NCBI RefSeq assembly: GCF_013408985.1
Contig: NZ_JACBZT010000001.1
Span: 2,976,001-3,040,000, forward strand
Direction: 5' to 3'
Source: Petropleomorpha daqingensis
GTDB taxonomy: Bacteria; Actinomycetota; Actinomycetes; Mycobacteriales; Geodermatophilaceae
Length of the DNA stretch: 64,000 nt
A program made the position numbers and the translations under genes. A model generated the notes under the pieces. The model had not been told where the DNA came from and ran no database searches. It saw only the letters and a program-made list of their open reading frames with translations. Shown here in pieces: positions 1 through 64,000 of the stretch. The stretch's first letter is position 1; each line of letters begins with the position of its first letter.

Positions 1-2
1 GG

Positions 3-119
3 TTCGTGCCTGCGGCCGAGGTGCCGCGCGAGGACGCCGAGCTGACCGACTGGCTCTACCGGTGGTGGGCGACCATCGACGGCTGGATCGACACCAGCCG
101 TCGGCAGGAGCCGCGCTGA
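3..119 (+). CDS. C-terminal end of a probable 1-acylglycerol-3-phosphate acyltransferase (5' truncated by window edge)
   Basis: An open frame enters from the left edge and stops with TGA at 117-119, giving the last 38 residues of a protein. The tail (TDWLYRWWATIDGWID, basic end) resembles the C-terminus of actinobacterial PlsC-type lysophosphatidate acyltransferases, where a Trp-rich helix follows the catalytic domain. The catalytic HxxxxD motif lies outside the window, so the name rests only on tail similarity and is tentative. The next gene is on the opposite strand and converges on it after 13 bases. Confidence 0.45.
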   Translation, partial: FVPAAEVPREDAELTDWLYRWWATIDGWIDTSRRQEPR

Positions 120-132
120 TGCGGTGCGGCGC

Positions 133-543
133 TCATGCGCTCGACCACCCGCTCCAGCGGTCGACCCGCACGACGACGAGCGGCCCGGCCGGCGGGTCCA
201 CCCGGTACTGCGGATGCCGCTCGACCAGGGCGGCCAGGCCCGGGTCGCCGGCGTCCGGCTCGTCGACGACCGTGCCGGTGCCGTCGGCACGCACCCACCA
301 CAGCCGGCGCCAGTCCGCCTCGTAGTGGTCCACGAGCAGGGCGCAGCGGGGCTCGCGGCGCAGGTTGGTCAGTCGCTGCAGCTGCGTCGTCCGCTTGGGC
401 TTGGCGTCGACGGCCAGCCAGACGATGTCCCCGGACGTCGCGAACACGACGGGGACGAGGTGCGGAGCGCCGTCCGGTCGGACGGTCGCCAGCCGGGCGA
501 CAGCGGAGGAGGCGAAGCGCTCGCGCAGCTCCGCCGTCTGCAC
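133..543 (-). CDS. F420-binding PPOX-class protein (TIGR03668-like)
   Basis: A 136-residue single-domain protein of the flavin/F420-binding split-barrel (pyridoxamine-phosphate-oxidase-like) fold. The N-terminal part AVARLATVRPDGAPHLVPVVF is the usual first strand pair of this family, and KPKRTTQLQRLTNLRREPRCALLVDHY is the cofactor-phosphate-binding region of F420-type members. The frame runs further upstream, but GTG at 543 follows the preceding stop by only 7 bases with a GGGCGG-like ribosome site, so it is the better start. It follows an F420-dependent LLM oxidoreductase and is probably cotranscribed with it. The exact substrate cannot be read from sequence. Confidence 0.82.
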   Translation of the reverse strand: MQTAELRERFASSAVARLATVRPDGAPHLVPVVFATSGDIVWLAVDAKPKRTTQLQRLTNLRREPRCALLVDHYEADWRRLWWVRADGTGTVVDEPDAGDPGLAALVERHPQYRVDPPAGPLVVVRVDRWSGWSSA

Positions 544-550
544 GGTGCGC

Positions 551-1561
551 TCAGCCGCCCACGCCGGCCGCCGAGCGGCTGGCGACGTCGAGGAACCTCT
601 CGAGCTCGCGCCGGACGTCGGGTCCGCACGGCTGGTAGACGATCTCGGTGACACCGCGTTCGGCCAGGTCGTCGAGCTTGCCGCGGACCTGCTCCGCCGT
701 CCCGCTGAGCGTGGTCGGTTCCATCAGGGTCGATCCGCCCGACTCCCACGCCGCGCGGTCGGCCTCGTTGAGCTCGACGCAGTGCCCGGTGTGCACGGCG
801 ATGTGCCTCCGGTCCTGGGGCGTCCGGCTCACCACCTCGTTCCAGGCGTTCCCACCGGGCAGTCCGGCCACCGCCTCCTGGCCCCCGAACTCGTACGCAC
901 CGTGCCAGGCGAGCGCGGTCCCCGGGCCGCCGGCGAGACGGGCCCGCTCGGCGGTCGGGTCCTCGCCCTCGTCCAGGACGGTGCCCCAGGCCAGGTAGGA
1001 GACCCGCGCGAACTCGCGGGCGAAGTCGGGCAGCTGCAGCGTCGCGTACAGCCCGTCGGCCAGCTCGCGGGTGACCTCGGCGCCCTTCGGCCCCAGCGCG
1101 CTGATCAGGACGGGGACGTCGATCGGCCGGGCCGGCGCGTGGCCGGCCGGATGCATCATCTGCATCTGGGCGCCCTCCCACTCGACCACATCGCCGCGCA
1201 GCAGCCCCCGGTAGGCCCGGATGTACCTGGCCATGAACGACCACGGGATGCCCCTGTAGCCCATCGCCCGGCGTCCCGAGAAACCGGTGCCGAACGCGAC
1301 CTCGACCCGGCCCGGTGCCATCGCCACCAGCATCGCCGTCGCAGCGGCGTTCACCATGGGGTGCCGCAGCGAGGGCACCAGGACGCCGGGTCCGAGGCCG
1401 ATGCGGGAGGTGCGTTCGGCGGCGAGAGCCAGGCACATCCACACGTCGGGGCTGTTCTGCGGGGTGTCGTACAGCCAGGCCCGCGCGTACCCGAGCTCCT
1501 CCGCGAGCGCGATGTTCTCGTGCGAGTCCAGCGCGGTCGGGAAGGCGACCGAGACGTCCAT
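551..1561 (-). CDS. LLM-class (luciferase-like) F420/flavin-dependent oxidoreductase
   Basis: A 336-residue TIM-barrel protein of the bacterial luciferase superfamily. Family signs include the N-terminal VSVAFPTALDSHENIALAEELGYARAWLYD strand-helix unit, TSRIGLGPGVLVPSLRHP (cofactor-binding strand) and PGRVEVAFGTGFSGRRAMG. Members use reduced F420 or FMN to oxidise or reduce small organic substrates. The start at 1561 has a strong AGAGGGGGA ribosome site. It lies 27 bases after an SMP-30/gluconolactonase gene and 7 bases before an F420-binding PPOX protein, so the three probably form a small redox operon. A preference for F420 over FMN is inferred from family and neighbour. Confidence 0.88.
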   Translation of the reverse strand: MDVSVAFPTALDSHENIALAEELGYARAWLYDTPQNSPDVWMCLALAAERTSRIGLGPGVLVPSLRHPMVNAAATAMLVAMAPGRVEVAFGTGFSGRRAMGYRGIPWSFMARYIRAYRGLLRGDVVEWEGAQMQMMHPAGHAPARPIDVPVLISALGPKGAEVTRELADGLYATLQLPDFAREFARVSYLAWGTVLDEGEDPTAERARLAGGPGTALAWHGAYEFGGQEAVAGLPGGNAWNEVVSRTPQDRRHIAVHTGHCVELNEADRAAWESGGSTLMEPTTLSGTAEQVRGKLDDLAERGVTEIVYQPCGPDVRRELERFLDVASRSAAGVGG

Positions 1562-1588
1562 GCGATTCCCCCTCTGCGATCGTCGGGA

Positions 1589-2479
1589 CTAGGGGCGACC
1601 ACCGTGCGGCACGTCGACCCGGCAGGAGAGCAGGCGCGCCTCGCGCGCGGCACTGCGAGCGGCGCGGTCGAAGTCCGGCGCACTGCACAGGAACAGCGTC
1701 CGTCCGTCGGATCCGCCGAGCATGCAGGCGAACACGCCGGTGCCGACGGGCAGTTCCTCGAGGACCTCGCCGCCTTCCCGGAGACGGAGGACCCGGCCGG
1801 CGAGCGCGTCGGCGACCCACAGCGCGCCCTCGGCGTCCAGACCGCAGCCGTCGGGGGCGACCTTCAGCTGCCCGAGTGCCGCCTGGAGGTCACGGTCGCC
1901 CGGCAGCTCACCGAACGACGCCCACACCCGACGGTTGGTCAGCGTGCCGTCCGCGTCGACGTCGAACGCGGTGATGCGGTTGCCGAACGTCTCGTCCACC
2001 AGCAGGACGTCGTCGTCGGTGATCACGCTGCCGTTGGGGAACCACATGTCGTCGGCCACCTGCGTGACCGTCCCGTCGGGGTCGACGCGCAGGAGCACCG
2101 TCGGCTCGACCGGGGCGCCGGCCATCAGGTCGAAGCCGAAGTTGCCGACGAACGCGCGGCCCTGCCCGTCGACGACCATGTCGTTGGGCTCGCCGGTCAC
2201 GTGCGCCGAGAGGTCGGCGTGCGTGGCGAGGGATCCGTCGGGCTCACGGCGCAGCAGCCGGTTGTCGTGCTGGGAGACGATGAGCAGCCGGCCGTCGGGG
2301 AGCCACCCGAGTCCCGACGGCTGACCCGGCACCTCCGCTTCGAGGCGGAGGTCGCTGCCGTCCTCCCGGACCGAGAGCACCTGGTGGGTGTAGAAGTCCG
2401 AGACCCAGATCCGGTCCTCGTGCCAGCGCGGGCACTCGAGGTAGGACAGGCCGTCCATGACGGTGCCGAACTCACGCAT
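1589..2479 (-). CDS. SMP-30/gluconolactonase/LRE family protein
   Basis: A 296-residue six-bladed beta-propeller of the SMP-30/Gluconolaconase/LRE-like region family, a normal length. Characteristic pieces are LECPRWHEDRIWVSDFYTHQVL near the N-terminus (Glu metal ligand), GEPNDMVVDGQGRAFVGNFG (Asn-Asp metal ligands around residues 95-105) and APDGCGLDAEGALWVADA in the C-terminal half. Relatives hydrolyse lactones such as gluconolactone using a divalent metal. ATG at 2479 has GAGGTGA upstream, and a TAGGCT -10-like box lies at 2515-2510. It heads an apparent operon with the LLM oxidoreductase and the F420-binding protein. Confidence 0.88.
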   Translation of the reverse strand: MREFGTVMDGLSYLECPRWHEDRIWVSDFYTHQVLSVREDGSDLRLEAEVPGQPSGLGWLPDGRLLIVSQHDNRLLRREPDGSLATHADLSAHVTGEPNDMVVDGQGRAFVGNFGFDLMAGAPVEPTVLLRVDPDGTVTQVADDMWFPNGSVITDDDVLLVDETFGNRITAFDVDADGTLTNRRVWASFGELPGDRDLQAALGQLKVAPDGCGLDAEGALWVADALAGRVLRLREGGEVLEELPVGTGVFACMLGGSDGRTLFLCSAPDFDRAARSAAREARLLSCRVDVPHGGRP

Positions 2480-2528
2480 GGCTCACCTCGCCGCCCGGTG
2501 ATGCGCCGCAGCCTAACCCCGCTGCCGC

Positions 2529-3587
2529 TCAGGCGCGCACGTCCGCGACGACGACGGAGAGGTTGTCCTCCCCACCCCGGGCCAGGCCCAGTTCCAGCAG
2601 GGTGTCGACGGCGGCCTGCGGGCTCGCCCCGGAGAGCGCCAGCGCGGCGAGCTCGTCGTCCGGCACGTGGTTGAACAGACCGTCGCTGCACAGCACCAGC
2701 CGGTCGCCGGGCACGACCGCCCGCTCCACCGCGTCCAGCGGTACGTCGGGGCCGACGCCCAGCGCGCGGGTCAGGACGCTGCGGTGCGGGTGGCCGACGG
2801 CGTCGGCCTCGGTGAGCTCGCCGTCGCGGACCATCTGCGCGGCCACGGTGTGGTCCTCGGTCAGCCGCTGCAGCCCGCCGTCGCGCACCAGGTAGGCCCG
2901 GCTGTCGCCGACGTGCACGACGCCGAGCACGCCGTCGCCGACCAGGCCGGCGGCGACCAGCGTCGTCCCCATGCCCTCGGACCCGGCCGTGCTCGACCCG
3001 CGCTCCCAGACGGCGAAGTTCGCGGCGCGGACCGCCGTCGCCAGCTCGTCGAGCGAGCCCCCGGTGAAGCTGGCGGCGACCAGCTCGGTGGCCAGGCGCG
3101 AGGCGACCTCGCCGCCGGCGTGGCCGCCGAGACCGTCGGCGACGGCGACGAACCGGGAGCCGGTGACGATCGCGTCCTCGTTGTTCTCCCGGACGAGACC
3201 GATGTCGGTCCGTCCGGCGCAGTCCAGGTACGCCATGGTGTTCCTTCCTGTCGGTCGGTCGGCGGCGCAGCCGAGCAGGGCGAGCGCCTGGTCGAGCGCC
3301 TCGTGCCGGCGCTCGGCGTCGTCGCGGACACGCGCCGCCCAGGCGCGCAGCCGGCCGGGATCGCGGTCCCGGAGCAGCAGCGAGATCTCGGCCAGCGGGA
3401 TCCCGGCGTCGCGCAGCGCGTCGATCAGCCGGGCGTCGCCGAGCTGGGCGGGGGAGTAGTAGCGGTAGGCGGTGTACGGGTCCACGGCCGCGGGCGTCAG
3501 CAACCCGCTCGCGGCGTAGCTCCGCAACTGCTTGGGCGACAGCCCGGACCTCGCCGAGAAGTCGCCGATCGGCATGAGCTCGTCCAC
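2529..3587 (-). CDS. MerR-type DNA-binding domain fused to a PP2C-type Ser/Thr phosphatase
   Basis: A 352-residue two-domain protein. Residues about 5-75 are a MerR winged helix (IGDFSARSGLSPKQLRSYAASGLL, then AYRYYSPAQLGDARLIDALRDAGIPLAEI), followed by a short helical linker. From about residue 117 comes a complete PP2C domain: TDIGLVRENNEDAI, VADGLGGHAGGEVAS (metal Asp), LVVAAG-like strand, VGDSRAYLV, SDGLFNHV and GGEDNLSVVV (metal Asp). All canonical PP2C metal-binding aspartates are visible, so it should be active. No cysteine metal-sensing loop is present. The fusion suggests a transcription factor coupled to protein dephosphorylation. The GTG at 3587 sits 7 bases after a -10-like box, so translation may be leaderless. 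Confidence 0.9.
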   Translation of the reverse strand: MDELMPIGDFSARSGLSPKQLRSYAASGLLTPAAVDPYTAYRYYSPAQLGDARLIDALRDAGIPLAEISLLLRDRDPGRLRAWAARVRDDAERRHEALDQALALLGCAADRPTGRNTMAYLDCAGRTDIGLVRENNEDAIVTGSRFVAVADGLGGHAGGEVASRLATELVAASFTGGSLDELATAVRAANFAVWERGSSTAGSEGMGTTLVAAGLVGDGVLGVVHVGDSRAYLVRDGGLQRLTEDHTVAAQMVRDGELTEADAVGHPHRSVLTRALGVGPDVPLDAVERAVVPGDRLVLCSDGLFNHVPDDELAALALSGASPQAAVDTLLELGLARGGEDNLSVVVADVRA

Positions 3588-3625
3588 GTCGGGCAGCCTG
3601 AGGCCTGACCGGCGGGCAAGGTCAA
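3588..3625 (-). promoter_or_regulatory. MerR-style promoter with 19-base spacer before the MerR-PP2C gene
   Basis: On the minus strand TTGACC (3625-3620) and CAGGCT (3600-3595) are separated by exactly 19 bases, the elongated spacing typical of MerR-controlled promoters. An imperfect dyad, CTTGACC and GGTCAGG around a 9-base centre, sits across the -35 box and spacer. The -10 box is weak (only A2 and T6 match). It ends 7 bases before the GTG, and the -35 box overlaps the stop codon of the upstream tetR gene. Autoregulation is an inference. Confidence 0.5.
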
Positions 3626-4323
3626 GCGGGGCGCGCCGCCCGATCGCGCGAGCTCCAGCCGCGCGCGTGCAGCCGCTCGGCGCCGTCGAGCAGCAGGTCG
3701 AGGGCGAACTCGAACTCGAACTCCTCGTCGCAGCCCGCGCCGACCCCGGACAGGTCGCCCCGGGTCGCGGCCATGGCGACCTCGAGGATGTGCGGGTAGC
3801 GCTGGGCGAACTCGGCCGCCAGCGCGGCCTGCTGCTCGGGGGTCAGCGGCGGGGCGTCGTCGTCCCGCGGCTCGTCGAACAGCTCGGGGCTGAACCCCCA
3901 GATCCGGTTGCCGAGCGCGTGCATCAGGTGGTGCGTCAGGTCCGCCGAGAAGCCGGCGGCGCGGAACATGCCGGTGACCGAGTCCATGTAGGCCAGCACG
4001 GTCGGCGTCCGGCGGGTGCGCGACTCGATGGCCTTGCGCGCCCAGGGGTGGCGCAGCACGACCCGCCGCGCGGAGAGCAGGCGGTGCCGGATCGCCGCCT
4101 TCCAGTCCAGCGCCGGGTCCGGCGGCTCGAACTCGTCGATGAGGACGTCGACCATCCCGTCGAGCAGCTCGTCCTTGTCCTTGACGTGCTTGTACAGCGC
4201 CATGGGGACGACGCCGAGGTCCTGGGCGAGCGCGCGCATGCTCAGCGCCTCGATGCCGGACCGGTCGGCGAGCGCGACGGCGCCCTGCAGGACGCGGTCG
4301 CGGTTGAGCCGTTCGCGGGGCAC
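3622..4323 (-). CDS. TetR-family transcriptional regulator, divergent from the DUF4386 gene
   Basis: A 233-residue regulator. The N-terminal helix-turn-helix is clear (NRDRVLQGAVALADRSGIEALSMRALAQDLGVVPMALYKHVKDKDELLDGMVD). The C-terminal part resembles the TetR_C class seen in TetR-like tetracycline-type repressors and carries a long acidic run (DEEFEFEF). GTG at 4323 with AGGAGGG upstream is preferred to an upstream in-frame start, because the extra residues would be encoded by the operator itself. Two near-identical palindromes lie between it and the divergent DUF4386 gene, so it probably represses both its own gene and that neighbour. Confidence 0.9.
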   Translation of the reverse strand: MPRERLNRDRVLQGAVALADRSGIEALSMRALAQDLGVVPMALYKHVKDKDELLDGMVDVLIDEFEPPDPALDWKAAIRHRLLSARRVVLRHPWARKAIESRTRRTPTVLAYMDSVTGMFRAAGFSADLTHHLMHALGNRIWGFSPELFDEPRDDDAPPLTPEQQAALAAEFAQRYPHILEVAMAATRGDLSGVGAGCDEEFEFEFALDLLLDGAERLHARGWSSRDRAARPA

Positions 4324-4337
4324 CGGCGCCTCCCTCC

Positions 4338-4366
4338 TTGACAGGTGTACACGGTACACCTACGGT
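4338..4366 (+). promoter_or_regulatory. Promoter for the DUF4386 gene with TetR operator O1 inside the spacer
   Basis: TTGACA (4338-4343) and TACGGT (4361-4366) are 17 bases apart, a near-ideal vegetative promoter reading rightward. The spacer holds a perfect palindrome AGGTGTAC-ACG-GTACACCT at 4343-4361. A repressor bound here would cover both promoter elements. The complementary strand has TACCGT at 4356-4351, a possible -10 for the tetR gene. Confidence 0.75.
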
Positions 4367-4375
4367 CTCCGGCAT

Positions 4376-4392
4376 GGTGTACGCCGTACACC
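4376..4392. promoter_or_regulatory. Second TetR operator O2
   Basis: GGTGTAC-GCC-GTACACC repeats the O1 sequence with 7-base arms and the same 3-base centre. The centres of O1 and O2 are 32 bases apart, about three helical turns, so both sites face the same side of the DNA. O2 covers the expected transcription start and early leader of the DUF4386 gene. Confidence 0.75.
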
Positions 4393-4412
4393 TCGAACGG
4401 AGGAGGCCCTCG

Positions 4413-5090
4413 ATGAAACGCAGAACAGCGATCACCGCCGGTGTGCTGTACCTGATCACCCACGTGACGTCGATCGCGGCCGTCGTCCTGTACGGCGGCC
4501 TCCTCGACGACCCGCTGGGCCCCGGGAGCGACACCCGCGTGCTGGTCGGCGGCCTGTGCGACGTGCTCCTCGCGCTGTCCGTCGTCGGCACCGCGGTCGC
4601 GCTGTACCCGGTGGTGAAGCGCCACGGGGAGGGCTTGGCGATCGGCTACGTCGGCCTGCGCACGCTGGAGGCGGCGGTCATCGTCGCCGGCGTCGTCGCG
4701 CTGCTCGCCGTCGTCACCCTGCGGCAGTCGGGCGCCGCGACCGAGCCCGTCGCCGAAGGCCTGGTGGCGGTGCGCGACTGGACGTTCCTGGTCGGCCCGG
4801 GCCTGGTCTGCGGCACGAACACCGTCGTCCTGGCCGCGCTCATGTACCGCTCGCGCCTGGTGCCGCGGTTCATCGCCGTCCTCGGCCTGGTCGGCGGGCC
4901 GCTGGTGTTCGGCTGGAACCTGATGTCGATGTTCGGCGGGACCGAGCTGTTCTCCGCCGTGGCGGTGCTGTTCGTCGCCCCGGTGTTCGCGTGGGAGATC
5001 TGCCTCGCCGTCTACCTGATCGCCAAGGGCTTCCGGCCGACCGTCGTCCCGGCCCCGGTCGTCGACCGCGAGCCGGTCGCCGTCGGCTGA
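4413..5090 (+). CDS. DUF4386 family integral membrane protein
   Basis: A 225-residue membrane protein with about six hydrophobic segments (for example TAGVLYLITHVTSIAAVVLY, VGGLCDVLLALSVVGTAVAL, AVIVAGVVALLAVVTL, FIAVLGLVGGPLVFGW). The YLITHVTSIAA start and the spacing of segments match the DUF4386 family, whose function is unknown. ATG at 4413 follows a strong GGAGGAGG ribosome site. Expression is likely controlled by the divergent TetR through two operators, which suggests an inducible membrane protein; a role in efflux or stress is only a guess. Confidence 0.85.
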   Translation: MKRRTAITAGVLYLITHVTSIAAVVLYGGLLDDPLGPGSDTRVLVGGLCDVLLALSVVGTAVALYPVVKRHGEGLAIGYVGLRTLEAAVIVAGVVALLAVVTLRQSGAATEPVAEGLVAVRDWTFLVGPGLVCGTNTVVLAALMYRSRLVPRFIAVLGLVGGPLVFGWNLMSMFGGTELFSAVAVLFVAPVFAWEICLAVYLIAKGFRPTVVPAPVVDREPVAVG

Positions 5091-5314
5091 AGCGGTCTCG
5101 CTCGGAGCCGGTGCTCCGACACGCCGGGGCCCTGTCGGCCCAGTTGCGGAGCATCTGGTGACCCACCTGTGAGCGGGCTATGTTGCGCCGCGCGGACCGA
5201 TCGGTCTCGCCGGTGTGGCGGGGCCGATCGGACGGACGGGGCGCCAGCGGGGGACAGGTCCACCGGCGGCGGAGGGCCATCCGCCGTCGGATCTCCGACG
5301 CTGGAGGTGGTCTC

Positions 5315-6808
5315 TTGCGTACCGACCGCACTGCCATCATCGCGGGCGCATCGGCAGCTGTGCTGCTCGTGGGGGCGGGCCCGGCCGCGGCCTACCCGTA
5401 CACCGTCGGGGCACCGGTCCTCGCCTCGGCGACCAATCCTCTGAACCCCGCCTGCACGGCCGGCGGGCCGACGGGGACGAACTACCCGAACACCGAGGTG
5501 GAGCCGTTCGTCGCGGTCGATCCGACCAACCCGAACCACATCGTCGGCGTCTACCAGCAGGACCGCTGGAGCGACGGCGGAGCCCGCGGTCTGACCACCT
5601 CGACGTCCCTCACCGGCGGGGCGTCCTGGTCGCAGACCGCCGCCAGGTTCAGCGAGTGCTCCGGCGGCGATCCGGTCTACGACCGTGCCTCCGACCCCTG
5701 GGTCACCTTCGACCCGGCGGGCAACGCCTACCAGATCTCGCTGTCGGTCTCCGCCGACCAGGTGACCTCGGCGATCCTGGTGTCGAAGGGTTCCCCGTTG
5801 GCGAACGGCGACCTCGCCTGGGGTGCGCCCACGACGCTGATCCGCGACGACGACGCCCTGCACTTCAACGACAAGGAGTCGATCACCGCCGACCCGACCA
5901 GGCCGGGGTACGTCTACGCGGTGTGGGACCGCGGCACCCTGCCGGGTGGCAACCGCAGCCTGACTTCCGAGGCGCACTCCTTCGCCTACCGCGGGCAGCC
6001 GATGTTCTCGTTCACGAGCGACTACGGCGCGACGTGGTCGACGCCGGTGGCGATGAGCAACGCGAACGTGTTCACCCTGGGCAACCAGATCGCCGTGCTG
6101 CCCGACGGCACGCTCGTGGACGTCTTCTGGAGCGGTCGCGGCTCGGGCGTGCAGCCCTCGCCGAACCAGAACTTCATCGGCGTGATGGTGTCCACCGACG
6201 CGGGGCGGCACTGGTCGCCGGTCAGCAGGATCTCGAACTTCGTCGATCCTCAGGGCTGCGGCGTCGAGGGGGTCTGCGACCCGGACAACCAGGTGGATCC
6301 GGTGCGCGCCGGGGTGGAGATCCCCGACATCGCGGTCGACGCGGCCGGGCGGATCTACGTGGTGTGGTCCGACGCCCGGTTCTCCGGCGGGACGACGCCG
6401 GACGTGGTCCTGTCCACGTCGACGAACGGCCGGACCTGGACCACGCCGGTGCAGGTGAACCAGACGCCGGTGGCCGCTGCGGCCGCGTTCAACGCGACGG
6501 TGGCGGTGACCTCGGACGGGACCGTCGCCGTTCTCTACTACGACTTCCGGAACAACCTCCCGGGGGGCGGGGCGACCACCTCGGTCGTGCTCGCCCACTC
6601 CCACACGGCCGGGGCGGCCTGGGAACCGGAGCGGTCGCTCTACCCGGGGGACTTCGACATGAGGAACGCACCGGTCGCCCGGGGGTACTTCCTCGGCGAC
6701 TACCAGGGGTTGACCGCGATCGGCCGCAACCTGCTCGCCTTCTTCTCCGTGGCCGGCGCCGTCCCGGGTACGGCCGACGTGGAGGCCGTGTCGATCACCG
6801 CGCCGTGA
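5315..6808 (+). CDS. Secreted sialidase-like (BNR/Asp-box) beta-propeller protein
   Basis: A 497-residue exported protein. The TTG start at 5315 is 7 bases after GGAGG and leads directly into a signal peptide (RTDR, hydrophobic AIIAGASAAVLLVGAG, then AAA-Y cleavage region). Asp-box motifs of the form SxDxGxTW recur: GGASWSQT, DYGATWSTP, DAGRHWSPV, TNGRTWTTP. This is the signature of the sialidase/exo-alpha-sialidase propeller fold. The catalytic arginine triad of true sialidases could not be placed, so enzymatic activity is uncertain. A TATGTT -10-like box at 5179-5184 would give a leader of about 125 bases. It ends at a shared hairpin with the convergent DUF2207 gene. Confidence 0.82.
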   Translation: MRTDRTAIIAGASAAVLLVGAGPAAAYPYTVGAPVLASATNPLNPACTAGGPTGTNYPNTEVEPFVAVDPTNPNHIVGVYQQDRWSDGGARGLTTSTSLTGGASWSQTAARFSECSGGDPVYDRASDPWVTFDPAGNAYQISLSVSADQVTSAILVSKGSPLANGDLAWGAPTTLIRDDDALHFNDKESITADPTRPGYVYAVWDRGTLPGGNRSLTSEAHSFAYRGQPMFSFTSDYGATWSTPVAMSNANVFTLGNQIAVLPDGTLVDVFWSGRGSGVQPSPNQNFIGVMVSTDAGRHWSPVSRISNFVDPQGCGVEGVCDPDNQVDPVRAGVEIPDIAVDAAGRIYVVWSDARFSGGTTPDVVLSTSTNGRTWTTPVQVNQTPVAAAAAFNATVAVTSDGTVAVLYYDFRNNLPGGGATTSVVLAHSHTAGAAWEPERSLYPGDFDMRNAPVARGYFLGDYQGLTAIGRNLLAFFSVAGAVPGTADVEAVSITAP

Positions 6809-6814
6809 GCCGAT

Positions 6815-6849
6815 GGTGACGGTCGGCCGGTTGCCGGCCGGCCGTCACC
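6815..6849. terminator. Bidirectional hairpin terminator between convergent genes
   Basis: GGTGACGGTCGGCCGG pairs with CCGGCCGGCCGTCACC around a 3-base TTG loop: 16 pairs with one G-U wobble. It starts 6 bases after the stop of the BNR protein and overlaps the last codons of the convergent DUF2207 gene. No T-run follows, as is usual in actinomycetes. Confidence 0.8.
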
Positions 6850-8599
6850 AGGAGCCGCCACCCCCGCCCCCGGCACCGCCGCCGACGCCGCCCCCGCCGC
6901 CACCGGACGAGGACGACGACGGCGCGGTGCCGGCGGTCGAGCAGCTGTGCACGAAGACCGGGCTGTAGGCGGCATACCGGTAGTAGGGGTCGGAGTAGTA
7001 GCCGCGCCGCCCGGGCACGGTGGCCGTCGTCGCGAGCTCCCTCCAGCGCTTCCCCTGACCCAGCGCCAGCGCCCACGCCGTGTAGATGCCGAGCCGGCCG
7101 TTCCCGACCGCCTCGTCGATCGCGGTCGGCGGCGACTGCTCCAGGAACTGCCGCAGCGACTCCGCCTGCAGCCAGGTCGCCGAGCCGGCCGGCGTCAGCA
7201 CCTTGAGCTCCCACCCGCGCACCAGCCCGGCGAACCCGGCGCCGACCAGCACGCCCCCGACACCGGCGAGCACCAGCGGCAGGGTCACCTGCTCGGCCGA
7301 CAGCCACCCGCCGAGCACCGCGAGGCCGGCCCCGACCAGGCCCACCAGCGTGCCGAGCACGCGCACGAGAACGGTCCGGGAGTCGGCGGCGCCGTCCCAC
7401 AGCCCGGAGGCCCGGCGCCACCCCGAGAGCTCCTCGCCCAGCTGCTTCCACATGCCGGCGAAGTCCTGGTCGTAGCGGCCGAGCACGACCACCTGCCGGC
7501 CGCGGAAGGCCGTGTCCAGCAGCCGCTGCGCGCCGGCGTCCCCCGGGGCGAGCCGCACCAGCGCCATGTCCTTGGCGTCCCAGCCCTCGCCGCCGGTGAG
7601 CTCGATCGTGCCGGCCACCGCCTGCTCGACCAGCCACGCGGCCTTGTGCTCGTTGCGGACGGCGTCGGCGAGCAGCACGCCGCCCTGCGCCGCTGACAGC
7701 CCGGCCGGCAGCGTCGGCGTCGGCGTCGCGTAGCCGCCGAGCTCCTCGAAGTCGATCCGCGCCTCCTCGCCCGGAGCGCCGAGCGACGGGATGCCGGTGG
7801 CCGGTACCCGCTCGCGGCCGGCCTGCCGGAGCACCCGCACGGTCAGCAGACCCACCAGCAGGGCCAGCACACCGGCGAGCAGACCGGGGACGGCGGGCGA
7901 GGTGCCGGTCGGCGGGGCGGCCGCGGCCTGCGACGGCGGGGAGGGCTGCGCCGGCGCGGTGGCCAGCGGTTCCCCGGCGGTCGCGTAGACGGTCACGCCC
8001 TCGCCGGAGGGCACCCGGTCGACGTGCGCCACGAGGTGCCCGGGCTCCGGCTGGTCGATCGCGCACCGGTCGGTCGACCCGGTCGTCCCGGCCACGCACC
8101 GCTGACCGGACAGCGACGTCGGAGCGACGACGTGCACCTCCACGTCCTCGATGTCGACCTGCCAGCCGGTGCCGACGGCGTCCCACGCGAACGCCCCGCC
8201 CGGGGCGACGCCGTCCACCGTGTACCGCAGCACGTACCGGTGCTGCCCGCTCACCGTCTCGTCCGGGTCGCCGATCTTGATCTGGGGTGGGAAGGAACCG
8301 GTCAGCGTGAACGAGTCGGGCGCGTCCGGCGAGCTGACCTCGATCGGCGCCGAGGTCCGCAGGCCGGGAACGTCGCGGAAGATGCCGTGCCGCTGGTGGC
8401 CGCCGAAGTCGTAGTCGATGACCTCCTCGACCTGCGCGCTGCCGTCGTCGGCGACCGTCGCGCTGACCCACAGCGCGGTGATCCGCTCGGGTGCGGCCAC
8501 CGCCGCCACGACCGTCGTGGCGATCCCCACGACGACCGCGATCACCGCCAGGACGACGACGCCGACCACCCGCTTGCGGCGGGTACCGCTGCGTGCCAC
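6845..8599 (-). CDS. DUF2207 domain membrane protein with glycine-rich tail
   Basis: A 584-residue protein. A first transmembrane helix at the N-terminus (VVGVVVLAVIAVVVGIATTVVAAVAA) is followed by the extracytoplasmic DUF2207 domain (SATVADDGSAQVEEVIDYDFGGHQRHGIFRDVP, a typical opening). Then come a membrane helix near residue 290 (VPGLLAGVLALLVGLLTV), a cytoplasmic part and a second helix pair. The end is a low-complexity Ser/Gly stretch (SSSSGGGGGGVGG), common in this family. GTG at 8599 has GGAGG upstream and gives a normal export start, so the longer upstream extension is rejected. The family's role is unknown. Confidence 0.88.
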   Translation of the reverse strand: MARSGTRRKRVVGVVVLAVIAVVVGIATTVVAAVAAPERITALWVSATVADDGSAQVEEVIDYDFGGHQRHGIFRDVPGLRTSAPIEVSSPDAPDSFTLTGSFPPQIKIGDPDETVSGQHRYVLRYTVDGVAPGGAFAWDAVGTGWQVDIEDVEVHVVAPTSLSGQRCVAGTTGSTDRCAIDQPEPGHLVAHVDRVPSGEGVTVYATAGEPLATAPAQPSPPSQAAAAPPTGTSPAVPGLLAGVLALLVGLLTVRVLRQAGRERVPATGIPSLGAPGEEARIDFEELGGYATPTPTLPAGLSAAQGGVLLADAVRNEHKAAWLVEQAVAGTIELTGGEGWDAKDMALVRLAPGDAGAQRLLDTAFRGRQVVVLGRYDQDFAGMWKQLGEELSGWRRASGLWDGAADSRTVLVRVLGTLVGLVGAGLAVLGGWLSAEQVTLPLVLAGVGGVLVGAGFAGLVRGWELKVLTPAGSATWLQAESLRQFLEQSPPTAIDEAVGNGRLGIYTAWALALGQGKRWRELATTATVPGRRGYYSDPYYRYAAYSPVFVHSCSTAGTAPSSSSSGGGGGGVGGGAGGGGGGSW

Positions 8600-8690
8600 G
8601 AGGGACCTCCGATGCTGACGAACTCGACCCGGATCTTGGCGCATCGGCGCGTCGTGAACCCGTTCCGGGAACGCCGCCGTGCAAGAAGAC

Positions 8691-8870
8691 ATGTCCGTGC
8701 ACACCCACCTCCTCCACGAGCACTGCCGCGCCTGGCGGGACATCGACGGTCTTCCCCTGGACGAGGTGCACCGGTTCGAGCACGTCGAGGCCGACCTCGG
8801 TCTCCTGCAGCTGAACCACTGGCACGGCCGGGACGGTGCGGTGCGCCGCGGCCGCCGCACGGAGCTCTGA
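8691..8870 (+). CDS. Small hypothetical protein (59 aa)
   Basis: A 59-residue His-rich open frame between the divergently read DUF2207 gene and the cupin gene. Nearly every codon ends in G or C and the composition (LPLDEVHRFEHVEADLGLL, then NHWHG) is protein-like, which supports real coding. No signal peptide or known domain is seen. The ribosome site before ATG at 8691 is weak (AAGAAG). The several His and acidic residues could bind metal, but nothing firm can be said. Without it the stretch 8600-8943 would be empty. Confidence 0.5.
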   Translation: MSVHTHLLHEHCRAWRDIDGLPLDEVHRFEHVEADLGLLQLNHWHGRDGAVRRGRRTEL

Positions 8871-8943
8871 CCGCCCGGGCGACCGCGCCCGCAGGTCACC
8901 GGTCTCGTCGTCACCGGGGCCGGCTCCTGGCAGGCTGACCGGC

Positions 8944-9282
8944 ATGGACGGCCTCTCGCTGACCGACCTCGCGCACGACCACCTCGCCGCCGCCCGGCAG
9001 GCGCACAGCGGGCGCAGCGCGCACACGGTGCACGGCGGGCACGAGTCCGCGCTGCGCCAGACCCTGCTGGCGCTCGTCGCCGGGCAGGCGCTCGGCGAGC
9101 ACGAGAGCCCCGGCGAGGCCACCCTCCAGGTGCTGTCCGGCCGGGTGCGGGTCACCGCTGGTCAGAGCAGCTGGGACGGCCGCGCCGGCGACTACCTGGT
9201 GCTGCCGCTCACCCGGCACGACCTGACCGCCCTGGAGGACTCGGTCGTGCTGCTCACCGTGGTGGTCGGTTCGCGCGGTTGA
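8944..9282 (+). CDS. Small cupin-domain protein
   Basis: A 112-residue single cupin barrel. The central part ALGEHESPGEATLQVLSGRVRVTAGQSSWDGRAGDYLVLPLTRHDLTALEDSVVLLTVVV carries the cupin layout, with E-H-E-S-P in motif 1 and P-x-x-x-H in motif 2. Relatives in actinomycetes often accompany stress or redox genes, but the ligand is unknown. It starts 73 bases after the small His-rich frame and ends 64 bases before the cyclase gene, so it may be read alone. Confidence 0.8.
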   Translation: MDGLSLTDLAHDHLAAARQAHSGRSAHTVHGGHESALRQTLLALVAGQALGEHESPGEATLQVLSGRVRVTAGQSSWDGRAGDYLVLPLTRHDLTALEDSVVLLTVVVGSRG

Positions 9283-9346
9283 CCCGATCCGGTGATCATG
9301 ATCGCGGTTCCCGTTGCGGGGAGGCCGGGGACTCGTTGGAGCGATC

Positions 9347-10846
9347 ATGAGCAGCGAACGGCACGGCGACTGGGCGTCGTGGGCGCCGAGCGGCCGGCTC
9401 GCCGTCCCGGTGATCGTGCTCCTGGTCAACGTCGCGAACCTGGTCGGCGTCGCCACGGTCACCCTGCTGCTCATCGGCGTCTCCGGTGACGCCGGCGGTG
9501 GCAGTCGTGCCGCCGTCCTGTGGACGGCGCTGGGCTACACCGTGATCGCGCTGCCGGTCGGCACGCTGATCGGGATGCGCCGGCAGCGGGTGACCAACGC
9601 CTGGCTCATGGCCGACCGCGCCCCGACGACGGCCGAGGCGACCCAGGCGCTGCGGCTGCCGGTCGACACCGCGATCGTCGCCGGCGTCATCTGGGGGATC
9701 GCCGCGGTGCTCATCGGCGTCGTCTCGGCGGCGGTGTTCCCCGACGCCCGCATCGGCATCCGCACCGGCGTCGCCACGCTCCTCGGCGGCGTGGTGACCG
9801 CGGGCGTGACCTATCTGCTGGTCGCCCGCGCCGCCCGTGCGGTCACCGCCCGCGCGCTCGCCGCGCACCCGCCGGCCGGGCGGTTGACCCTCGGCGTCCG
9901 CCCCCGGCTGCTGCTCACCTGGGGGCTGACCAGCGGGGTGCCGCTGCTCGGGCTCGTCCTGCTGTTCCTCGACCCGTCCAACCCGGACGGCCCCGGCCGC
10001 GCCACCGTCGTCTTCCTCTCCGTCGTGGCGCTGCTGGTCGGCGGGCTGGCGACGCTGCTCACCGCCCGCTACGTGGGGCAGCCGCTGCGCGAGCTGCGCG
10101 AGGCCGTCCAGAAGGTGGGCGAGGGGGACTACGACGCCAGCGTGACCGTCGACGACGCCGGCGAGATCGGCCTGCTGCAGGAGGGCGTGAACTCCATGGC
10201 CGCCGGGCTCGCCGAGCGCGAGCGGCTGCGCGACCTGTTCGGCCGGCACGTCGGGACGACGGTCGCCCAGCGGGCGCTCGAGGACGGTGTGCAGCTCGGC
10301 GGTGAGCTGCGCACGGTGGCGGCGCTGTTCGTCGACGTCGTCGGCTCGACCTCGCTGGTCCGCCGCACCGGGCCGGAGGAGATGGTCGGCCTGCTCAACG
10401 GCTTCTTCGAGGTGGTCGTCGAGGCCGTCGAGGACGAGGGCGGTCTGGTCAACAAGTTCGAGGGGGACGCCGCCCTGTGCGTCTTCGGCGCCCCCACCGA
10501 GCACCCCGACCCGTCCGGCGCCGCGCTCCGGGCCGCCCGCCGGATCTGCGACGGCGTCCGGAAGGCCGGGAAGCTCGACATCGGCGTCGGTGTCTCCTGC
10601 GGGCGGGTCTGGGCCGGGCAGGTCGGGGCGGCGAGCCGGCTGGAGTACACGGTCATCGGCGACCCGGTGAACGAGGCCGCCCGGCTGACCGAGCTGGCCA
10701 AGGACCTCTCCGGCCGGGCGGTGGCCAGCGAGCCGACGGTCTGCGCGGCGCCGGCGGAGGAGCGCGCGCACTGGGTCCGCGACGCCGAGGTGGAGCTGCG
10801 CGGCCGCGGCGAGCCGACGGCCACCTGGGTCCGCCGCACCGATTAG
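9347..10846 (+). CDS. Membrane-bound class III adenylate cyclase with HAMP domain
   Basis: A 499-residue protein. About six membrane helices fill residues 15-240, then a HAMP linker (RYVGQPLRELREAVQKVGEGDYDASVTVDDAGEIGLLQEGVN) leads into a class III nucleotide cyclase domain. Both metal aspartates are present (FVDVVGST and FEGDA), as are the adenine-specifying Lys (NKFEGD) and Asp (VIGDPVNEAARL) and the transition-state Asn and Arg (NEAAR). It should therefore be an active homodimeric adenylate cyclase resembling Mycobacterium Rv1318c-Rv3645 types. The membrane part is the presumed sensor. Its TAG stop shares bases with the stop of the convergent channel gene. Confidence 0.92.
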   Translation: MSSERHGDWASWAPSGRLAVPVIVLLVNVANLVGVATVTLLLIGVSGDAGGGSRAAVLWTALGYTVIALPVGTLIGMRRQRVTNAWLMADRAPTTAEATQALRLPVDTAIVAGVIWGIAAVLIGVVSAAVFPDARIGIRTGVATLLGGVVTAGVTYLLVARAARAVTARALAAHPPAGRLTLGVRPRLLLTWGLTSGVPLLGLVLLFLDPSNPDGPGRATVVFLSVVALLVGGLATLLTARYVGQPLRELREAVQKVGEGDYDASVTVDDAGEIGLLQEGVNSMAAGLAERERLRDLFGRHVGTTVAQRALEDGVQLGGELRTVAALFVDVVGSTSLVRRTGPEEMVGLLNGFFEVVVEAVEDEGGLVNKFEGDAALCVFGAPTEHPDPSGAALRAARRICDGVRKAGKLDIGVGVSCGRVWAGQVGAASRLEYTVIGDPVNEAARLTELAKDLSGRAVASEPTVCAAPAEERAHWVRDAEVELRGRGEPTATWVRRTD

Positions 10847-11883
10847 GCGGCCGCCGGCCCGTGGGACTTGACGACCACGAGGACGTCGCCGGTCTCGAGC
10901 GTGCCGATCAGCGGGTCGTCGAAGCGCAGCGTCCGTGCGCCGCGGGTCACCGACAGGACGACGTCGCGCAGCTGCCGCGGCGGCAGCCCGACCTCGCCGG
11001 AGGCGACCGGCCGCTGGGTGAGGTCGAGCCCGGTGCCCGAGGTGAGCAGGTCCTCCACGACCGAGACGACGCCGGGGCTCGACGTCGACAGGCCCATCAG
11101 CCGGCCGGAGGTGGCCGACGTGGTGATCACCGTGTTCGCCCCGGACTGGCGCAGCAGCTGGGCGTTCTCCTCCTCGCGCACGCTCACCGTGATCGGCACG
11201 CCGGGGTTGAGCTGGCGCACGGTCAGCGTGATGAGCGCCGCGGCGTCGTCCCGGTTGGCCGCGACGATGACCGAGCGGGCCCGCTGCACCGCGGCCCGCG
11301 TGAGCACCTCGGTGCGGCCGGCGTCGCCGGCGATGGCGGTCAGCCCGATGGAGGTGGCCTCCTCCACCGCGGCCGGACTCGGGTCGACGACGACGATCTC
11401 GTCGTGCGGGGTGCCGGAGCCCAGCAGCGAGCGGATCGCCGCGCGGCCCTTCGTGCCGTACCCGCAGACGACGACGTGGTGGCGCACCCGAGACCTCCAA
11501 CGCCGGATGCGGAACTCCTCCTGGGAGCGCGCGGTGAGCGCCTCCAGGGTGGTTCCGATGAGGATGAGCAGGAAGGCGATCCGCAGCGGCGTGATCACCA
11601 GGATGTTGACCACCCGGGCCGACGGTGAGACCGGGGTGATGTCGCCGTAGCCGGTGGTCGAGAGCGTGACCGTGGCGTAGTACAGCGAGTCGAGGACCGA
11701 CAGGCCGCGGTGGTCGAGGTCGCGGTAGCCGTCGCGGTCGGCGTAGATGATCGCGACGGTGACGAACAGCACCGCGACCGCGAGCACGACGCGGCGCAGC
11801 ACCTGGCGCAGCGGCGTCACCTCGAGGTGGGCGAGGTGGACCCCGCTGTGCGGGTCGGCCTCGGCGCGGTCGTGGGGTGCCAC
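10843..11883 (-). CDS. Potassium channel with cytoplasmic TrkA-N/TrkA-C (RCK) domains
   Basis: A 346-residue two-helix ion channel. The first helix (RRVVLAVAVLFVTVAIIYAD) and second helix (VVNILVITPLRIAFLLILIG) flank a pore loop with the K+ selectivity filter TTGYGD. The cytoplasmic part begins HHVVVCGYGTKGRAAIRSLL, a Rossmann TrkA-N domain with a GYGTKG glycine motif, and continues to a TrkA-C domain ending in FDDPLIGTLETGDVLVVV. This matches MthK/Kch-like channels. Stop codons of this gene and the cyclase overlap in the four bases 10843-10846, so there is no room for a terminator between them. Confidence 0.92.
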   Translation of the reverse strand: MAPHDRAEADPHSGVHLAHLEVTPLRQVLRRVVLAVAVLFVTVAIIYADRDGYRDLDHRGLSVLDSLYYATVTLSTTGYGDITPVSPSARVVNILVITPLRIAFLLILIGTTLEALTARSQEEFRIRRWRSRVRHHVVVCGYGTKGRAAIRSLLGSGTPHDEIVVVDPSPAAVEEATSIGLTAIAGDAGRTEVLTRAAVQRARSVIVAANRDDAAALITLTVRQLNPGVPITVSVREEENAQLLRQSGANTVITTSATSGRLMGLSTSSPGVVSVVEDLLTSGTGLDLTQRPVASGEVGLPPRQLRDVVLSVTRGARTLRFDDPLIGTLETGDVLVVVKSHGPAAA

Positions 11884-11919
11884 GTCGCGGAGGGTATCCG
11901 CCGCGCCGTGGCGCCCCGG

Positions 11920-13653
11920 TCACGCCGTCCCGGTGGTCGCCCTCTCCCGCGCGGCCAGCTCGCGCTTGAGCACCTTGCCCGCCGCCGACACCGGGATCGC
12001 CTCGATGAAGACGACGTCGCGCAGCCGCTTGTAGTGCACGACCTGGTCGTTGACCGCGGTCATGACCGACTCGGCGGTGAGCGCGGCCCCGTTGTCGTCG
12101 GCCTTGCGGACGACGTAGGCGACCGGCAGCTCCCCGGCCTCCTCGTCGGGCCGGCCGACGACGGCCGCCCCGGCCACGCCGGGCACCGCGAACAGCTTCT
12201 CCTCCAGCTCGCGCGGGAAGACGTTGTAGCCCTTGTAGAGCAGCATGTCCTTGGTGCGGTCGACGATGGACAGGTAGCCGTCCTCGTCGAGGATCCCGAC
12301 GTCGCCGGTGTGGAACCAGCCGTCGGGGTCGATCGCCTCGGCGGTGGCCTCCGGCCGGTGCGCGTAGCCGTGCATCACCTGCGGGCCGCGGATGCAGACC
12401 TCGCCGCGCTCCCCGGGCGGCAGCGGCGTGCCGCCGCCGAGCGGCTGGATGGAGATCTCGGTGTCGAAGATCGGCACGCCGACGGTGCCCGGCTTGCGGG
12501 TGCCGGACCGGAACGACGGGTTGCCGGTAGCCATCATCGTGACCTCGGTGAGGCCGTAGCCCTCGCCGATCGGGGCGTCGGGGAACAGCTTCCGGAGCTT
12601 CTCGATGAGCGGCACCGGCAGCGGGGCGGCGCCGCTGGAGATGCCGCGCACGCTGGACAGGTCGGCGTCCTCGATGCCCGGCACCTGCAGCAGCGCGACG
12701 AAGATGGGCGGCGCGCCGCCGATGCTGGAGACCCGGTAGCGGACGGCGTCGGCGAGGTACTTCGCCGGGTCGAACCGGTCGTGGATGACGACCGTCGTGC
12801 CGCCCATGACCATGCCGTTGAGGTAGCCGATCGCGCCCATGGCGTGGAACCACGGCGTCAGGTTGATGATCGTCGCGGTGCCGAGCTTGGTGCGGTACTC
12901 CTCCTCGGGCCCGACCTGCTCGACGGTCACGTCGCCCTCGGCGTCGAGCGTCGGCAGCCCGCCGGAGGTCCAGCACGCCGACTGCAGCACGTTGGTGACC
13001 ACGTTGCGGTGCATCAGCTCCACGCCCTTGCTCACCCCGGTCGTGCCGCCGGTGTAGGCAAGGTGCGCGAGGTCGTTCACGACGTCGATGCCGGCGTCGA
13101 GGTGCCGGTCGGTGTCGTCGCCGGCGAGCAGCTCGGCCAGGTCGAGCTCGCCCTCGCCCAGACCCTCGAGCCGGGCGGCGAAGTCGAGCACGTGCGCCGG
13201 GCCGGTGACGACGACCGTCTCCACCGTGGTGGCCGGGAGCGCGGCCCGGACGACGGGCAGCACCTGCTCCCACGTGACCAGCACCCGGGCACCGGCGTCG
13301 GTGAGCTGCGCGGCGAGCTCGGCCGGCGGCAGCAGCGGGTTGGTGGGGGAGAACGTCGCCCCGGACAGCAGGATCCCGTAGTAGACGGCCGGGTACTGCC
13401 GCGAGTTCGGCAGGTGGACGGCGACGACGTCCCCGCGGCCGATGCCGTGGTCGGCCAGCCAGTTGGCGACCGCGTGGGCGCGGCGGCCCAGCTCGGTGAA
13501 GGTCAGCGGGACGTCGTGGTGGAGAAACGCCTCACGGTCGCCCCAGCGCCGCACCGCCGCGCGCAGGATCGAGCCGACCGGCACCTGCGGGTACTCCAGC
13601 GAGCGGGGCAGCCACGCGGGCCAGCTGGTGGCGGGGGACTGTGTCGCGGTCAT
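11920..13653 (-). CDS. Long-chain fatty-acid-CoA ligase (acyl-CoA synthetase)
   Basis: A 577-residue ANL-superfamily enzyme that activates carboxylic acids to CoA thioesters via acyl-AMP. Motifs in order: YTGGTTGVSKG (P-loop, about residue 205), GEGYGLTEVTMMATGNP, DGWFHTGDVG, IVDRTKDMLLYKGYNVFPRELEE and the C-terminal catalytic lysine in AAGKVLKREL. Length and motifs fit FadD-type ligases. ATG at 13653 has GAGAGGA upstream and a TAACGT -10-like box further off. It is 184 bases downstream of another ligase on the same strand. The acyl chain preference is unknown; the neighbouring beta-oxidation genes suggest fatty acid or steroid side-chain catabolism. Confidence 0.92.
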   Translation of the reverse strand: MTATQSPATSWPAWLPRSLEYPQVPVGSILRAAVRRWGDREAFLHHDVPLTFTELGRRAHAVANWLADHGIGRGDVVAVHLPNSRQYPAVYYGILLSGATFSPTNPLLPPAELAAQLTDAGARVLVTWEQVLPVVRAALPATTVETVVVTGPAHVLDFAARLEGLGEGELDLAELLAGDDTDRHLDAGIDVVNDLAHLAYTGGTTGVSKGVELMHRNVVTNVLQSACWTSGGLPTLDAEGDVTVEQVGPEEEYRTKLGTATIINLTPWFHAMGAIGYLNGMVMGGTTVVIHDRFDPAKYLADAVRYRVSSIGGAPPIFVALLQVPGIEDADLSSVRGISSGAAPLPVPLIEKLRKLFPDAPIGEGYGLTEVTMMATGNPSFRSGTRKPGTVGVPIFDTEISIQPLGGGTPLPPGERGEVCIRGPQVMHGYAHRPEATAEAIDPDGWFHTGDVGILDEDGYLSIVDRTKDMLLYKGYNVFPRELEEKLFAVPGVAGAAVVGRPDEEAGELPVAYVVRKADDNGAALTAESVMTAVNDQVVHYKRLRDVVFIEAIPVSAAGKVLKRELAARERATTGTA

Positions 13654-13707
13654 CGGCGTCCTCTCGGTACGGGTCCGTCCCGGACGTTAGCGTGGCCCAC
13701 CTCACAG

Positions 13708-13788
13708 GTGGCACGGGGTGCCACGCGCCCACTTGCCGCGCGGTGTGGTCGGCACCCTCGCGCTGCGCCGCGCGGTTCGCGACCACAC
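13708..13788. other. Intergenic inverted repeats between the two acyl-CoA ligase genes
   Basis: Two dyads lie in the 184-base gap. GTGGCAC-GGG-GTGCCAC at 13708-13724 could be an operator or a hairpin. GTGTGGTCG at 13743-13751 pairs with CGACCACAC at 13780-13788 across 28 bases. Being downstream of the second ligase and upstream of the first, they may stop transcription or bind a regulator. Which of these applies cannot be decided from sequence. Confidence 0.35.
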
Positions 13789-13837
13789 GGCGAGGGCGTG
13801 CGTCGTCCTGGCTCAGCGCAGCTGATCGTGGCCGCGC

Positions 13838-15436
13838 TCAGACCACCGGGTCGGCGACCAGGGAGCCGGCCTTGTGCTGGGTGCGCAGCTCGGTCTTGAG
13901 GATCTTGCCGCTGGGGTTGCGGGGCAGCGGGCCGCCGATCGAGTAGTGCTTCGGGTTCTTGTAGCGGGCCAGCTTCTCGCGGCAGAACTCGGCCAGCTCC
14001 TCGGGCGTCGGCGGGTCGGCCGGGTCGCGCGGGCTGATCACGGCCAGCGGCGCCTCGCCGTACTTCTCGTCGGCGACGCCGATCAGCGCCACCTCGGCGA
14101 CCTTGGGGTGCCCGGCGAGCACGTCCTCGACCTCGGCGCAGTAGATGTTCTCCCCGCCGGAGATGATCATGTCCTTCTTGCGGTCGACCACGTAGTAGTA
14201 GCCGTCCTCGTCCTCGCGCACGAGGTCGCCGGAGTGGAACCAGCCGCCGGCGAACGCCTCCGCCGTCGCCTCGGGCTTGTTCCAGTACTCCTTCATGACC
14301 ATCGGGCTGCGGTAGACGATCTCGCCGACCTCGCCGCGCGGCACGTCGTTCATCAGCTCGTCGACGACGCGGACCTCGACGTTGAGCATCGGCGTGCCCA
14401 CCGAGCCGATCTTGCGCACCGAGTCCTCGCCGCGCAGCAGCGTGGTGACCGGGCTGCACTCGGTCTGCCCGAACGCCGTCATCACCTCGGCCTGCGGGAA
14501 CGTGTCGATCATCGTGCGCAGCAGCGTGGTCGATGCCGGCGCCGCGCCCCACGAGATCCGGGTCAGGCAGGACAGGTCGCGGGAGGCGATGTCGGGGACG
14601 GCGACGACGGCGGCCCACATCGCCGGCACCAGGAACAGGCTGTTGATCCGCTCCCGCTCGATCATGTCCAGCGTCGCCACGGGGTCGAAGCCGCCGGAGC
14701 GGATGATCACGTGGGTGCCGCCGAGCAGCAGCGGCGGCAGCCCACCGGCCAGCCCGGCGATGTGGAACATCGGGGCCCCGGGAGCGCCGACCTTCTCCGA
14801 GGTGGGGTCCACGCCGTAGGTGGCGATCTGGCTGAACGCGTGCATCAGCAGGTTGTGGTGGGTCAGCACCGCGCCCTTGGGCCGGCCCGTCGTCCCGGAG
14901 GTGTACATGATGAACGCGGGGGCGTTCTCGTCGACGACGAGATCGAACGGCTCGGCCGACGCCGCCTGCAGCGCGGCCTCGTAGTCCTCGCTGCCCGGCC
15001 CGGCGTTGCCGCCGCCGACGACCAGCGCGGTGCGCACGTCCGGCACCTGCTCGCGGGCCTTCGCCGCCACCTCGGCCAGCGGGGTGTCGACGACGATCGC
15101 CACCGCGCCGCTGTCGGCGAGCACGTACGCGACCTCGTCGGCGACCAGCCGGAAGTTGACCGGGACGACGATGGCGCCCAGCCGCACCCCGGCGAGGTAG
15201 GCCTCCCAGACCTCCATGGCGTTGAGCGCCAGGACGGCGACCCGGTCCCCGACGCCGACCCCCCGGTCCGCCAGCGCCCGGGCCAGCCGGGTGACCCGCT
15301 CGTCGAGCTCGCGGTAGGTCAGCCCCGTGCCGTCGAACCGCAGCGCCGCGACGTCCGGGGTCCGGCGCGCCCAACGGGCGAGCTGGTCGCTCGTCGTCAT
15401 GCCGCGGCCCTGCAGGACGGGGATCTGGACGCTCAT
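13838..15436 (-). CDS. Acyl-CoA synthetase (AMP-forming), FadD-type
   Basis: A 532-residue AMP-forming ligase. The motifs are YTSGTTGRPKG (about residue 180), AFGQTECSPVT, GGWFHSGDLV, VDRKKDMIISGGENIYCAEVE and the C-terminal lysine in PSGKILKTEL. The GGENIYCAEVE form of the hinge motif is typical of FadD3/FadD13/FadD17-like ligases used for short or unusual acids. ATG at 15436 follows GAGGAGTT, which decides the start over an upstream in-frame codon. It is 63 bases downstream of a methyltransferase and shares orientation with the TetR gene, so it may belong to the TetR-controlled half of the catabolic cluster. Confidence 0.9.
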   Translation of the reverse strand: MSVQIPVLQGRGMTTSDQLARWARRTPDVAALRFDGTGLTYRELDERVTRLARALADRGVGVGDRVAVLALNAMEVWEAYLAGVRLGAIVVPVNFRLVADEVAYVLADSGAVAIVVDTPLAEVAAKAREQVPDVRTALVVGGGNAGPGSEDYEAALQAASAEPFDLVVDENAPAFIMYTSGTTGRPKGAVLTHHNLLMHAFSQIATYGVDPTSEKVGAPGAPMFHIAGLAGGLPPLLLGGTHVIIRSGGFDPVATLDMIERERINSLFLVPAMWAAVVAVPDIASRDLSCLTRISWGAAPASTTLLRTMIDTFPQAEVMTAFGQTECSPVTTLLRGEDSVRKIGSVGTPMLNVEVRVVDELMNDVPRGEVGEIVYRSPMVMKEYWNKPEATAEAFAGGWFHSGDLVREDEDGYYYVVDRKKDMIISGGENIYCAEVEDVLAGHPKVAEVALIGVADEKYGEAPLAVISPRDPADPPTPEELAEFCREKLARYKNPKHYSIGGPLPRNPSGKILKTELRTQHKAGSLVADPVV

Positions 15437-15499
15437 GCGGAAACTCCTCGCGGCACGGGGTGTGGTGCCGGTCATGCTCTCCGCGGGGATCCCGGACGG

Positions 15500-16369
15500 T
15501 CAACCCTGACCGCGTCGCGGCGGGGGCACCGGCGCGCGGCGGACCGGGGTGCGCGCCGACGCGCCCACGACGAGCGGGTTCAGCAGCACCGCGTCGCGCT
15601 CGGCGGCCTGGGCTCGCAGCCGCCGCTCGAAGGTCTCCGGGCCGACCTCGTCGGCGGTCGTCACGCCCACCCGCTCCATGAGCGGCAGCAGGCTGGTCAC
15701 GTCCCCGCCGGCCAGCCCCAGGCCCACGGCGTCGCCACCCCGCTCGGCGGGGGCAGCGGAGGTGAGCGTGACGCGGCTGAGCCCGGCGGCCGTGTAGGCC
15801 GCGGCCAGGCGCAGCGCCATGTCGACCGGCCGCCCGACCCGTCGGAAGGTCTCCAGCAGCCAACGGTTGTACGTGGTCAGCAGCGGCAGCTCGGGCTGCG
15901 CGGCCCGCGTGCACAGGGCGACGTCCAGGAAGGCGACGACCCCGCCGGGCCGCACGAGGTCGGCGGCCAGCGCGACCTGCGCGACCGGGTCGTCGATGTG
16001 CACGAGGATGAACCGGCCGACGACCGCGTCCAGCTGCCCGGCCGGCCGCCAGGTGGTGATGTCGGCACGCTCGAAGGTGACGTGGGTCAGGCCGGCCTCG
16101 GCGGCCCGGTGCCGGGCCAGCCGGAGCGGACGGTCCACCGTGTCGATCCCGATCACCCGGCCGGTCGGGCCCACCCGATCGGCCACCGCCAGGGTCACCC
16201 CGCCCGGCCCGCAGCCGAGGTCGACGACGGTCATCCCCGGCTCCAGGCCGGCGGCGTCCAGCCACTCCTCCGTGGCCCGGCCGTAGACCTCGCCCAGCGC
16301 GGCCAGCCGGGCCAGCTCCGGATCGGGCTCCGCCGATCCGAACACGTACCCGTGGGCCCCGGGTTGCAT
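15500..16369 (-). CDS. Class I SAM-dependent methyltransferase
   Basis: A 289-residue methyltransferase. Motif I is MTVVDLGCGPGGVTLAVA, motif II acid is GIDTVDRPLRLARHR, and the post-motif strands are ERADITTWRP and VVGRFILVHIDDPVAQV. The fold is like UbiE/Methyltransf_25 enzymes. Substrate unknown. The ATG at 16369 is exactly 7 bases after a TAAGCA box, so the transcript may be leaderless. It lies 31 bases after the TetR stop and 63 bases before the ligase, and is possibly part of the same catabolic unit, though its methylation role there is unclear. Confidence 0.82.
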   Translation of the reverse strand: MQPGAHGYVFGSAEPDPELARLAALGEVYGRATEEWLDAAGLEPGMTVVDLGCGPGGVTLAVADRVGPTGRVIGIDTVDRPLRLARHRAAEAGLTHVTFERADITTWRPAGQLDAVVGRFILVHIDDPVAQVALAADLVRPGGVVAFLDVALCTRAAQPELPLLTTYNRWLLETFRRVGRPVDMALRLAAAYTAAGLSRVTLTSAAPAERGGDAVGLGLAGGDVTSLLPLMERVGVTTADEVGPETFERRLRAQAAERDAVLLNPLVVGASARTPVRRAPVPPPRRGQG

Positions 16370-16400
16370 GTCGTCATGCTTACCCGCGCCGGCCCCCGCG

Positions 16401-17048
16401 TCACTCGTCCGGAGCGCCGTAGAGCAGCCGCCGGGCGAGCCGCTTCCAGAGCGTGACGTGCGGGTCCGTGGCCGGGGTCCGCTCCTCGAACGCGTAGACC
16501 AGCGCGACGCCGCGCATGCTGGTGAACAGCAGCTGGCACAGCTCGCCGTAGACGGGCGCGCCGGTGACCTCCGGGCCCCAGATGCCGTCGGCGACGGCCT
16601 GGATCGCGGCGCGCAGCCGCTTCTCCTCCACCTGCAGCGCCCGGCGCAGGGCGGGGTCGGTGCGCGCCGCCGTCCAGAGCTCGAGCGCGGCCCAGAACGG
16701 CGGCTCGTGGAACGTCGCCCACATCAGGTCGATCGCCTGGTCGACCCGTGCCGGGCCGGCCGGCTGGCCAGCCATGAGCGCGGTGGCGCGCTCCTGCAGC
16801 TCGGCCAGCGAGCTGGTGGCCAGGTACTGCGCGGCGGCGACGAGCAGTTCGGCGCGTGACGGGAAGTGGTGCAGCAGCCGCCCGCGCGACACCCCGGCGC
16901 GCGCCTGGACGGCGAGGGTCGAGGCGCCGGCGTAGCCCTCCTCGACCAGGCAGTCGACGGCGGCCTCGAGGATCAGCGCCCGGCTGTCGGCGGTGCGCCG
17001 CGCCCGCGCGCCGCCGTCCGGCGGGGACGGGTCGGCCGGGGCGGTCAC
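16401..17048 (-). CDS. TetR-family regulator of the acyl-CoA catabolic cluster
   Basis: A 215-residue repressor with an N-terminal helix-turn-helix (TADSRALILEAAVDCLVEEGYAGASTLAVQARAGVSRGRLLHHFPSRAELLVAAAQYL). The GRLLHHFPSR recognition region resembles TetR regulators of fatty-acid and steroid catabolism. GTG at 17048 lies 6 bases after a TACGCT box, consistent with a leaderless transcript; an upstream GTG at 17084 would extend into the operator. A perfect 8+4+8 palindrome separates it from the divergent acyl-CoA dehydrogenase operon, which it probably controls with an acyl-CoA as inducer. Confidence 0.88.
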   Translation of the reverse strand: MTAPADPSPPDGGARARRTADSRALILEAAVDCLVEEGYAGASTLAVQARAGVSRGRLLHHFPSRAELLVAAAQYLATSSLAELQERATALMAGQPAGPARVDQAIDLMWATFHEPPFWAALELWTAARTDPALRRALQVEEKRLRAAIQAVADGIWGPEVTGAPVYGELCQLLFTSMRGVALVYAFEERTPATDPHVTLWKRLARRLLYGAPDE

Positions 17049-17075
17049 CGCGCGAGCGTAGGCCGTGGGACGCCG

Positions 17076-17095
17076 AACGGTCACCGTTGACCGTT
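17076..17095. promoter_or_regulatory. Palindromic operator between tetR and the acyl-CoA dehydrogenase operon
   Basis: AACGGTCA-CCGT-TGACCGTT is a perfect palindrome with 8-base arms. It is placed in the 104-base divergent gap, next to the TACGCT box of the TetR gene, and contains TTGACC, a -35-like box, for the rightward operon. It does not match the mycobacterial KstR or KstR2 sites. Confidence 0.7.
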
Positions 17096-17152
17096 ACCGC
17101 GACCGGATGCCAGGCTCCGAAGCAGACCCCGCTCGACGACGAGAGGCGCGCC

Positions 17153-18406
17153 GTGGACTTCGACGACACCCCTGACGAGGCCGCCTTCCGGTCGCACGTG
17201 CGCTCCGTGCTGGAGCAGCACGCCGACGAGCTGGTGCACGTCGCACCGGGCGAGCAGTCCCCCGACCCGGCCCGTCACGAGGCGGACTTCCGCCGCACCG
17301 AGCGGGTGCTCGCCGAGAACGGGCTGGTCGGCGTGACCTGGCCGCGCGAGCACGGCGGGCAGGGCGGCACGCTGGTGCAGCAGGCGATCGTCGCGCAGGA
17401 GCTGTCCCGCGCGCGGATCCCGGCGCTGATCAACCACATCGGCCTGGGCATGTGCGGCCCGACGGTCATCGCGCACGGCAGCGACGACCAGAAGAGCCGC
17501 TACCTCGCCCGGCTGCTGCGCGCCGACGACGTGTGGTGCCAGCTGTTCAGCGAGCCGGCGTCCGGCTCCGACCTCGCCGCCCTGCGCACCTCCGCCGTCC
17601 GCGACGGCGAGGACTGGATCGTTAACGGGCAGAAGGTCTGGACGACGCTGGCCCACGTCGCCGACTACGGCATCCTGCTCACCCGCACCGACCCGAGCCG
17701 GCCCAAGCACGCCGGCCTGACGATGTTCGTCGTCGACATGCACGCGCCCGGCGTGACCGTGCGGCCGCTGCGGCAGATGGCCGGCGGCGCCGGGTTCAAC
17801 GAGGTGTTCTTCGACGACGTCCGCATCCCCGACGCCGAGCGGCTCGGCGAGCCGGGGGAGGGCTGGCGGGTCGCGCTGACCACGCTGATGAACGAGCGGG
17901 TCACCATCGGCGGGGCCGGCACCGACCTCGGCCTCTCCCCGGAGGTGCTCGCCGCGCACGCCCGCGGCCGGCTGCCGTCGCTGACCCCCGAGCAGCAGGC
18001 GCTGGCGCGGCAGGCCGTGGGACGCGCCGTCGCCGCCGCGCTGGCCACCCGCTACACCGGCTACCGCCGGTTCACCGTGCTCAGCCAGGGCGGCATCCCC
18101 GGTCCGGAGGCCAGCGCGGGCAAGCTCGGCGGGACGACGGCGGCGAAGCTGATCGCCGACGCCGGGGTACGGCTGCTCGGCGACGAGGCCGTCTACGCCG
18201 CCACCGCCGACGGCGACGACACCTGGCAGAAGACGCAGGCCTACCTGCCCGGGCTGGCCATCGCCGGCGGCACCGACCAGGTGCTGCGCAACATCCTCGG
18301 CGAACGCGTGCTCGGGCTGCCGCCGGAACCCCGCACCGACAAGACCGCACCGTTCAGCGGGGGCGCAGGCCGCCTGAGTGGGCGAGTTGACGGGAGTGAG
18401 TCGTGA
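17153..18406 (+). CDS. Acyl-CoA dehydrogenase (first subunit of a probable heteromeric pair)
   Basis: A 417-residue acyl-CoA dehydrogenase. Family signatures include LVGVTWPREHGGQGG, WCQLFSEPASGSDLAALRTSA, DWIVNGQKVWTTLAHVADYGILLTRTDP (FAD contact strand) and the C-terminal AIAGGTDQVLRNILGERVLGLPPEPR. This last stretch has Gly where medium-chain enzymes carry the catalytic Glu, as in FadE28/FadE17-like proteins that work as alpha2beta2 pairs with a shorter partner. GTG at 17153 is taken as the start; the frame upstream crosses the operator. The stop overlaps the start of the next dehydrogenase (GTGA), implying tight translational coupling. Confidence 0.9.
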   Translation: MDFDDTPDEAAFRSHVRSVLEQHADELVHVAPGEQSPDPARHEADFRRTERVLAENGLVGVTWPREHGGQGGTLVQQAIVAQELSRARIPALINHIGLGMCGPTVIAHGSDDQKSRYLARLLRADDVWCQLFSEPASGSDLAALRTSAVRDGEDWIVNGQKVWTTLAHVADYGILLTRTDPSRPKHAGLTMFVVDMHAPGVTVRPLRQMAGGAGFNEVFFDDVRIPDAERLGEPGEGWRVALTTLMNERVTIGGAGTDLGLSPEVLAAHARGRLPSLTPEQQALARQAVGRAVAAALATRYTGYRRFTVLSQGGIPGPEASAGKLGGTTAAKLIADAGVRLLGDEAVYAATADGDDTWQKTQAYLPGLAIAGGTDQVLRNILGERVLGLPPEPRTDKTAPFSGGAGRLSGRVDGSES

Positions 18407-19395
18407 ACTTCGACCTCGACCAGGACCAGCGCGACGCCGCGGCGGGCGCGAAGGAGTTCTTCACCGAGCAGGCCTCGCCCGGCGCGGCCCGGCAGGCGCT
18501 GGAGGGCGCGGGACCGGTGCGCCCGGGCCGCAAGGCGCTGGCCGACATCGGCTTCCTCGGCATCACGGTGCCGGAGTCCGCCGGCGGGGGAGGGGGCTCG
18601 CTGCTCGACCTCGCCGTCGTCGCCGAGCAGGGCGGCGCGGTGCTCGCCGGCCCGTCGCTGGTCACCGCCGCCCGCGCCGCGGTGCTGCTGGCCGACCAGC
18701 CGGAGCTGGCCGCGCAGCTCGCCGACGGCTCGGCGGCGTTCGCGGTCGTCGACGGCTCCCCGGACGGCTCGGCGCCCTCGATCGACGCCGCCGACGCCAC
18801 GACGTTCCTCGCCCTCGACGGGACGGCGCTGGTCGTCGGCGAGGGCGAGGCCACGCCCGGGAAGCCCATGGACGCGACCCGCGGCCTGGCGAACGTCCGG
18901 CTGACCTCGCGGCGGGTGCTGGTCGAGGACGCCGGCGAGCTGTGGGCCCGCGCGCGGCTGGCCGGCGCCGTCGTCCTGGCCGCGGAGGACCTCGGCGCGG
19001 CCGACCGCGCGGTCGCCCTCGGCGTCGCCTACGCCAAGGAGCGGGAGGCGTTCGGCCGCCCTATCGGCTCCTACCAGGCGGTCAAGCACATGCTCGTCGA
19101 CGCCTGGGCGGGCGTGGAGCAGCTGCGCTCGCTCGTGTGGTGGGCGGCGTGGGCCGCCGACGCCGCACCCGAGGAGTTCCCGCTGGCCGCGGCCGCCGCG
19201 AAGGCGACCGCAGCGAGCGCGCTGGAGCGGGCGGCCGAGACGCTGATCCAGGTGCACGGCGGCATCGGCTTCACCTGGGAGCACGACGCGCACCTGTTCT
19301 GGCGGCGGGCGAAGGTCGACCGGTTCCTGCTCGGCGACGAGGCCGAGCACCTCGACGCGGTCGCGCGGCTGGCCGTCGCCGGGGCGCTCGGGTGA
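18403..19395 (+). CDS. Acyl-CoA dehydrogenase (second, shorter subunit)
   Basis: A 330-residue dehydrogenase-like protein, shorter than the usual 380-400. It keeps GFLGITVPESAGGGGGSLLDLAVVAEQGG, AVALGVAYAKEREAFGRPIGSYQAVKHMLVD (flavin-binding helix) and LIQVHGGIGFTWEHDAHLFWRRAKVDRFLLG. The last motif is typical of FadE29-like subunits that complete the active site of a longer partner. The middle beta domain is reduced. Start and stop overlap the neighbours by 4 bases on both sides, so the three genes form one coupled operon. The likely reaction is alpha,beta-desaturation of an acyl-CoA, possibly a steroid or branched side chain. Confidence 0.88.
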   Translation: MNFDLDQDQRDAAAGAKEFFTEQASPGAARQALEGAGPVRPGRKALADIGFLGITVPESAGGGGGSLLDLAVVAEQGGAVLAGPSLVTAARAAVLLADQPELAAQLADGSAAFAVVDGSPDGSAPSIDAADATTFLALDGTALVVGEGEATPGKPMDATRGLANVRLTSRRVLVEDAGELWARARLAGAVVLAAEDLGAADRAVALGVAYAKEREAFGRPIGSYQAVKHMLVDAWAGVEQLRSLVWWAAWAADAAPEEFPLAAAAAKATAASALERAAETLIQVHGGIGFTWEHDAHLFWRRAKVDRFLLGDEAEHLDAVARLAVAGALG

Positions 19396-20288
19396 GCTTC
19401 TCCGAGATCCGGTACGCGGTCGACGGGCGCGTCGCCACCCTCACGCTGCACCGCCCGGACCAGCGCAACGCCTTCACCGGCACGATGGCCGACGAGATCG
19501 TCCAGGCCTGCGCGCAGGCCGACGCCGACGAGGCGGTCCGCGTCCTGCTGGTCACCGGGGCCGGGTCGGCGTTCTGCGTCGGCGCGGACCTCTCCCGCGG
19601 TCGGGACACCTTCGACGGGAAGCGGCTGGCGAACCGGCCGAGCGGGCCGATGAGCGAATCGATCGGCGGCGTCCCCCGCGACCGCGGCGGGGTGGTCGCG
19701 CTGGCGTTCGCGGCCATGCGCAAGCCGGTGATCGGGGTGGTCAACGGGGTCGCCGTCGGGGTCGGGGCGACGATGACCCTACCCATGGACATCCGGATCG
19801 CCGCCGAGTCCGCCCGGTTCGGCTTCCCGTTCGCCCGCCGCGGAATCATTCCCGAGGCGGCCTCCGGCTGGTTCCTGCCGCGGGTGGTCGGCATCAGCCA
19901 GGCGATGGAGTGGGTGGCCACCGGGCGGGTCTTCGACGCCGCCGAGGCGCTGCGCGGCGGGCTCGTCTCCCGCGTCGTCCCGGACGACGACCTGCTGCCC
20001 ACCGCCCACGCGCTGGCCGCCGAGATCGTCGAGAACACCTCCGCGGTCGCCGTCGCCGCGGCCCGCGAGCTGCTGTGGTCGATGCTCGGCGCGCCCTCGC
20101 CGTGGGACTCGCACCGCCTGGAGTCGCAGGCGCTGATGCAGCTCGGTGCCGGTCCCGACGCGCGCGAGGGCGTCGTCTCGTTCCTCGAGAAGCGGCCGCC
20201 GGAGTTCACGACGCCGTTGGGCGACGGCCCGGACGTCGTCGGCGTCCCCCGCTGGCCCGCCCCGCCGGACGACGTCCGACCCGTCTGA
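19392..20288 (+). CDS. Enoyl-CoA hydratase/isomerase family protein
   Basis: A 298-residue crotonase-fold protein. Clear pieces are VATLTLHRPDQRNAFTGTMADEIVQA, GAGSAFCVGADLSRG (first oxyanion-hole strand), MRKPVIGVVNGVAVGVGATMTLPMDIRIAAESARFGFPFARRGIIPEAASGWFLPRVVG and the C-terminal helices. An acidic residue in RGIIPEAASGW is in the position used for hydration or isomerisation. GTG at 19392 overlaps the preceding stop (GTGA). With the two dehydrogenases it supplies consecutive beta-oxidation steps; the exact substrate is unknown. Confidence 0.9.
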   Translation: MSFSEIRYAVDGRVATLTLHRPDQRNAFTGTMADEIVQACAQADADEAVRVLLVTGAGSAFCVGADLSRGRDTFDGKRLANRPSGPMSESIGGVPRDRGGVVALAFAAMRKPVIGVVNGVAVGVGATMTLPMDIRIAAESARFGFPFARRGIIPEAASGWFLPRVVGISQAMEWVATGRVFDAAEALRGGLVSRVVPDDDLLPTAHALAAEIVENTSAVAVAAARELLWSMLGAPSPWDSHRLESQALMQLGAGPDAREGVVSFLEKRPPEFTTPLGDGPDVVGVPRWPAPPDDVRPV

Positions 20289-20319
20289 ACTGTCCGACGG
20301 CCCTCCTAGCGTCGCGGGC

Positions 20320-20616
20320 ATGCCGCACTTCGTGGTGACCCTGGCGAACGGGCCCGGGTGGGTCGACGGGCAGGCCCGCCGCCAGCAACCCGGCTGGGAC
20401 GAGCACGCCGCGTTCATGGACGGTCTGGTCGACGACGGGTTCGTGCTGCTCGGCGGGCCGCTCGGCACCGGCAACCGCGTGCTGCTCGTGGTCCGGGGCG
20501 ACGACGAGGCCGAGGTCGAGCGCCGTCTCGCCGCCGATCCGTGGGAGCCGCTGCAGATCCTGCGCACCGTGTCGATCGAGCCGTGGACCATCTGGCTCGA
20601 CGGCGTCCGGCACTGA
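20320..20616 (+). CDS. YciI-like family protein
   Basis: A 98-residue ferredoxin-like single-domain protein of the YCII family ([47 protein letters not shown], then [22 protein letters not shown]). The His in the [10 protein letters not shown] helix and the Asp before PW are the family's usual polar pair. Function is unproven; relatives are loosely tied to chloromuconolactone-type chemistry. ATG at 20320 is 7 bases after a TAGCGT box (20307-20312), so it is likely leaderless and separate from the upstream operon. Confidence 0.85.
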
Positions 20617-20791
20617 CCCGGCCCGCCGGAACGGGCGGCCACGGCGCGTCTGCCGAGGGTCACGCCTCGCCCGGGGTGCGGTGCGGACGGGACGGTCCCC
20701 CTCCACCGGGCCCCGGCACCGTGCCAGGGTGCGCGGCTGTCCGGCCCGGGCTCAGCACGGGGCCGCAGGCCGTCGACCCCAGGGGGCAGAC

Positions 20792-22240
20792 ATGGCACTG
20801 GAGACCGCGATTCCCGAACTCCGCCGCGCGGGGGAGGTCCTCACCCCGGCGGACGACGGCTTCGAGGAGGCGCGCGCCGCCGCGATCTGGAACGCCGACA
20901 TCCGGCGGCAGCCGGCCGCGATCGTGCGGCCCACCACCGCCGAGGAGGTGGCCCGCGCGGTGCTCGCCGCCCGCTCCGCCGGGATGGACCTGACCGTGCG
21001 CGGGGGCGGCCACTCCGGCGCCGGCAACGCGGTCGCCGAGGGCGCCGTCATGATCGACCTGTCCCGGATGAACGAGGTCCGGGTGGATCCCGCGACCCGC
21101 CGCGCCACGGTCGGGGGCGGCGCGACCTGGGCTGCTCTGGACGCGGCGACGGCGCCGCACGGGCTGGCCGTGGTCGGCGGGACGGTCAGCCACACCGGGG
21201 TCGCGGGGCTGACCCTCAGCGGCGGCATGGGCTGGCTCCTCTCGCAGCAGGGACTGAGCTGCGACAACCTGGTGAGCGCCACCCTGGTCACCGCGGACGG
21301 CCGCGTCGTCGCCGTCTCCGCGGAGACCGAGCCCGACCTGTTCTGGGCGCTGCGGGGTGCGGGCACCAACTTCGGCGTGGTGACCGAGCTGGTGTTCGAG
21401 CTGCACGAGGTCGACCCGATGGCCCACGTCGGCTTCTTCTTCTGGCGGGCCGAGGACGCTGCCGCCGCCCTGCCGGGAGTGTTCGACCACCTGTTCTCGC
21501 TGCCGGACTCCATCGGCGAGGCCGTGGTGGGGATGTGCGCCCCGCCGCTGCCCTTCATCCCGCCCGAGCACCAGGGCGCACCCGGCGTCGCCGTGGTGGT
21601 CGCCGGGTGGGGCGACGCGGCCGCCCACGCTGCAGCGATCGCGCCGTTGCGCGGTCGGGGCGCGGCGGTCGAGTTCGCCATGCCCATCCCGTACGTGGCG
21701 CTGCAGCAGATGCTCGACGAGGGCAACCCGTGGGGCGTCCGGGCCTACGACAAGGGCATCACGCTCGACGACCTCAGCGACGAGGCGATCGCGGCCTACC
21801 TCGAGTGGGTGCCGCGCATCACGTGCCCGATGTCGTACGCGCCGATGTTCCCGCTCCGCGGCCGGTACCGGCAGATGCCCGAGGAGGCCACCGCCTTCGG
21901 CAGCCCCCGCAGCGCGAAGTGGGCCCTGAGCATCATCGCCATGACCCCGGTCGAGGCCGAGGACGCCTTCGCCGCCGACCGCCAGTGGGCCCGCGGCTTC
22001 TGGGACGCGATGCGCCCGTTCGCGCCGTCCGGCGCGACGTACGTGAACTTCGAGGCCGACGTCGACGAATCCCGCGTCCGCGACTCCTACGGCGAGGCCA
22101 AATACCGCCGGTTGGCCGCGCTGAAGGCGATCTGGGACCCGGACAACGTCTTCCACCACAACGCCAACATCACGCCGGCGGCCGGCATCCCCGAGCCACG
22201 AGCCGCGTCGGAGGCGCCGCAGTCCCAGCCGACCGGCTGA
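20792..22240 (+). CDS. FAD-binding oxidoreductase with BBE domain (PCMH-type)
   Basis: A 482-residue flavoenzyme. The FAD-binding PCMH domain begins near residue 45 ([39 protein letters not shown]); the His in GGGHS is the usual covalent FAD attachment residue. [28 protein letters not shown] follows, with no Cys at the second attachment site, so attachment is probably by one bond. The C-terminal berberine-bridge-like segment ends [23 protein letters not shown]. Relatives oxidise sugars, alkaloids or phenols with O2. No signal peptide is seen. The gene stands alone between the YciI gene and the repeat protein. Confidence 0.88.
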
Positions 22241-22261
22241 CTTCAGCGCCTCTTCAGCGCC
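22241..22261 (+). promoter_or_regulatory. 11-base-spaced direct repeats, candidate OmpR-type response-regulator site
   Basis: CTTCAGCGCC occurs at 22241-22250 and again at 22252-22261, a period of exactly 11 bases (one helical turn). Tandem direct repeats at this spacing are the usual binding pattern of OmpR/PhoB-family response regulators. The pair lies 64 bases before the secreted repeat protein. No matching regulator gene is in the window, so the controlling factor is unknown. Confidence 0.5.
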
Positions 22262-22324
22262 GCGCAGGACCTTCCTCGCACCGGGAGCCGACTCCGGTTC
22301 CCACCACCGAGGAAGGCCCCCGCC

Positions 22325-22975
22325 ATGTCCCGCATCTCGCGCACCCTGCTCCGCGCCGCCGTCCCCGCCACCGCCCTCGCCTTCGGCCTGGCCTTCGCCG
22401 GGCCGGCCTCGGCCGACACCGTGGACGTCAACGTGTACGACACCGACGCGAACGGCTACATCGACGCCTACGGCTTCGACAACAGCGGCGACGGCTACGA
22501 GGACACCTGGGCGATCGACTGGAACGAGGACGGCGTCGTCGAGCAGATCGCCGCCGACACGAACCTCGACGGCTACGCCGACACCTGGGCGTTCGACTCC
22601 GACGAGGACGGCTACGTCGAAGAGGTCGGCGTCGACACCGACGGCGACGCCTATCCCGACGTCTGGGGCGTCGACGAGAACCTCGACGGCTACACCGACA
22701 CCCTCTACTACGACGTCGACCACGACGGCTACGCCGACTACTACGAGCCGGCCGACTCGACCGCCTACGCCTACGCGTCGGTCAGCTACGTGTTCGTCGA
22801 GGCCGACGGGTGGGTCTACTGGGAGGCCACGGCCGAGTACGGCTACTCCTCCAGCTCGCTCGCCGACGACGACAGCGGCATCGAGGCAGCGGCCGACCAG
22901 CCGCAGCGGGCCGACGCAGCCTCGCCCGAGAGCACCGGCGTCCTGCAGGAGATCCTCGACGCGCTGTCCGCCTGA
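22325..22975 (+). CDS. Secreted acidic protein with eight tandem 13-residue Asp-rich repeats
   Basis: A 216-residue exported protein. A clear signal peptide (LLRAAVPATALAFGLAFAGPASA-D) is followed by eight contiguous 13-residue repeats at residues 39-142 with consensus DxDxDGYxDxWxx (for example DTNLDGYADTWAF). The DxDxDG core is the calcium loop of EF-hand, dockerin and thrombospondin type 3 repeats. The C-terminal third is Tyr/Ser-rich then helical (VLQEILDALSA) and has no sorting signal. It probably folds on calcium outside the cell; the function is unknown. ATG at 22325 follows GAGGAAG. A direct-repeat regulatory site lies upstream. Confidence 0.85.
   Translation: MSRISRTLLRAAVPATALAFGLAFAGPASADTVDVNVYDTDANGYIDAYGFDNSGDGYEDTWAIDWNEDGVVEQIAADTNLDGYADTWAFDSDEDGYVEEVGVDTDGDAYPDVWGVDENLDGYTDTLYYDVDHDGYADYYEPADSTAYAYASVSYVFVEADGWVYWEATAEYGYSSSSLADDDSGIEAAADQPQRADAASPESTGVLQEILDALSA
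22439..22750 (+). repeat. Eight in-frame 39-base tandem units encoding the 13-residue repeats
   Basis: Eight units of 39 bases encode residues 39-142. Positions 1, 3 and 5 are Asp or Asn in almost every unit, position 6 is Gly in six units, and position 7 is Tyr in seven. Unit 3 (DWNEDGVVEQIAA) and unit 6 (DTDGDAYPDVWGV) are the most divergent. Units differ at the DNA level, so this is an old duplication, not a recent slippage array. Confidence 0.85.
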
Positions 22976-22981
22976 GCGTGC

Positions 22982-24364
22982 TCAGGTGGGCACGATCCCC
23001 AGCACCCGCGCCCGGGTGCCCAGGTCGGGCACCCGGGCCGGTCCGCTGTCGCGCACCCCGAGCCGGCGGCACAGCGCACCGAGGACGGCGTCGACCTCCT
23101 CGACCGGCAGCGCCAGCGCCTCGGCGAGCAGCTCCTCCGGCCGGCCGACCCGGAAGGCTCCGGGCGCGGCGGCCAGGACGGCGGCCAGCACGTCGCTCTC
23201 CACCGGCGGCAGTCCCCGCAGCAGCGCGCCGGACCCCTGCACGGTGGCGCGGTCCGGTTCCGCCGCCGGCGCCGAGGCCGGCCCGGAGGAGCGGAACAGC
23301 AGCGGCGTCGTCCCGACCGTGACGACGGCGCCGTCGCGGAGCAGCCGGCGTCCCCGCACCTCCTTGCCGTCGACCAGCGAGCCGTTGCGCGAGGCGTCGA
23401 CCAGCACCCACCCGAGCCGGCACCACTCGAGCCGGGCGTGGGCGCGGGAGACCTCCGGGTCCCAGCTCAGGCCGACCGCGTTGTCCGGTGAGCGGCCGAC
23501 GGTCACCGGGGACCGGGCCCGGTCCAGGACGACGACCCGCTGCGCACCGCCGCCGTCGGTGAAGACCAGGAACGGGTTGCCCTCGCGCTCCACGCCGCGC
23601 AGGTCCTCCGAGGCGAGCACCGCCCGCTCCAGGTCCCGCAGCTCCGGCCCCGGGTCGGCGCCGAGCTCCTCGGCCAGCACCCGTCGGCCCTGGCGGAGGA
23701 CGACGAGCGCGTCGGCGGCCCGGCCGCTGCGGTAGAGCGCCAGCACCAGCAGCGCCCGGAGGTGCTCGTGCAGCGGCGCCGCGGCGACGAGGTCGGACAG
23801 CTCGGGCGTGATCTCGGCGTGCCGGCCCAGCGCGAGGTGCGCCTCCATCCGGGTGCCGACGGCGGCCAGCCGGTCCTCCTCGAGCGCCCCGAGCTCCGCC
23901 TGCAGCCCCGGCTCGTCGGCCAGGTCGGCCAGCGCGGCGCCCCGCCACAGCGCCAGCGCCTCGTCGAGCAGGGTGACCGCGGCGTCCGGGCGGCCGGCCC
24001 GTAGCGCAGAGCGCCCCTCGTCGACCGCGGCGCGGAAGCGCAGCAGGTCGAGCTCGTCGGGCGCGATGTCGATGGCGTACCCGGGCTCGCGGCGCGCCAC
24101 GGTCAGCCCGGTCTCCCCGGCCAGGAGCAGCTTGCGCAGCGTCGAGACGTTCACCTGCAGGGTGTTGCGGACCTTGTCGCTCGGCTCCTCGCCCCACAGC
24201 AGGTCGACCAGCCGGTCGGCGGAGACGGTGCGGCCCGAGGCGAGCAGCAGAACCGCCAGAAGCAGCCGCTGCTTGCGCCCCCCGAGCGGCAGCGGACCGC
24301 CTCCGGCGTGCACCTCCAGCGGCCCGAGCACCCGGCAGGAGACCGGGGGCTCGGGCGCGGACAC
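22982..24364 (-). CDS. EmbR/SARP-like regulator: winged helix, BTAD and FHA domains
   Basis: A 460-residue regulator. The N-terminal OmpR-like winged helix (VSCRVLGPLEVHAGGGPLPLGGRKQRLLLAVLLLASGRTVSADRLVDLLWGEEPSDKVRNTLQVNVSTLRKLL) precedes a bacterial transcriptional activator domain (residues about 100-245). A forkhead-associated domain follows (PVTVGRSPDNAVGLSWDPEVSRAHARLEW, then NGSLVDGKEV). Arg, Ser, His and Asn of the phosphothreonine pocket are present. The order matches mycobacterial EmbR, which is regulated by Ser/Thr kinases. A C-terminal extension of about 90 residues is less familiar. It is divergent from the aldehyde oxidoreductase operon by 74 bases and may control it. Confidence 0.88.
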   Translation of the reverse strand: MSAPEPPVSCRVLGPLEVHAGGGPLPLGGRKQRLLLAVLLLASGRTVSADRLVDLLWGEEPSDKVRNTLQVNVSTLRKLLLAGETGLTVARREPGYAIDIAPDELDLLRFRAAVDEGRSALRAGRPDAAVTLLDEALALWRGAALADLADEPGLQAELGALEEDRLAAVGTRMEAHLALGRHAEITPELSDLVAAAPLHEHLRALLVLALYRSGRAADALVVLRQGRRVLAEELGADPGPELRDLERAVLASEDLRGVEREGNPFLVFTDGGGAQRVVVLDRARSPVTVGRSPDNAVGLSWDPEVSRAHARLEWCRLGWVLVDASRNGSLVDGKEVRGRRLLRDGAVVTVGTTPLLFRSSGPASAPAAEPDRATVQGSGALLRGLPPVESDVLAAVLAAAPGAFRVGRPEELLAEALALPVEEVDAVLGALCRRLGVRDSGPARVPDLGTRARVLGIVPT

Positions 24365-24438
24365 GGCGCGGATCGTGCCATCGGCGGCGCTCCGGTGGCC
24401 GGTTTGACTTCCCGGGTCGCGGGGGCAGGAGGGTTCCT

Positions 24439-24960
24439 GTGGACACCGAGATCACGCTGCGGGTCGACGGGGCGGCACGGTCGCTGACCGTCGACACCCG
24501 CACCACGCTGCTGGACGCGCTCCGCGAGCGGCTGCGCAACACGAGCCCGAAGAAGGGGTGCGACCACGGCCAGTGCGGGGCCTGCACCGTGCTGCTCGAC
24601 GGCCGGCGGGTGAACAGCTGCCTGGTGCTCGCGGTCACCGTCGGGGACGCCGAGGTGATCACGTCCGACGGGCTGGCCACCGACGACCGGCCGCACCCGC
24701 TGCACGACTCGTTCGTCGAGCACGACGGCTTCCAGTGCGGCTACTGCACGCCCGGCCAGGTCTGCTCGGCCGCCGGCGTGCTGGCCGAGGCGCGCGCCGG
24801 CTGGCCCAGCCACGTCACCGAGGACCTCACCGCCGAGGGCGTGACCCTCACCGACGCCGAGATCCGCGAGCGGATGAGCGGCAACCTGTGCCGCTGCGCC
24901 GCCTACGCCAACATCGTCCCGGCCGTCGCCGCGGTCGCCGAGAAGGAGGGCGTGCGGTGA
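24439..24960 (+). CDS. PaoA-like 2Fe-2S subunit of a molybdenum aldehyde oxidoreductase
   Basis: A 173-residue iron-sulphur subunit of a xanthine-dehydrogenase-family enzyme. The plant-type ferredoxin cluster motif is KKGCDHGQCGACTVLLDGRRVNSC (residues about 39-62) and the second cluster is in FQCGYCTPGQVCSAAG with MSGNLCRCAAYANIV. All eight Cys ligands are present. GTG at 24439 has AGGAGGG upstream. The stop overlaps the next gene (GTGA). There is no Tat signal at the N-terminus, unlike periplasmic PaoA, so the complex is probably cytoplasmic. Confidence 0.9.
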   Translation: MDTEITLRVDGAARSLTVDTRTTLLDALRERLRNTSPKKGCDHGQCGACTVLLDGRRVNSCLVLAVTVGDAEVITSDGLATDDRPHPLHDSFVEHDGFQCGYCTPGQVCSAAGVLAEARAGWPSHVTEDLTAEGVTLTDAEIRERMSGNLCRCAAYANIVPAVAAVAEKEGVR

Positions 24961-25949
24961 GGGAGTTCCGCTACGAGCGCGCCGATGACCCGGCCGCCGC
25001 CGTCGCCCTGCTGGCCGCCGAGCCGTCCGGGGCGTTCCTGGGTGGCGGCACGAACCTCGTCGACCTCATGAAGCTCGGTGTGGCCACGCCCGACGTGCTC
25101 GTCGACGTCCGCACCCTCACCTCCGCCGAGGTGACCGACCTCCCGGACGGCGGACTGCGCATCGGCGCCGCCGTCCCGAACGCCGACCTCGCCGCCGACC
25201 GGCGGGTCCGCGAGCGGTTCCCCGTGCTCGCCCAGGCACTGCTGGCCGGGGCGTCCGGGCAGCTGCGCAACCGGGCGACCACCGGCGGGAACCTGCTGCA
25301 GCGCACCCGGTGCACCTACTTCACCGACGTCACCCGGCCCTGCAACAAGCGGGAACCCGGCAGCGGCTGCGGCGCGCTCGAGGGCGTGCACCGCAACCAC
25401 GCGATCCTCGGCCAGACCCTCGACGGCCCCGGCGCCTGCATCGCCACCCACCCGTCGGACATGGCGGTCGCCCTGGTCGCGCTCGACGCGGTCGTGCAGG
25501 TGCTCGGCCCCGAGGGGGAGCGCGCGGTGCCGATCGCCGAGCTGCACCGGCTGCCCGGCGACGACCCGTCCCGCGACACCACCCTGCGGCACGGCGAGCT
25601 GATCAGCGCGATCGAGCTGCCGCCGCTCCCGTTCGCCGCCCGATCCCGCTACCGCAAGGCCCGCGACCGGGCGTCCTTCGCGTTCGCGCTGGTCAGCGTC
25701 GCGGCCGCGGTGGACGTCGCCGACGGCGTCGTCCGCGACGTCCGGCTGGCGCTGGGCGGCGTGGCGCACCGGCCGTGGCGGGCGACCACCGCGGAGGAGG
25801 CGCTGCGCGGCCGGCCCGCGACCGAGGAGTCCTTCGCCGCGGCCGCCGACGCCGAGCTGGCCGCCGCCACCCCGCTGCGCGACAACGGCTTCAAGGTGCC
25901 GCTGGCCCGCAACCTCGTCGTCCGCACCCTGCTGGAGGTCGCCCGGTGA
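24957..25949 (+). CDS. PaoB-like FAD subunit with an extra iron-sulphur insert
   Basis: A 330-residue FAD-binding subunit (molybdopterin dehydrogenase FAD domain). FAD is held by AFLGGGTNLVDLMKLGV and ATTGGNLLQR. The insert CTYFTDVTRPCNKREPGSGCGALEG, with Cys at three positions plus one nearby, is the hallmark of PaoB/YagS-type subunits that carry an additional 4Fe-4S cluster. This separates the enzyme from ordinary CoxM-like subunits. GTG at 24957 overlaps the preceding stop, and the gene's own stop overlaps the next start. Electrons from the molybdenum site pass through 2Fe-2S clusters to this FAD. Confidence 0.9.
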   Translation: MREFRYERADDPAAAVALLAAEPSGAFLGGGTNLVDLMKLGVATPDVLVDVRTLTSAEVTDLPDGGLRIGAAVPNADLAADRRVRERFPVLAQALLAGASGQLRNRATTGGNLLQRTRCTYFTDVTRPCNKREPGSGCGALEGVHRNHAILGQTLDGPGACIATHPSDMAVALVALDAVVQVLGPEGERAVPIAELHRLPGDDPSRDTTLRHGELISAIELPPLPFAARSRYRKARDRASFAFALVSVAAAVDVADGVVRDVRLALGGVAHRPWRATTAEEALRGRPATEESFAAAADAELAAATPLRDNGFKVPLARNLVVRTLLEVAR

Positions 25950-28039
25950 CCACCCTCGACCGCGTCCTCGGCGCGGGCATCCCGCGCGTCGACGGGCCGC
26001 AGAAGGTCCGCGGCACCGCGCCCTACGCCTACGAGCAGGACCCGGGCGAGCCGATCTGCCACCTCGCGGTCGTGCAGAGCACGGTCAACCGCGGGCGGAT
26101 CACGCGGCTCGACCCGACCCGCGCCGAGGCCATGACGGGCGTCCTCGCCGTCCTGACCCCGGCCAACGCGCCCCGGCTGTCGGGCAACCTGTCCTCCGAC
26201 CTGCCGGTGCTGCAGTCCCTCGACGTGCACTACCAGGGGCAGATCGTCGCGGCGGTCGTCGCGGAGAGCTCGGAGATCGCCAAGGCGGCCGTCGGCGAGA
26301 TCGCCGTCGAGTACGCCGCCGAGCCGCCGGACGTGGCGCTGTCCGCCGACCGGCCCGACCTCTACGCCCCCGAGAAGGTGATGGCCGGTCTCGACACCGA
26401 CTCGGTGATCGGGGACGTCGACGGTGCGCTGGCCGCGGCGCCGGTGAGCATCGACGTCACCTACTCCACGCCCACGCAGCACAACAACCCGATCGAGATG
26501 CACGTCTCGATGGCCCGCTGGGACGGCGACTCCCTCACCCTCTGGGACGCCGACCAGGGGCCGCACACCATCGTCAGCGACCTGGCCGAGGCGTTCGACC
26601 TGGAGCCGGGCCAGGTGCGGGTGATCTCGCCCTACGTCGGCGGCGCGTTCGGGTCCAAGGCGTTCACCCACCCGAACCAGATCGTGGCCGCGATGGCCGC
26701 CCGCGTGGTCGGGCGCACCGTCGTCTTCGAGCTGACCCGGCAGCAGATGTTCTCGCTGGTCGGGCACCGGACGCCGACCATCCAGCGGATGCGGCTGGGC
26801 GCCGATCGCGACGGCCGCATGACCGCGATCAGCCACGAGGTCGTCGAGCACACCTCGCGGATCAGCGAGTTCGCCGAGCAGACCGCGACGGCGACGCGGG
26901 TGATGTACGCGGCCCCGCACCGGCGGACGACGCACCGGCTCGCGCGGCTCGACGTCCCGCCGCCGACGATCATGCGGGCGCCGGGGGAGACCCCGGGCAT
27001 GTACGCGCTGGAGTCGGCGGTGGACGAGCTCACCGCCGAGCTCGGGATCGACCCGGTCGAGCTGCGCATCCGCAACGAGCCCGAGCGCGATCCCGAGCGG
27101 GACGTGCCCTTCTCCAGCCGCAACCTGGTGGCCTGCCTGCGCACCGGGGCCGAGCGGTTCGGCTGGGCGGGACGCGATCTGCGGCCACGGCAGCGGCAGG
27201 AGGGCAGGTGGCTGATCGGCACCGGCGTCGCCGCGGCGACCTATCCGACGAAGCGGCGCAAGGCCGACTGCCGGATCACCGCCTACCCGGGGCACTACGT
27301 CGTGGAGATCGACGGCTCGGACATCGGCACCGGCGCGTGGACGGCGCTGGCGCAGATCGCCGCCGACGCCCTGGAGACCGATCTCGACTCGGTGCGTCTG
27401 CGGATCGGCGACTCGGCGCTCCCGCAGGCCGGCGGGGCCGGCGGCTCGATGGGAACGGCCTCGTGGGGCTCGGCGATCGTGCTCACCGCTCGTGAGGTGC
27501 GCCGCCGGCTGTCCGGCGAGCCGCCGGCGGAGGGGCTCGTCGTGGACGGCGGGTTCGACGGGGAGACGCCGGCCGCGAAGACCCACTCGATGCACTCCTT
27601 CGGGGCGCACTTCGTCGAGGTGCGGGTCGACGCCGACACCGGCGAGGTGCGGGTGCCGCGGGCGACCAGCGTCTACGCGGCCGGACGGATCATCAACGCC
27701 CGCACCGCGCGCTCGCAGTTCCTCGGCGGCTTCTCGATGGGCGTCTCCATGGCGCTGCACGAGGAGACGCTGACCGACGAGCGGCTCGGCCACTACGCCA
27801 ACCACGACCTCGCCGAGTACCACGTCGCGACCAACGCCGACATCGGCGAGATCGACATCTCCTGGCTCGAGGAGGAGGACCCGCTGGTCAACGAGCTGGG
27901 GCTCAAGGGCATCGGGGAGATCGGCATCACCGGCGCCGCGGCCGCCGTCGGCAACGCCTACTGGCACGCCACCGGCCTGCGCGTCCGCGACCTCCCGATC
28001 ACCCCCGACAAGTACTTCCGCGAGGTTTCGCGCGCTTAG
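25946..28039 (+). CDS. PaoC-like molybdopterin-binding catalytic subunit, aldehyde oxidoreductase type
   Basis: A 697-residue catalytic subunit of the xanthine dehydrogenase family. It opens with GIPRVDGPQKVRGTAPYAYE, carries the molybdopterin contact GGAFGSKAF, the IMRAPGETPGMYALE stretch, and the C-terminal KGIGEIGITGAAAAVGNA loop whose Glu is the usual base. The length and the three-gene order S-FAD-Mo match E. coli PaoABC and other aldehyde oxidoreductases. The PaoD-type maturation chaperone is not in the window. The last bases of the gene (28017-28035) are duplicated in the following intergenic stretch. Confidence 0.92.
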   Translation: MTTLDRVLGAGIPRVDGPQKVRGTAPYAYEQDPGEPICHLAVVQSTVNRGRITRLDPTRAEAMTGVLAVLTPANAPRLSGNLSSDLPVLQSLDVHYQGQIVAAVVAESSEIAKAAVGEIAVEYAAEPPDVALSADRPDLYAPEKVMAGLDTDSVIGDVDGALAAAPVSIDVTYSTPTQHNNPIEMHVSMARWDGDSLTLWDADQGPHTIVSDLAEAFDLEPGQVRVISPYVGGAFGSKAFTHPNQIVAAMAARVVGRTVVFELTRQQMFSLVGHRTPTIQRMRLGADRDGRMTAISHEVVEHTSRISEFAEQTATATRVMYAAPHRRTTHRLARLDVPPPTIMRAPGETPGMYALESAVDELTAELGIDPVELRIRNEPERDPERDVPFSSRNLVACLRTGAERFGWAGRDLRPRQRQEGRWLIGTGVAAATYPTKRRKADCRITAYPGHYVVEIDGSDIGTGAWTALAQIAADALETDLDSVRLRIGDSALPQAGGAGGSMGTASWGSAIVLTAREVRRRLSGEPPAEGLVVDGGFDGETPAAKTHSMHSFGAHFVEVRVDADTGEVRVPRATSVYAAGRIINARTARSQFLGGFSMGVSMALHEETLTDERLGHYANHDLAEYHVATNADIGEIDISWLEEEDPLVNELGLKGIGEIGITGAAAAVGNAYWHATGLRVRDLPITPDKYFREVSRA

Positions 28040-28117
28040 CCGCGCGCTGCCGACCCCGGGTGCAGGGGATCCCCGCAAGAGCTCACCACACCTGGAGATC
28101 CGCGAGGTTTCGCGCGC
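28017..28117 (+). repeat. 19-base direct repeat: end of the PaoC-like gene and its downstream region
   Basis: TCCGCGAGGTTTCGCGCGC is present at 28017-28035, inside the last codons of the molybdenum subunit, and again at 28099-28117 in the intergenic gap. The following bases are also alike (TTAGCCGCG versus CTGACCGCG). The second copy forms one arm of a hairpin. Confidence 0.7.
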
Positions 28118-28147
28118 CTGACCGCGGGCGGTTATGCGCGCGAAACC
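28106..28147. terminator. Hairpin between convergent PaoC-like and MarR genes
   Basis: GGTTTCGCGCGC (28106-28117) pairs perfectly with GCGCGCGAAACC (28136-28147) around an 18-base loop. It lies between two convergent genes and ends 7 bases before the MarR stop. The first repeat copy (28024-28035) could also pair with the right arm, giving alternative structures. Confidence 0.65.
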
Positions 28148-28154
28148 GTGGGGG

Positions 28155-28673
28155 TCACGCCGAGACGGGGGCCGTGGGCGGGTCGAGGTGCTTCAGCAGG
28201 GTCTCGCCGATGTCGCGCATCGCGGCGACCTGGGCGGGGGAGAGCTGGTCGAACAGGTGCGTGCGCACGCCCTCGACGTGCACGGGGGCGGCCGCCTCGA
28301 GCGCGGCGAAGCCCTCGTCGGTGAGGACGGCGAGCAGCCCGCGGCCGTCGCCCTCGCAGGTCTGCCGGCGCACCCATCCACGCTCCTCGAGCCGGGAGAC
28401 GGCGTGCGAGAGGCGGCTGCGGGAGGAGAGGCAGCGGTCGGCGAGCTGGCTCATCCGCAGCATGCGCTCGGGGGCCTCGGACAGCGCCACGAGGATCTCG
28501 TAGTACGCGTGCGAGATGCCGGTCTCGTGGGTCAGCTCGCGGTCGAGGCGGTCCTGCAGCAGCATCGAGCTGAACAGCCAGGCGCGCCACGCCTTCTGCT
28601 CCTCGGCGTCGAGCCAGCGCGGCCCGTCCGCCGGCACGGCCCTCTGTGACGAAGGCGACACCTGCGTGCTCAT
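28155..28673 (-). CDS. MarR-family transcriptional regulator
   Basis: A 172-residue winged-helix regulator. The dimer helix WLDAEEQKAWRAWLFSSMLLQDRLDRELTHETGIS is followed by YYEILVALSEAPERMLRMSQLADRCLSSRSRLSHAVSRLEERGWVRRQTCEGDGRGLLAVLTDEG, the full MarR winged helix. ATG at 28673 is 6 bases after a TACTCT -10 box, so it is probably leaderless. The matching -35 box TTGAGA is 18 bases upstream, inside a candidate operator shared with the divergent YceI gene. The ligand is unknown; YceI partners suggest stress, oxidant or alkylating agents. Confidence 0.9.
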   Translation of the reverse strand: MSTQVSPSSQRAVPADGPRWLDAEEQKAWRAWLFSSMLLQDRLDRELTHETGISHAYYEILVALSEAPERMLRMSQLADRCLSSRSRLSHAVSRLEERGWVRRQTCEGDGRGLLAVLTDEGFAALEAAAPVHVEGVRTHLFDQLSPAQVAAMRDIGETLLKHLDPPTAPVSA

Positions 28674-28694
28674 GCGTCCAGAGTACTGGCGGAA

Positions 28695-28712
28695 TAGTCA
28701 AGCTCTCAACTA
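28695..28712. promoter_or_regulatory. Imperfect MarR operator candidate in the MarR/YceI gap
   Basis: TAGTCAAGCTCTCAACTA is an 18-base imperfect palindrome (six of nine pairs). It covers the TTGAGA -35 box of the MarR promoter (28709-28704). The right half-site with neighbours, CTCAACTAC, is at 28705-28713 and recurs at 28740-28748, just before the YceI ribosome site. Confidence 0.5.
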
Positions 28713-28765
28713 CGCTAGCGACGGGCAGAAGGTACAAAGCTCAACTACTCGGAGGCACCACCACC

Positions 28766-29329
28766 ATGACGAGCTCTCTCGCCACCCAGATCCCCGGCTA
28801 CGTCGCGGGCACGTGGGACATCGACGCGTCGCACTCGACGGTCGGCTTCTCCGTCCGCCACATGATGGTCAGCAAGGTTCGCGGCTACTTCCGCGAGTTC
28901 TCCGGTGAGCTCGTCACCGCCGAGGACCCGGCGCAGTCCAGCGTGACCGCCACCATCGACCTCGGTTCGATCGACACCCGGCAGGAGCAGCGCGACGCGC
29001 ACATCCGCTCGGCCGACTTCTTCGACGTCGACACCCACCCGCAGATGACCTTCCGGTCGACCGCGGTGCGCACCGACGGCGCCGACTGGTTCGTCGACGG
29101 CGAGCTGACCCTCAAGGGCAACAGCAAGCCGGTCACCCTGGCCCTCGAGCTGAACGGCTTCGGCGCCGACGCCTACGGCGGCTACCGCGCCGGCTTCTCG
29201 GCCAAGACCGAGATCAACCGCAACGAGTTCGGCGTCGACATCAAGATGCCGATGGACGGCGGCGGCGTCGTCGTCGGTGACAAGGTCACCGTCGAGCTCG
29301 AGATCGAGGCCGTTCTCCGCAAGGCCTGA
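28766..29329 (+). CDS. YceI family protein
   Basis: A 187-residue lipocalin-like barrel of the YceI family (YVAGTWDIDASHSTVGFSVRHMMVSKVRGYFREFSGEL, SVTATIDLGSIDTRQEQRDAHIRSADFFDVDTHPQMTFRSTAV, FVDGELTLKGNSKPVTL). Relatives bind polyisoprenoids or other long lipids. No signal peptide is present, so this copy should be cytoplasmic. ATG at 28766 is preceded by GGAGG at 28751-28755. The divergent MarR gene and CTCAACTAC repeats suggest MarR control. Confidence 0.93.
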   Translation: MTSSLATQIPGYVAGTWDIDASHSTVGFSVRHMMVSKVRGYFREFSGELVTAEDPAQSSVTATIDLGSIDTRQEQRDAHIRSADFFDVDTHPQMTFRSTAVRTDGADWFVDGELTLKGNSKPVTLALELNGFGADAYGGYRAGFSAKTEINRNEFGVDIKMPMDGGGVVVGDKVTVELEIEAVLRKA

Positions 29330-29344
29330 TCTCCCCTGCACGTC

Positions 29345-29380
29345 CGGCCCCCGTCTCGCCCTCCGGCGAGGCGGGGGCCG
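29345..29380. terminator. Strong hairpin terminator between convergent yceI and DUF1232 genes
   Basis: CGGCCCCCGTCTCGCC pairs with GGCGAGGCGGGGGCCG around a CTCC loop: 16 pairs with one G-U wobble. It starts 15 bases after the YceI stop and 8 bases past the convergent DUF1232 stop. Confidence 0.88.
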
Positions 29381-29388
29381 CGTCGTTC

Positions 29389-29802
29389 TCAGGCAGGCAG
29401 TCGCGCGAGCCGGCGCACCGCGTCCAGGCCGTCCGGGGTGCCCGGCCAGTGCCGGGTCAGCGCGTCGGTCCCGGCCCGGCGGACCACCGAGCGCAGCACC
29501 AGCGCGACGACGACGGCGTCGTCGGCGTACCCCAGCACGGGGATGAAGTCGGGGACCAGGTCGATGGGCAGCGCGAGGTAGCCCAGGAGCAGCCACAGGC
29601 GGACGCGGACGCCGCGGGGCAGGGTGCCGTCGGCGGCCAGCCGGCGCAGCAGGCGCAGGAGGTCGGGCAGCAGCCGGAGCAGCTCGGAAAGCCGCATCTC
29701 GTCGGGGCGGGTCGCCCAGAGCACCGCGATGAGGAGCACCCACAGCAGCAGCAGGCCGGCGACGACGCCGATCAGCGTCCAGGCCCAGCCGGGCATCGGC
29801 AC
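29389..29802 (-). CDS. DUF1232 (YkvA-like) membrane protein
   Basis: A 137-residue protein. One N-terminal transmembrane helix (WAWTLIGVVAGLLLLWVLLIAVLWA) precedes an amphipathic linker and the DUF1232 core LLLGYLALPIDLVPDFIPVLGYADDAVVVALVLRSVVRR, the most recognisable part of the family. Function is unknown. Two candidate starts lie 6 bases apart (29802 and 29796); the outer is given. It converges with YceI and shares the terminator. Confidence 0.87.
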   Translation of the reverse strand: MPMPGWAWTLIGVVAGLLLLWVLLIAVLWATRPDEMRLSELLRLLPDLLRLLRRLAADGTLPRGVRVRLWLLLGYLALPIDLVPDFIPVLGYADDAVVVALVLRSVVRRAGTDALTRHWPGTPDGLDAVRRLARLPA

Positions 29803-29921
29803 TCCGTTCCTCGGTGGCCCCGTCGTCCCTCATCGTGCCCGGCCGCGGCCTCCGGCGTTCTCACAGCAAGTTCCCAGCCGATCCACGGAACTTCTCCGGG
29901 GCACCGCACGACTGTGTAGGT

Positions 29922-30416
29922 GTGGGAGACAAGCGCGCCGCCGTCGCACTCTGGCTGGCCACCGCCGCCCGGCTGCTGCTGGGCGGCGTCTTCCTGGTCG
30001 CCGGCCTGCTGAAGATCCCCGACCCGGCCGCCGCCGTCCGCGCGGTGCGCGCCTACCGGCTGCTGCCCGAGGCCCTCGTCGCACCGGTCGCCTTCGGCCT
30101 GCCGGTCCTGGAGGTCTTCGTGGGGCTCGCGCTGATCGTCGGCGTGTTCGTCCGGACGGCGGCCATCGCCTCGGCCGTGCTGCTGGTGGTCTACCTGGTC
30201 GGCGTCGGTTCCGCCTGGGCCCGCGGCCTCGCCATCGACTGCGGCTGCTTCGGCGGCGGCGGTGCGATCGCGAAGGCCGACACCGCTTATCCCACCGAGG
30301 TCCTGCGCGACGCAGCCCTGCTGCTCGTCGCCCTCGCGCTCGCCCGCTGGCCGCGCTCCCGGCTGGCCCTGGGCGGCCGCCCGCTTCCGAACGAGGAGTT
30401 CGCCCGTGCCCGATAA
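29922..30416 (+). CDS. MauE/DoxX-like redox-associated membrane protein
   Basis: A 164-residue four-helix membrane protein. The segment AARLLLGGVFLVAGLLKIPDPAAAVRAVRAYRLLP and the later GLAIDCGCFGGGG are diagnostic of the MauE family, in which the DCGCFG cysteine pair exchanges disulphides with extracytoplasmic thioredoxin-fold proteins. GTG at 29922 is chosen from the family's usual start; no ribosome site is visible, so it may be leaderless. The next gene, a DsbA-like protein, overlaps it by 11 bases, which supports a shared disulphide role. Confidence 0.85.
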   Translation: MGDKRAAVALWLATAARLLLGGVFLVAGLLKIPDPAAAVRAVRAYRLLPEALVAPVAFGLPVLEVFVGLALIVGVFVRTAAIASAVLLVVYLVGVGSAWARGLAIDCGCFGGGGAIAKADTAYPTEVLRDAALLLVALALARWPRSRLALGGRPLPNEEFARAR

Positions 30417-31164
30417 CGCCAAGCGCCGCGCCGCCCGCGCCCGCATCGAGGAGCGGCGCGCCGCCGAGGCCGCCGCCCGGGCCCGCGCGCAGCGCCGGCA
30501 GCGCACGCTGATCGGCGCCGTCGTCGCCGCGGTGATCGTGGTGGCCGCCGTCGTCGTCACGATCGTCGTGCAGAACTCGCGGACGGCGACCGCCGCGAAC
30601 GCCGCCGTCCCGGCCAACACCGTCGACAGCGGGCAGGTGATCGTCGTCGGCCAGACCTCCGCGCCGGTGACGATCGACCTCTACGAGGACTTCCAGTGCC
30701 CGGTCTGCGACAACTTCGAGAAGACCACCGGCAGCACGCTCGCCTCGCTGGTGTCCGCCGGCACCGTGCAGCTGCACTACCACGGCATGGCGTTCCTCGA
30801 CACGAGCGCCAACGACAAGTACTCGACCCGGGCGCTCAACGCCGCGGCCGCCGTCGTCGACGCCGCCGGGCCGGACGCCTACCAGAAGTTCCACGACCTG
30901 CTCTACGCGAACCAGCCGCCCGAGGGCGGCTCCGGGCTGACCGACGACCAGCTGATCAGCTACGCGCAGCAGGCCGGGGCGAGCGGCTCGTCGGTCGAGT
31001 CCGCCATCCGCGACCTGACCTACGGCGACTGGGTCAAGGAGATCACCGACCAGGCGTCGAAGGACGGCGTCAACCAGACGCCGACCGTCAAGGTCGACGG
31101 CCAGCAGCTCGAGGACCTCTCGCCGAGCGGCGTCACGACGGCGGTGCAGGCGGCGCAGGGCTGA
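30406..31164 (+). CDS. Membrane-anchored DsbA-like thioredoxin-fold protein
   Basis: A 252-residue protein. A basic, Ala/Arg-rich cytoplasmic tail and one transmembrane helix (LIGAVVAAVIVVAAVVVTIVVQ) anchor an outer thioredoxin-fold domain (VTIDLYEDFQCPVCDNFE) with a CPVC active site at residues 98-101. The cis-Pro region QTPTVKVDGQQL is in place. This is the DsbA/DSBA-like group used for disulphide formation in actinomycetes. GTG at 30406 has GAGGAG upstream inside the MauE gene, so the two genes are translationally coupled and probably function as a redox pair. Confidence 0.9.
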   Translation: MPDNAKRRAARARIEERRAAEAAARARAQRRQRTLIGAVVAAVIVVAAVVVTIVVQNSRTATAANAAVPANTVDSGQVIVVGQTSAPVTIDLYEDFQCPVCDNFEKTTGSTLASLVSAGTVQLHYHGMAFLDTSANDKYSTRALNAAAAVVDAAGPDAYQKFHDLLYANQPPEGGSGLTDDQLISYAQQAGASGSSVESAIRDLTYGDWVKEITDQASKDGVNQTPTVKVDGQQLEDLSPSGVTTAVQAAQG

Positions 31165-31183
31165 GGTCGGGGAGACTGGGGGC

Positions 31184-31531
31184 ATGGCGACCTCGACCCT
31201 GACCCGGACCCGCTTCCCGTCGGCGCTGCTCGTGGCGTTCGGCCTGGCCGTCGGGTTCGGCGTCGCGCAGGGCACCGGCGTCCGCGCGCTGGGCGGGATC
31301 GTCCTCGCCGCGTGCGGTCTCGGCGCCACCGCGCTGTGGGTGCGCCGCCGCGGCTGGGCGGTCGCCGTCGGGCTCGGGCTGCTCTACCTCGTCGCGTTCG
31401 CGCTGGCCCACGTGCTCGCCCTCGGGGTGGGGCTGAACGACTGGTTGTCCGTGGCGTTGGTCACGATCGTCGCCTCAGGGGTGACGTTCGGGGTGGCCGA
31501 CCGGGGCGAGACGCAGATCTCCGCGCGCTGA
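31184..31531 (+). CDS. Small hypothetical membrane protein (115 aa)
   Basis: A 115-residue protein with about four hydrophobic segments (SALLVAFGLAVGFGVAQ, GGIVLAACGLGATALWV, AVGLGLLYLVAFALAHVLALG, SVALVTIVASGVTFGV). No named domain is recognised. ATG at 31184 lies 19 bases after the DsbA-like gene and 6 bases after GAGACT, so it could be an operon member or leaderless. Function unknown; the position next to thiol-redox genes may be coincidental. Confidence 0.72.
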   Translation: MATSTLTRTRFPSALLVAFGLAVGFGVAQGTGVRALGGIVLAACGLGATALWVRRRGWAVAVGLGLLYLVAFALAHVLALGVGLNDWLSVALVTIVASGVTFGVADRGETQISAR

Positions 31532-31632
31532 GCGACTACCCTGGGAAGGTCGCCGACCGGGCGGCTGTTGCACGAGGTACCGCGCGCGTGGACGCCGCGG
31601 ACTCCCCGAACTCTCCTGAGGTGCTCTTCCGC

Positions 31633-33522
<1,890 letters not shown>

Positions 33523-33530
33523 GCCCGCGG

Positions 33531-33563
33531 CAGTCAGTGATCAGGTGACCTGATCACTGACTG
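33531..33563. repeat. 33-base perfect palindrome after typA (P1)
   Basis: Arms CAGTCAGTGATCAGGT and ACCTGATCACTGACTG flank a single central G at 33547. It starts 8 bases after the typA stop. With almost no loop it looks more like a protein-binding site or cruciform than a normal terminator. Its inner 18 bases recur at 33601-33618. Confidence 0.85.
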
Positions 33564-33564
33564 G

Positions 33565-33592
33565 CCTCCCGCACCAGCGTTGGTGCGGGAGG
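33565..33592 (+). terminator. Hairpin terminator of typA, between the two palindromes
   Basis: CCTCCCGCACCA pairs perfectly with TGGTGCGGGAGG around a GCGT loop. The 12-base GC-rich stem starts one base after palindrome P1 and is the best terminator candidate for typA. Confidence 0.82.
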
Positions 33593-33600
33593 ACAGCGTC

Positions 33601-33619
33601 TGATCAGGTGACCTGATCC
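33601..33619. repeat. Second copy of the palindrome core (P2)
   Basis: GATCAGGT-G-ACCTGATC (33602-33618) repeats the centre of P1. The two palindrome centres, 33547 and 33610, are 63 bases apart, which is six helical turns. Confidence 0.8.
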
Positions 33620-33638
33620 ACGCTTGCGGCAGGCGGTT

Positions 33639-33687
33639 GTGGCGGACCGGTCACGGGTCGTGGCGACGAGCCGGACCGGTCCGCCAC
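33639..33687. repeat. Nested 14-base inverted repeat before the DUF5994 gene
   Basis: GTGGCGGACCGGTC (33639-33652) and GACCGGTCCGCCAC (33674-33687) are perfect reverse complements with 21 bases between. The middle holds a smaller dyad (GTCG-TGG-CGAC). With P1, the hairpin and P2 it makes four consecutive palindromic structures in about 160 bases. Confidence 0.75.
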
Positions 33688-33795
33688 GCCCACCTCTTCC
33701 TGCCGCTGACCTGCGGTTCTGCCCGCCTACGTTCTGATCGGACCCGTCTCCCCGCGGGTCGCTGAGACGAGGCACGAGAGGCGGCGCGAGCGCGC

Positions 33796-34290
33796 ATGGT
33801 CATCACCCGTACGGCCCTGGGCAGGAACGGTTTCCGGGGCGGGATCGACGTCCGGGTGAGTCTCCGGCACGACGCCGGGGTCGCCAACGACTCGGCCTTC
33901 GACGGCGCCTGGTGGCCGCGGGGGCAGGACCTCACCGTCGAGCTGCCCGAGCTCATCGCCGAGCTCGGCCGCCGCGGCGTCCGCGTGGAGCGGTTCACCT
34001 ACTCGCTCGAGGCGTGGGAGGCGATCCCGCGCAAGATCGCCGTGCTGGGCCGCGTCGTGCGCACCGGCGGCTTCCGCAGCATGGACCCGCAGGTGGTCTG
34101 CATCAGCTGGGACGGCGGCGACCGCCGGGCCGACCTGCTGGTCATCCCGCCGGAGACCGACGTCGTCACCGGCGCCCGCGCCCTGCGGCTGTGCACCCGC
34201 CGCGGCCTGCCGCGCTCGCCGTCGATGGTGCTCGCCGCCGCCCGCGCCACCCCGATCCCGCAGGTGCCGGAGCTGACCCCGGCGAGCTAG
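33796..34290 (+). CDS. DUF5994 family protein
   Basis: A 164-residue soluble protein. The stretch FDGAWWPRGQDLTVELPELIAELGRRGVRVERFTYSLEAW, with its DGAWWPR motif, is the hallmark of DUF5994, an actinobacterial family of unknown function. The later FRSMDPQVVCISWDGGDRRADLLVIPPET is also typical. ATG at 33796 is 107 bases after the last palindrome; a TACGTT box at 33729-33734 could serve as -10. No enzyme motif is recognised. Confidence 0.85.
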   Translation: MVITRTALGRNGFRGGIDVRVSLRHDAGVANDSAFDGAWWPRGQDLTVELPELIAELGRRGVRVERFTYSLEAWEAIPRKIAVLGRVVRTGGFRSMDPQVVCISWDGGDRRADLLVIPPETDVVTGARALRLCTRRGLPRSPSMVLAAARATPIPQVPELTPAS

Positions 34291-34357
34291 TCGAAGGACC
34301 GTTCCGCTTCGGGCGAACCCGCTGGACGAGGGGGAGCGGCTCCGCTGGAGTGGGGCC

Positions 34358-35332
34358 ATGCGCCTGCTCGTCCTCGGTGGGACCCACTTCCTCGGCCGGC
34401 ACGTCGTCACCTCCGCCCTCGAGCGCGGGCACGACGTCGCCACGTTCACCCGCGGCGTCTCCGGGGAGCCGCCCGAGGGCGCCCGCGCGCTGCACGGCGA
34501 CCGCGACGACCCCGACGCGCTGCCCGCGGCCCTCGACGGCTGGGCGCCCGAGCTCGTCGTCGACACCTCCTGCCAGTCCCGTCCGGCGGCGACCAACGCC
34601 GCCGCCGTCCTGGCCGACGTCGCCGGCTACGCGTTCGTCAGCAGCCTCAACGCCTACCGCACCTGGCCGCCCGGCCCGATCGGACCCGAGGACGACGAGC
34701 CGACCTGGGAGACCGACGAGGACGAGTACGGCCAGAACAAGGCCGCGGCCGAGCGGATCCTCGGCGAGGCGCTCGGCGACCGGTTCCTCACCGCGCGGGC
34801 GGGGTTGATCATCGGCCCGCACGACCCGCTCTACCGGCTCGGCTGGTGGCTGGACCGGATCGCCCGCGGCGGCCTCGTCGTCGTCCCGGCGCACCTCGAC
34901 CAGCCGATCGCCGTCGTCGACGCGCGCGACCTCGCCGACTGGCTGGTGGCCATGGCCGAGCAGGGGCAGGGCGGTGCGGTGAACGCGACCGGCCCGGCCG
35001 GTATGACCACGCTCGGCGGCCTGCTCGACGTCTGCCGGGAGGTCACGGACGGCGACGCCGAGTGGGTGCCGATCCCGGACACCGAGCTGCTCGCCGCCGG
35101 CGTGCAGGAGTGGGTGCACCTGCCGCTGTGGCTGGCCGACGAGACCGCCCGCACGGCCTGGGACGTCGACACCTCCCGCGCCCGCGAGCTCGGGCTGCCC
35201 AGCCGGCCGGTGCGCGACTCGGTCGCCGACACCTGGGCCTGGATGCAGGACAGCGGGCGACCGGAACCACGTCCCGGTCGCCCGCTGCCGGGCCTGCCGC
35301 CCGAGCTCGAGGATCAGTTGCTGGCGGGCTGA
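34358..35332 (+). CDS. NAD-dependent epimerase/dehydratase family protein (atypical SDR)
   Basis: A 324-residue Rossmann protein. The N-terminal LLVLGGTHFLGRHVVTSALERGHDVATFTRG is an SDR nucleotide-binding motif of the GGxxFxG type common to nucleotide-sugar epimerase-like proteins. YAFVSSLNAYRTW and EYGQNKAAAER supply the Ser, Tyr and Lys region; the Tyr-x-x-x-Lys motif is present as YGQNK. The C-terminal part binds the substrate. Related actinobacterial proteins are often described as reductases. The end overlaps the convergent TauE/SafE gene by 19 bases. Confidence 0.87.
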   Translation: MRLLVLGGTHFLGRHVVTSALERGHDVATFTRGVSGEPPEGARALHGDRDDPDALPAALDGWAPELVVDTSCQSRPAATNAAAVLADVAGYAFVSSLNAYRTWPPGPIGPEDDEPTWETDEDEYGQNKAAAERILGEALGDRFLTARAGLIIGPHDPLYRLGWWLDRIARGGLVVVPAHLDQPIAVVDARDLADWLVAMAEQGQGGAVNATGPAGMTTLGGLLDVCREVTDGDAEWVPIPDTELLAAGVQEWVHLPLWLADETARTAWDVDTSRARELGLPSRPVRDSVADTWAWMQDSGRPEPRPGRPLPGLPPELEDQLLAG

Positions 35333-36243
35333 GGCTCCGGCTGCTCCTCGGCGACGTTCGCCTCGACCGTCTCCAGCGCGCGCTCCTTGCGGTACTGCCG
35401 GAAGGAGTGCACGACCGCCAGTGCCCACACCGCGTAGAGCAGCGCGTAGACGCTGTAGCGCACGGGGTCCGACGCGTCGATCCAGTCGCTCGTCAGCAGC
35501 GTGCGGGTGTTGGTGACCACGATGATGCCGCCGACCAGCGACCCGAGCAGCCGCGGCGGGATGTGCCGCACCAGCCAGGCGGCGATCGGGGCGGCGACCA
35601 GCCCGCCGGCGAGCAGCCCGAGCACCCAGACGAAGTTCACGCCCTGCGAGCCCAGGGCCAGCAGGAAGCCGAGGCTCGAGGCGAGCGCGACGAGGAACTC
35701 CGAGGTGTCGATCGACCCGATCACCTTGCGCGGCTCGAGGCGGCCGCTGGCCAGCAGCGCCGGGGTGCCGACCGGCCCCCAGCCGCCGCCACCGGTGGCG
35801 TCGACGAAGCCCGCGACGAGGCCGAGCGGGGTGAGGAAGCGCTTGCGCAGCGGCTTGCCGAGGTTGCGCCGGTCGATGCCGCGCAGCGTGAACCGAACGA
35901 GCAGGTAGACGCCGAGGGCCAGGAGGATCAGCGACATCACCGGCGCGGCGACCTCGGTGGACAGGTGCGAGAGCACCGTGGCACCGGCGAAGGCGCCGAT
36001 CGCGCCGGGGACGCCGACGCGCAGCACCACGCGCCAGTCGACGTTGCCGAACCTCCAGTGCGCCACTCCGGAGGCCAGGGTGGTGCCGATCTCGGCGAGG
36101 TGCACGGTGGCCGAGGCCGCGGCGGGGTTGGTGCCGATCGCCAGCAGCAGCGTCGTGGACGTGACGCCGTAGGCCATGCCGAGGCTGCCGTCGACGAGCT
36201 GGGCGCCCAGGCCGACCAGGGCGAGCAGGACGAGGGTCTTCAC
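35314..36243 (-). CDS. TauE/SafE family sulphite/sulphonate exporter-type permease
   Basis: A 309-residue membrane protein with eight or so helices. The two family repeats start LVDGSLGMAYGVTSTTLLLAIGTNPAAASATVHLAEIGTTLASGVAHW and LVAGFVDATGGGGWGPVGTPALLASGRLEPRKVIGSIDTSEFLVALASSLGFLL. GTG at 36243 is used. A 27-residue cysteine leader peptide ends 69 bases upstream, which strongly suggests a sulphur-related transport role and cysteine-responsive control. Transport direction and substrate (sulphite, thiosulphate, sulphonate) cannot be read. Confidence 0.92.
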   Translation of the reverse strand: MKTLVLLALVGLGAQLVDGSLGMAYGVTSTTLLLAIGTNPAAASATVHLAEIGTTLASGVAHWRFGNVDWRVVLRVGVPGAIGAFAGATVLSHLSTEVAAPVMSLILLALGVYLLVRFTLRGIDRRNLGKPLRKRFLTPLGLVAGFVDATGGGGWGPVGTPALLASGRLEPRKVIGSIDTSEFLVALASSLGFLLALGSQGVNFVWVLGLLAGGLVAAPIAAWLVRHIPPRLLGSLVGGIIVVTNTRTLLTSDWIDASDPVRYSVYALLYAVWALAVVHSFRQYRKERALETVEANVAEEQPEPQPASN

Positions 36244-36312
36244 GAGGGCTGGAACTCCGGGTTCGGGCGCGCGGGCACGGCGAGGCCCGGCGGCGAGGAA
36301 GGGGTGCGGGAG

Positions 36313-36396
36313 TCAGCAGCCCGGACAGGTGGCGGTGCAGACGCGCAGCAGGTCGACGTGGATCCTGCCCACGAGGAGCACTGCGGTCGCCGTCAC
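36313..36396 (-). CDS. Putative cysteine-responsive leader peptide upstream of the TauE/SafE gene
   Basis: A 27-residue frame, GTG at 36396 to TGA at 36313, ending LLRVCTATCPGC. The DLLRVC...C pattern is the signature of conserved actinobacterial leader peptides placed before sulphate-assimilation and sulphur transport genes. Three Cys codons lie in the last eight residues, so ribosome speed would report Cys-tRNA supply. A TAGACA box (36409-36404) ends 7 bases before the GTG, so the peptide is probably translated from a leaderless transcript that continues into the permease. It is too short for most gene finders. Confidence 0.88.
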   Translation of the reverse strand: MTATAVLLVGRIHVDLLRVCTATCPGC

Positions 36397-36433
36397 GGCG
36401 CTATGTCTACCAGACCGATCGGGAATGGCGAGG

Positions 36434-36458
36434 CGCCGTCCCAGAGAGCGGGACGGCG
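36434..36458 (-). terminator. Hairpin after the MFS transporter gene
   Basis: CGCCGTCCC and GGGACGGCG pair around a 7-base AGAGAGC loop. The hairpin begins 3 bases beyond the MFS stop and separates it from the leader-peptide promoter. Confidence 0.7.
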
Positions 36459-36460
36459 GC

Positions 36461-37876
36461 TCAGTCCGGCTCCAGGACGTCGCGGCGGATGGTGACCCAC
36501 GCGATGATCCCGCCCACCGCGAACAGCACCGAGCAGACGACGAGCGCGGTGCGGTAGCCCGCCGTGAAGACCTCCGGGTGGTCGTAGTCGGTGCCCGAGA
36601 GGCCCACGGCGACCGGCAGCGCGGCGACGGCCAGCAGCTGCGCGGCCCGCGCGACGGCGTTGTTGACGCCGCTGGCGATCCCCGCCTTCGAGTCCGGCGC
36701 CGCGCCCAGGACGGTCGCGGTCAGGGGGGCAACCGTCGTGGCCATGCCGAGACCCTGCAGCAGCGAGCCCGGCAGCACCTCGAGCCAGTACGGCGCGCTG
36801 CCGTCGACCCCGACCAGGTACAGGGTGCCGGCGGAGGCGATCAGCGGCCCCACCGTCATCGGGATCCGCGGGCCGATCCGCTCGGCGAGGGCGCCGGCGC
36901 GCGGTGAGAGCAGGGTGATGAGCAGGATCGAGGGCAGCATCGCCGCGCCGGCGGCCGTGGCGCCGTAGCCGAGCACCTCCTGCAGCTGCAGCACGAGGAA
37001 CAGCGAGAAACCGGCCAGCGCCGCGTAGACGGCGAACGTGGAGAGGTTCGCCCCGGTGAACTGCCGCTCGGCGAACAGCTGCAGCGGCAGCATCGGGTCC
37101 GCCGCCCGCCGCTCGCGTACCACGAACGCCACGCCGGCCAGCACCCCGAGGGCGGCGGCGATCCACACGTCGGGACGGCCGGGGTCCTCGCCGGCGGTGA
37201 TGAGCGCGTAGGTGATCCCGCCCAGGCCCAGCGCGCCGAACACGGCCCCGGCGTAGTCGAAGCGCCCGTGGTGGGCGCCGTCCCGGCTCTCGGGCACGTG
37301 CCGCGGCGCGACGACGAGGATCACCGCGGCGATCGGCACGTTGATGAAGAACACCAGCCGCCAGCTCGCCACGTCGACCAGGGCACCGCCGAGGAAGGGC
37401 CCGACCAGCCCGGCGATGCCGGCCAGCGACGACCAGATGCCGATCGCCCGCCCGCGGTCGCCGTGCCGGACCGACGACTGGATCAGCGAGAGGCTGCCGG
37501 GCGTCAGCAGCGCGCCCCCGATGCCCTGCAGCGCCCGCGCGGCGACGAGCTGCCAGGGGACCTGGGCCAGCCCGCAGAGCAGGGACGCCGCGGCGAACCA
37601 GGCCACGCCGATGAGGAAGACCTTGCGGCGGCCGTACCGGTCGCCGAGCGAACCGCCGAGCAGGATCAGCCCGGCGAGGGTGAGCGTGTAGCCCGACAGC
37701 GTCCACTGCAGGTCGGCCAGCCCCGCGTCGAGCTCGCGGCCGATCGAGGGCAGGGCGACGTTGACCGCCGTCCCGTCGAGGAACGCCATGCCCGAGGCGA
37801 GCACGGTGACCGCGATCAGCCACCGGCCGCGCGTCGTCCTGAGCGCGACCGGTTGCTCGATCTGCCCGGCGGTCAC
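36461..37876 (-). CDS. MFS transporter, DHA2 (EmrB/QacA) drug-efflux family
   Basis: A 471-residue protein with about 14 membrane helices. The N-terminal half carries LDGTAVNVALPSIGRELDAGLADLQWTLSGYTLTLAGLILLGGSLGDRYGRRKVFLIG, including the GDRYGRRK loop motif A, and later AARALQGIGGALLTPGSLSLI, the motif C region of drug/H+ antiporters. Likely role is proton-driven export of hydrophobic drugs or metabolites. GTG at 37876. It follows the PiT gene by 13 bases on the same strand, so readthrough expression is possible although the functions differ. Confidence 0.92.
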   Translation of the reverse strand: MTAGQIEQPVALRTTRGRWLIAVTVLASGMAFLDGTAVNVALPSIGRELDAGLADLQWTLSGYTLTLAGLILLGGSLGDRYGRRKVFLIGVAWFAAASLLCGLAQVPWQLVAARALQGIGGALLTPGSLSLIQSSVRHGDRGRAIGIWSSLAGIAGLVGPFLGGALVDVASWRLVFFINVPIAAVILVVAPRHVPESRDGAHHGRFDYAGAVFGALGLGGITYALITAGEDPGRPDVWIAAALGVLAGVAFVVRERRAADPMLPLQLFAERQFTGANLSTFAVYAALAGFSLFLVLQLQEVLGYGATAAGAAMLPSILLITLLSPRAGALAERIGPRIPMTVGPLIASAGTLYLVGVDGSAPYWLEVLPGSLLQGLGMATTVAPLTATVLGAAPDSKAGIASGVNNAVARAAQLLAVAALPVAVGLSGTDYDHPEVFTAGYRTALVVCSVLFAVGGIIAWVTIRRDVLEPD

Positions 37877-37889
37877 CGGGGCGATCCTG

Positions 37890-38897
37890 TCAGCCGACGA
37901 TCGCGTGCGTGAGCCAGTAGGCCAGAGCGGCGACGATGCCCGCCGCGGGCAGCGTGAGCACCCAGGCGACGACGATGTTGCCGGCCACGCCCCAGCGCAC
38001 CGCCGACAGCCGCCGGGTCGCGCCGACGCCCATGATCGAGGTGGTCGTGATGTGCGTCGTGGACACCGGGACGGCGAACACCGTGGCGGTCGCGATCATG
38101 ACGCCCGACGCCACGGTCTGGGCCGCGAAGCCACCGGCCGGGGTGAGCTGGATGACCCGGCGACCGAGGGTGCGGATGATCCGGAAGCCGCCGGAGTAGG
38201 TGCCGGCGCTGATCGCCAGTGCCGAGGCGAGGATCACCCACAGCGGGACCTCGAAGTTCTCCTCCGAGAGGTGGCCCGAGGTGATCAGCGCCAGCGTGAT
38301 GATGCCCATCGTCTTCTGGGCGTCCTGCGTGCCGTGGCCGAACGCCATCGCGGCCGAGCTGAAGATCTGCGCCCGGCGGAAGCCCCGCTCCGTGCGGTGC
38401 GCCGCCCGGTTCCGGAAGGTCCAGAGGATGGCGAGCATGAACAGGTAGCCCAGGCCGAAGCCGACCAGCGGCGACAGCACCATGGGGATGACGACCTTGT
38501 CGACGATCCCCATCCACTGCACGGACTCGGCCGCGGCGAGCGCCGCCCCGACCAGGCCGCCGATCAGGGCGTGCGAGGACGACGAGGGCAGCCCGAAGTA
38601 CCAGGTGATCAGGTTCCACGCGATCGCGCCGATGAGCGCGGCGAAGACCACCTGCAGCCCGCCCGGGCCGGACGGCGGGTCGATGATCCCGGCGCCGACG
38701 GTGGCCGCCACCTTGGTGGAGATCAGCGCGCCGACCAGGTTCATCACCGCCGCCAGGGCCAGCGCCACCCGGGGGGTGAGGGCCTTGGTCGAGACGGCGA
38801 CCGCGATGGCGTTGGCCGCGTCGTGGAAGCCGTTGGTGTAGTCGAACGCCAGTGCCACCACGACGATGACGATCAGCGCCAGGAAGAGCCCGTCCAT
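37890..38897 (-). CDS. pit: Low-affinity inorganic phosphate transporter, PiT family
   Basis: A 335-residue membrane permease. The two PiT signature repeats are visible: FDYTNGFHDAANAIAVAVSTKAL near the N-terminus and FAVPVSTTHITTTSIMGVGATRR near the C-terminus, plus GLPSSSSHALIGGLVGAAL and AFGHGTQDAQKTMGII. Members move metal-phosphate with protons. It starts 8 bases after the DUF47 gene, the classic PiT-accessory pairing, so the two are one operon. Confidence 0.94.
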   Translation of the reverse strand: MDGLFLALIVIVVVALAFDYTNGFHDAANAIAVAVSTKALTPRVALALAAVMNLVGALISTKVAATVGAGIIDPPSGPGGLQVVFAALIGAIAWNLITWYFGLPSSSSHALIGGLVGAALAAAESVQWMGIVDKVVIPMVLSPLVGFGLGYLFMLAILWTFRNRAAHRTERGFRRAQIFSSAAMAFGHGTQDAQKTMGIITLALITSGHLSEENFEVPLWVILASALAISAGTYSGGFRIIRTLGRRVIQLTPAGGFAAQTVASGVMIATATVFAVPVSTTHITTTSIMGVGATRRLSAVRWGVAGNIVVAWVLTLPAAGIVAALAYWLTHAIVG

Positions 38898-38905
38898 GGG
38901 AGGGG

Positions 38906-39523
38906 TCAGGACTCCTTGACCGCGATCGTCTCGACCACGTTGGCCACGTGCTCGAAGGCGTCGGCCGCCTCCTCGAGCTGGTCGGCCACCTCCTTGAGCT
39001 TGAGGATCTCCAGCGCGTCGAACTCGCCGCTGTAGAGGCGCGAGATCAGCCGGCGGTAGAGCTTGTCCGCCTCGTTCTCGATCCGGTTGACCTCGATCCA
39101 GTACTCGGAGAGGTCCTTGAACGTCCGCAGCCGCGGCATCGCCTCGGCCGTGGTCTGCGCGGCCCGCTGCAGCAGCGCGGTCTGCTGGCTCATCTCGGCC
39201 GGGAGGGTGCCCAGGCCGGTGAGGATCACCAGATCGGCGGCCGCCTCCACGAAGTCCATGACGTCGTCGAGGTCGCTGGCCAGGTTGTAGATGTCCTCGC
39301 GGTCGAACGGCGTCACGAAGCTGGTGTTCAGCTGCCGGAAGATCGCGTGCGTCGACTGGTCACCGGCGTGCTCGAGCTCGCGCAGCTTCCCGGCCAGCTC
39401 CTCACGGCGGGCGTGGTCGTGGATGAAGTCCGAGAGGACGTTCGTCGCCTCGACCAGGTTCTCCGCCGAGGCGGTGAACAGCGGGTAGAAGCTCGAGTCC
39501 TTGGGGGACAGGCTGAAGGGCAC
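38906..39523 (-). CDS. DUF47 family (PhoU-like) PiT accessory protein
   Basis: A 205-residue all-helical protein of the DUF47/PhoU-like family (FYPLFTASAENLVEATNVLSDFIHDHA, then LEHAGDQSTHAIFRQLNTSFVTPFDREDIYNLASDLDDVMDFVEAAADL, and IENEADKLYRRLISRLYSG). These proteins associate with PiT transporters and modulate phosphate uptake. GTG at 39523. The 86 bases upstream contain a TAAGCT -10-like box and a TTCACC-like element, but no clear PHO box. Confidence 0.92.
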   Translation of the reverse strand: MPFSLSPKDSSFYPLFTASAENLVEATNVLSDFIHDHARREELAGKLRELEHAGDQSTHAIFRQLNTSFVTPFDREDIYNLASDLDDVMDFVEAAADLVILTGLGTLPAEMSQQTALLQRAAQTTAEAMPRLRTFKDLSEYWIEVNRIENEADKLYRRLISRLYSGEFDALEILKLKEVADQLEEAADAFEHVANVVETIAVKES

Positions 39524-39609
39524 GCGTGCTCCGTGGTCGGCGAACGGTTCGGCGCGGGGGAGGTTCCGCGGCCGTCGGGCAGCTTAGGTGCCCAACCTTC
39601 GGCCTCCGT

Positions 39610-40164
39610 TCACCTACCCGTTGCTTCCTCCTGCCGAGTGTCGTCCGCGAGAGCGTCGATCAGGTCACTCCGGGCACGCGCCACGCGGGAGCGGATGGTG
39701 CCGACGGGGCACCCGACCACCTCCGCGGCCTCGGCGTAGGGCAGGCCCAGCAGCTGCGTGAGCACGAACGCCTCGCGGCGGTCGGCGTCGAGCCGGTCGA
39801 GCAGATCGGTGACGACGGCGCCCTCGCCCACGGTGTCGGCGCCGTCCCCGCCGGCCAGCGCCTCGAGGTCGGTGTCGTCCCGGACCAGGGAGAACGGACG
39901 ACGGCGCCGCGTGCGGAGGGCGTCGGCGCACACCCGGCGGGCGATCGCCAGCAGCCAGGTGCGCAGCGACGAGCGGCCCTCGAAGCGGTGCAGCGAGCCG
40001 AAGGCGCGCAGGTAGGTCTCCTGCGCGAGGTCGTCGGCCGCCTGCGGGTCGCCGAGCGCCGCGCACAGCCGCCAGACGTCGGACTGGGTGGCCCGGACCA
40101 GCGCGGCAGCGGCGACCGGGTCGCCGTCCACGGCGTCCGCCGCGAGCCGCTCGAGTTCCTCCAC
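39610..40164 (-). CDS. ECF-type RNA polymerase sigma factor of the copper cluster
   Basis: A 184-residue ECF sigma factor. Region 2 is VRATQSDVWRLCAALGDPQAADDLAQETYLRAFGSLHRFEGRSSLRTWLLAIARRVCADALR; region 4 is LLDRLDADRREAFVLTQLLGLPYAEAAEVVGCPVGTIRSRVARAR. GTG at 40164 with GTGGAG upstream is preferred to a longer frame. It is divergent from the zinc-finger membrane protein and copper genes by 80 bases. It resembles mycobacterial SigC-like factors, which are linked to copper. Placing the sigma factor on the opposite strand from its presumed anti-sigma is unusual; the usual order is in tandem. Confidence 0.9.
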   Translation of the reverse strand: MEELERLAADAVDGDPVAAAALVRATQSDVWRLCAALGDPQAADDLAQETYLRAFGSLHRFEGRSSLRTWLLAIARRVCADALRTRRRRPFSLVRDDTDLEALAGGDGADTVGEGAVVTDLLDRLDADRREAFVLTQLLGLPYAEAAEVVGCPVGTIRSRVARARSDLIDALADDTRQEEATGR

Positions 40165-40208
40165 GTCTCCACTTTCGCAGCCGGGTGTCGAAAAAGCCGG
40201 GATCGTGC

Positions 40209-40235
40209 GGGAACCCACGTCCGCGCACGGGCGAC
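40209..40235 (+). promoter_or_regulatory. Candidate ECF-type promoter for the copper operon
   Basis: GGGAAC (40209-40214) is followed after 17 bases by CGAC (40232-40235), close to the GGAAC/CGTC layout of many ECF promoters. The -10 element ends 9 bases before the ATG at 40245, so the transcript would be nearly leaderless. This is a pattern match only. Confidence 0.4.
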
Positions 40236-40244
40236 TACTGCACC

Positions 40245-40883
40245 ATGCAGTGTCCTGCGTACCGCGAGGCGCTCTCCGCGCGGATCGACGGAGAACCCCT
40301 CGGCGTGCCCGAGCGCGCGCTCGACGAGCACCTCGCGACCTGCCCGGCCTGCGCCGCGTGGGCGGACGACGCCGCGCTCGTCACCCGCCGTGCCCGCCTG
40401 GCCGCTGCCCCGGTGGTGCCCGACCTGACCGCGCGGGTGCTCCAGGCGCTGCCGCGGGAGCTGCCCGGAACGGCCGCGGCCGCCCGCGCCCGGCTGGTCG
40501 AGACCGCGCTGCGCCTGGCGCTGCTGGCGATCGGCGTCGCGCAGGCGGGGATCGCCTGGCCGGTCCTGGCCGACGGTTCCATGAGCGCGCCCGTGCACAT
40601 GGCCCACGAGACCGGCGCCTGGAACCTCGCCCTGGCCGCTGCCTTCCTGGCCGTCGCGGCCGCGCCGCGCCTGGCCGCCGGGGCGCTGCCGTTCCTCGGC
40701 ACGTTCACGGTGCTGCTCACCGTCGTGACCGTGCGGGACCTCGGCAACGGGCACGTGCCGGCCGAGCGCGCGGTGGCGCACCTGCTGCTCGTCGCCGGGG
40801 TGCTGCTGGTCGCCGCGATGGCCTGGCGCGGCCGGCGCCGGCGGGCCGCGGCCGCGCCGGTGCGGAGCCGGGTGGTCGCGTGA
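40245..40883 (+). CDS. Membrane protein with N-terminal zinc-finger (zf-HC2), probable anti-sigma factor
   Basis: A 212-residue protein. Residues 2-35 hold a zf-HC2 type metal site (MQCPAYREALSARIDGE, then LDEHLATCPACAAW: H-x3-C-x2-C), which in anti-sigma proteins clamps the sigma factor. About four or five membrane helices follow (TALRLALLAIGVAQAGIAW, LALAAAFLAVAAAPRLAAGALPFLGTFTVLLTVVTV, HLLLVAGVLLVAAMAW). It heads the copper operon and lies opposite the ECF sigma gene. The role as its anti-sigma is inferred. The stop overlaps the copC-copD start. Confidence 0.85.
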   Translation: MQCPAYREALSARIDGEPLGVPERALDEHLATCPACAAWADDAALVTRRARLAAAPVVPDLTARVLQALPRELPGTAAAARARLVETALRLALLAIGVAQAGIAWPVLADGSMSAPVHMAHETGAWNLALAAAFLAVAAAPRLAAGALPFLGTFTVLLTVVTVRDLGNGHVPAERAVAHLLLVAGVLLVAAMAWRGRRRRAAAAPVRSRVVA

Positions 40884-42658
40884 GGCGCCGCGCGCTCGCG
40901 CTGCTGGTCGCGCTGCTCGGCGGGTTCCTGGTCTCCGGCGTCGTCCTGGCCGGTCCCGCGGCAGCGCACGCCGAGCTGGAGTCGACCAACCCCGAGGACG
41001 GCGCCCGGCTGTCCAGCGCGCCGGCGCAGGTGACGCTGCACTTCAGCGAGGGCGTCTCCCTCGGTGCCGGGTACGCGAGAGTGCTCGACGCGCGCCAGCA
41101 GCGGGTGGACACCGGGGCGCCGAAGGTGAGCGGCGACGTCGTCACGATCCCGCTGCGCGACACGCTGCCCGAGGGCGGGTACCTGGTCACCTACCGGGTG
41201 ATCTCGGCCGACTCGCACCCCGTGGCGGGGGCGTTCTCCTTCGCCGTCGGCAACGGGCCGCTGATCACGGCCGGCGCCGGCGACGTCAGCCAGGCGACCG
41301 ATGCCGGTGTGGCGGTGGCGCTGCCGGTCGCCCGATGGCTCGGCTTCGCCGGCCTCGCGCTGGCCGTCGGCATCCCGGTGCTGCTCATGGTCTGCTGGCC
41401 CGGCGGCTGGACGTCGGTGCGGCTGCGCCGGCTGAGCGAGGGCGGCGCGATCGCCGCCGCGCTGGGGGCGCTGGGCTCCTTCGCCGTCCAGGGGCCGTAC
41501 GCCGCCGGCGCCGGGCTCGGGTCGGTGTTCGACACCGCGCTGCTCGACACGACGGCGAGCACCACCTACGGCGTCGTCCTCATGATCCGGACGTTGCTGG
41601 CGCTGTACCTCGTGGCCGCACTGGCCCCCGCCTGGCGGCGCGGTGAGCCGCCGACGTCCTGGATGCTGCCGGCGTCCGGGGTGGCCGCGCTCGGCCTGGT
41701 CGTCACGACCGCGGCGGTCGGGCACCCGGTTGCCGGCCCGTGGCCCGGGCTGGAGCTGCCGATCGCGGTCGTGCACGTGGCGGCGATGACCGTCTGGCTG
41801 GGCGGGCTGACCGGGCTGGTGGTCGGCGTCCTGCGGCCCGGGATCCCGGCGGACGACCTCGCCGTGGCCATGCCGCGGTTCTCCCGGATGGCGTTCGGCG
41901 CGGTGGTGGCCCTGGTGGTCACCGGGATCGTGCAGGCGGTGCGCGAGGTGGGCACCCCGGCGGCGCTGGTCTCGACCGAGTACGGCTGGCTGCTGGTGAC
42001 CAAGCTGCTGATCGTCGCGGTGATCCTGGCGGCGGCCGGCGTCTCGCGGGTGTGGGTGCAGCAGCACCTCGGCGTGCACCACCGGCCCGCCGGCAGCCGG
42101 CGGGTGACCGCGCACGCGTTCGCCGCCGAGCCGTCCGACCCGGTCGCCGAGGACGTCGACGACGCCGTCGTCGAGCGCAGGCGCGCCCAGGCGGGTGACG
42201 CGGTGGCGGCCCTGCCGCGGCTGCGGCGCTCGGTGGTGGTCGAGCTGCTGCTCGCCGTCGTCGTCCTGGGGGTGACGTCGGTGCTGGTCGGCACGCCGCC
42301 GGCCGCGAGCGCCGTCGTCCAGCCGGTCGACACCACCCTGCCGCTGAAGGGGACGTCGGGGACCTCGGGCAGCGTGCAGGTGTCGATCGAGCCCGCGTCG
42401 ACCGGGCCGAACGTGCTGCACGTCTACCTGTTCGACGACGCCGGCCAGCTCACCCAGCCGGCCGGGATCACGGTGACGATCGCCGAGCCCTCGCAGCAGC
42501 TCGGGCCGATCGACGTGAAGCTCCAGCCCGCCGGGCCCGGTCACTACTCGGCCGACGCGATGGACATCCCGGCGGCCGGCACCTGGACCTTGCAGATCAG
42601 CGTCCGCAAGGACGAGTTCACCGCCTACACGGCCAGCACCACCTTCCCGGTCAGGTGA
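40880..42658 (+). CDS. CopC-CopD fusion, copper import/resistance membrane protein
   Basis: A 592-residue protein. Signal peptide (LALLVALLGGFLVSGVVLAGPAAA-H) gives a mature N-terminal His, then the CopC domain (HAELESTNPEDGARLSSAPAQVTLHFSEGV, VISADSHPVAGAFSFAVG) with the Cu ligands His-1 and the later D-x-H. Residues about 155-490 are the CopD membrane domain with eight helices (LPIAVVHVAAMTVWLGGLTGLVVGVL). A further extracytoplasmic domain of about 110 residues ends the protein. GTG at 40880 overlaps the preceding stop. It probably moves copper across the membrane for oxidase maturation or detoxification. Confidence 0.92.
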   Translation: MRRRALALLVALLGGFLVSGVVLAGPAAAHAELESTNPEDGARLSSAPAQVTLHFSEGVSLGAGYARVLDARQQRVDTGAPKVSGDVVTIPLRDTLPEGGYLVTYRVISADSHPVAGAFSFAVGNGPLITAGAGDVSQATDAGVAVALPVARWLGFAGLALAVGIPVLLMVCWPGGWTSVRLRRLSEGGAIAAALGALGSFAVQGPYAAGAGLGSVFDTALLDTTASTTYGVVLMIRTLLALYLVAALAPAWRRGEPPTSWMLPASGVAALGLVVTTAAVGHPVAGPWPGLELPIAVVHVAAMTVWLGGLTGLVVGVLRPGIPADDLAVAMPRFSRMAFGAVVALVVTGIVQAVREVGTPAALVSTEYGWLLVTKLLIVAVILAAAGVSRVWVQQHLGVHHRPAGSRRVTAHAFAAEPSDPVAEDVDDAVVERRRAQAGDAVAALPRLRRSVVVELLLAVVVLGVTSVLVGTPPAASAVVQPVDTTLPLKGTSGTSGSVQVSIEPASTGPNVLHVYLFDDAGQLTQPAGITVTIAEPSQQLGPIDVKLQPAGPGHYSADAMDIPAAGTWTLQISVRKDEFTAYTASTTFPVR

Positions 42659-42698
42659 CCGTGGAAGCCGTGACCCGAGAACAACCCTGAGGAGAGCT

Positions 42699-43412
42699 GT
42701 GTCCCTGCCCCGTCCGGCCACCCGGCTCGGCATCGTCCTGGTCGCGCTCGTCGGCCTGCTGTTCGCCGGCCTCGGCGTCGCGTCCGCGCACGTCAGCGTG
42801 TCCTCGCCCGACGCCACCCAGGGTGGCTACGGCAAGATCGTCTTCCGCGTGCCCAACGAGAGCGACACGGCCAGCACGGTGAAGCTGCGCATCCAGCTGC
42901 CCACCGACCACCCGTTCGCGTCGGTGAGCACCGAGCCGATGCCCGGGTGGACGACGACGCTGACCCGGACGGCGCTGAACCCGCCGGAGAAGGACGACGA
43001 CGGCAACGAGATCACCGAGGCGGTCTCGGTCGTGGAGTTCGCCGCGGACCCGGGCAACCCGGGGATCGGCCCGGGCCAGTTCCAGGAGTTCTCGCTGTCG
43101 GTCGGACCGTTCCCGGACGCCAAGGCGCTGTCGTTCGCCGCGGTGCAGACCTACAGCGACGGCACCGAGACCGCGTGGATCGACCCGACCGTCGAGGGGC
43201 AGCCGGAGCCGGACCACCCGGCGCCGACGCTGACGGTGGGGGCGTCGTCGTCCTCGTCCTCGGATGGGGGCTCGTCGTCGGCGTCGTCGTCCTCCGATGG
43301 CTCGAGCAGCACCGGGACCGTGGCGCTGATCCTGTCGATCGTGGCGCTCGTGCTCGGCGGCGCCGGTGTCGTCCTGGGGCTGCGAGCCGGGCGACGTACC
43401 GTGTCCTCGTGA
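42699..43412 (+). CDS. YcnI family (DUF1775) copper-associated surface protein
   Basis: A 237-residue exported protein. Signal peptide (LGIVLVALVGLLFAGLGVASA) leaves the mature start HVSVSSPDATQGGYGKIVFRVPNES, the conserved N-terminal His of YcnI that binds Cu(II) in this family. A Ser-rich linker (SSSSSSDGGSSSAS) leads to a single C-terminal membrane helix (TVALILSIVALVLGGAGVVLGL). GTG at 42699 follows GAGGAGAG. The stop overlaps the SCO start. YcnI is thought to pass copper among CopC, CopD and SCO. Confidence 0.93.
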   Translation: MSLPRPATRLGIVLVALVGLLFAGLGVASAHVSVSSPDATQGGYGKIVFRVPNESDTASTVKLRIQLPTDHPFASVSTEPMPGWTTTLTRTALNPPEKDDDGNEITEAVSVVEFAADPGNPGIGPGQFQEFSLSVGPFPDAKALSFAAVQTYSDGTETAWIDPTVEGQPEPDHPAPTLTVGASSSSSSDGGSSSASSSSDGSSSTGTVALILSIVALVLGGAGVVLGLRAGRRTVSS

Positions 43413-44083
43413 GTGGGTCCGTGCGCAACCGGCTGGCCGTCCTGCTCTCCGCGGGGCTGCTGCTGGCCGGTTGCGGCGGGTCCGGCGGCTCGTCGGGCAC
43501 CGAGGTGTCGCAGGCCGGGGCCGAGCACTCGCACTCCGCGCCGGCCCAGGTCCGGGGGGACGACGGCGGCACCTACGCCGGCATCGACCTGGACCCGCCC
43601 TACCAGCGGCCGTCGTTCACGCTCACCGACACCTCCGGCGCGGCCTACGACTTCACGACCGCCACGCAGGGCCGGCCGACGCTGCTCTTCTTCGGCTACA
43701 CGAACTGCCCCGACGTCTGCCCGACGACGTTCGCCGACATCGCCGTCGCGCTGCGCAAGCTCGACCCGGCGGTGGCCGCGCAGATCCAGGTCGTGTTCGT
43801 GACCACCGACCCGGCCCGCGACACCCCGCAGGTGATCCGCGAGTGGCTGGACCGGTTCGACGCCGACCTGCCGACGCCGTTCGTCGGGCTGACCGGCGAC
43901 CAGGCGACGCTGGACCAGGCGCAGCTGTCCGCGGGGGTGCCGCTCGCCCAGGACGGCGGGCAGACGCATTCCGCGCTGCTGCTGCTCTACGGGGCCGACG
44001 ACAAGGCGCACGTGGCCTTCGACGCCGGGAACACGCCCAAGGACATCGCGTCGGACCTCGCGAAGGTCGCCGCCGGGTCGTGA
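43409..44083 (+). CDS. SCO1/SenC family copper chaperone lipoprotein
   Basis: A 224-residue lipoprotein. The lipobox LLLAGC near residue 20 gives lipid attachment. The thioredoxin-like core carries the copper-binding CPDVC at residues 100-104 and the third ligand His 187 (THSALLLLY). These are the standard SCO residues for Cu insertion into the CuA site of cytochrome c oxidase. A small His-rich piece (EHSHSA) after the lipobox could also bind copper. GTG at 43409 overlaps the YcnI stop, and its stop overlaps the next gene. Confidence 0.93.
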   Translation: MSGSVRNRLAVLLSAGLLLAGCGGSGGSSGTEVSQAGAEHSHSAPAQVRGDDGGTYAGIDLDPPYQRPSFTLTDTSGAAYDFTTATQGRPTLLFFGYTNCPDVCPTTFADIAVALRKLDPAVAAQIQVVFVTTDPARDTPQVIREWLDRFDADLPTPFVGLTGDQATLDQAQLSAGVPLAQDGGQTHSALLLLYGADDKAHVAFDAGNTPKDIASDLAKVAAGS

Positions 44084-45132
44084 GGCGACTGCTCGTCGTC
44101 CTGCTCTGCGTGCTGGCTGCGCTGGTGGTGGCGGGGCCGGCCCAGGCCCACGTCGGGGGCGGTACGGCCGGGAGTGATTTCGACGGCCGGGTGCTGGCGG
44201 TGACGCCGCCGATGCCCGGCGTCTCGGTGCGGGTGCTGCAGTTCGGCGACGACGTCGAGCTGGTCAACGCATCGGCGACCGAGGTGGTGGTGCCCGGCTA
44301 CACCGACGAGCCGTACCTGCGGATCGGCCCGGACGGCGTCTGGCGCAACCGGAACAGCCCGTCGACCTACATCAACCTGGATCCGTCCGGCCGCGCTCCG
44401 CTGCCCTCGTACGCGGACGCGCACGCCGACCCCGACTGGGAGCGGGTCTCGACGGACGCGGCCTACGTGTGGCACGACCACCGCACGCACTGGATGATCG
44501 CCGGCCAGTTGCCGCCGGCGGTCGCCGCCGACCCGTCGCGGCCGCACCGGGTGTTCGAGTGGTCGATCCCGGTGTCCTACGGGTCCTCGAAGGCGGTCGT
44601 GACGGGCGAGCTGACCTGGAGTCCGCCGCCGTCGCCGTGGCTGGTGTGGCCGGCGTACCTGCTGCTCGCGCTGGTCGGGGTCGTGTCCGGTCTCGTGGCG
44701 CGGTCGCCGCGGCCGGTGGGCGTGCTGCTGTCCGTGGGCGCTGCGGCGGCGCTGTGGCACGGGCTCGCGACCCCGGCGCCGGCGGCGTCGGTCGGGTCGC
44801 ACACGGGGGCGGTGGTGTCGGCGCTGCTGCCGGCGGTGCTGGTGCTGCTGATCGCGGTGCTCGGTGTGCGCTCGGCGTGGCGCGGCCGCGGGGTGATGAC
44901 CGGGCTGATGGCGCTGCTGCTCGGCTGGCTGCTCCTCGTCGAGGGTCTGCCGGACGTCGACGTCCTGTGGACCTCGCACGTGCTGTCGAGCGGGCCGTCG
45001 TTGCTGGGGCGGGCTGCCGTCGCGGTGATGGTGGCGCTCGGGGCCGGTCTGGTGGTCGGTGGTGCCTTCGCCGCCCGGCGCTTCCGCGATGCTCGTCCGG
45101 CCTCGGCGAGCGCCGTTACCGGCGCGGGTTGA
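44080..45132 (+). CDS. Unnamed extracytoplasmic/membrane protein of the copper operon with HDHRTHWM motif
   Basis: A 350-residue protein. Signal peptide (LLVVLLCVLAALVVAGPAQA-H) again exposes an N-terminal His in the mature form. The external domain contains AAYVWHDHRTHWMIAGQLP, a His-Asp-His-Arg-Thr-His cluster suited to metal binding. Residues about 185-335 contain five or six membrane helices (WLVWPAYLLLALVGVVSGLVA, LLPAVLVLLIAVLGV, MTGLMALLLGWLLLVEG). No named family is recognised. Translational overlap (GTGA) with the SCO gene and three mature N-terminal His proteins in a row suggest a role in copper handling. Confidence 0.82.
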   Translation: MRRLLVVLLCVLAALVVAGPAQAHVGGGTAGSDFDGRVLAVTPPMPGVSVRVLQFGDDVELVNASATEVVVPGYTDEPYLRIGPDGVWRNRNSPSTYINLDPSGRAPLPSYADAHADPDWERVSTDAAYVWHDHRTHWMIAGQLPPAVAADPSRPHRVFEWSIPVSYGSSKAVVTGELTWSPPPSPWLVWPAYLLLALVGVVSGLVARSPRPVGVLLSVGAAAALWHGLATPAPAASVGSHTGAVVSALLPAVLVLLIAVLGVRSAWRGRGVMTGLMALLLGWLLLVEGLPDVDVLWTSHVLSSGPSLLGRAAVAVMVALGAGLVVGGAFAARRFRDARPASASAVTGAG

Positions 45133-45145
45133 CCTGGACGAACTG

Positions 45146-45177
45146 GGGTTGAGCCGCAGCAGCCCGCGGCTCAACCC
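45146..45177 (+). terminator. Terminator of the copper operon
   Basis: GGGTTGAGCCGC pairs perfectly with GCGGCTCAACCC across an 8-base loop, followed by TTTCCC. It starts 13 bases after the last stop of the operon. Confidence 0.88.
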
Positions 45178-45250
45178 TTTCCCGACCGGCTCGACCCGGG
45201 CCTGAGTGCACGTTCCGAACCCCATCGGTGTCCTTCGTGAGACCGTTCAC

Positions 45251-45276
45251 ACGGCGTGTTCGTGTCAACACGCCGT
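45251..45276. other. Perfect inverted repeat upstream of the M23 peptidase gene
   Basis: ACGGCGTGTT and AACACGCCGT flank a 6-base centre (CGTGTC). It lies just before the response-regulator-like repeats. It could be an operator or a second hairpin. Confidence 0.55.
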
Positions 45277-45283
45277 ACAGGGG

Positions 45284-45313
45284 GTTACGAATCGGTCACG
45301 CAACGCTTTACAT
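45284..45313 (+). promoter_or_regulatory. MtrA-like direct repeats and -10 box for the M23 peptidase
   Basis: GTTACG (45284-45289) and GTCACG (45295-45300) repeat with an 11-base period, the layout used by the OmpR-type regulator MtrA, which controls cell-wall hydrolase genes in actinobacteria. TTACAT at 45308-45313 may be the -10 box. The leader then holds two small hairpins (GGGGG-AGA-CCCCC and GGCCCG-GAT-CGGGCC) before the gene. Confidence 0.5.
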
Positions 45314-45367
45314 GGGGGAGACCCCCACGGGCCCGGATCGGGCCGCTTCCCCGAGACGGGCAGGTGC

Positions 45368-46129
45368 ATGAGCGCGCGGATCGACGACGCCGACCTCCTC
45401 GAGCGGCCGGCACGGCCTTCCGCCCGCCGCGGTCAGCACGGCCGCCCTCGGCGCACGCACCGGCTGCACCGCCGTCCCCTCGCCCTGCTGGTGGCGCTCG
45501 TCGCCGGCGGCCTTGCCGCGGGCGTCGTCGGCTTCCACGGCATCACCCCTGCTTCAGCCGAGGCGACCTCGGTGCTCGCCGCCCGGCAGGCGCTCGACAC
45601 CAGCGAGCAGGGCGGCGAAATCATGCCGATGGCCTCGATCACCGAGGCAGAGGCGCAGGCCCGGCTGCAGGAGGTGGCCGCTTCCCGGGCCGCCCGCGCC
45701 GAGGCCGAGGCCGCCGCTCGCGAGGCCGCCCGTCCGAAGGCCGTGCTTCCGGTCAACGGCGCCCGCCTGACCACCTGCTTCTGCATGCGCTGGGGAACCA
45801 TGCACTGGGGCATCGACCTCGCCGCCCCGATGCTGACCCCGGAGTACGCGGCCATGGACGGCGTCGTGCTCAGGGCCGGGGCGGCCAGCGGTTTCGGTCT
45901 GGCCGTCTACATCCTCCACGAGAACGGCGACGTCACCGTCTACGGCCACATGGAGAAGATCCTCGTGAAGGTCGGCGACTACGTCGAGGCCGGCCAGCAG
46001 ATCGCGCTGCTGGGTCAGCGCGGCCAGTCCACCGGCCCGCACCTGCACTTCGAGGTGCACCAGGGCGGCATCAACGGCAAGAAGATCGACCCCATCCCGT
46101 GGCTGCGCGAGCGCGGCGTCTCCATCTGA
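45368..46129 (+). CDS. M23 family metallopeptidase (peptidoglycan endopeptidase)
   Basis: A 253-residue exported protein. A long basic N-terminus precedes a membrane/signal helix (LALLVALVAGGLAAGVVGF), then an Ala/Glu-rich coiled-coil (AEAQARLQEVAASRAARAEAEAAAREAARP). The LytM/M23 domain follows: MHWGIDLAAPMLTPEY (metal His and Asp), VYGHMEKILVKVGDYVEAGQQIALLGQRGQSTGPHLHFEVHQGG (HxH metal site). All zinc ligands are present. It should cut peptidoglycan cross-links. ATG at 45368 has GGGCAGGTGC upstream. Promoter repeats suggest MtrA control, as for other actinobacterial M23 and NlpC/P60 genes. Confidence 0.92.
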   Translation: MSARIDDADLLERPARPSARRGQHGRPRRTHRLHRRPLALLVALVAGGLAAGVVGFHGITPASAEATSVLAARQALDTSEQGGEIMPMASITEAEAQARLQEVAASRAARAEAEAAAREAARPKAVLPVNGARLTTCFCMRWGTMHWGIDLAAPMLTPEYAAMDGVVLRAGAASGFGLAVYILHENGDVTVYGHMEKILVKVGDYVEAGQQIALLGQRGQSTGPHLHFEVHQGGINGKKIDPIPWLRERGVSI

Positions 46130-46142
46130 TGCAATCGCCCGT

Positions 46143-46556
46143 GTGAGCCGGGCGACCGAGGAGAACAACCGGCGGCTGCTGCGCGCTCGGGACGCGATGG
46201 ACCGCTCGTACGCCGAACCGCTCGACGTCCCCACCCTGGCGCGGATCGCGCACGTCTCCGAGGCCCACTTCATCCGGTCGTTTCGCGCGACCTTCGGCGA
46301 GACCCCGAACCGCTACCTGCAGCGGCGGCGGGTCGAGCGGGCGATGTGGCTGCTGCGCTCGACCGACAAGAGCGTCACCGACATCTGCATGGACGTCGGC
46401 TTCGCCAGCCTCGGCACGTTCAGCCGGGTCTTCCGCGACATCGTCGGCGAGCCGCCGAGCGTCTACCGCGAGCGCGGGCCGCTGCCGCCCGTGCCGTCCT
46501 GCTTCGCGATGGCCTGGACCAGACCGAGCAGTTTTGGAGAAGCCCCAGGTCGGTGA
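46143..46556 (+). CDS. AraC-type helix-turn-helix regulator (DNA-binding domain only)
   Basis: A 137-residue protein consisting almost entirely of an AraC DNA-binding domain: AMDRSYAEPLDVPTLARIAHVSEAHFIRSFRATFGETPNRYLQRRRVERAMWLLRSTDKSVTDICMDVGFASLGTFSRVFRDIVGEPPSVYRER, both helix-turn-helix units intact. A sensor domain is missing, so it may act constitutively or with a partner. GTG at 46143 is only 13 bases after the M23 stop. The next gene, a VOC protein, is the usual partner of this regulator class. Confidence 0.88.
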   Translation: MSRATEENNRRLLRARDAMDRSYAEPLDVPTLARIAHVSEAHFIRSFRATFGETPNRYLQRRRVERAMWLLRSTDKSVTDICMDVGFASLGTFSRVFRDIVGEPPSVYRERGPLPPVPSCFAMAWTRPSSFGEAPGR

Positions 46557-46576
46557 GGCCTTCTAGCGTTCTGCCC

Positions 46577-46987
46577 ATGTTGAACTCACTCGGCACCACG
46601 CAGATCTACGTCACCGACCAGGACAAGGCGCTGGACTTCTACGTCGGCAAGCTCGGCATGGAGGTCCGCGAGGACGTCGACCTCGGCTTCATGCGCTGGC
46701 TGACCATCAACGTCCCCGGGGACGCCGGCCGCGGCATCCTCCTCGAGGTCCCCGGCCCGCCGTCGATGAGCGAGGAGACCGCGGCGCAAGTTCGCGAGCT
46801 GCTCAGCAAGGGCGCGACCGGCGGCCACCTCTTCTTCCGCTGCGACGACGCGCACAAGACCTACGCCGAGCTCAAGGAGAAGGGCGTCGACATCAGCGAG
46901 GAGCCGGTCGACCAGCCCTACGGCATCGACTTCGGTCTCCGCGACCCCTTCGGCAACCACCTCCGCATCGCGCAGATGAAGGGCTGA
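46577..46987 (+). CDS. VOC family (glyoxalase-like) protein
   Basis: A 136-residue vicinal-oxygen-chelate protein with two beta-alpha-beta-beta-beta units (TTQIYVTDQDKALDFYVGKLGMEVREDVDLG, ILLEVPG and TGGHLFFRCDDAHKTYAELKEKGVDISEEPVDQPYGIDFGLRDPFGNHLRIAQ). The His, Glu and C-terminal acidic positions compatible with metal binding are present. Relatives confer resistance or act as dioxygenases; the activity is unknown. ATG at 46577 is exactly 7 bases after a TAGCGT box, so the gene is likely leaderless with its own promoter, probably controlled by the AraC neighbour. Confidence 0.9.
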   Translation: MLNSLGTTQIYVTDQDKALDFYVGKLGMEVREDVDLGFMRWLTINVPGDAGRGILLEVPGPPSMSEETAAQVRELLSKGATGGHLFFRCDDAHKTYAELKEKGVDISEEPVDQPYGIDFGLRDPFGNHLRIAQMKG

Positions 46988-47070
46988 CACCCGCTCGCCA
47001 CCCCTCCGCCGCTTCGCCGTTCCAGCCCTGTACAGTTGCCAACGGCTCCGGGAGCACCGGACCAGAGCAA

Positions 47071-47143
47071 GGGGCTGTGGCGCAGCTGGTAGCGCACCAC
47101 ACTGGCAGTGTGGGGGTCAGGGGTTCGAGTCCCCTCAGCTCCA
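47071..47143 (+). tRNA. tRNA-Ala (anticodon GGC)
   Basis: A 73-base cloverleaf. The acceptor stem GGGGCTG pairs with CAGCTCC and includes the G3-U70 wobble that defines alanine tRNAs. The anticodon arm CCACA-CTGGCAG-TGTGG carries GGC at 47104-47106, and the T arm holds GGTTCGAGTCC. The discriminator is A; the CCA end is not encoded. A TACAGT box at 47031-47036 may be its -10. Confidence 0.97.
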
Positions 47144-47227
47144 CCCCGTTGACCAGGCCGTTCTCCCTCGGGAGAGCGGCCTGCGTCGTCTCTGGTGCGG
47201 TACCGCCGAGGCTTCAGCCGCGGGTCC

Positions 47228-48418
47228 TCACCGCGCCTCCTCCGATATCGATCGTTCGAGGGGGGTCCGGGCGGCGGGGGTGACGACGGCCCCCTGGAGT
47301 CGGTGCTGGAGCGTCGCTGCGGCTCGTTCGATCGCCTGCGCGGCGGCGACGCCGCGGTCGGCGAGCACGGTCGTGCGGACGTCGCCGTGCGGGGTGACGG
47401 CCCACGAGCCGATGATCTCGCCGTCCCACCAGAGGGTGGGGCCGATGTTGCCGGCTCGGTCGAACAGACTGCGGCTGTCGATGCCGAGGAACCAGTCGCG
47501 GGACTTCCAGCCCATCGGGGTGGGGTCGAGGGCGGGGAGCAGGGTCGCCGTCGGCTCCGGCTCTTCGGAGCCGGGCTCGTCGTCGGGATCGGTGAGCGTG
47601 ATGCCCTCGGCGCCGTGCAGGTCGACGGTCTCGATCGGTAGCTGTGCGAGCGCCTGGCCCGTGGTGGTCTTGGTCCAGCCGGTCCACCACTGCAGGTCCT
47701 CGAACGTGGCGGGTCCGAACCGGGTCAGCCAGCGGCGGGCGAGGTCGCGCTGCGCGCGGATCGGATCGACGTCGGGCAGCCCGTCGGGCCACCACTGCCC
47801 GATCGGTTCCCATCGGTGGTGGCGGCTGGTCCAGGGGCCGGTCGGGGTGCCACGCACGAGCCGGCCGGCGGCGCTCATGAGCGTCAACAGCGAGGTGGTG
47901 ACGAGCTGCGGGCGCTCGGAGGGGGCTCGCGCGGGGATGCGGGTGGCCAGGGCCGGCTCGTCGCTGCGCAGTTGCCCGCCGGTGGCCGTCCCGCGCCGGG
48001 AGAGGGCTCGCTCGACCCGTCGCTCCAGCTCGTCGATCCAGGCGGCGGGATCGCCGTCGACGGGCGGTTCGCTCCCGTTGCGCTCCAGCTGGCTGATCAG
48101 GCGCCGCCGCAGCACCGCGGCCAAGGGGGTGCTGACCGCCGCCTGGACCAGCGGGATGTCCTCGCGCGGGAAGACGAACAGGGTGCGCCGCATCGCCATC
48201 CACCGGACCAGGCTGCGTCGGTCGTACAGGGCCGCGGACACGTCGCTCAGCGTCGAGGCGGCGCTGCGGGCGAGCACGGACAGGTAGACCGAGGCCGGAT
48301 CGGTGGCGTGCAGGGCGACCAGCGATCGCGTCACCTCCTCCGGCGTCCCGGCGGCGCCGGCGAGGTGGTGTCGTCGCACCATCGCGCGCCGGCGGTCGTG
48401 CATCGACACAGTCCGCAC
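47228..48418 (-). CDS. Winged-helix DNA-binding protein, AlkZ/YcaQ-like (HTH_42)
   Basis: A 396-residue protein of the HTH_42 superfamily that includes the DNA glycosylases AlkZ and YcaQ. The family region reads RSLVALHATDPASVYLSVLARSAA; where AlkZ and YcaQ have QxD or QxQ, this protein has H-A-T-D, so its catalytic activity is uncertain. Further family marks are DRRSLVRWMAMRRTLFVFPRED and DLQWWTGW. GTG at 48418 has GGGAGG five bases upstream and is preferred over a longer frame. It faces a TetR gene across a 92-base AT-rich gap. Interstrand crosslink or alkyl-base repair is the family's known role. Confidence 0.82.
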   Translation of the reverse strand: MRTVSMHDRRRAMVRRHHLAGAAGTPEEVTRSLVALHATDPASVYLSVLARSAASTLSDVSAALYDRRSLVRWMAMRRTLFVFPREDIPLVQAAVSTPLAAVLRRRLISQLERNGSEPPVDGDPAAWIDELERRVERALSRRGTATGGQLRSDEPALATRIPARAPSERPQLVTTSLLTLMSAAGRLVRGTPTGPWTSRHHRWEPIGQWWPDGLPDVDPIRAQRDLARRWLTRFGPATFEDLQWWTGWTKTTTGQALAQLPIETVDLHGAEGITLTDPDDEPGSEEPEPTATLLPALDPTPMGWKSRDWFLGIDSRSLFDRAGNIGPTLWWDGEIIGSWAVTPHGDVRTTVLADRGVAAAQAIERAAATLQHRLQGAVVTPAARTPLERSISEEAR

Positions 48419-48474
48419 GCCGACCTCCCTGCCCCCCGGTCGATCCGAGGCGTCGCAGCGAACCATATCAATAC

Positions 48475-48503
48475 TTGCTCATATCGAGATGCATGCGTAT
48501 CGT
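48475..48503 (+). promoter_or_regulatory. Promoter of the TetR gene (leaderless)
   Basis: TTGCTC (48475-48480) and TATCGT (48498-48503) are 17 bases apart in an AT-rich gap. TATCGT ends 7 bases before GTG at 48511, which fits a leaderless start there. A loose dyad (ATAC at 48471, GTAT at 48497) spans the spacer and could be the TetR site. Confidence 0.55.
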
Positions 48504-48510
48504 GTTGGTT

Positions 48511-49107
48511 GTGAGCGAGGAGCGGGGCCGCCCGGGACGCAAGCGTGATCACACCCGCGACGCCGTGATCCTGGACGCGACGTTGGCCGTGCTGGCCGAG
48601 CAGGGCTACGACCGGATGACGATCGACATGGTGGCGGCCCGGACGGGCATGGCCCGGGCGACGGTGTACCGGCGGTGGCCGACCAAGGCCGACCTGGTCC
48701 TTCAGGCGGTGTCCGGCATGAGCAGCGGCGACGTCGACGCCGCGCACCTGCCCGACACCGGAACGCTGCGCGGCGACCTGGCCGCGATGATCCGTCCCTT
48801 CGACGATGAGCAGCAGCAAGTACGCATCCAGGCCGTGGCCGGTCTGCTGGCGGTGGCCAAGGCCGACCCTCGCCTCGCCGACATCGTCGCGGGCGCGGGC
48901 ATCGGACCGTGGGTCGAGGCCGGTCGGACCCTCATCCGGCGCGCGGTCGAGCGCGGCGAGTTCCGGCCACCGGTCGATCTGGACACCCTGGCCGAGCTCA
49001 TCCCGATGATGTGCATCGCGCGTGCGGTGCAGCAGCTCCCGATCACCCGCGAATTCAGCCTCACCCTGATCGACGGCGTCCTGCTCCCCGCCCTGCGCGG
49101 CGGCTGA
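48511..49107 (+). CDS. TetR-family regulator next to a VOC gene
   Basis: A 198-residue regulator. The helix-turn-helix is RDAVILDATLAVLAEQGYDRMTIDMVAARTGMARATVYRRWPTKADLVLQAVSGM, with the YRRWPTK recognition helix common in this class; the rest is a TetR_C_11-like ligand domain. The GTG at 48511 is supported by a leaderless promoter; an ATG at 48493 in the same frame is the alternative. It is followed after 46 bases by a VOC protein and faces an AlkZ-like gene, either of which may be its target. Confidence 0.88.
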   Translation: MSEERGRPGRKRDHTRDAVILDATLAVLAEQGYDRMTIDMVAARTGMARATVYRRWPTKADLVLQAVSGMSSGDVDAAHLPDTGTLRGDLAAMIRPFDDEQQQVRIQAVAGLLAVAKADPRLADIVAGAGIGPWVEAGRTLIRRAVERGEFRPPVDLDTLAELIPMMCIARAVQQLPITREFSLTLIDGVLLPALRGG

Positions 49108-49153
49108 CCGTCCCAGCACCGGCCCGGAACCCCCTATCGAAAGGCGGCCCGTC

Positions 49154-49600
49154 ATGAGCGTCACCACGACCACCCACGTCAACTTCCGCGGTCAGGCGCG
49201 CGAGGCGCTGGAGTTCTACCGGTCGGTGTTCGGCGGCGATATCTCACTCGCCACCTACACCGACATCCACGCCGTCGAGGACCCCGCCCAGGCACAGCAG
49301 GTCGCGTTCGGACGGCTCGACGCGCCCAGCGGCTTCGCCCTCATGGCCTACGACGTCCAGCCGTCCAAGGGCTACGACCCCGGCACGAACCCCTTCTACA
49401 TCACCCTGCAGGGCACCGACGGCGCTGAGATCCAGCCGCTGTGGAACGGCTTGGCCGCCGATGCCCAGGCGGTGCTGATCCCGCTGGCGCCGGCTCCCTT
49501 CGCGCCGCTGTACGGCATGCTCACCGACCGCTACGGTGTGACGTGGATCGTCGGCGTCGACACCGCTCCCTCCCACCCAGTCTCGAGTGACGCCCACTGA
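49154..49600 (+). CDS. PhnB-like VOC family protein
   Basis: A 148-residue protein of the PhnB/3-demethylubiquinone-methyltransferase-like branch of the VOC superfamily (THVNFRGQAREALEFYRSVFGGDISLATYTDIHA, FALMAYDV, NPFYITLQGTDGAEIQPLWNGLA, FAPLYGMLTDRYGVTWIVGVD). Despite old names it has no methyltransferase motif. The conserved start NFxGxAREALEFYxxVFGG is diagnostic. ATG at 49154 follows AAAGGCGG. Likely cotranscribed with the TetR gene 46 bases upstream. Confidence 0.9.
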   Translation: MSVTTTTHVNFRGQAREALEFYRSVFGGDISLATYTDIHAVEDPAQAQQVAFGRLDAPSGFALMAYDVQPSKGYDPGTNPFYITLQGTDGAEIQPLWNGLAADAQAVLIPLAPAPFAPLYGMLTDRYGVTWIVGVDTAPSHPVSSDAH

Positions 49601-49904
49601 CCCTTCGGCAGGGGTTCGGTCACGCACCGCGAGACGCCCATCGGGGGATAACCCGCCTTGCGCATGCTGCCGCAGCTATGCGGGCTCCGCGCGGCCCCGC
49701 CCACCAGAAAAGACCCTGCGTCGTCTCCCCTTGCCGCGCCTGTCGAGGCGGCCCGATCTGGGACGGCGCGCGTCCCCATCGTTCGGATTGGCAACGGTTC
49801 CCAGGGGGAGGGAAGCTTCATCCCGAGGGGCCTCTGCTTCGAACAGTGTGAGCGGGTCGCCTCCCCATTCCAGCGCGCGCTGGGTGGGGTCGGAAGGCGC
49901 CATC
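49601..49904. other. Gene-free stretch of 304 bases
   Basis: No convincing frame, tRNA or strong hairpin was found here. Base composition is somewhat less GC-rich than in the neighbouring genes, with runs such as AGAAAAGACC. Short frames on both strands have poor codon bias. It may hold a promoter for the next small gene or be remnant DNA. Confidence 0.5.
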
Positions 49905-50078
49905 GTGGAACAGAGTGAGCGGGTGACCTGGGAGGACTGCCCGAACTGCGGGCGACGAGCGGCCGTCGGCTGGTCGAATGAGTGGCCCGTGGAGTTCGAC
50001 TGCCCAGGCGGCTGCGTCGTGGACAGGGAGCAGGTCGAATCCATCGCCGCCGAGCAGGTGAGACCGCCGATCACCTGA
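49905..50078 (+). CDS. Small zinc-ribbon-like protein (57 aa)
   Basis: A 57-residue acidic protein with two Cys pairs, WEDCPNCGRRAAVG and FDCPGGCVVD, spaced like a small zinc ribbon. Codon bias is reasonable. GTG at 49905 is used; the frame is open far upstream, so the N-terminus is uncertain. No known family is named. Zinc-ribbon mini-proteins often bind nucleic acid or act as adaptors, but the function here is unknown. Confidence 0.55.
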   Translation: MEQSERVTWEDCPNCGRRAAVGWSNEWPVEFDCPGGCVVDREQVESIAAEQVRPPIT

Positions 50079-50120
50079 CCGACGCGCCTGTGGCCGCCTG
50101 ACAGGGATCACCCGGAGGCC

Positions 50121-50182
50121 TGCCCTCCTGCCGAGCCGGCCGGTTGTCCCCGGCAGGACCATGTGGGACAACCGCGAGGGCA
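50121..50182. terminator. Nested hairpin between the small zinc-ribbon and ANTAR genes
   Basis: An inner stem CGGTTGTCCC/GGGACAACCG (50141-50150 and 50165-50174, 14-base loop) is enclosed by TGCCCTC/GAGGGCA (50121-50127 and 50176-50182). It lies between convergent genes and probably ends transcription from both sides. Confidence 0.6.
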
Positions 50183-50203
50183 GAGCAGGAGCGTCAAAGC
50201 CTG

Positions 50204-50614
50204 CTACGGCTCGCCGGCGTAGATGATCTGCTCGGCCAGCACGTGCAGCTTGACGTTGCGCCGGTTGCTCAACAGCCGGAGGGCTGCGAACGCCTGATCT
50301 TCGGTGAGCCCGTGGCGGGCCATGAGGATGCCGATGGCCATTCCGATGCGCCGATTGCTGGCCAGCGCCTTCTCCAGGTGCGCGATCTGCAGCTCGGCCA
50401 ACTGCAGCCGCCGGCGCAGGCGGCTGTCGGTCCTGTCGGCCGCGCCGAGTCCGAGCTCGACCCAGAGCGCGGACGCCCGGTGTTGCTGCGCCTCGGCCTG
50501 ATCGCACAGTTGCTGTGCCCGGAGCCGGGCCGACTGCGCCCAGTTCTGCACGGCTTCGGTCGAGAGATCTGCGAAGTCATCGTGCAGCCGGGAGGGCTCC
50601 GCGGGGGTTCGCAT
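50204..50614 (-). CDS. ANTAR-domain RNA-binding regulator
   Basis: A 136-residue protein. A helical N-terminal half (RLHDDFADLSTEAVQNWAQSARLRAQQLCDQAEAQQHRASALWVELG) precedes an ANTAR domain (LEKALASNRRIGMAIGILMARHGLTEDQAFAALRLLSNRRNVKLHVLAEQII), the three-helix RNA-binding module of antitermination regulators. There is no receiver or GAF sensor domain, so the signal may come from a partner. ATG at 50614 with GAGGGG upstream is preferred to ATG 50641. It lies 10 bases after a 98-residue helical protein on the same strand, suggesting they work together. Confidence 0.88.
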   Translation of the reverse strand: MRTPAEPSRLHDDFADLSTEAVQNWAQSARLRAQQLCDQAEAQQHRASALWVELGLGAADRTDSRLRRRLQLAELQIAHLEKALASNRRIGMAIGILMARHGLTEDQAFAALRLLSNRRNVKLHVLAEQIIYAGEP

Positions 50615-50624
50615 CGCACGCCCC

Positions 50625-50921
50625 TCAGCCCGAATGGCCATCAACCGGGTGGGCGGCGGGGCGACCGCCGTCCGTCTCGGATTCTGTGCGCTCCCGCTGG
50701 GCCGCGTGCAGATGCTCGTCACCGTGGGCGGAGAGCGCGCTGGCCCGGCGGTGGACCCGCTCAGGGTCGGGCAGCTGACCGGCCACGCGATGCAACGCTT
50801 CCTCGGCCGCGTGCTCCGCCTCACCGAGGCGCTGGTGGGCGTCAGCGACCTGCTCGCGCAACCGTGCCCGACTTTCGCGGCCCTGCCGCATCAGGTCCTG
50901 GCCCTCTTCTGGACTGGCCAC
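50625..50921 (-). CDS. Small helical protein preceding the ANTAR gene (98 aa)
   Basis: A 98-residue, charged, helix-rich protein (MRQGRESRARLREQVADAHQRLGEAEHAAEEALHRVAGQLPDPERVHRRA) with a strong coiled-coil pattern and no known domain. GTG at 50921 is 6 bases after TACAGT (50933-50928), a leaderless start. It ends 10 bases before the ANTAR start. Similar small coiled-coil proteins accompany ANTAR genes in related actinomycetes, by recollection only; it may be a partner or sensor. Confidence 0.68.
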   Translation of the reverse strand: MASPEEGQDLMRQGRESRARLREQVADAHQRLGEAEHAAEEALHRVAGQLPDPERVHRRASALSAHGDEHLHAAQRERTESETDGGRPAAHPVDGHSG

Positions 50922-51157
50922 GCAGGGACTGTAGGGCGATCCGGCGCTCCAACACATGAGCAGCCCGCGGCGATCGCCGTCACAGGCGGTCGTGCGCCTA
51001 TCGCTCAGGCCGCCTGCAGACACAGAGAGGTGGCTCGGAGGCATCGGGCCGGGCGATTCGCCTTTGCTTGCACGCTCCGACCGCCGATCAATCCAGAGTT
51101 CGGCGCTGGGCGTGCTCCAGACCTCCGACTCCTCCCATCGTCTCCGAGTGGGCTTGG

Positions 51158-52048
51158 TCAGCGCATCCCATCGTCGGCCGAGACGGGGGGTTGTCGACCC
51201 CAGCAGCTGACCATGAGCGGGGCGAAGACCACGGTGCGGCCGTCGTGCAGCAGGTCGGTGAAGGCGTCCAGGTCGACCTGGGTGACCAGGCCGGCGGCCA
51301 GCATGCCCGGGGAGAGTTGGTGGATGAGCAGTTCCCACTGCGGGACGCCGTGGACCGGGTCGGCGTCGACCTGCTCTGCCACGGCGTGGGTTCCGACGTC
51401 GGTCAGGCCGAGCTCGCGCAGCGAGCGGGGAAGGCGCCGCCCGTAGTGCGGGTCGTAGCCGTGGGCCTGCAGGAGCCTGCCGCATGCCTGGGTGACCCGC
51501 TGGTGGACCGGGGCCGGGGGGTCGATGACGGCGGCGGTCGCCCAGTCGAAGTCCTCGATCAACAGCCACCCGCCGGGGGCGAGGGCTGAGGCGAGGTGGC
51601 GCAGGACCTGGTCGCGGCCGGGCAGGTGCTCGAGCAGTAGTCGGGCGTGCACGAGGTCGAACTGTCCCTCTGGCAGCAGCTGGGTGGTGATGTCGTGCGT
51701 CTGCACGCTGAGCACCTCGCTGGCGAGGGGCGCGAGGAAGCGGGTGTCGGTGTCGATGGCGAGCACCCGCCCGGTGGGTCCGACGCGGTCGGCCAGCCGC
51801 TGCGCGACGGTGCCGGTGCCGGCACCGACGTCGACGCACTGCCACCCGGCGGTCAGGCCCAGCTGGTCGGCGAGCCGGAGGGTGGTGCCGTCGTAGAGGC
51901 CGGTGAGGCTGGTCAGCCGCTCCCGTTCCGCGTGCCAGGCCGGGTCGAGGACGTAGCCGGGGTCCGTCGCCGAAGGGCGGCTCGTGGTGTCGCTCAGGGG
52001 AACCTCCGGTAGTCCTCGCCCATGTCGCGGCCGCTCAGCCTCCGGCAA
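51158..52048 (-). CDS. Class I SAM-dependent methyltransferase
   Basis: A 296-residue methyltransferase. Motif I is WQCVDVGAGTGTVAQRLADRVG, motif II LAIDTDTRFL, then HDITTQLLPEGQFDLVHARLLLEHLPGRDQVLRHLASALAPGGWLLIEDFDW, as in UbiE-like enzymes. The TTG at 52048 has AGGAG five bases upstream. A CTG at 51997 also sits five bases after GGAGG but would be a rarer start. Substrate unknown. It shares orientation with the ANTAR pair, 236 bases downstream; the gap 50922-51157 shows no gene. Confidence 0.85.
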   Translation of the reverse strand: MPEAERPRHGRGLPEVPLSDTTSRPSATDPGYVLDPAWHAERERLTSLTGLYDGTTLRLADQLGLTAGWQCVDVGAGTGTVAQRLADRVGPTGRVLAIDTDTRFLAPLASEVLSVQTHDITTQLLPEGQFDLVHARLLLEHLPGRDQVLRHLASALAPGGWLLIEDFDWATAAVIDPPAPVHQRVTQACGRLLQAHGYDPHYGRRLPRSLRELGLTDVGTHAVAEQVDADPVHGVPQWELLIHQLSPGMLAAGLVTQVDLDAFTDLLHDGRTVVFAPLMVSCWGRQPPVSADDGMR

Positions 52049-52181
52049 TTCGACTCCTGAATACCTGCCGCACGCGCCAGAAAGCCGCCTGACAATCGCC
52101 TGAGATCTTCCTGGGAATCATCAGTCGGACGGCTGCTCGTGGGCTCGTAGCGGCGCGCTCGGGATCGGGTGTCGCGCACCC

Positions 52182-53504
52182 TCACGACGGTCGGGGAGTC
52201 GACCGTGGCTTCGGCGTGGCTGTGACGTCGGCCCCCGAACCGATGCCCTCGGTGTCCGGCGTGAGGGCAGCGAGGACGTCTTCCGCATCCTCGTGGGCCC
52301 GTCGGACGCCGGCCTCCAGCAGCCGGAGCTGGCGGTCCAGCGGTTCCTGCCGGTCGGGCGGTGCCACGCTCTTGAGGTCGGCCAGCGCCGCGCAGATCTT
52401 CCGGGTCACCTGCGGCTCCGACGCCCCGGCCAGGCGGATCTCGTCGAAGGCCAGCCGGACGTAGCCGTCCCAGCTGACGGTCCGCTCGATCAGGCGCACC
52501 ACGCCGTCCTCGTCGCGGTGTTCACCGCAGGGAAGGGGGCGACCGGCGATCTGGCGCAGCAGGTCGTGCAGCCGGTGCAGCGCCTGGACCGCTGTCGTGG
52601 GGTCGTTGAACGGTTGGGCGATCGACCGCACCGCGATGTCGACGAGCTTGCGGAAGCCGTAGGCCAGGTCCTCGGTGTGGACGCGCTCCGGGCCGAGCAG
52701 GACGTGGTGGGTGACGTCGGTGGCCTGGAGCCGAACGGCCGGCCCCCCGTTCCCGCTCACCGCCGACCAGGGCTCGGGATGCACCCGGAACAGCGGCGCG
52801 CCGCCGACGACGAAGTCCCCCATGACCGGCACCAGCTCCAGCACGCAGTCCGCCCGCCGGGCCGCGGCGACGAGGGCGGGCCGGTCGACGCGGACCAGGT
52901 TGCCGGGCTCCGCGGCGACGATCCCGTCCGGACCACCGGTGACGGCGGGTACGTCCCCGTGCTCGCGGACGATGAACTCGCGGCTGCGGTCGCCGACGAG
53001 GTCGATCAGCCCGGAGACCCGCAGGCCCTGGCCGGCGTGGTGCACGAACAGGACGAGCACGACGATGCTGGCGAGCATCAGGACGTAGGACAGCAGCATC
53101 GACAGCCCGGGCACGGTGCCGGTGTCGGAGCCGCGGATCTCGCGGAGAGTCAGCACCGCGACCAGGAAGCTCGCGCCGAACAGGCCGATCGCCAGCTGGC
53201 TCCACCGGTCGGTGAGGAGCGCCCCCACGATGCGGGGCGAGAACTGGCCCATCGCCAGCTGGACCGCGACCAGGGTGACCGTCAGGACGAGGGTGGTCAG
53301 CGACACCATGGCGGTGGCGAAGGAGGACAGGATCGTCTGCGCGTCGGACGGCGTCCCGGTCAGGCTCTGGGGGAGGAGCTCGTAGTCCGTCGCCCGGTCC
53401 ACGGCGAGCGTGCCGACGGCGAGGAGGGCGCCCGCGGCCAGGCAGCCGAGCGGCCGCAGCCACAGGCTCGTGCGGACGAAGCGCTGGAGCCGCAGCGTGC
53501 TCAT
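52182..53504 (-). CDS. DUF2254 family membrane protein
   Basis: A 440-residue protein. Four membrane helices lie in the first 170 residues (LGCLAAGALLAVGTLAV, TAMVSLTTLVLTVTLVAVQLAMGQFSPRIVGALL, LAIGLFGASFLVAVLTL, MLLSYVLMLASIVVLVLFVHHAGQGL). The VAVQLAMGQFSPRIV and HHAGQGLRV pieces are DUF2254 hallmarks. A cytoplasmic C-terminal domain (residues 180-430) follows with AYGFRKLVDIAVRSIAQPFNDPTTAVQALHRL. ATG at 53504 overlaps the LuxR stop (ATGA), so translation is coupled. Function unknown, possibly a channel-like or sensor membrane protein. Confidence 0.9.
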   Translation of the reverse strand: MSTLRLQRFVRTSLWLRPLGCLAAGALLAVGTLAVDRATDYELLPQSLTGTPSDAQTILSSFATAMVSLTTLVLTVTLVAVQLAMGQFSPRIVGALLTDRWSQLAIGLFGASFLVAVLTLREIRGSDTGTVPGLSMLLSYVLMLASIVVLVLFVHHAGQGLRVSGLIDLVGDRSREFIVREHGDVPAVTGGPDGIVAAEPGNLVRVDRPALVAAARRADCVLELVPVMGDFVVGGAPLFRVHPEPWSAVSGNGGPAVRLQATDVTHHVLLGPERVHTEDLAYGFRKLVDIAVRSIAQPFNDPTTAVQALHRLHDLLRQIAGRPLPCGEHRDEDGVVRLIERTVSWDGYVRLAFDEIRLAGASEPQVTRKICAALADLKSVAPPDRQEPLDRQLRLLEAGVRRAHEDAEDVLAALTPDTEGIGSGADVTATPKPRSTPRPS

Positions 53505-54529
53505 GCGGTGCAGCCCTGCGGTCGGCAGGGCGACGGAGTCGGGGGAACGTAGAGGCCTTCGCGCTCGGCGCGCACGGCGGCGAGCGTCCGCGAGGGCGCG
53601 TCGAGCTTGACGAGGATGTGCTCGATGTGGGCAGCGACGGTTCGCGGCGCCACGACGAGCGCGTGGGCGATCTGCTGGTTGGAACACCCGTCGATCAGCA
53701 ACCCGAGCACCTCCAGCTCGCGCGGCGTCAGCCCCCGCAGGTCGGTCACGGGGGAGAGGACCACCGCCCCGAGCAGGTGCGCCGGTCCCTCCCCGGGACT
53801 GGCCAGGACGGACACTCGCACGTGCCCGTCCGGGGCGTGGCTGCCCCCACGCGGCCAGAGGAAGGAGGTGAAGACCTGGCTGTCGTCGATGCACGACCGG
53901 GCGACGGCGACGACCGCCGATCCCTCAGCGAGCAGTGCGTCGCCGTCCAGGCCGGGGAGCGGCCGGGTGACCCTGTCGCAGCACAGCACCGTGCCGGCGG
54001 TCGCCCCCCGCACCACCTGCGCTGCCGCGGCCAGCGAGCTCAATGGGTCGATCCCGCGGGCCAGGACAGGGGTGAGCTGGTGCAACCGTCGCCGAGCGAC
54101 GGGGGATGGCGGCTCCTTGCTGCTGAAGAGCAGCGCCAGGTGCCCGACGTGGCGCCGCCCGCCGTCCAACAGGGCGACGCCAAGGGCCTCGTGGAAGCCA
54201 GCGGGGATGAAGCACTCGGCCCACGTCGGCAGGTCCGCGGCGGGGTAGGGCAGGTCGGACGGGCTCAGCGGCGGGCGCGCGGGGTCGGTATGGGTCACCT
54301 CGATGTCGTGCGCCATCGAGGGACCGCTCAGGTACCGCAGGGTGCACTCGTCGAGATCGGTACTGGCCACGCCCGTGTAGCTGCTTCTCATCGGGTCGGC
54401 GACGGCCAGCCACGCGGCGTCGAACGGGACGAGGCCGCGGAGGCTCTGCAGCATCTCCTGCGAACGTTGGGGAAGAGGACTTGGCGAGGCGGCGACCTCG
54501 GCCAGGTCAAGGCCCGCGATTGCATCCAT
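53501..54529 (-). CDS. LuxR-type transcriptional regulator coupled to the DUF2254 gene
   Basis: A 342-residue regulator. A C-terminal LuxR helix-turn-helix is clear (LTPRELEVLGLLIDGCSNQQIAHALVVAPRTVAAHIEHILVKLDAPSRTLAAVRAEREGLYVP). The first 260 residues resemble GAF-like sensor folds (FDAAWLAVADPMRSSYTGVASTDLDECTLRYLSG) but match no named domain with certainty. No receiver or ATPase domain is present. ATG at 54529 has GGGAG upstream. Its stop overlaps the DUF2254 start by 4 bases, an uncommon pairing. Confidence 0.87.
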   Translation of the reverse strand: MDAIAGLDLAEVAASPSPLPQRSQEMLQSLRGLVPFDAAWLAVADPMRSSYTGVASTDLDECTLRYLSGPSMAHDIEVTHTDPARPPLSPSDLPYPAADLPTWAECFIPAGFHEALGVALLDGGRRHVGHLALLFSSKEPPSPVARRRLHQLTPVLARGIDPLSSLAAAAQVVRGATAGTVLCCDRVTRPLPGLDGDALLAEGSAVVAVARSCIDDSQVFTSFLWPRGGSHAPDGHVRVSVLASPGEGPAHLLGAVVLSPVTDLRGLTPRELEVLGLLIDGCSNQQIAHALVVAPRTVAAHIEHILVKLDAPSRTLAAVRAEREGLYVPPTPSPCRPQGCTA

Positions 54530-54677
54530 GGGTGCTCCCGGGACCGCCGCGTCCGCGAGCACGCTGTCTGTTCAACGGTGTGCCGACGCCGGAGTCCCCG
54601 CGTGCCCGGTTACCGCCGGGACGGCCGGAGTAGTCCCGTGCACGGTGAGGAAAAACCGCAGCGTCCTGAGGTTCCGG

Positions 54678-55394
54678 CTAACGACGCGTGCGCAGGGCCC
54701 GCTGGCCGGCAGCGGCCACGCCGATGCTCACCGCAGCGACGGCCGACGGTTTCGGCGACCAGCGCAGCGCGGCGACGGCCCAGCCGACGGGGGCCTCGCG
54801 TTGCCGATCGGACTCACGACGTGTTGCCGTCGTCGCCGGGGCGGGCGCGGTCGTCGCGAAGGCACCGATCATCCCGGGGACGAACGCGGCCATGTCCTGA
54901 GGCCCTCTGCTGGTGGTGAGGTTCCCGTCCCGGACGAGCTGCTGATCCAGCCACGTGGCGCCCGCGTTCACCAGATCGTCTCGGATCCCGGGCCAGGAGG
55001 TGAGGGTCCGTCCGTCCACGAGTCCCGCCGATGCCAGCACCCACGGCCCGTGGCAGAGGGTGGCGATGGGCTTGTCGCTGACGGCGAACGCGCGGACGAA
55101 CTCCCGTGCAGGGGCGGACTGCCGGAGAAGGTCGGGATTGATGAATCCTCCGGGCAGCAGCAGGGCGTCGTAGTCGCCGGGATCGGCTTCCTCGATCGTC
55201 TTGTCCACGCGGACCCGGCTGGCCGGCATGTGCAGGTTCACGCCGCGGATCCGTCCGCGCCGCAGGGACACGACGTCCACCGTGGCACCGGCGGCCTTGA
55301 GGGCGCGCAGCGGGACGACCAGCTCGACCTTCTCGTAGCCGTCGGCCGCCAGGGCAGCGATCGTGCGGCCCTTCAGCCGGCGTCTGCTGGGCAT
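54678..55394 (-). CDS. DJ-1/PfpI family protein with C-terminal extension
   Basis: A 238-residue protein. The PfpI/DJ-1 core is RTIAALAADGYEKVELVVPLRALKAAGATVDVVSL, YDALLLPGGFINPDLLRQ and KPIATLCHGPWVLASAGLVDGRTLTSWPGIRDDL, with the nucleophile Cys-His in LCHGPW. Relatives act as glyoxalase/deglycase or chaperone enzymes. After the core there is an unusual 60-residue tail with a possible membrane-like segment (SAVAAVSIGVAAAGQRALRTRR). ATG at 55394 follows AGGGGGA; an upstream ATG at 55433 is possible. It is divergent from the alcohol dehydrogenase operon. Confidence 0.88.
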   Translation of the reverse strand: MPSRRRLKGRTIAALAADGYEKVELVVPLRALKAAGATVDVVSLRRGRIRGVNLHMPASRVRVDKTIEEADPGDYDALLLPGGFINPDLLRQSAPAREFVRAFAVSDKPIATLCHGPWVLASAGLVDGRTLTSWPGIRDDLVNAGATWLDQQLVRDGNLTTSRGPQDMAAFVPGMIGAFATTAPAPATTATRRESDRQREAPVGWAVAALRWSPKPSAVAAVSIGVAAAGQRALRTRR

Positions 55395-55460
55395 GTCGTC
55401 CCCCTGTCGCTCCACGGAGTCGTCCGAGCCCATCAGACCGAGACGGGGATGACGTCTGCC

Positions 55461-55478
55461 ATCGGTAGATCTGCCGAT
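55461..55478. promoter_or_regulatory. Near-perfect palindrome in the PfpI/alcohol dehydrogenase gap
   Basis: ATCGGTAGATCTGCCGAT is palindromic in eight of nine pairs, in a 236-base divergent gap. It may be an operator for either or both genes. No regulator gene is immediately adjacent; the LysR at 58.3 kb is the nearest. Confidence 0.45.
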
Positions 55479-55630
55479 CTTTCGGCCGAGCCCCGCGATG
55501 AGGCCGGATGCGGGGTGGCCGCGCCAACGGAGCCGGCGCAGAGTCAGGGGGCCGGTGAGCAGAGCCGGCCGGTTGACTCCCCGGGGTGCTCGCACGAGTC
55601 ACGGGGAACCCGCGCCCAGGAGGCGGTCAC

Positions 55631-56779
55631 GTGCGAGCGATGGTGTACCGAGGTCCCTACAAGGTCAGGATGGAGGAGAAGGAGCGGCCGAGGATCGAGC
55701 ACCCCAACGACGCCATCGTCCGGGTGCAGCTGGCCGCGATCTGCGGCTCTGACCTGCACCTCTACCACGGCATGATGCCGGACACCCGGATCGGTCACAC
55801 CTTCGGCCACGAGTTCATCGGTGTGGTGGACGAGGTCGGCTCCTCGGTGCAGAACCTCAGCGTGGGCGACCGGGTGATGGTGCCGTTCAACATCTTCTGC
55901 GGCACCTGCTGGTACTGCGCGCGCGGTCTGTACTCCAACTGCCACAACGTCAACCCGAACGCCACCGCCGTCGGCGGCATCTACGGCTACTCGCACACGA
56001 CCGGAGGCTACGACGGCGGCCAGGCCGAGTTCGTGCGGGTGCCCTTCGCCGACGTCGGCCCGTCGAAGATCCCGGACTGGATGGCCGACGAGGACGCGGT
56101 CCTGCTGACCGACATGACGGCGACCGGCTACTTCGGTGCTCAGCTCGGCGACATCGTCGAGGGCGACGTCGTTCTCGTCTTCGGCGCCGGGCCGGTGGGA
56201 CTCATAGCGGCGAAGTCCGCCTGGCTGATGGGGGCCGGCCGGGTCATCGTCATCGACCACCTGGATCACCGCCTGGAGAAGGCGCGAACCTTCGCCCACG
56301 CCGAGACCTACAACTTCACCGAGTACGGCGACATCGTCCTCGAGATGAAGAAGGCCACCGACTACCTCGGCGCAGACGTCGCCATCGACTGCGTGGGCGC
56401 CGAGGCGGACGGCAACTTCATCCAGCACGTCACCTCGTCCAAGCTCAAGCTGCAGGGCGGCTCCCCGGTCGCGCTGAACTGGGCGATCGACTCCGTCCGC
56501 AAGGGCGCGACGATCTCGGTGATGGGCGCCTACGGCCCGCTGTTCAGCGCCGTCAAGTTCGGCGACGCGATGAACAAGGGGCTGACGATCCACACCAACC
56601 AGTGCCCGGTCAAACGGCAGTGGCCCCGGCTGTTCGAGCACGTGCGCAACGGCTACCTCAAGCCCAGCGAGCTCGCCACCCACCGGGTGCCGCTCGAGGA
56701 CATCGCCGAGGGCTACCACATCTTCTCGGCCAAGCTCGACGGCATCATCAAGCCCCTCGTCGTCCCGACCGCGGCGTGA
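55631..56779 (+). CDS. Zinc-dependent alcohol dehydrogenase (formaldehyde-dehydrogenase-like MDR)
   Basis: A 382-residue medium-chain dehydrogenase. Catalytic zinc ligands are in ICGSDLHLYHGMM and TFGHEFIGVVDEVG (Cys, His, Glu). The structural zinc region FCGTCWYCARGLYSNCHN has four Cys. The NAD motif is VLVFGAGPVGLIAAKSAWLMGAGRVIVID. This matches glutathione-independent formaldehyde dehydrogenase-like enzymes common next to the following unknown gene. GTG at 55631 is eight bases after AGGAGG. It leads a three-gene operon with an unknown protein and an aldo/keto reductase. Confidence 0.93.
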   Translation: MRAMVYRGPYKVRMEEKERPRIEHPNDAIVRVQLAAICGSDLHLYHGMMPDTRIGHTFGHEFIGVVDEVGSSVQNLSVGDRVMVPFNIFCGTCWYCARGLYSNCHNVNPNATAVGGIYGYSHTTGGYDGGQAEFVRVPFADVGPSKIPDWMADEDAVLLTDMTATGYFGAQLGDIVEGDVVLVFGAGPVGLIAAKSAWLMGAGRVIVIDHLDHRLEKARTFAHAETYNFTEYGDIVLEMKKATDYLGADVAIDCVGAEADGNFIQHVTSSKLKLQGGSPVALNWAIDSVRKGATISVMGAYGPLFSAVKFGDAMNKGLTIHTNQCPVKRQWPRLFEHVRNGYLKPSELATHRVPLEDIAEGYHIFSAKLDGIIKPLVVPTAA

Positions 56780-56795
56780 GCGACAGGAGATCCCG

Positions 56796-57398
56796 ATGAC
56801 CTACACACCGCACAAGCCGCCGATCGCCGAGTCGCCCGACGAGCTGAGGCAGCGCATCCCGGGCTGGGGCGTCGACCTCGACCCGAAGGACCGGCCGTCG
56901 GTGCCGAAGCTGCAGTTCCAGGAGGACTTCACCGGCGCGCACTGGGACTTCCCGGAGCGGCAGCCCGAGAAGTATCCGCGGGAGCGCTCGGTCGAGCACG
57001 GGATGCTCACCCCGGTCTTCGGCACCGCCCAGCCGCCGTCGGGCGTCTCGGGTGCCATCCGCCGCTACGCCTACCACTACAGCGAGGGCCGCACGGCGCA
57101 CTGGCTGCTGCTGATCGTCGCCGACCGGGTGGACGCGTGGGAGAACCACCTGAAGTCGTTCCTCACCTTGCGCCCGGACAACCCGATCACCGAGACCGGG
57201 GTGAAGGCCGAGTTCACCCACCACGGACTGCGCTCGCGGGTCGGCCAGCACCGCACGGACCTCAAGCACCAGCCGCTCGACCCGGTGATCGTCGCGGGCC
57301 CGTGGATCGCCGCGGCCGGGGCGGTCTACGCCGGCGCCCGGAGCGTGGCGAAGTCGCTGGCGCACGCCGGGTCGAACGGACAGCGGCCGGTGCACTGA
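56796..57398 (+). CDS. Hypothetical protein of the alcohol dehydrogenase operon
   Basis: A 200-residue protein without a named domain. The first half is polar and Pro-rich (ELRQRIPGWGVDLDPKDRPSVPKLQFQEDFTGAHWDFPERQPEK); a single hydrophobic helix lies near the C-terminus (PVIVAGPWIAAAGAVYAGARSVAKSL), so it may be anchored to the membrane. ATG at 56796 is 16 bases after the dehydrogenase stop with GGAG upstream. Its fixed position after a zinc dehydrogenase suggests a partner role, but no function can be assigned. Confidence 0.8.
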   Translation: MTYTPHKPPIAESPDELRQRIPGWGVDLDPKDRPSVPKLQFQEDFTGAHWDFPERQPEKYPRERSVEHGMLTPVFGTAQPPSGVSGAIRRYAYHYSEGRTAHWLLLIVADRVDAWENHLKSFLTLRPDNPITETGVKAEFTHHGLRSRVGQHRTDLKHQPLDPVIVAGPWIAAAGAVYAGARSVAKSLAHAGSNGQRPVH

Positions 57399-57446
57399 GC
57401 CGGAACGGGGAGGGACGACGGCGCCTGCTCAGGGAGGAGATCCCGC

Positions 57447-58295
57447 ATGACCGCATCCACGACGCGCACCGCGACCCTCCCCGACGGCACCGCCGTCCCG
57501 GCCCTCGGCCTGGGCACCTGGTACCTGGGTGAGGACCCCGGCCGGATCGATCTCCAGCTGGACGCCCTGCGCACCGGCCTGGACCTCGGCCTGACGCTGG
57601 TCGACACCGCCGAGATGTACGGCGACGGCGCCGCCGAGGAGCTCGTCGGCCGGGCGATCGCCGGCCGGCGGGACGACGTCTTCCTGGTCAGCAAGGTGCT
57701 GCCGCACCACGCCTCGCGCCAGGGCACGGTGGACGCCTGCCAGCGGAGCCTGCGCCGACTTGGCACCGATCGCCTGGACCTGTACCTGCTGCACTGGCGC
57801 GGCCGGGTTCCCGTCGAGGAGACCGTCGCCGCCTTCGAGTCGCTGACCTCCCGCGGGCTCATCCGTTCCTGGGGTGTGAGCAACTTCGACGTCCCGGACC
57901 TCGACCAGCTGGTCGGGCTGCCCGGCGGCAACCGGGTCCAGACCGACCAGGTGCTCTACAACCTCGCCAGACGCGGCCCCGAGTACGACCTGATCCCCTG
58001 GTGCCGCGGCAGGCGCATGCCCCTCATGGCGTACTCGCCCGTCGACCACGGCCGGCTCCTCGAGCACCCGGCCGTGCGCGACCTCGCCGCGGACAAGGGG
58101 GTCACCACGGCCCAGCTGGCCATCGCGTGGGTGCTGCGGTTGCCGGACGTGTTCGCCGTCGCCAAGGCATCGACCCGCGCGCACGTCATCGACAACCGCG
58201 CGGCGTTGGAGATCGGCTTCAGCCGGGCCGAGCTCGACGAGCTCGACCGGCTGTTCCCCCCGCCGTCCGGAAAGGTCCCGCTCGACGTCCTGTAG
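57447..58295 (+). CDS. Aldo/keto reductase
   Basis: A 282-residue TIM-barrel NADPH-dependent reductase. The catalytic residues are visible: Asp and Tyr in LVDTAEMYGDG, Lys in VFLVSKVLPHHA, His in DLYLLHWRG. The coenzyme loop FAVAKASTRAHVIDNRAALEIG is present. Size and motifs fit the bacterial AKR family (2,5-diketo-gluconate or general aldehyde reductases). ATG at 57447 has GGGAGGAG upstream. It closes the alcohol dehydrogenase operon, hinting at aldehyde handling together. Confidence 0.92.
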   Translation: MTASTTRTATLPDGTAVPALGLGTWYLGEDPGRIDLQLDALRTGLDLGLTLVDTAEMYGDGAAEELVGRAIAGRRDDVFLVSKVLPHHASRQGTVDACQRSLRRLGTDRLDLYLLHWRGRVPVEETVAAFESLTSRGLIRSWGVSNFDVPDLDQLVGLPGGNRVQTDQVLYNLARRGPEYDLIPWCRGRRMPLMAYSPVDHGRLLEHPAVRDLAADKGVTTAQLAIAWVLRLPDVFAVAKASTRAHVIDNRAALEIGFSRAELDELDRLFPPPSGKVPLDVL

Positions 58296-58328
58296 GGCAG
58301 CTCGGCCGGGTTGGCGATAACTTGGACC

Positions 58329-59282
58329 GTGGAGTTTCGCCAATTGCGCTACTTCCTGGCGGTGGCCGAGGAGGGGCGCTTCAACCGGGCCGCGCAGAGG
58401 CTCCACATCGCGGCGTCGTCGCTCTCGCAGCAGATCAGTGCGCTGGAGCGGGACCTCAAGGTCTCGCTGTTCGAGCGCACCCCGGAAGCGGCTCGGCTGA
58501 CCCCGGCCGGTGTCGTCCTGGCGGAGCGGACCCGGATCATCCTGGCAGAGGTGGAGCGGGCCCGGGCGGACGTGCGCGCCGCCGGAAGGGACCGCCGGCG
58601 ATTGACCCTCCGGGTGGCCAACATGGCCGAGCTGGTCCTGGACGGTCCGTTGAGGGGCCTGGGTCTGGGCATCGACGGGATCGAGGTCTCGGTGAGTTCC
58701 AGCCGGGGGGACGACGCGCTCGAGGCGGTCCGTCAGGGCCGGGCCGACGCGGCGATCGTCTGGAGCCGGGCACCGGTCGACCGCGACCTGGAAGGCGTCG
58801 TCCTCGGCTCGGTGGTGTTCGGCGTCGTCGTCCCGCTCGGCCACCGGGCAGCCGGCTCGGCGACGGTGCCGGTCGGAGCCCTCGCCGGCGACGTGCTGGT
58901 CATGTTTCCGCGAGAACCGTTCGCCGGAATCTGGGACCGCACGGTCGCCCACTTCTTCCCCGGCGGGGCCGGCCATGGTCAGGTCGTCGTCGAACCGAAC
59001 CTGCTCAACAGCCCCGATGCGGTGCTGCGCGCAGTGGCCACGGGCGTCGGCATCGCAGCCGGCATCCTGGGGACCGTGGACGCCATGGGGGTCCACGGGA
59101 TCGCGGCCCGACGCCTGGACCCCGACCTGCGGCTCGAACTGGAGGTCGTCTGGCGGCCGCACGCCGGCCAGTCGGTCGGCAGGCTCGTCGACTTCCTGCT
59201 GCGATCGGCACGGGACCCCGGTATCGCCATCGAGGCGTTCGAGCATCCCGCTGGCGGTGCCGGGCAGCCGATCACGGCGTGA
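58329..59282 (+). CDS. LysR-family transcriptional regulator
   Basis: A 317-residue regulator. The N-terminal winged helix is VEFRQLRYFLAVAEEGRFNRAAQRLHIAASSLSQQISALERDLKVSLFERTPEAARLTPAGVVLAERTRIILAE, followed by a two-lobed inducer domain. GTG at 58329 lies 5 bases after TAACTT, so it is likely leaderless. It is placed 33 bases after the aldo/keto reductase on the same strand, and may regulate that operon or the following DUF1345 gene. Confidence 0.9.
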   Translation: MEFRQLRYFLAVAEEGRFNRAAQRLHIAASSLSQQISALERDLKVSLFERTPEAARLTPAGVVLAERTRIILAEVERARADVRAAGRDRRRLTLRVANMAELVLDGPLRGLGLGIDGIEVSVSSSRGDDALEAVRQGRADAAIVWSRAPVDRDLEGVVLGSVVFGVVVPLGHRAAGSATVPVGALAGDVLVMFPREPFAGIWDRTVAHFFPGGAGHGQVVVEPNLLNSPDAVLRAVATGVGIAAGILGTVDAMGVHGIAARRLDPDLRLELEVVWRPHAGQSVGRLVDFLLRSARDPGIAIEAFEHPAGGAGQPITA

Positions 59283-59330
59283 GGACATAACTCTGGCGCC
59301 CTCGGCGGCCCGCACCCCGCACACATAGGC

Positions 59331-60116
59331 ATGTCTGCCGATACCGCGGGCTCCCCGGTCGGCGTCGGATGGAGGAGCGTCCGGCGTCGCCGGGCGGATG
59401 TCGAGCCCGGCCGCTGGTCCGGGCGCGCGAACCTGGGGAAGGTCATCGGGATCGGCGACGGCGTGGACGAGGTCAGCTCTGCGACCGTCGGCCGGGAACG
59501 CCGGATCATCTCGTGGCGCCGCCTGCTGGTCTCCCTCGCCGCAGGGGCGGCGGCCGCGGTCGCCGTGGCTCTGGTCGGGTCCGTCCGCCTGAGCGTCCTC
59601 GTCGGCTGGACCGTGGCCGCGTCGGCCGTCCTCGGATGGGTCTGGCGGATCAGCTGGCCGCAGGACTACGGCGGCACCAAGCGCCTGGCGGAGGACGAGG
59701 GGCGGTCCCACGTCACCGACACGGCGGTCCTCGTCGCCGCCGTGGCCAGCCTGGTCGCGGTGCTCGTCGGCGTGGTCAGCACGAGTCGTCACGACGCCGT
59801 CGCGGTCGTGGCCGTCGTCCTCGCCGTCGTGGACACGATCCTCTCCTGGGCGCTGGTGAACACGGTCTTCGCCCTCAAGTACGCGCGGCTCTACTACGCG
59901 GGCGGGGACGGCGGCATCAGCTTCGAGGAGAACCAGCGCCCCGCCTACAGCGACTTCGCCTACCTCGCTTTCACCGTCGGCATGTCCTTCGCGGTGTCCG
60001 ACACCGGGCTGGCGGACGCGCAGATGCGCAAGGTCGGACTGGGGCACGCGCTGCTGTCCTACCTGTTCGGCACCGTGCTCATCGCCGTCTCCGTCAGCCT
60101 GCTGACCAATGTCTGA
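59331..60116 (+). CDS. DUF1345 family membrane protein
   Basis: A 261-residue protein with four or five membrane helices (LLVSLAAGAAAAVAVALVGSVRLSVLVGWTVAASAVLGWVW, TAVLVAAVASLVAVLVGVV, AVAVVAVVLAVVDTILSWALVNTVFALKYARLYY). The WALVNTVFALKYARLYY and DFAYLAFTVGMSFAVSDT stretches are hallmarks of DUF1345 (about 210 residues), here with an extra N-terminal polar region. ATG at 59331. The stop overlaps the next gene by 8 bases, so the two are coupled. Function unknown. Confidence 0.9.
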   Translation: MSADTAGSPVGVGWRSVRRRRADVEPGRWSGRANLGKVIGIGDGVDEVSSATVGRERRIISWRRLLVSLAAGAAAAVAVALVGSVRLSVLVGWTVAASAVLGWVWRISWPQDYGGTKRLAEDEGRSHVTDTAVLVAAVASLVAVLVGVVSTSRHDAVAVVAVVLAVVDTILSWALVNTVFALKYARLYYAGGDGGISFEENQRPAYSDFAYLAFTVGMSFAVSDTGLADAQMRKVGLGHALLSYLFGTVLIAVSVSLLTNV

Positions 60117-61179
60117 CGGTCCGGTCGTGGTCGGCCTGGTGGCCGATCCGGATCTGCCGGGAGAGCTGGCGAAAGACCTCGCGGGCACCCTGCCGGCGGC
60201 GCTGGCGCGGGCCGACGGTGCGCGGGACTGGCGGGCGAGCGCGCACGTGGTCGCCCTGGTCGCCGGTCACGTCGGGGACGAGGAACCGCTCCTGCAGGCG
60301 GTCTGCGAGCGGAAGGTCGCCGAGGGGTGGGACGTGGCCATCGGGCTCACGGACCTGCCGCGACGGGCGGGGACCCGCGCCGTGGTCGCCGATCTCGATC
60401 CCGAGCGCGGTGTGGCCCTGACCTCCGTGCCGGCACTGGGGGTGCTCCGCCTGCCGCACCGGGCCGAGGACGTCGTCGTCCGACTCGTCCTGGACCTGCT
60501 CGGCACGTCGGCCGCCTCGCCCGTCGCCACCGCGGGGCTGGCCGTCCTCGGGGACGAGGAGTCCTCGAGCCGGCGCCTGGTCCTGCCCGCTCTTCTGGGA
60601 CGTTGGCGCCTGTTCGGTGGCATGGTGCGCGCCAACCGGCCGTGGCGGCTGGTCGGGGCGCTCTCCGGTGCCCTGCTGGCCGCCTTCGCCGCGAGCGTCT
60701 TCGGGGTGTTCACGGTGACGCTCTGGGTCCTGGCCGACCGGCTCGGCGTCGCTCGGTTGTCGGTGATCACGGGCCTGTCGGTCGCCGCGATGGTCGTCTA
60801 CCTGATCGTGCAGCACGGACTCTGGGAGCGCCCCGAGGACGCGCGGCAACGGCGGTTGGCCCGCCTGTACAACGTCACCACCGCGGCCACGCTCGTCCTC
60901 GGGGTCCTGGTGTTCTACGCAGCGCTGGTCGCCGTCATGACGGTCACCGTCGCCTTCCTCGTCGACGGTGCCGTCCTCGGGCGCAATCTGGGGCACTCAC
61001 CGAGCTGGGGCGACTACCTCGACATCAGCTGGTTCATCGCCTCGCTGGCCACCGTCGGGGGTGCGCTCGGGTCCGGGGCGGAGGACGGGGACACCGTCCG
61101 ACGGGCCGCGTACGGGGCGCGGCAGCGTGCCCGCTCGGAGCAGAGCTGCCCCGACGGCGGGCCCGACGACCGCGGCTGA
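60109..61179 (+). CDS. Hypothetical membrane protein coupled to DUF1345
   Basis: A 356-residue protein. The first 170 residues are soluble (VVVGLVADPDLPGELAKDLAGTLPAAL, VAIGLTDLPRRAGTRAVVADLDPERGVALTSVPALG). The C-terminal part has about four membrane helices (VGALSGALLAAFAASVFGVFTVTLWVLA, LSVITGLSVAAMVVYLIVQ, AATLVLGVLVFYAALVAVMTVTVAFLV, DYLDISWFIASLATVGGALGSG). Similar actinobacterial proteins are sometimes labelled 5,10-methylene-tetrahydrofolate dehydrogenase, but no such motif is seen. ATG at 60109 overlaps the DUF1345 stop by 8 bases. Confidence 0.82.
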   Translation: MSDGPVVVGLVADPDLPGELAKDLAGTLPAALARADGARDWRASAHVVALVAGHVGDEEPLLQAVCERKVAEGWDVAIGLTDLPRRAGTRAVVADLDPERGVALTSVPALGVLRLPHRAEDVVVRLVLDLLGTSAASPVATAGLAVLGDEESSSRRLVLPALLGRWRLFGGMVRANRPWRLVGALSGALLAAFAASVFGVFTVTLWVLADRLGVARLSVITGLSVAAMVVYLIVQHGLWERPEDARQRRLARLYNVTTAATLVLGVLVFYAALVAVMTVTVAFLVDGAVLGRNLGHSPSWGDYLDISWFIASLATVGGALGSGAEDGDTVRRAAYGARQRARSEQSCPDGGPDDRG

Positions 61180-61186
61180 ACCCGGT

Positions 61187-61206
61187 GCCGGCGCTCCATC
61201 GCCGGC
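61187..61206 (+). terminator. Hairpin after the DUF1345 operon
   Basis: GCCGGCG and CGCCGGC pair around a 6-base CTCCAT loop, 7 bases after the last stop. It separates the operon from the PAS-EAL gene. Confidence 0.65.
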
Positions 61207-61313
61207 GTCGATGGCGCCCATCGGGGACGCGTGATCAATTCTCCAGATCGTCGCGCCGACACTCGGGTAGGAGCTTCTGCTGGGGGAGCGCCGAGGGATC
61301 GCGAGGAGTTCTC

Positions 61314-62600
61314 GTGCGCGGAAAGCACGTCACCGGTGGCGCCGTCCTGGGCCTCGCGATCTGCGCCATCCTGGGCGCGGTGATCTCCGTCCGCGACGCG
61401 GCGCTGGTCCTGGTCGTGGGTGCGGCGTGGGCAGCCGGTCGATTTCTCCGGTCCGGTGCCGCTCCGAGCCGTCGTTCGGCCGCGCGGGACGAGGTCGGCG
61501 AGGAGGTCGTCTGGGAGTGCGACGCGGGCGGCCGGTTCACGCATGCCAGCTCGCAGTGCCTGGAGCTCCTCGGGTACACGCCCGAGGAGGCGTCGTCGCT
61601 CTCGATCTTCGACGTCGTCCATCCCGACGAGCACGCCGTGGTGACCCACCTGATCTCGTCCGGGCGGGGATGGCGGCGCCGGCCGTTCCGGTGCGTCGCC
61701 AAGAACGGCGCGACGGTGTGGTTGCAGAGCACCGCCGTGGCGCAAGCGGACGGTCAGGGACGGTTCACCGGGTTGCTCGGCGCGTCCCACCGGGTCTGGG
61801 AGGCCCCACCCGGCGAGCCGGCGAGGACGTCCGCGGCGATCGTCCGGGTGCTCGCCGACGATGCACTACGGACGGCCTTCCAGCCGATCGTCTCCCTGGC
61901 CGACGGGCGGGTGCTCGGCGCCGAGGCGCTGTCCCGGTTCGCGATGGCCGACGACGGGCGCACCGCCGAGGACTGGTTCACCGACGCCGCACGGGTCGGG
62001 CTCGGGGTCGACCTCGAGATCCACGCCGCGCTGCACGCGCTGCGTCAGGCGACGACCCTGCCGGAGGACACGTACGTGTCCGTGAACCTCTCCCCGGAGA
62101 CGCTGCTCTGGCCAGGGCTCCCCGACGCCCTGCGGAGCGCATCCATCCCGCTGTCCCGCATCGTCGTGGAACTCACCGAGCACTCCGCGGTGGAGGACTA
62201 CGACGCCCTCGACCGGGCGCTGCAACCGCTGCGCCGGGCTGGGCTCCGGATCGCCGTGGACGACGCCGGCGCCGGCCACGCCACCTTCCGGCACATCCTC
62301 CGGCTCGCGCCGGACCTCATCAAGCTCGACCGCAGCCTCATCAGCGGCATCGACGGCGATCCCGCACGGCGGGTGCTCGCGGGCGCCGTCGTGGCCCTCG
62401 CCCGTGAGATGCGGGGCGTGGTCGTCGCCGAAGGGATCGAGCGGACCACCGAGCTGGCCGTCCTGATGGGCCTCGGGGTCCAGGCCGGCCAGGGGTACCT
62501 GTTCGGCCGGCCGAGCACCGACGAGCGGGACTGGCGGGCCTGGCGCCGTTCGCCGTGGCCGCGGCTGTCGACCCCGGCGCTGCTCAGGACGACGTCGTGA
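61314..62600 (+). CDS. PAS-EAL domain cyclic-di-GMP phosphodiesterase
   Basis: A 428-residue protein. Two short N-terminal membrane helices are followed by a PAS sensor (VWECDAGGRFTHASSQCLELLGYTPEEASSLSIFDVVHPDE) and an EAL domain from about residue 170. The EAL residues are intact: AEALSRF (Glu), VNLSPE (Asn), VELTEHS (Glu), DDAGAGHA (Asp-Asp), IKLDRS (Lys), VAEGIE (Glu) and QGYLFGRP. It should hydrolyse c-di-GMP. No GGDEF domain is present. GTG at 61314 has GAGGAG upstream. It converges on the LysR gene with a 17-base overlap. Confidence 0.93.
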   Translation: MRGKHVTGGAVLGLAICAILGAVISVRDAALVLVVGAAWAAGRFLRSGAAPSRRSAARDEVGEEVVWECDAGGRFTHASSQCLELLGYTPEEASSLSIFDVVHPDEHAVVTHLISSGRGWRRRPFRCVAKNGATVWLQSTAVAQADGQGRFTGLLGASHRVWEAPPGEPARTSAAIVRVLADDALRTAFQPIVSLADGRVLGAEALSRFAMADDGRTAEDWFTDAARVGLGVDLEIHAALHALRQATTLPEDTYVSVNLSPETLLWPGLPDALRSASIPLSRIVVELTEHSAVEDYDALDRALQPLRRAGLRIAVDDAGAGHATFRHILRLAPDLIKLDRSLISGIDGDPARRVLAGAVVALAREMRGVVVAEGIERTTELAVLMGLGVQAGQGYLFGRPSTDERDWRAWRRSPWPRLSTPALLRTTS

Positions 62601-63510
62601 CCGCTGCCGCGTCCAGCCCGGTGCAGACCGGCCGGCACCGGTCCAGGTAGGCGGCGAGAAAGGCCCGACCCGCGGCACCGCGCAGCATCTCGTCCCGGGT
62701 GAGGACGCCGAGTTCCCACTGGGGTGCACCGGTCAGCGTCGCCGTCGCCACGCCGGGGAACGTCTCGCGGTCGATGCAGGCGTCGGGGCCGTAGGCGATG
62801 CCCATGCCCCGCTGCACCATGCTCTGCAGGGTCAGCCACTCGTTGATCTCGAGCCGGACCTGGCGGGGCAGCGTGCTCTCCTGCACCCAGGTGTCGAACA
62901 GGGCCCGGGCCCACGATCCGCGCGCCAGGTCGATGATCGGTTCCTCGACGACGTCGGCGGGGGTCACGTCCCGCGCTCCGGCGAGCCGGTGGCCTGCGGG
63001 GCACACGAGGCTCAGCGGGGTGCTGATCAGCGGGGTGAAGCGGATCCCCGGGCCGAGGCGCGGGATCCGGGGCCCGATGGCGAAGTCCACCTGGCCCTCG
63101 GCCACGAGGTCCGGCATCCGCTGAGCCGGGGCGGGCAGCACGTGCACGTCGACGCCCGGGTGCTCCGACTGGAACCGGTGGATCGTCTCTGCCACGTCGA
63201 TGGCTCGCGGAAGGGCGAGGACGGCGATGCGGACCGAGCCGCGGAGCAGGCCGATGACCTCCGCGACCGCATCGCGGGCGCGCTCGGTCTCGGCCAGGGC
63301 GGCACGGGCTGGTTCGAGCAGGGCCCGTCCGGCGTCGGTGAGCTCGGTGCCGCGACGACCGCGGATGAACAGCTCGGTGCCGAGTTCGCGTTCCAGGGAC
63401 AGCAGCGACGCCGACAGGCTCGACTGGACCATGTAGAGGCGCGCCGCGGCGGAGGTGAAGGAGCCCTCCTCGACGACGGCGAGGAAGTACTCCAGCTGCC
63501 TCAGTTCCAC
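62584..63510 (-). CDS. LysR-family transcriptional regulator
   Basis: A 308-residue regulator. The winged helix is MELRQLEYFLAVVEEGSFTSAAARLYMVQSSLSASLLSLERELGTELFIRGRRGTELTDAGRALLEPARAALAET; the inducer domain includes IAVLALPRAIDVAETIHRFQSEHPGVDVHVLPA and FAIGPRIP. The target is unknown. Upstream, CGGGCGA-CGGTG-TCGCCCG (63537-63555) could be its operator, in the 128-base gap before the divergent TetR. The C-terminus overlaps the PAS-EAL gene. Confidence 0.92.
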   Translation of the reverse strand: MELRQLEYFLAVVEEGSFTSAAARLYMVQSSLSASLLSLERELGTELFIRGRRGTELTDAGRALLEPARAALAETERARDAVAEVIGLLRGSVRIAVLALPRAIDVAETIHRFQSEHPGVDVHVLPAPAQRMPDLVAEGQVDFAIGPRIPRLGPGIRFTPLISTPLSLVCPAGHRLAGARDVTPADVVEEPIIDLARGSWARALFDTWVQESTLPRQVRLEINEWLTLQSMVQRGMGIAYGPDACIDRETFPGVATATLTGAPQWELGVLTRDEMLRGAAGRAFLAAYLDRCRPVCTGLDAAAVTTSS

Positions 63511-63638
63511 GGCGTTCCTCTTCGTGCTCGGGAGCGCGGGCGACGGTGTCGCCCGGCGGTCGTGTGCCGCGGACGGTAGGCAGCCGGGGCGGAACGCGCG
63601 GGTGCCGTGTCACGACTGGATCGCCCTACAGTCGGCCC

Positions 63639-64000
63639 ATGGCATCGGGGGACGCCGGGCCGCCACGGGCGCAGGGGTCGGCTCGCAGCCCCAGGCGCCT
63701 GGACCGGACGAAGGACCAGGCGATCACGGCGGCGGTGGTCGACGTGCTGGACCGGTTGGGCCTGCGCGGCTTCACCATGGACGAGGTCGCGCTGAGCGCG
63801 GGCGTCGGCAAGGCGGCCATCTACCGGCGGTGGGCCGGCAAGACCGACCTGCTGGCCAGCTACACCGAGGGGTCGATCGAGGGCACCCTCGACGTCTCGG
63901 ACACCGGTTCGCTCAGGACCGACCTGATCGGGCTGCTCGCCTCGGCGGTCGCCCACTTCAACGGCCCGGCAGGACGCGCCAACCGGGCCCTGCTCAGCGC
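63639..64000 (+). CDS. TetR-family regulator (3' truncated by window edge)
   Basis: The first 120 residues of a TetR regulator, with helix-turn-helix LDRTKDQAITAAVVDVLDRLGLRGFTMDEVALSAGVGKAAIYRRWAGKTDLLASYTEGS. The IYRRWAGK recognition helix is intact, then the ligand domain begins. ATG at 63639 lies 6 bases after TACAGT (63627-63632), a leaderless start. The rest is outside the window. It is divergent from the LysR gene. Confidence 0.88.
   Translation, partial: MASGDAGPPRAQGSARSPRRLDRTKDQAITAAVVDVLDRLGLRGFTMDEVALSAGVGKAAIYRRWAGKTDLLASYTEGSIEGTLDVSDTGSLRTDLIGLLASAVAHFNGPAGRANRALLS

Follow-up and report, generated by a model that had tools for sequence, protein, structure and literature searches.

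Among MerR genes, TipA gives two in-frame products, the longer a regulator and the shorter an effector, and regulates itself (PMC6078987, PMC2893106, PMC7762955). On the side of the PP2C phosphatases, the pneumococcal eSTP-RitR-DNA complex shows such an enzyme working with a DNA-bound regulator (PMC4601284), MspP binds phosphate through Arg17 (PMC3375153), and a 2025 survey of bacterial PP2Cs includes MerR among their partner domains (PMC12088040). We analysed a window of 64,000 nucleotides of Petropleomorpha daqingensis in which one gene joins a MerR half to a PP2C half, and compared it with these systems. Our literature search, whose coverage excluded most subscription journals, found no paper on two products from a MerR-PP2C gene.

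The fusion gene occupies positions 2529–3587 on the minus strand and encodes a protein of 352 amino acids, hereafter L, starting with GTG at 3587 or possibly with an alternative ATG at 3575. As the first-pass annotation had proposed, a single frame encodes first a MerR DNA-binding domain (residues 5–73; 3369–3575, minus strand) and then a PP2C phosphatase domain (residues 120–352; 2532–3230, minus strand). Profile searches with the 352-aa protein supported both: Pfam MerR_1 scored above its cut-off at residues 5–73 (E 5e-13), PP2C_2 matched residues 135–312 (E 3e-13), and the NCBIfam model of Stp1-type phosphatases, NF033484, matched residues 127–348 (E 9e-63) with 212 bits, below its cut-off of 230. 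By sequence, the nearest solved chains were those of PstP (2cm1, 1txo) and Mycobacterium smegmatis MspP (2jfr), and the MerR half matched chains of BmrR and BrlR; a single-sequence AlphaFold fold of the protein (mean pLDDT 46) was too poor for use. The metal-binding residues of the PP2C domain, claimed earlier to be complete, are indeed all present: the catalytic set R133, D138, D151, G152, D228, D302 and D341 is invariant in 53 of 53 fused homologues, so that loss of the metal sites in close homologues, which would speak against an active enzyme, did not occur. The same seven residues are also invariant in 17 of 17 mycobacterial relatives without an intact MerR. The conserved MerR-PP2C fusion with an intact active site is thus real, and its sequence predicts phosphatase activity.

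A family search for the same domain order found the fusion repeatedly across actinobacteria, and its architecture had already been annotated, so we rejected the idea that it is unique to this genome. It is sporadic in the window genome's own family, with one other full-length case (L027, G014:C20:93213-94253, minus strand), which sits on a very long branch apart from both main clades of the PP2C tree. It recurs in other families and in plasmid-collection records of Streptomyces, Embleya, Nonomuraea and Nocardioides; the two plasmid records examined each give it as a single CDS, called ‘MerR’ or ‘PP2C’, and its neighbours there are unlike. The PP2C tree separated clade I, with the window gene and the MspP type, from clade II, to which PstP is nearer. 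The tree of the MerR half did not separate one origin from two for the two fused clades.

Our initial set of homologues came from a search with full-length L as query. Because such a query favours in-frame fusions, we also searched two genera with PP2C-only queries. In these sets, MerR lay upstream in 59 of the 60 loci examined, the sole locus without it being L191, and in all 59 it was in frame, with no stop. This led us to reject an arrangement of two cistrons with a stop between them. An internal start was present in the linker of 58 of the 59 loci with MerR, 98% of them with a Shine-Dalgarno (SD) energy of -8 kcal/mol or better; the exception, L205, had no start codon within the linker interval tested. 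With 59 of 59 linkers open and 58 of 59 carrying a start, the internal start has therefore been kept as well as the fusion. Two loci, L194 and L198, have one TAG within each fused-type match, and may be broken genes or reflect alignment end effects.

The promoter of the fusion gene has a -35 box TTGACC (3620–3625, minus strand), which overlaps the TGA stop (3624–3622) of the upstream tetR gene, and a -10 box CAGGCT (3595–3600, minus strand) 19 bp downstream, the spacer covering 3619–3601. Both the boxes and the overlap had been noticed in the first pass, and comparison with homologues bears them out. A script run over each spacer length found a -10-like nAnnnT exactly 19 bp past TTGACC in 48 of 53 homologues, compared with 0% at spacers of 14–18, 20 and 21 bp and 8% at 22 bp. 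In the remaining five (L038, L044, L060, L061, L062) the script had taken a later TTGAC, and reading by eye showed that 19 bp fits from the upstream TTGACC, so that the total of 53 of 53 combines 48 by script with five by reading. The conservation of the 19-bp spacer is beyond chance. Spacers of 19–20 bp are a hallmark of MerR-activated promoters (PMC9909328), and the promoter of the fusion gene, with its 19-bp spacer and dyad, is of this type. The dyad itself had been predicted in the register CTTGACC/GGTCAGG. There is a dyad in the spacer, but that register, whose centre is promoter position 11, is less well conserved among the homologues (50% paired) and we replaced it by the best conserved one, centred at position 14 (62% paired). 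The predicted MerR operator is thus the CCTTGCCC-GCC-GGTCAGG region (3604–3620, minus strand), with its conserved centre at 3612. Two palindromes GTGTAC-N3-GTACAC (4345–4359 and 4377–4391), at the tetR start and between tetR and a divergent DUF4386 gene, are likely TetR operators.

Allowing up to three mismatches, we found a single copy of the operator in the genome, at the fusion gene's own promoter, and on this basis we rejected a wider regulon; since there is this one site, L probably controls its own gene, by autoregulation through predicted binding of L at this promoter. A relaxed operator pattern retrieved the own site and two sites with two mismatches, one of them upstream of another merR gene. 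That operator/promoter site (L148, G000:C1:5271343-5271373, minus strand) lies just upstream of the merR gene L006, which suggests that this gene too has a self-regulated promoter with a 19-bp spacer. In the clade of the window gene the start codon of L lies 6–7 nt past the -10 box and the SD before it is weak, so that translation of L is probably leaderless there; in the second, larger clade, L mostly starts with a leader and a strong SD.

A different kind of start lies in the linker, which reads ...CGA CCG ACA GGA AGG AAC ACC ATG GCG TAC..., with an SD region (3242–3251, minus strand; core AGGAAGG; -9.8 kcal/mol; kept in 51 of 51 homologues) ahead of an in-frame ATG (3236–3234) placed exactly at the beginning of PP2C. 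Neither this SD nor the ATG at 3236 appeared in the first-pass annotation. Initiation there would yield a second product, S, a free PP2C of 235 amino acids (2529–3236, minus strand). The linker of every one of the 51 aligned homologues contains a start codon, at residues 114–128; it is ATG in 47 and GTG or TTG alone in four (L040, L080, L084, L085). In the f31 clade (L083, L085, L086, L088) it is a GTG that has the strongest SD, and three of these genes have an ATG six codons later. The internal start stays while the length and sequence of the linker vary, and the SD sequence varies as well (GGAAGGA, GAGAGGGG, GAGGAG).

Taking the computed energy of pairing with the anti-SD as a proxy for initiation, 96% of the linker starts had an SD at -8 kcal/mol or lower, compared with 12% of 780 other in-frame ATG, GTG or TTG codons of the same genes. 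The mean energy observed was -10.2 kcal/mol, against -7.0 kcal/mol when the seven codons preceding the start were recoded synonymously (p 4.7e-7 for 16 cluster representatives combined). Gene by gene, p was at most 0.05 in 24 of 51 and not significant in 27 of 51, partly because Lys or Arg followed by Asp, Glu or Gly already yields a purine-rich stretch; as the amino acids themselves favour purines, this test is conservative. Codon choice pointed in the same direction, with AGG making up 32 of 46 Arg codons just before the internal start compared with 3.9% across these genes, and 9 of 14 when one representative per cluster was taken (p 7e-10); the homologues are related, so that such counts overstate independence, an effect which cluster representatives lessen without removing. 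The internal Met was swapped solely for GTG-Val or TTG-Leu, even though TTG makes up 5.7% of Leu codons. As a positive control we gathered 25 TipA genes by tblastn. Their best linker start, mostly at residues 110–115, had a mean energy of -10.4 kcal/mol and reached -8 kcal/mol or better in 84% of the genes, compared with 9% in the gene body, and the internal SD and start of the window gene are of this TipA class in both energy and position. The same genome also has a TipA gene with the MerR-TipAS layout (L116, G000:C1:2022599-2022949, minus strand), with a strong SD and an ATG at residue 110. A chance internal Met was rejected by the SD energies, the synonymous recoding, the AGG bias and the TipA control. 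Besides the fusion L, we predict S, a free phosphatase, as a probable second product of the gene.

We consider it likely that this is a self-regulating phosphatase gene of tipA-like design, making both the MerR-PP2C protein L and the free PP2C S. The proposal starts from what the sequences contain (the fusion, the conserved promoter, the internal start signature, the intact active site, the single operator, and the loss of MerR with PP2C kept); from there we infer that the cell makes S as well as L, that L acts as an activator at its own promoter, and what kind of signal it may read. The MerR half of L would bind the dyad between the -35 and -10 boxes, whose 19-bp spacing is over-long, and switch the gene on through DNA distortion. 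Ribosomes starting at the first GTG, probably without a leader in the clade of the window gene, would make L, and those starting at the internal SD and ATG would make S, the main output, a predicted soluble Mn/Mg-dependent Ser/Thr phosphatase. By analogy with TipA, the PP2C domain of L may serve as the sensing domain. The most likely signals would be a client in phosphorylated form or the occupancy of the active site by metal, either of which would change the seating of PP2C on the MerR dimer and lead to more phosphatase being made. More tentatively, the family could represent a widespread actinobacterial one-gene homeostatic circuit, in which the fused PP2C senses the state of phosphorylation or of metal and causes more free phosphatase to be made from the internal start; in the clade of the window gene, a leaderless L and an SD-led S could shift the L:S ratio under stress.

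Mycobacterial loci provide a comparison in which the MerR half is often missing. A relative of MspP is carried by 20 of the 248 genomes of a genus (f8/g19) that we call mycobacterial from its close matches to MspP. In three of these 20 relatives an in-frame match covers most of the MerR domain, one further locus matches MerR residues 80–110 alone, one has an out-of-frame MerR fragment, and fifteen lack any MerR. Where MerR is absent, the PP2C frame opens at the counterpart of the internal start codon. The number of Arg17 in MspP fits counting from the homologue of the internal-start Met, the equivalent in the S form of the window gene being Arg16. The upstream neighbour ends in ...TFTPEV in many MerR-less loci, as it does before the promoters of the fused L041 and L042; because of this shared ending, we regard them as one locus that has MerR in some genomes and lacks it in others. 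Since they keep PP2C from the internal-start codon, the free phosphatase appears viable by itself. The SD also survives in the MerR-less L100 and L102 and in L099, where MerR is a fragment; these three loci, with the internal SD and ATG retained, constitute a natural test case.

Such repeated loss of MerR with PP2C kept, together with the one operator in the genome, is what would be expected if S were the sole important product, the MerR half being a mere autorepressor or timer and the PP2C of L sensing nothing. We regard this explanation as rather unlikely, as the two domains are fused in frame without stops in 59 of 59 loci with MerR and a plain regulator would have no need of an attached phosphatase.

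The proposal of two products is better supported than the original one of a single product, in which L alone is made and dephosphorylates clients at or near its own promoter while the internal start lies idle. The frame kept open in 59 of 59 unbiased loci with MerR is in agreement with a single product, and because of it we consider L itself to be selected; the public records examined also annotate one CDS. Nevertheless, an idle start would hardly explain the conserved SD and start codon, the AGG bias and the swaps among ATG, GTG and TTG, nor the same signature in the TipA control and the retention of PP2C from the same codon after MerR loss, and we find this explanation improbable. The single operator and the PP2C kept after MerR loss are also easier to reconcile with a MerR half that sets how much phosphatase is made than with a general role in dephosphorylation at DNA. 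Another reading takes the internal SD and its start codon for relics of a once separate PP2C gene, without present use. PP2C genes normally need such a site and MerR-less relatives exist; a relic should decay, however, and this site has been kept over deep divergence and in two clades despite changed sequence and linker length. In the PP2C tree, moreover, the MerR-less mycobacterial genes fall within groups of fused ones, where the well-supported branches require at least four changes; this position makes them look like losses rather than ancestors, which leaves a relic very improbable. Finally, it is scarcely credible that the Lys/Arg-Asp/Glu/Gly-x-x-Met linker motif is kept for the protein with the SD as a by-product. 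The amino acids do account for part of the SD energy, as the synonymous mean shows, but the synonymous excess over clusters, the AGG preference and the replacement of Met solely by GTG-Val or TTG-Leu all speak against this reading.

If the two-product reading is true, one gene would contain the sensor, the activator or switch, and the enzyme that is switched on. The family would offer a one-gene answer to how bacteria adjust the amount of the few Ser/Thr phosphatases they have to their kinases. The two-product design of tipA would then not be specific to drug binding, but a reusable means of linking a MerR switch with the effector that belongs to it. The same reading predicts a second, unannotated protein from genes for which the two plasmid records examined give one entry, ‘MerR’ or ‘PP2C’, and it explains how a MspP-type phosphatase stands without a MerR half.

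Compared with the known systems, the window gene has the layout of TipAL/TipAS (tipA, Streptomyces lividans), a MerR N-terminus followed by a C-terminal effector domain, with an in-frame internal start and strong SD at 110–115 in TipA and at 114–128 in the MerR-PP2C genes. The C-terminus of TipA is the drug-binding TipAS (PF07739), for which a Pfam search found no match in the window protein, PP2C standing in its place; by domain content the window gene is therefore not a member of TipA, and it is TipA-like by layout. Two products and autoregulation have been demonstrated for TipA and are predicted here. With PstP/Stp1-type actinobacterial phosphatases the gene has in common the PP2C domain and its metal ligands, and the genome's own PstP-like protein is 46% identical over residues 109–350 of the fusion; these enzymes belong to another clade and have no MerR domain upstream. 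The passages of the 2025 survey on the MerR and PP2C arrangement describe no internal start, promoter or second product (PMC12088040). A PP2C acting with a DNA-bound regulator has a precedent in the eSTP-RitR-DNA complex (PMC4601284), in which, in contrast to the fusion, the two are separate proteins and RitR is not described as a MerR regulator. MspP (PDB 2jfr, 2jfs, 2jft, 2v06), placed through its 90% identical relative L095, shares the active-site residues of the window gene and belongs to the same PP2C clade (clade I, 100/94); L095, the locus closest to it among those found, lacks the MerR half that the window gene retains.
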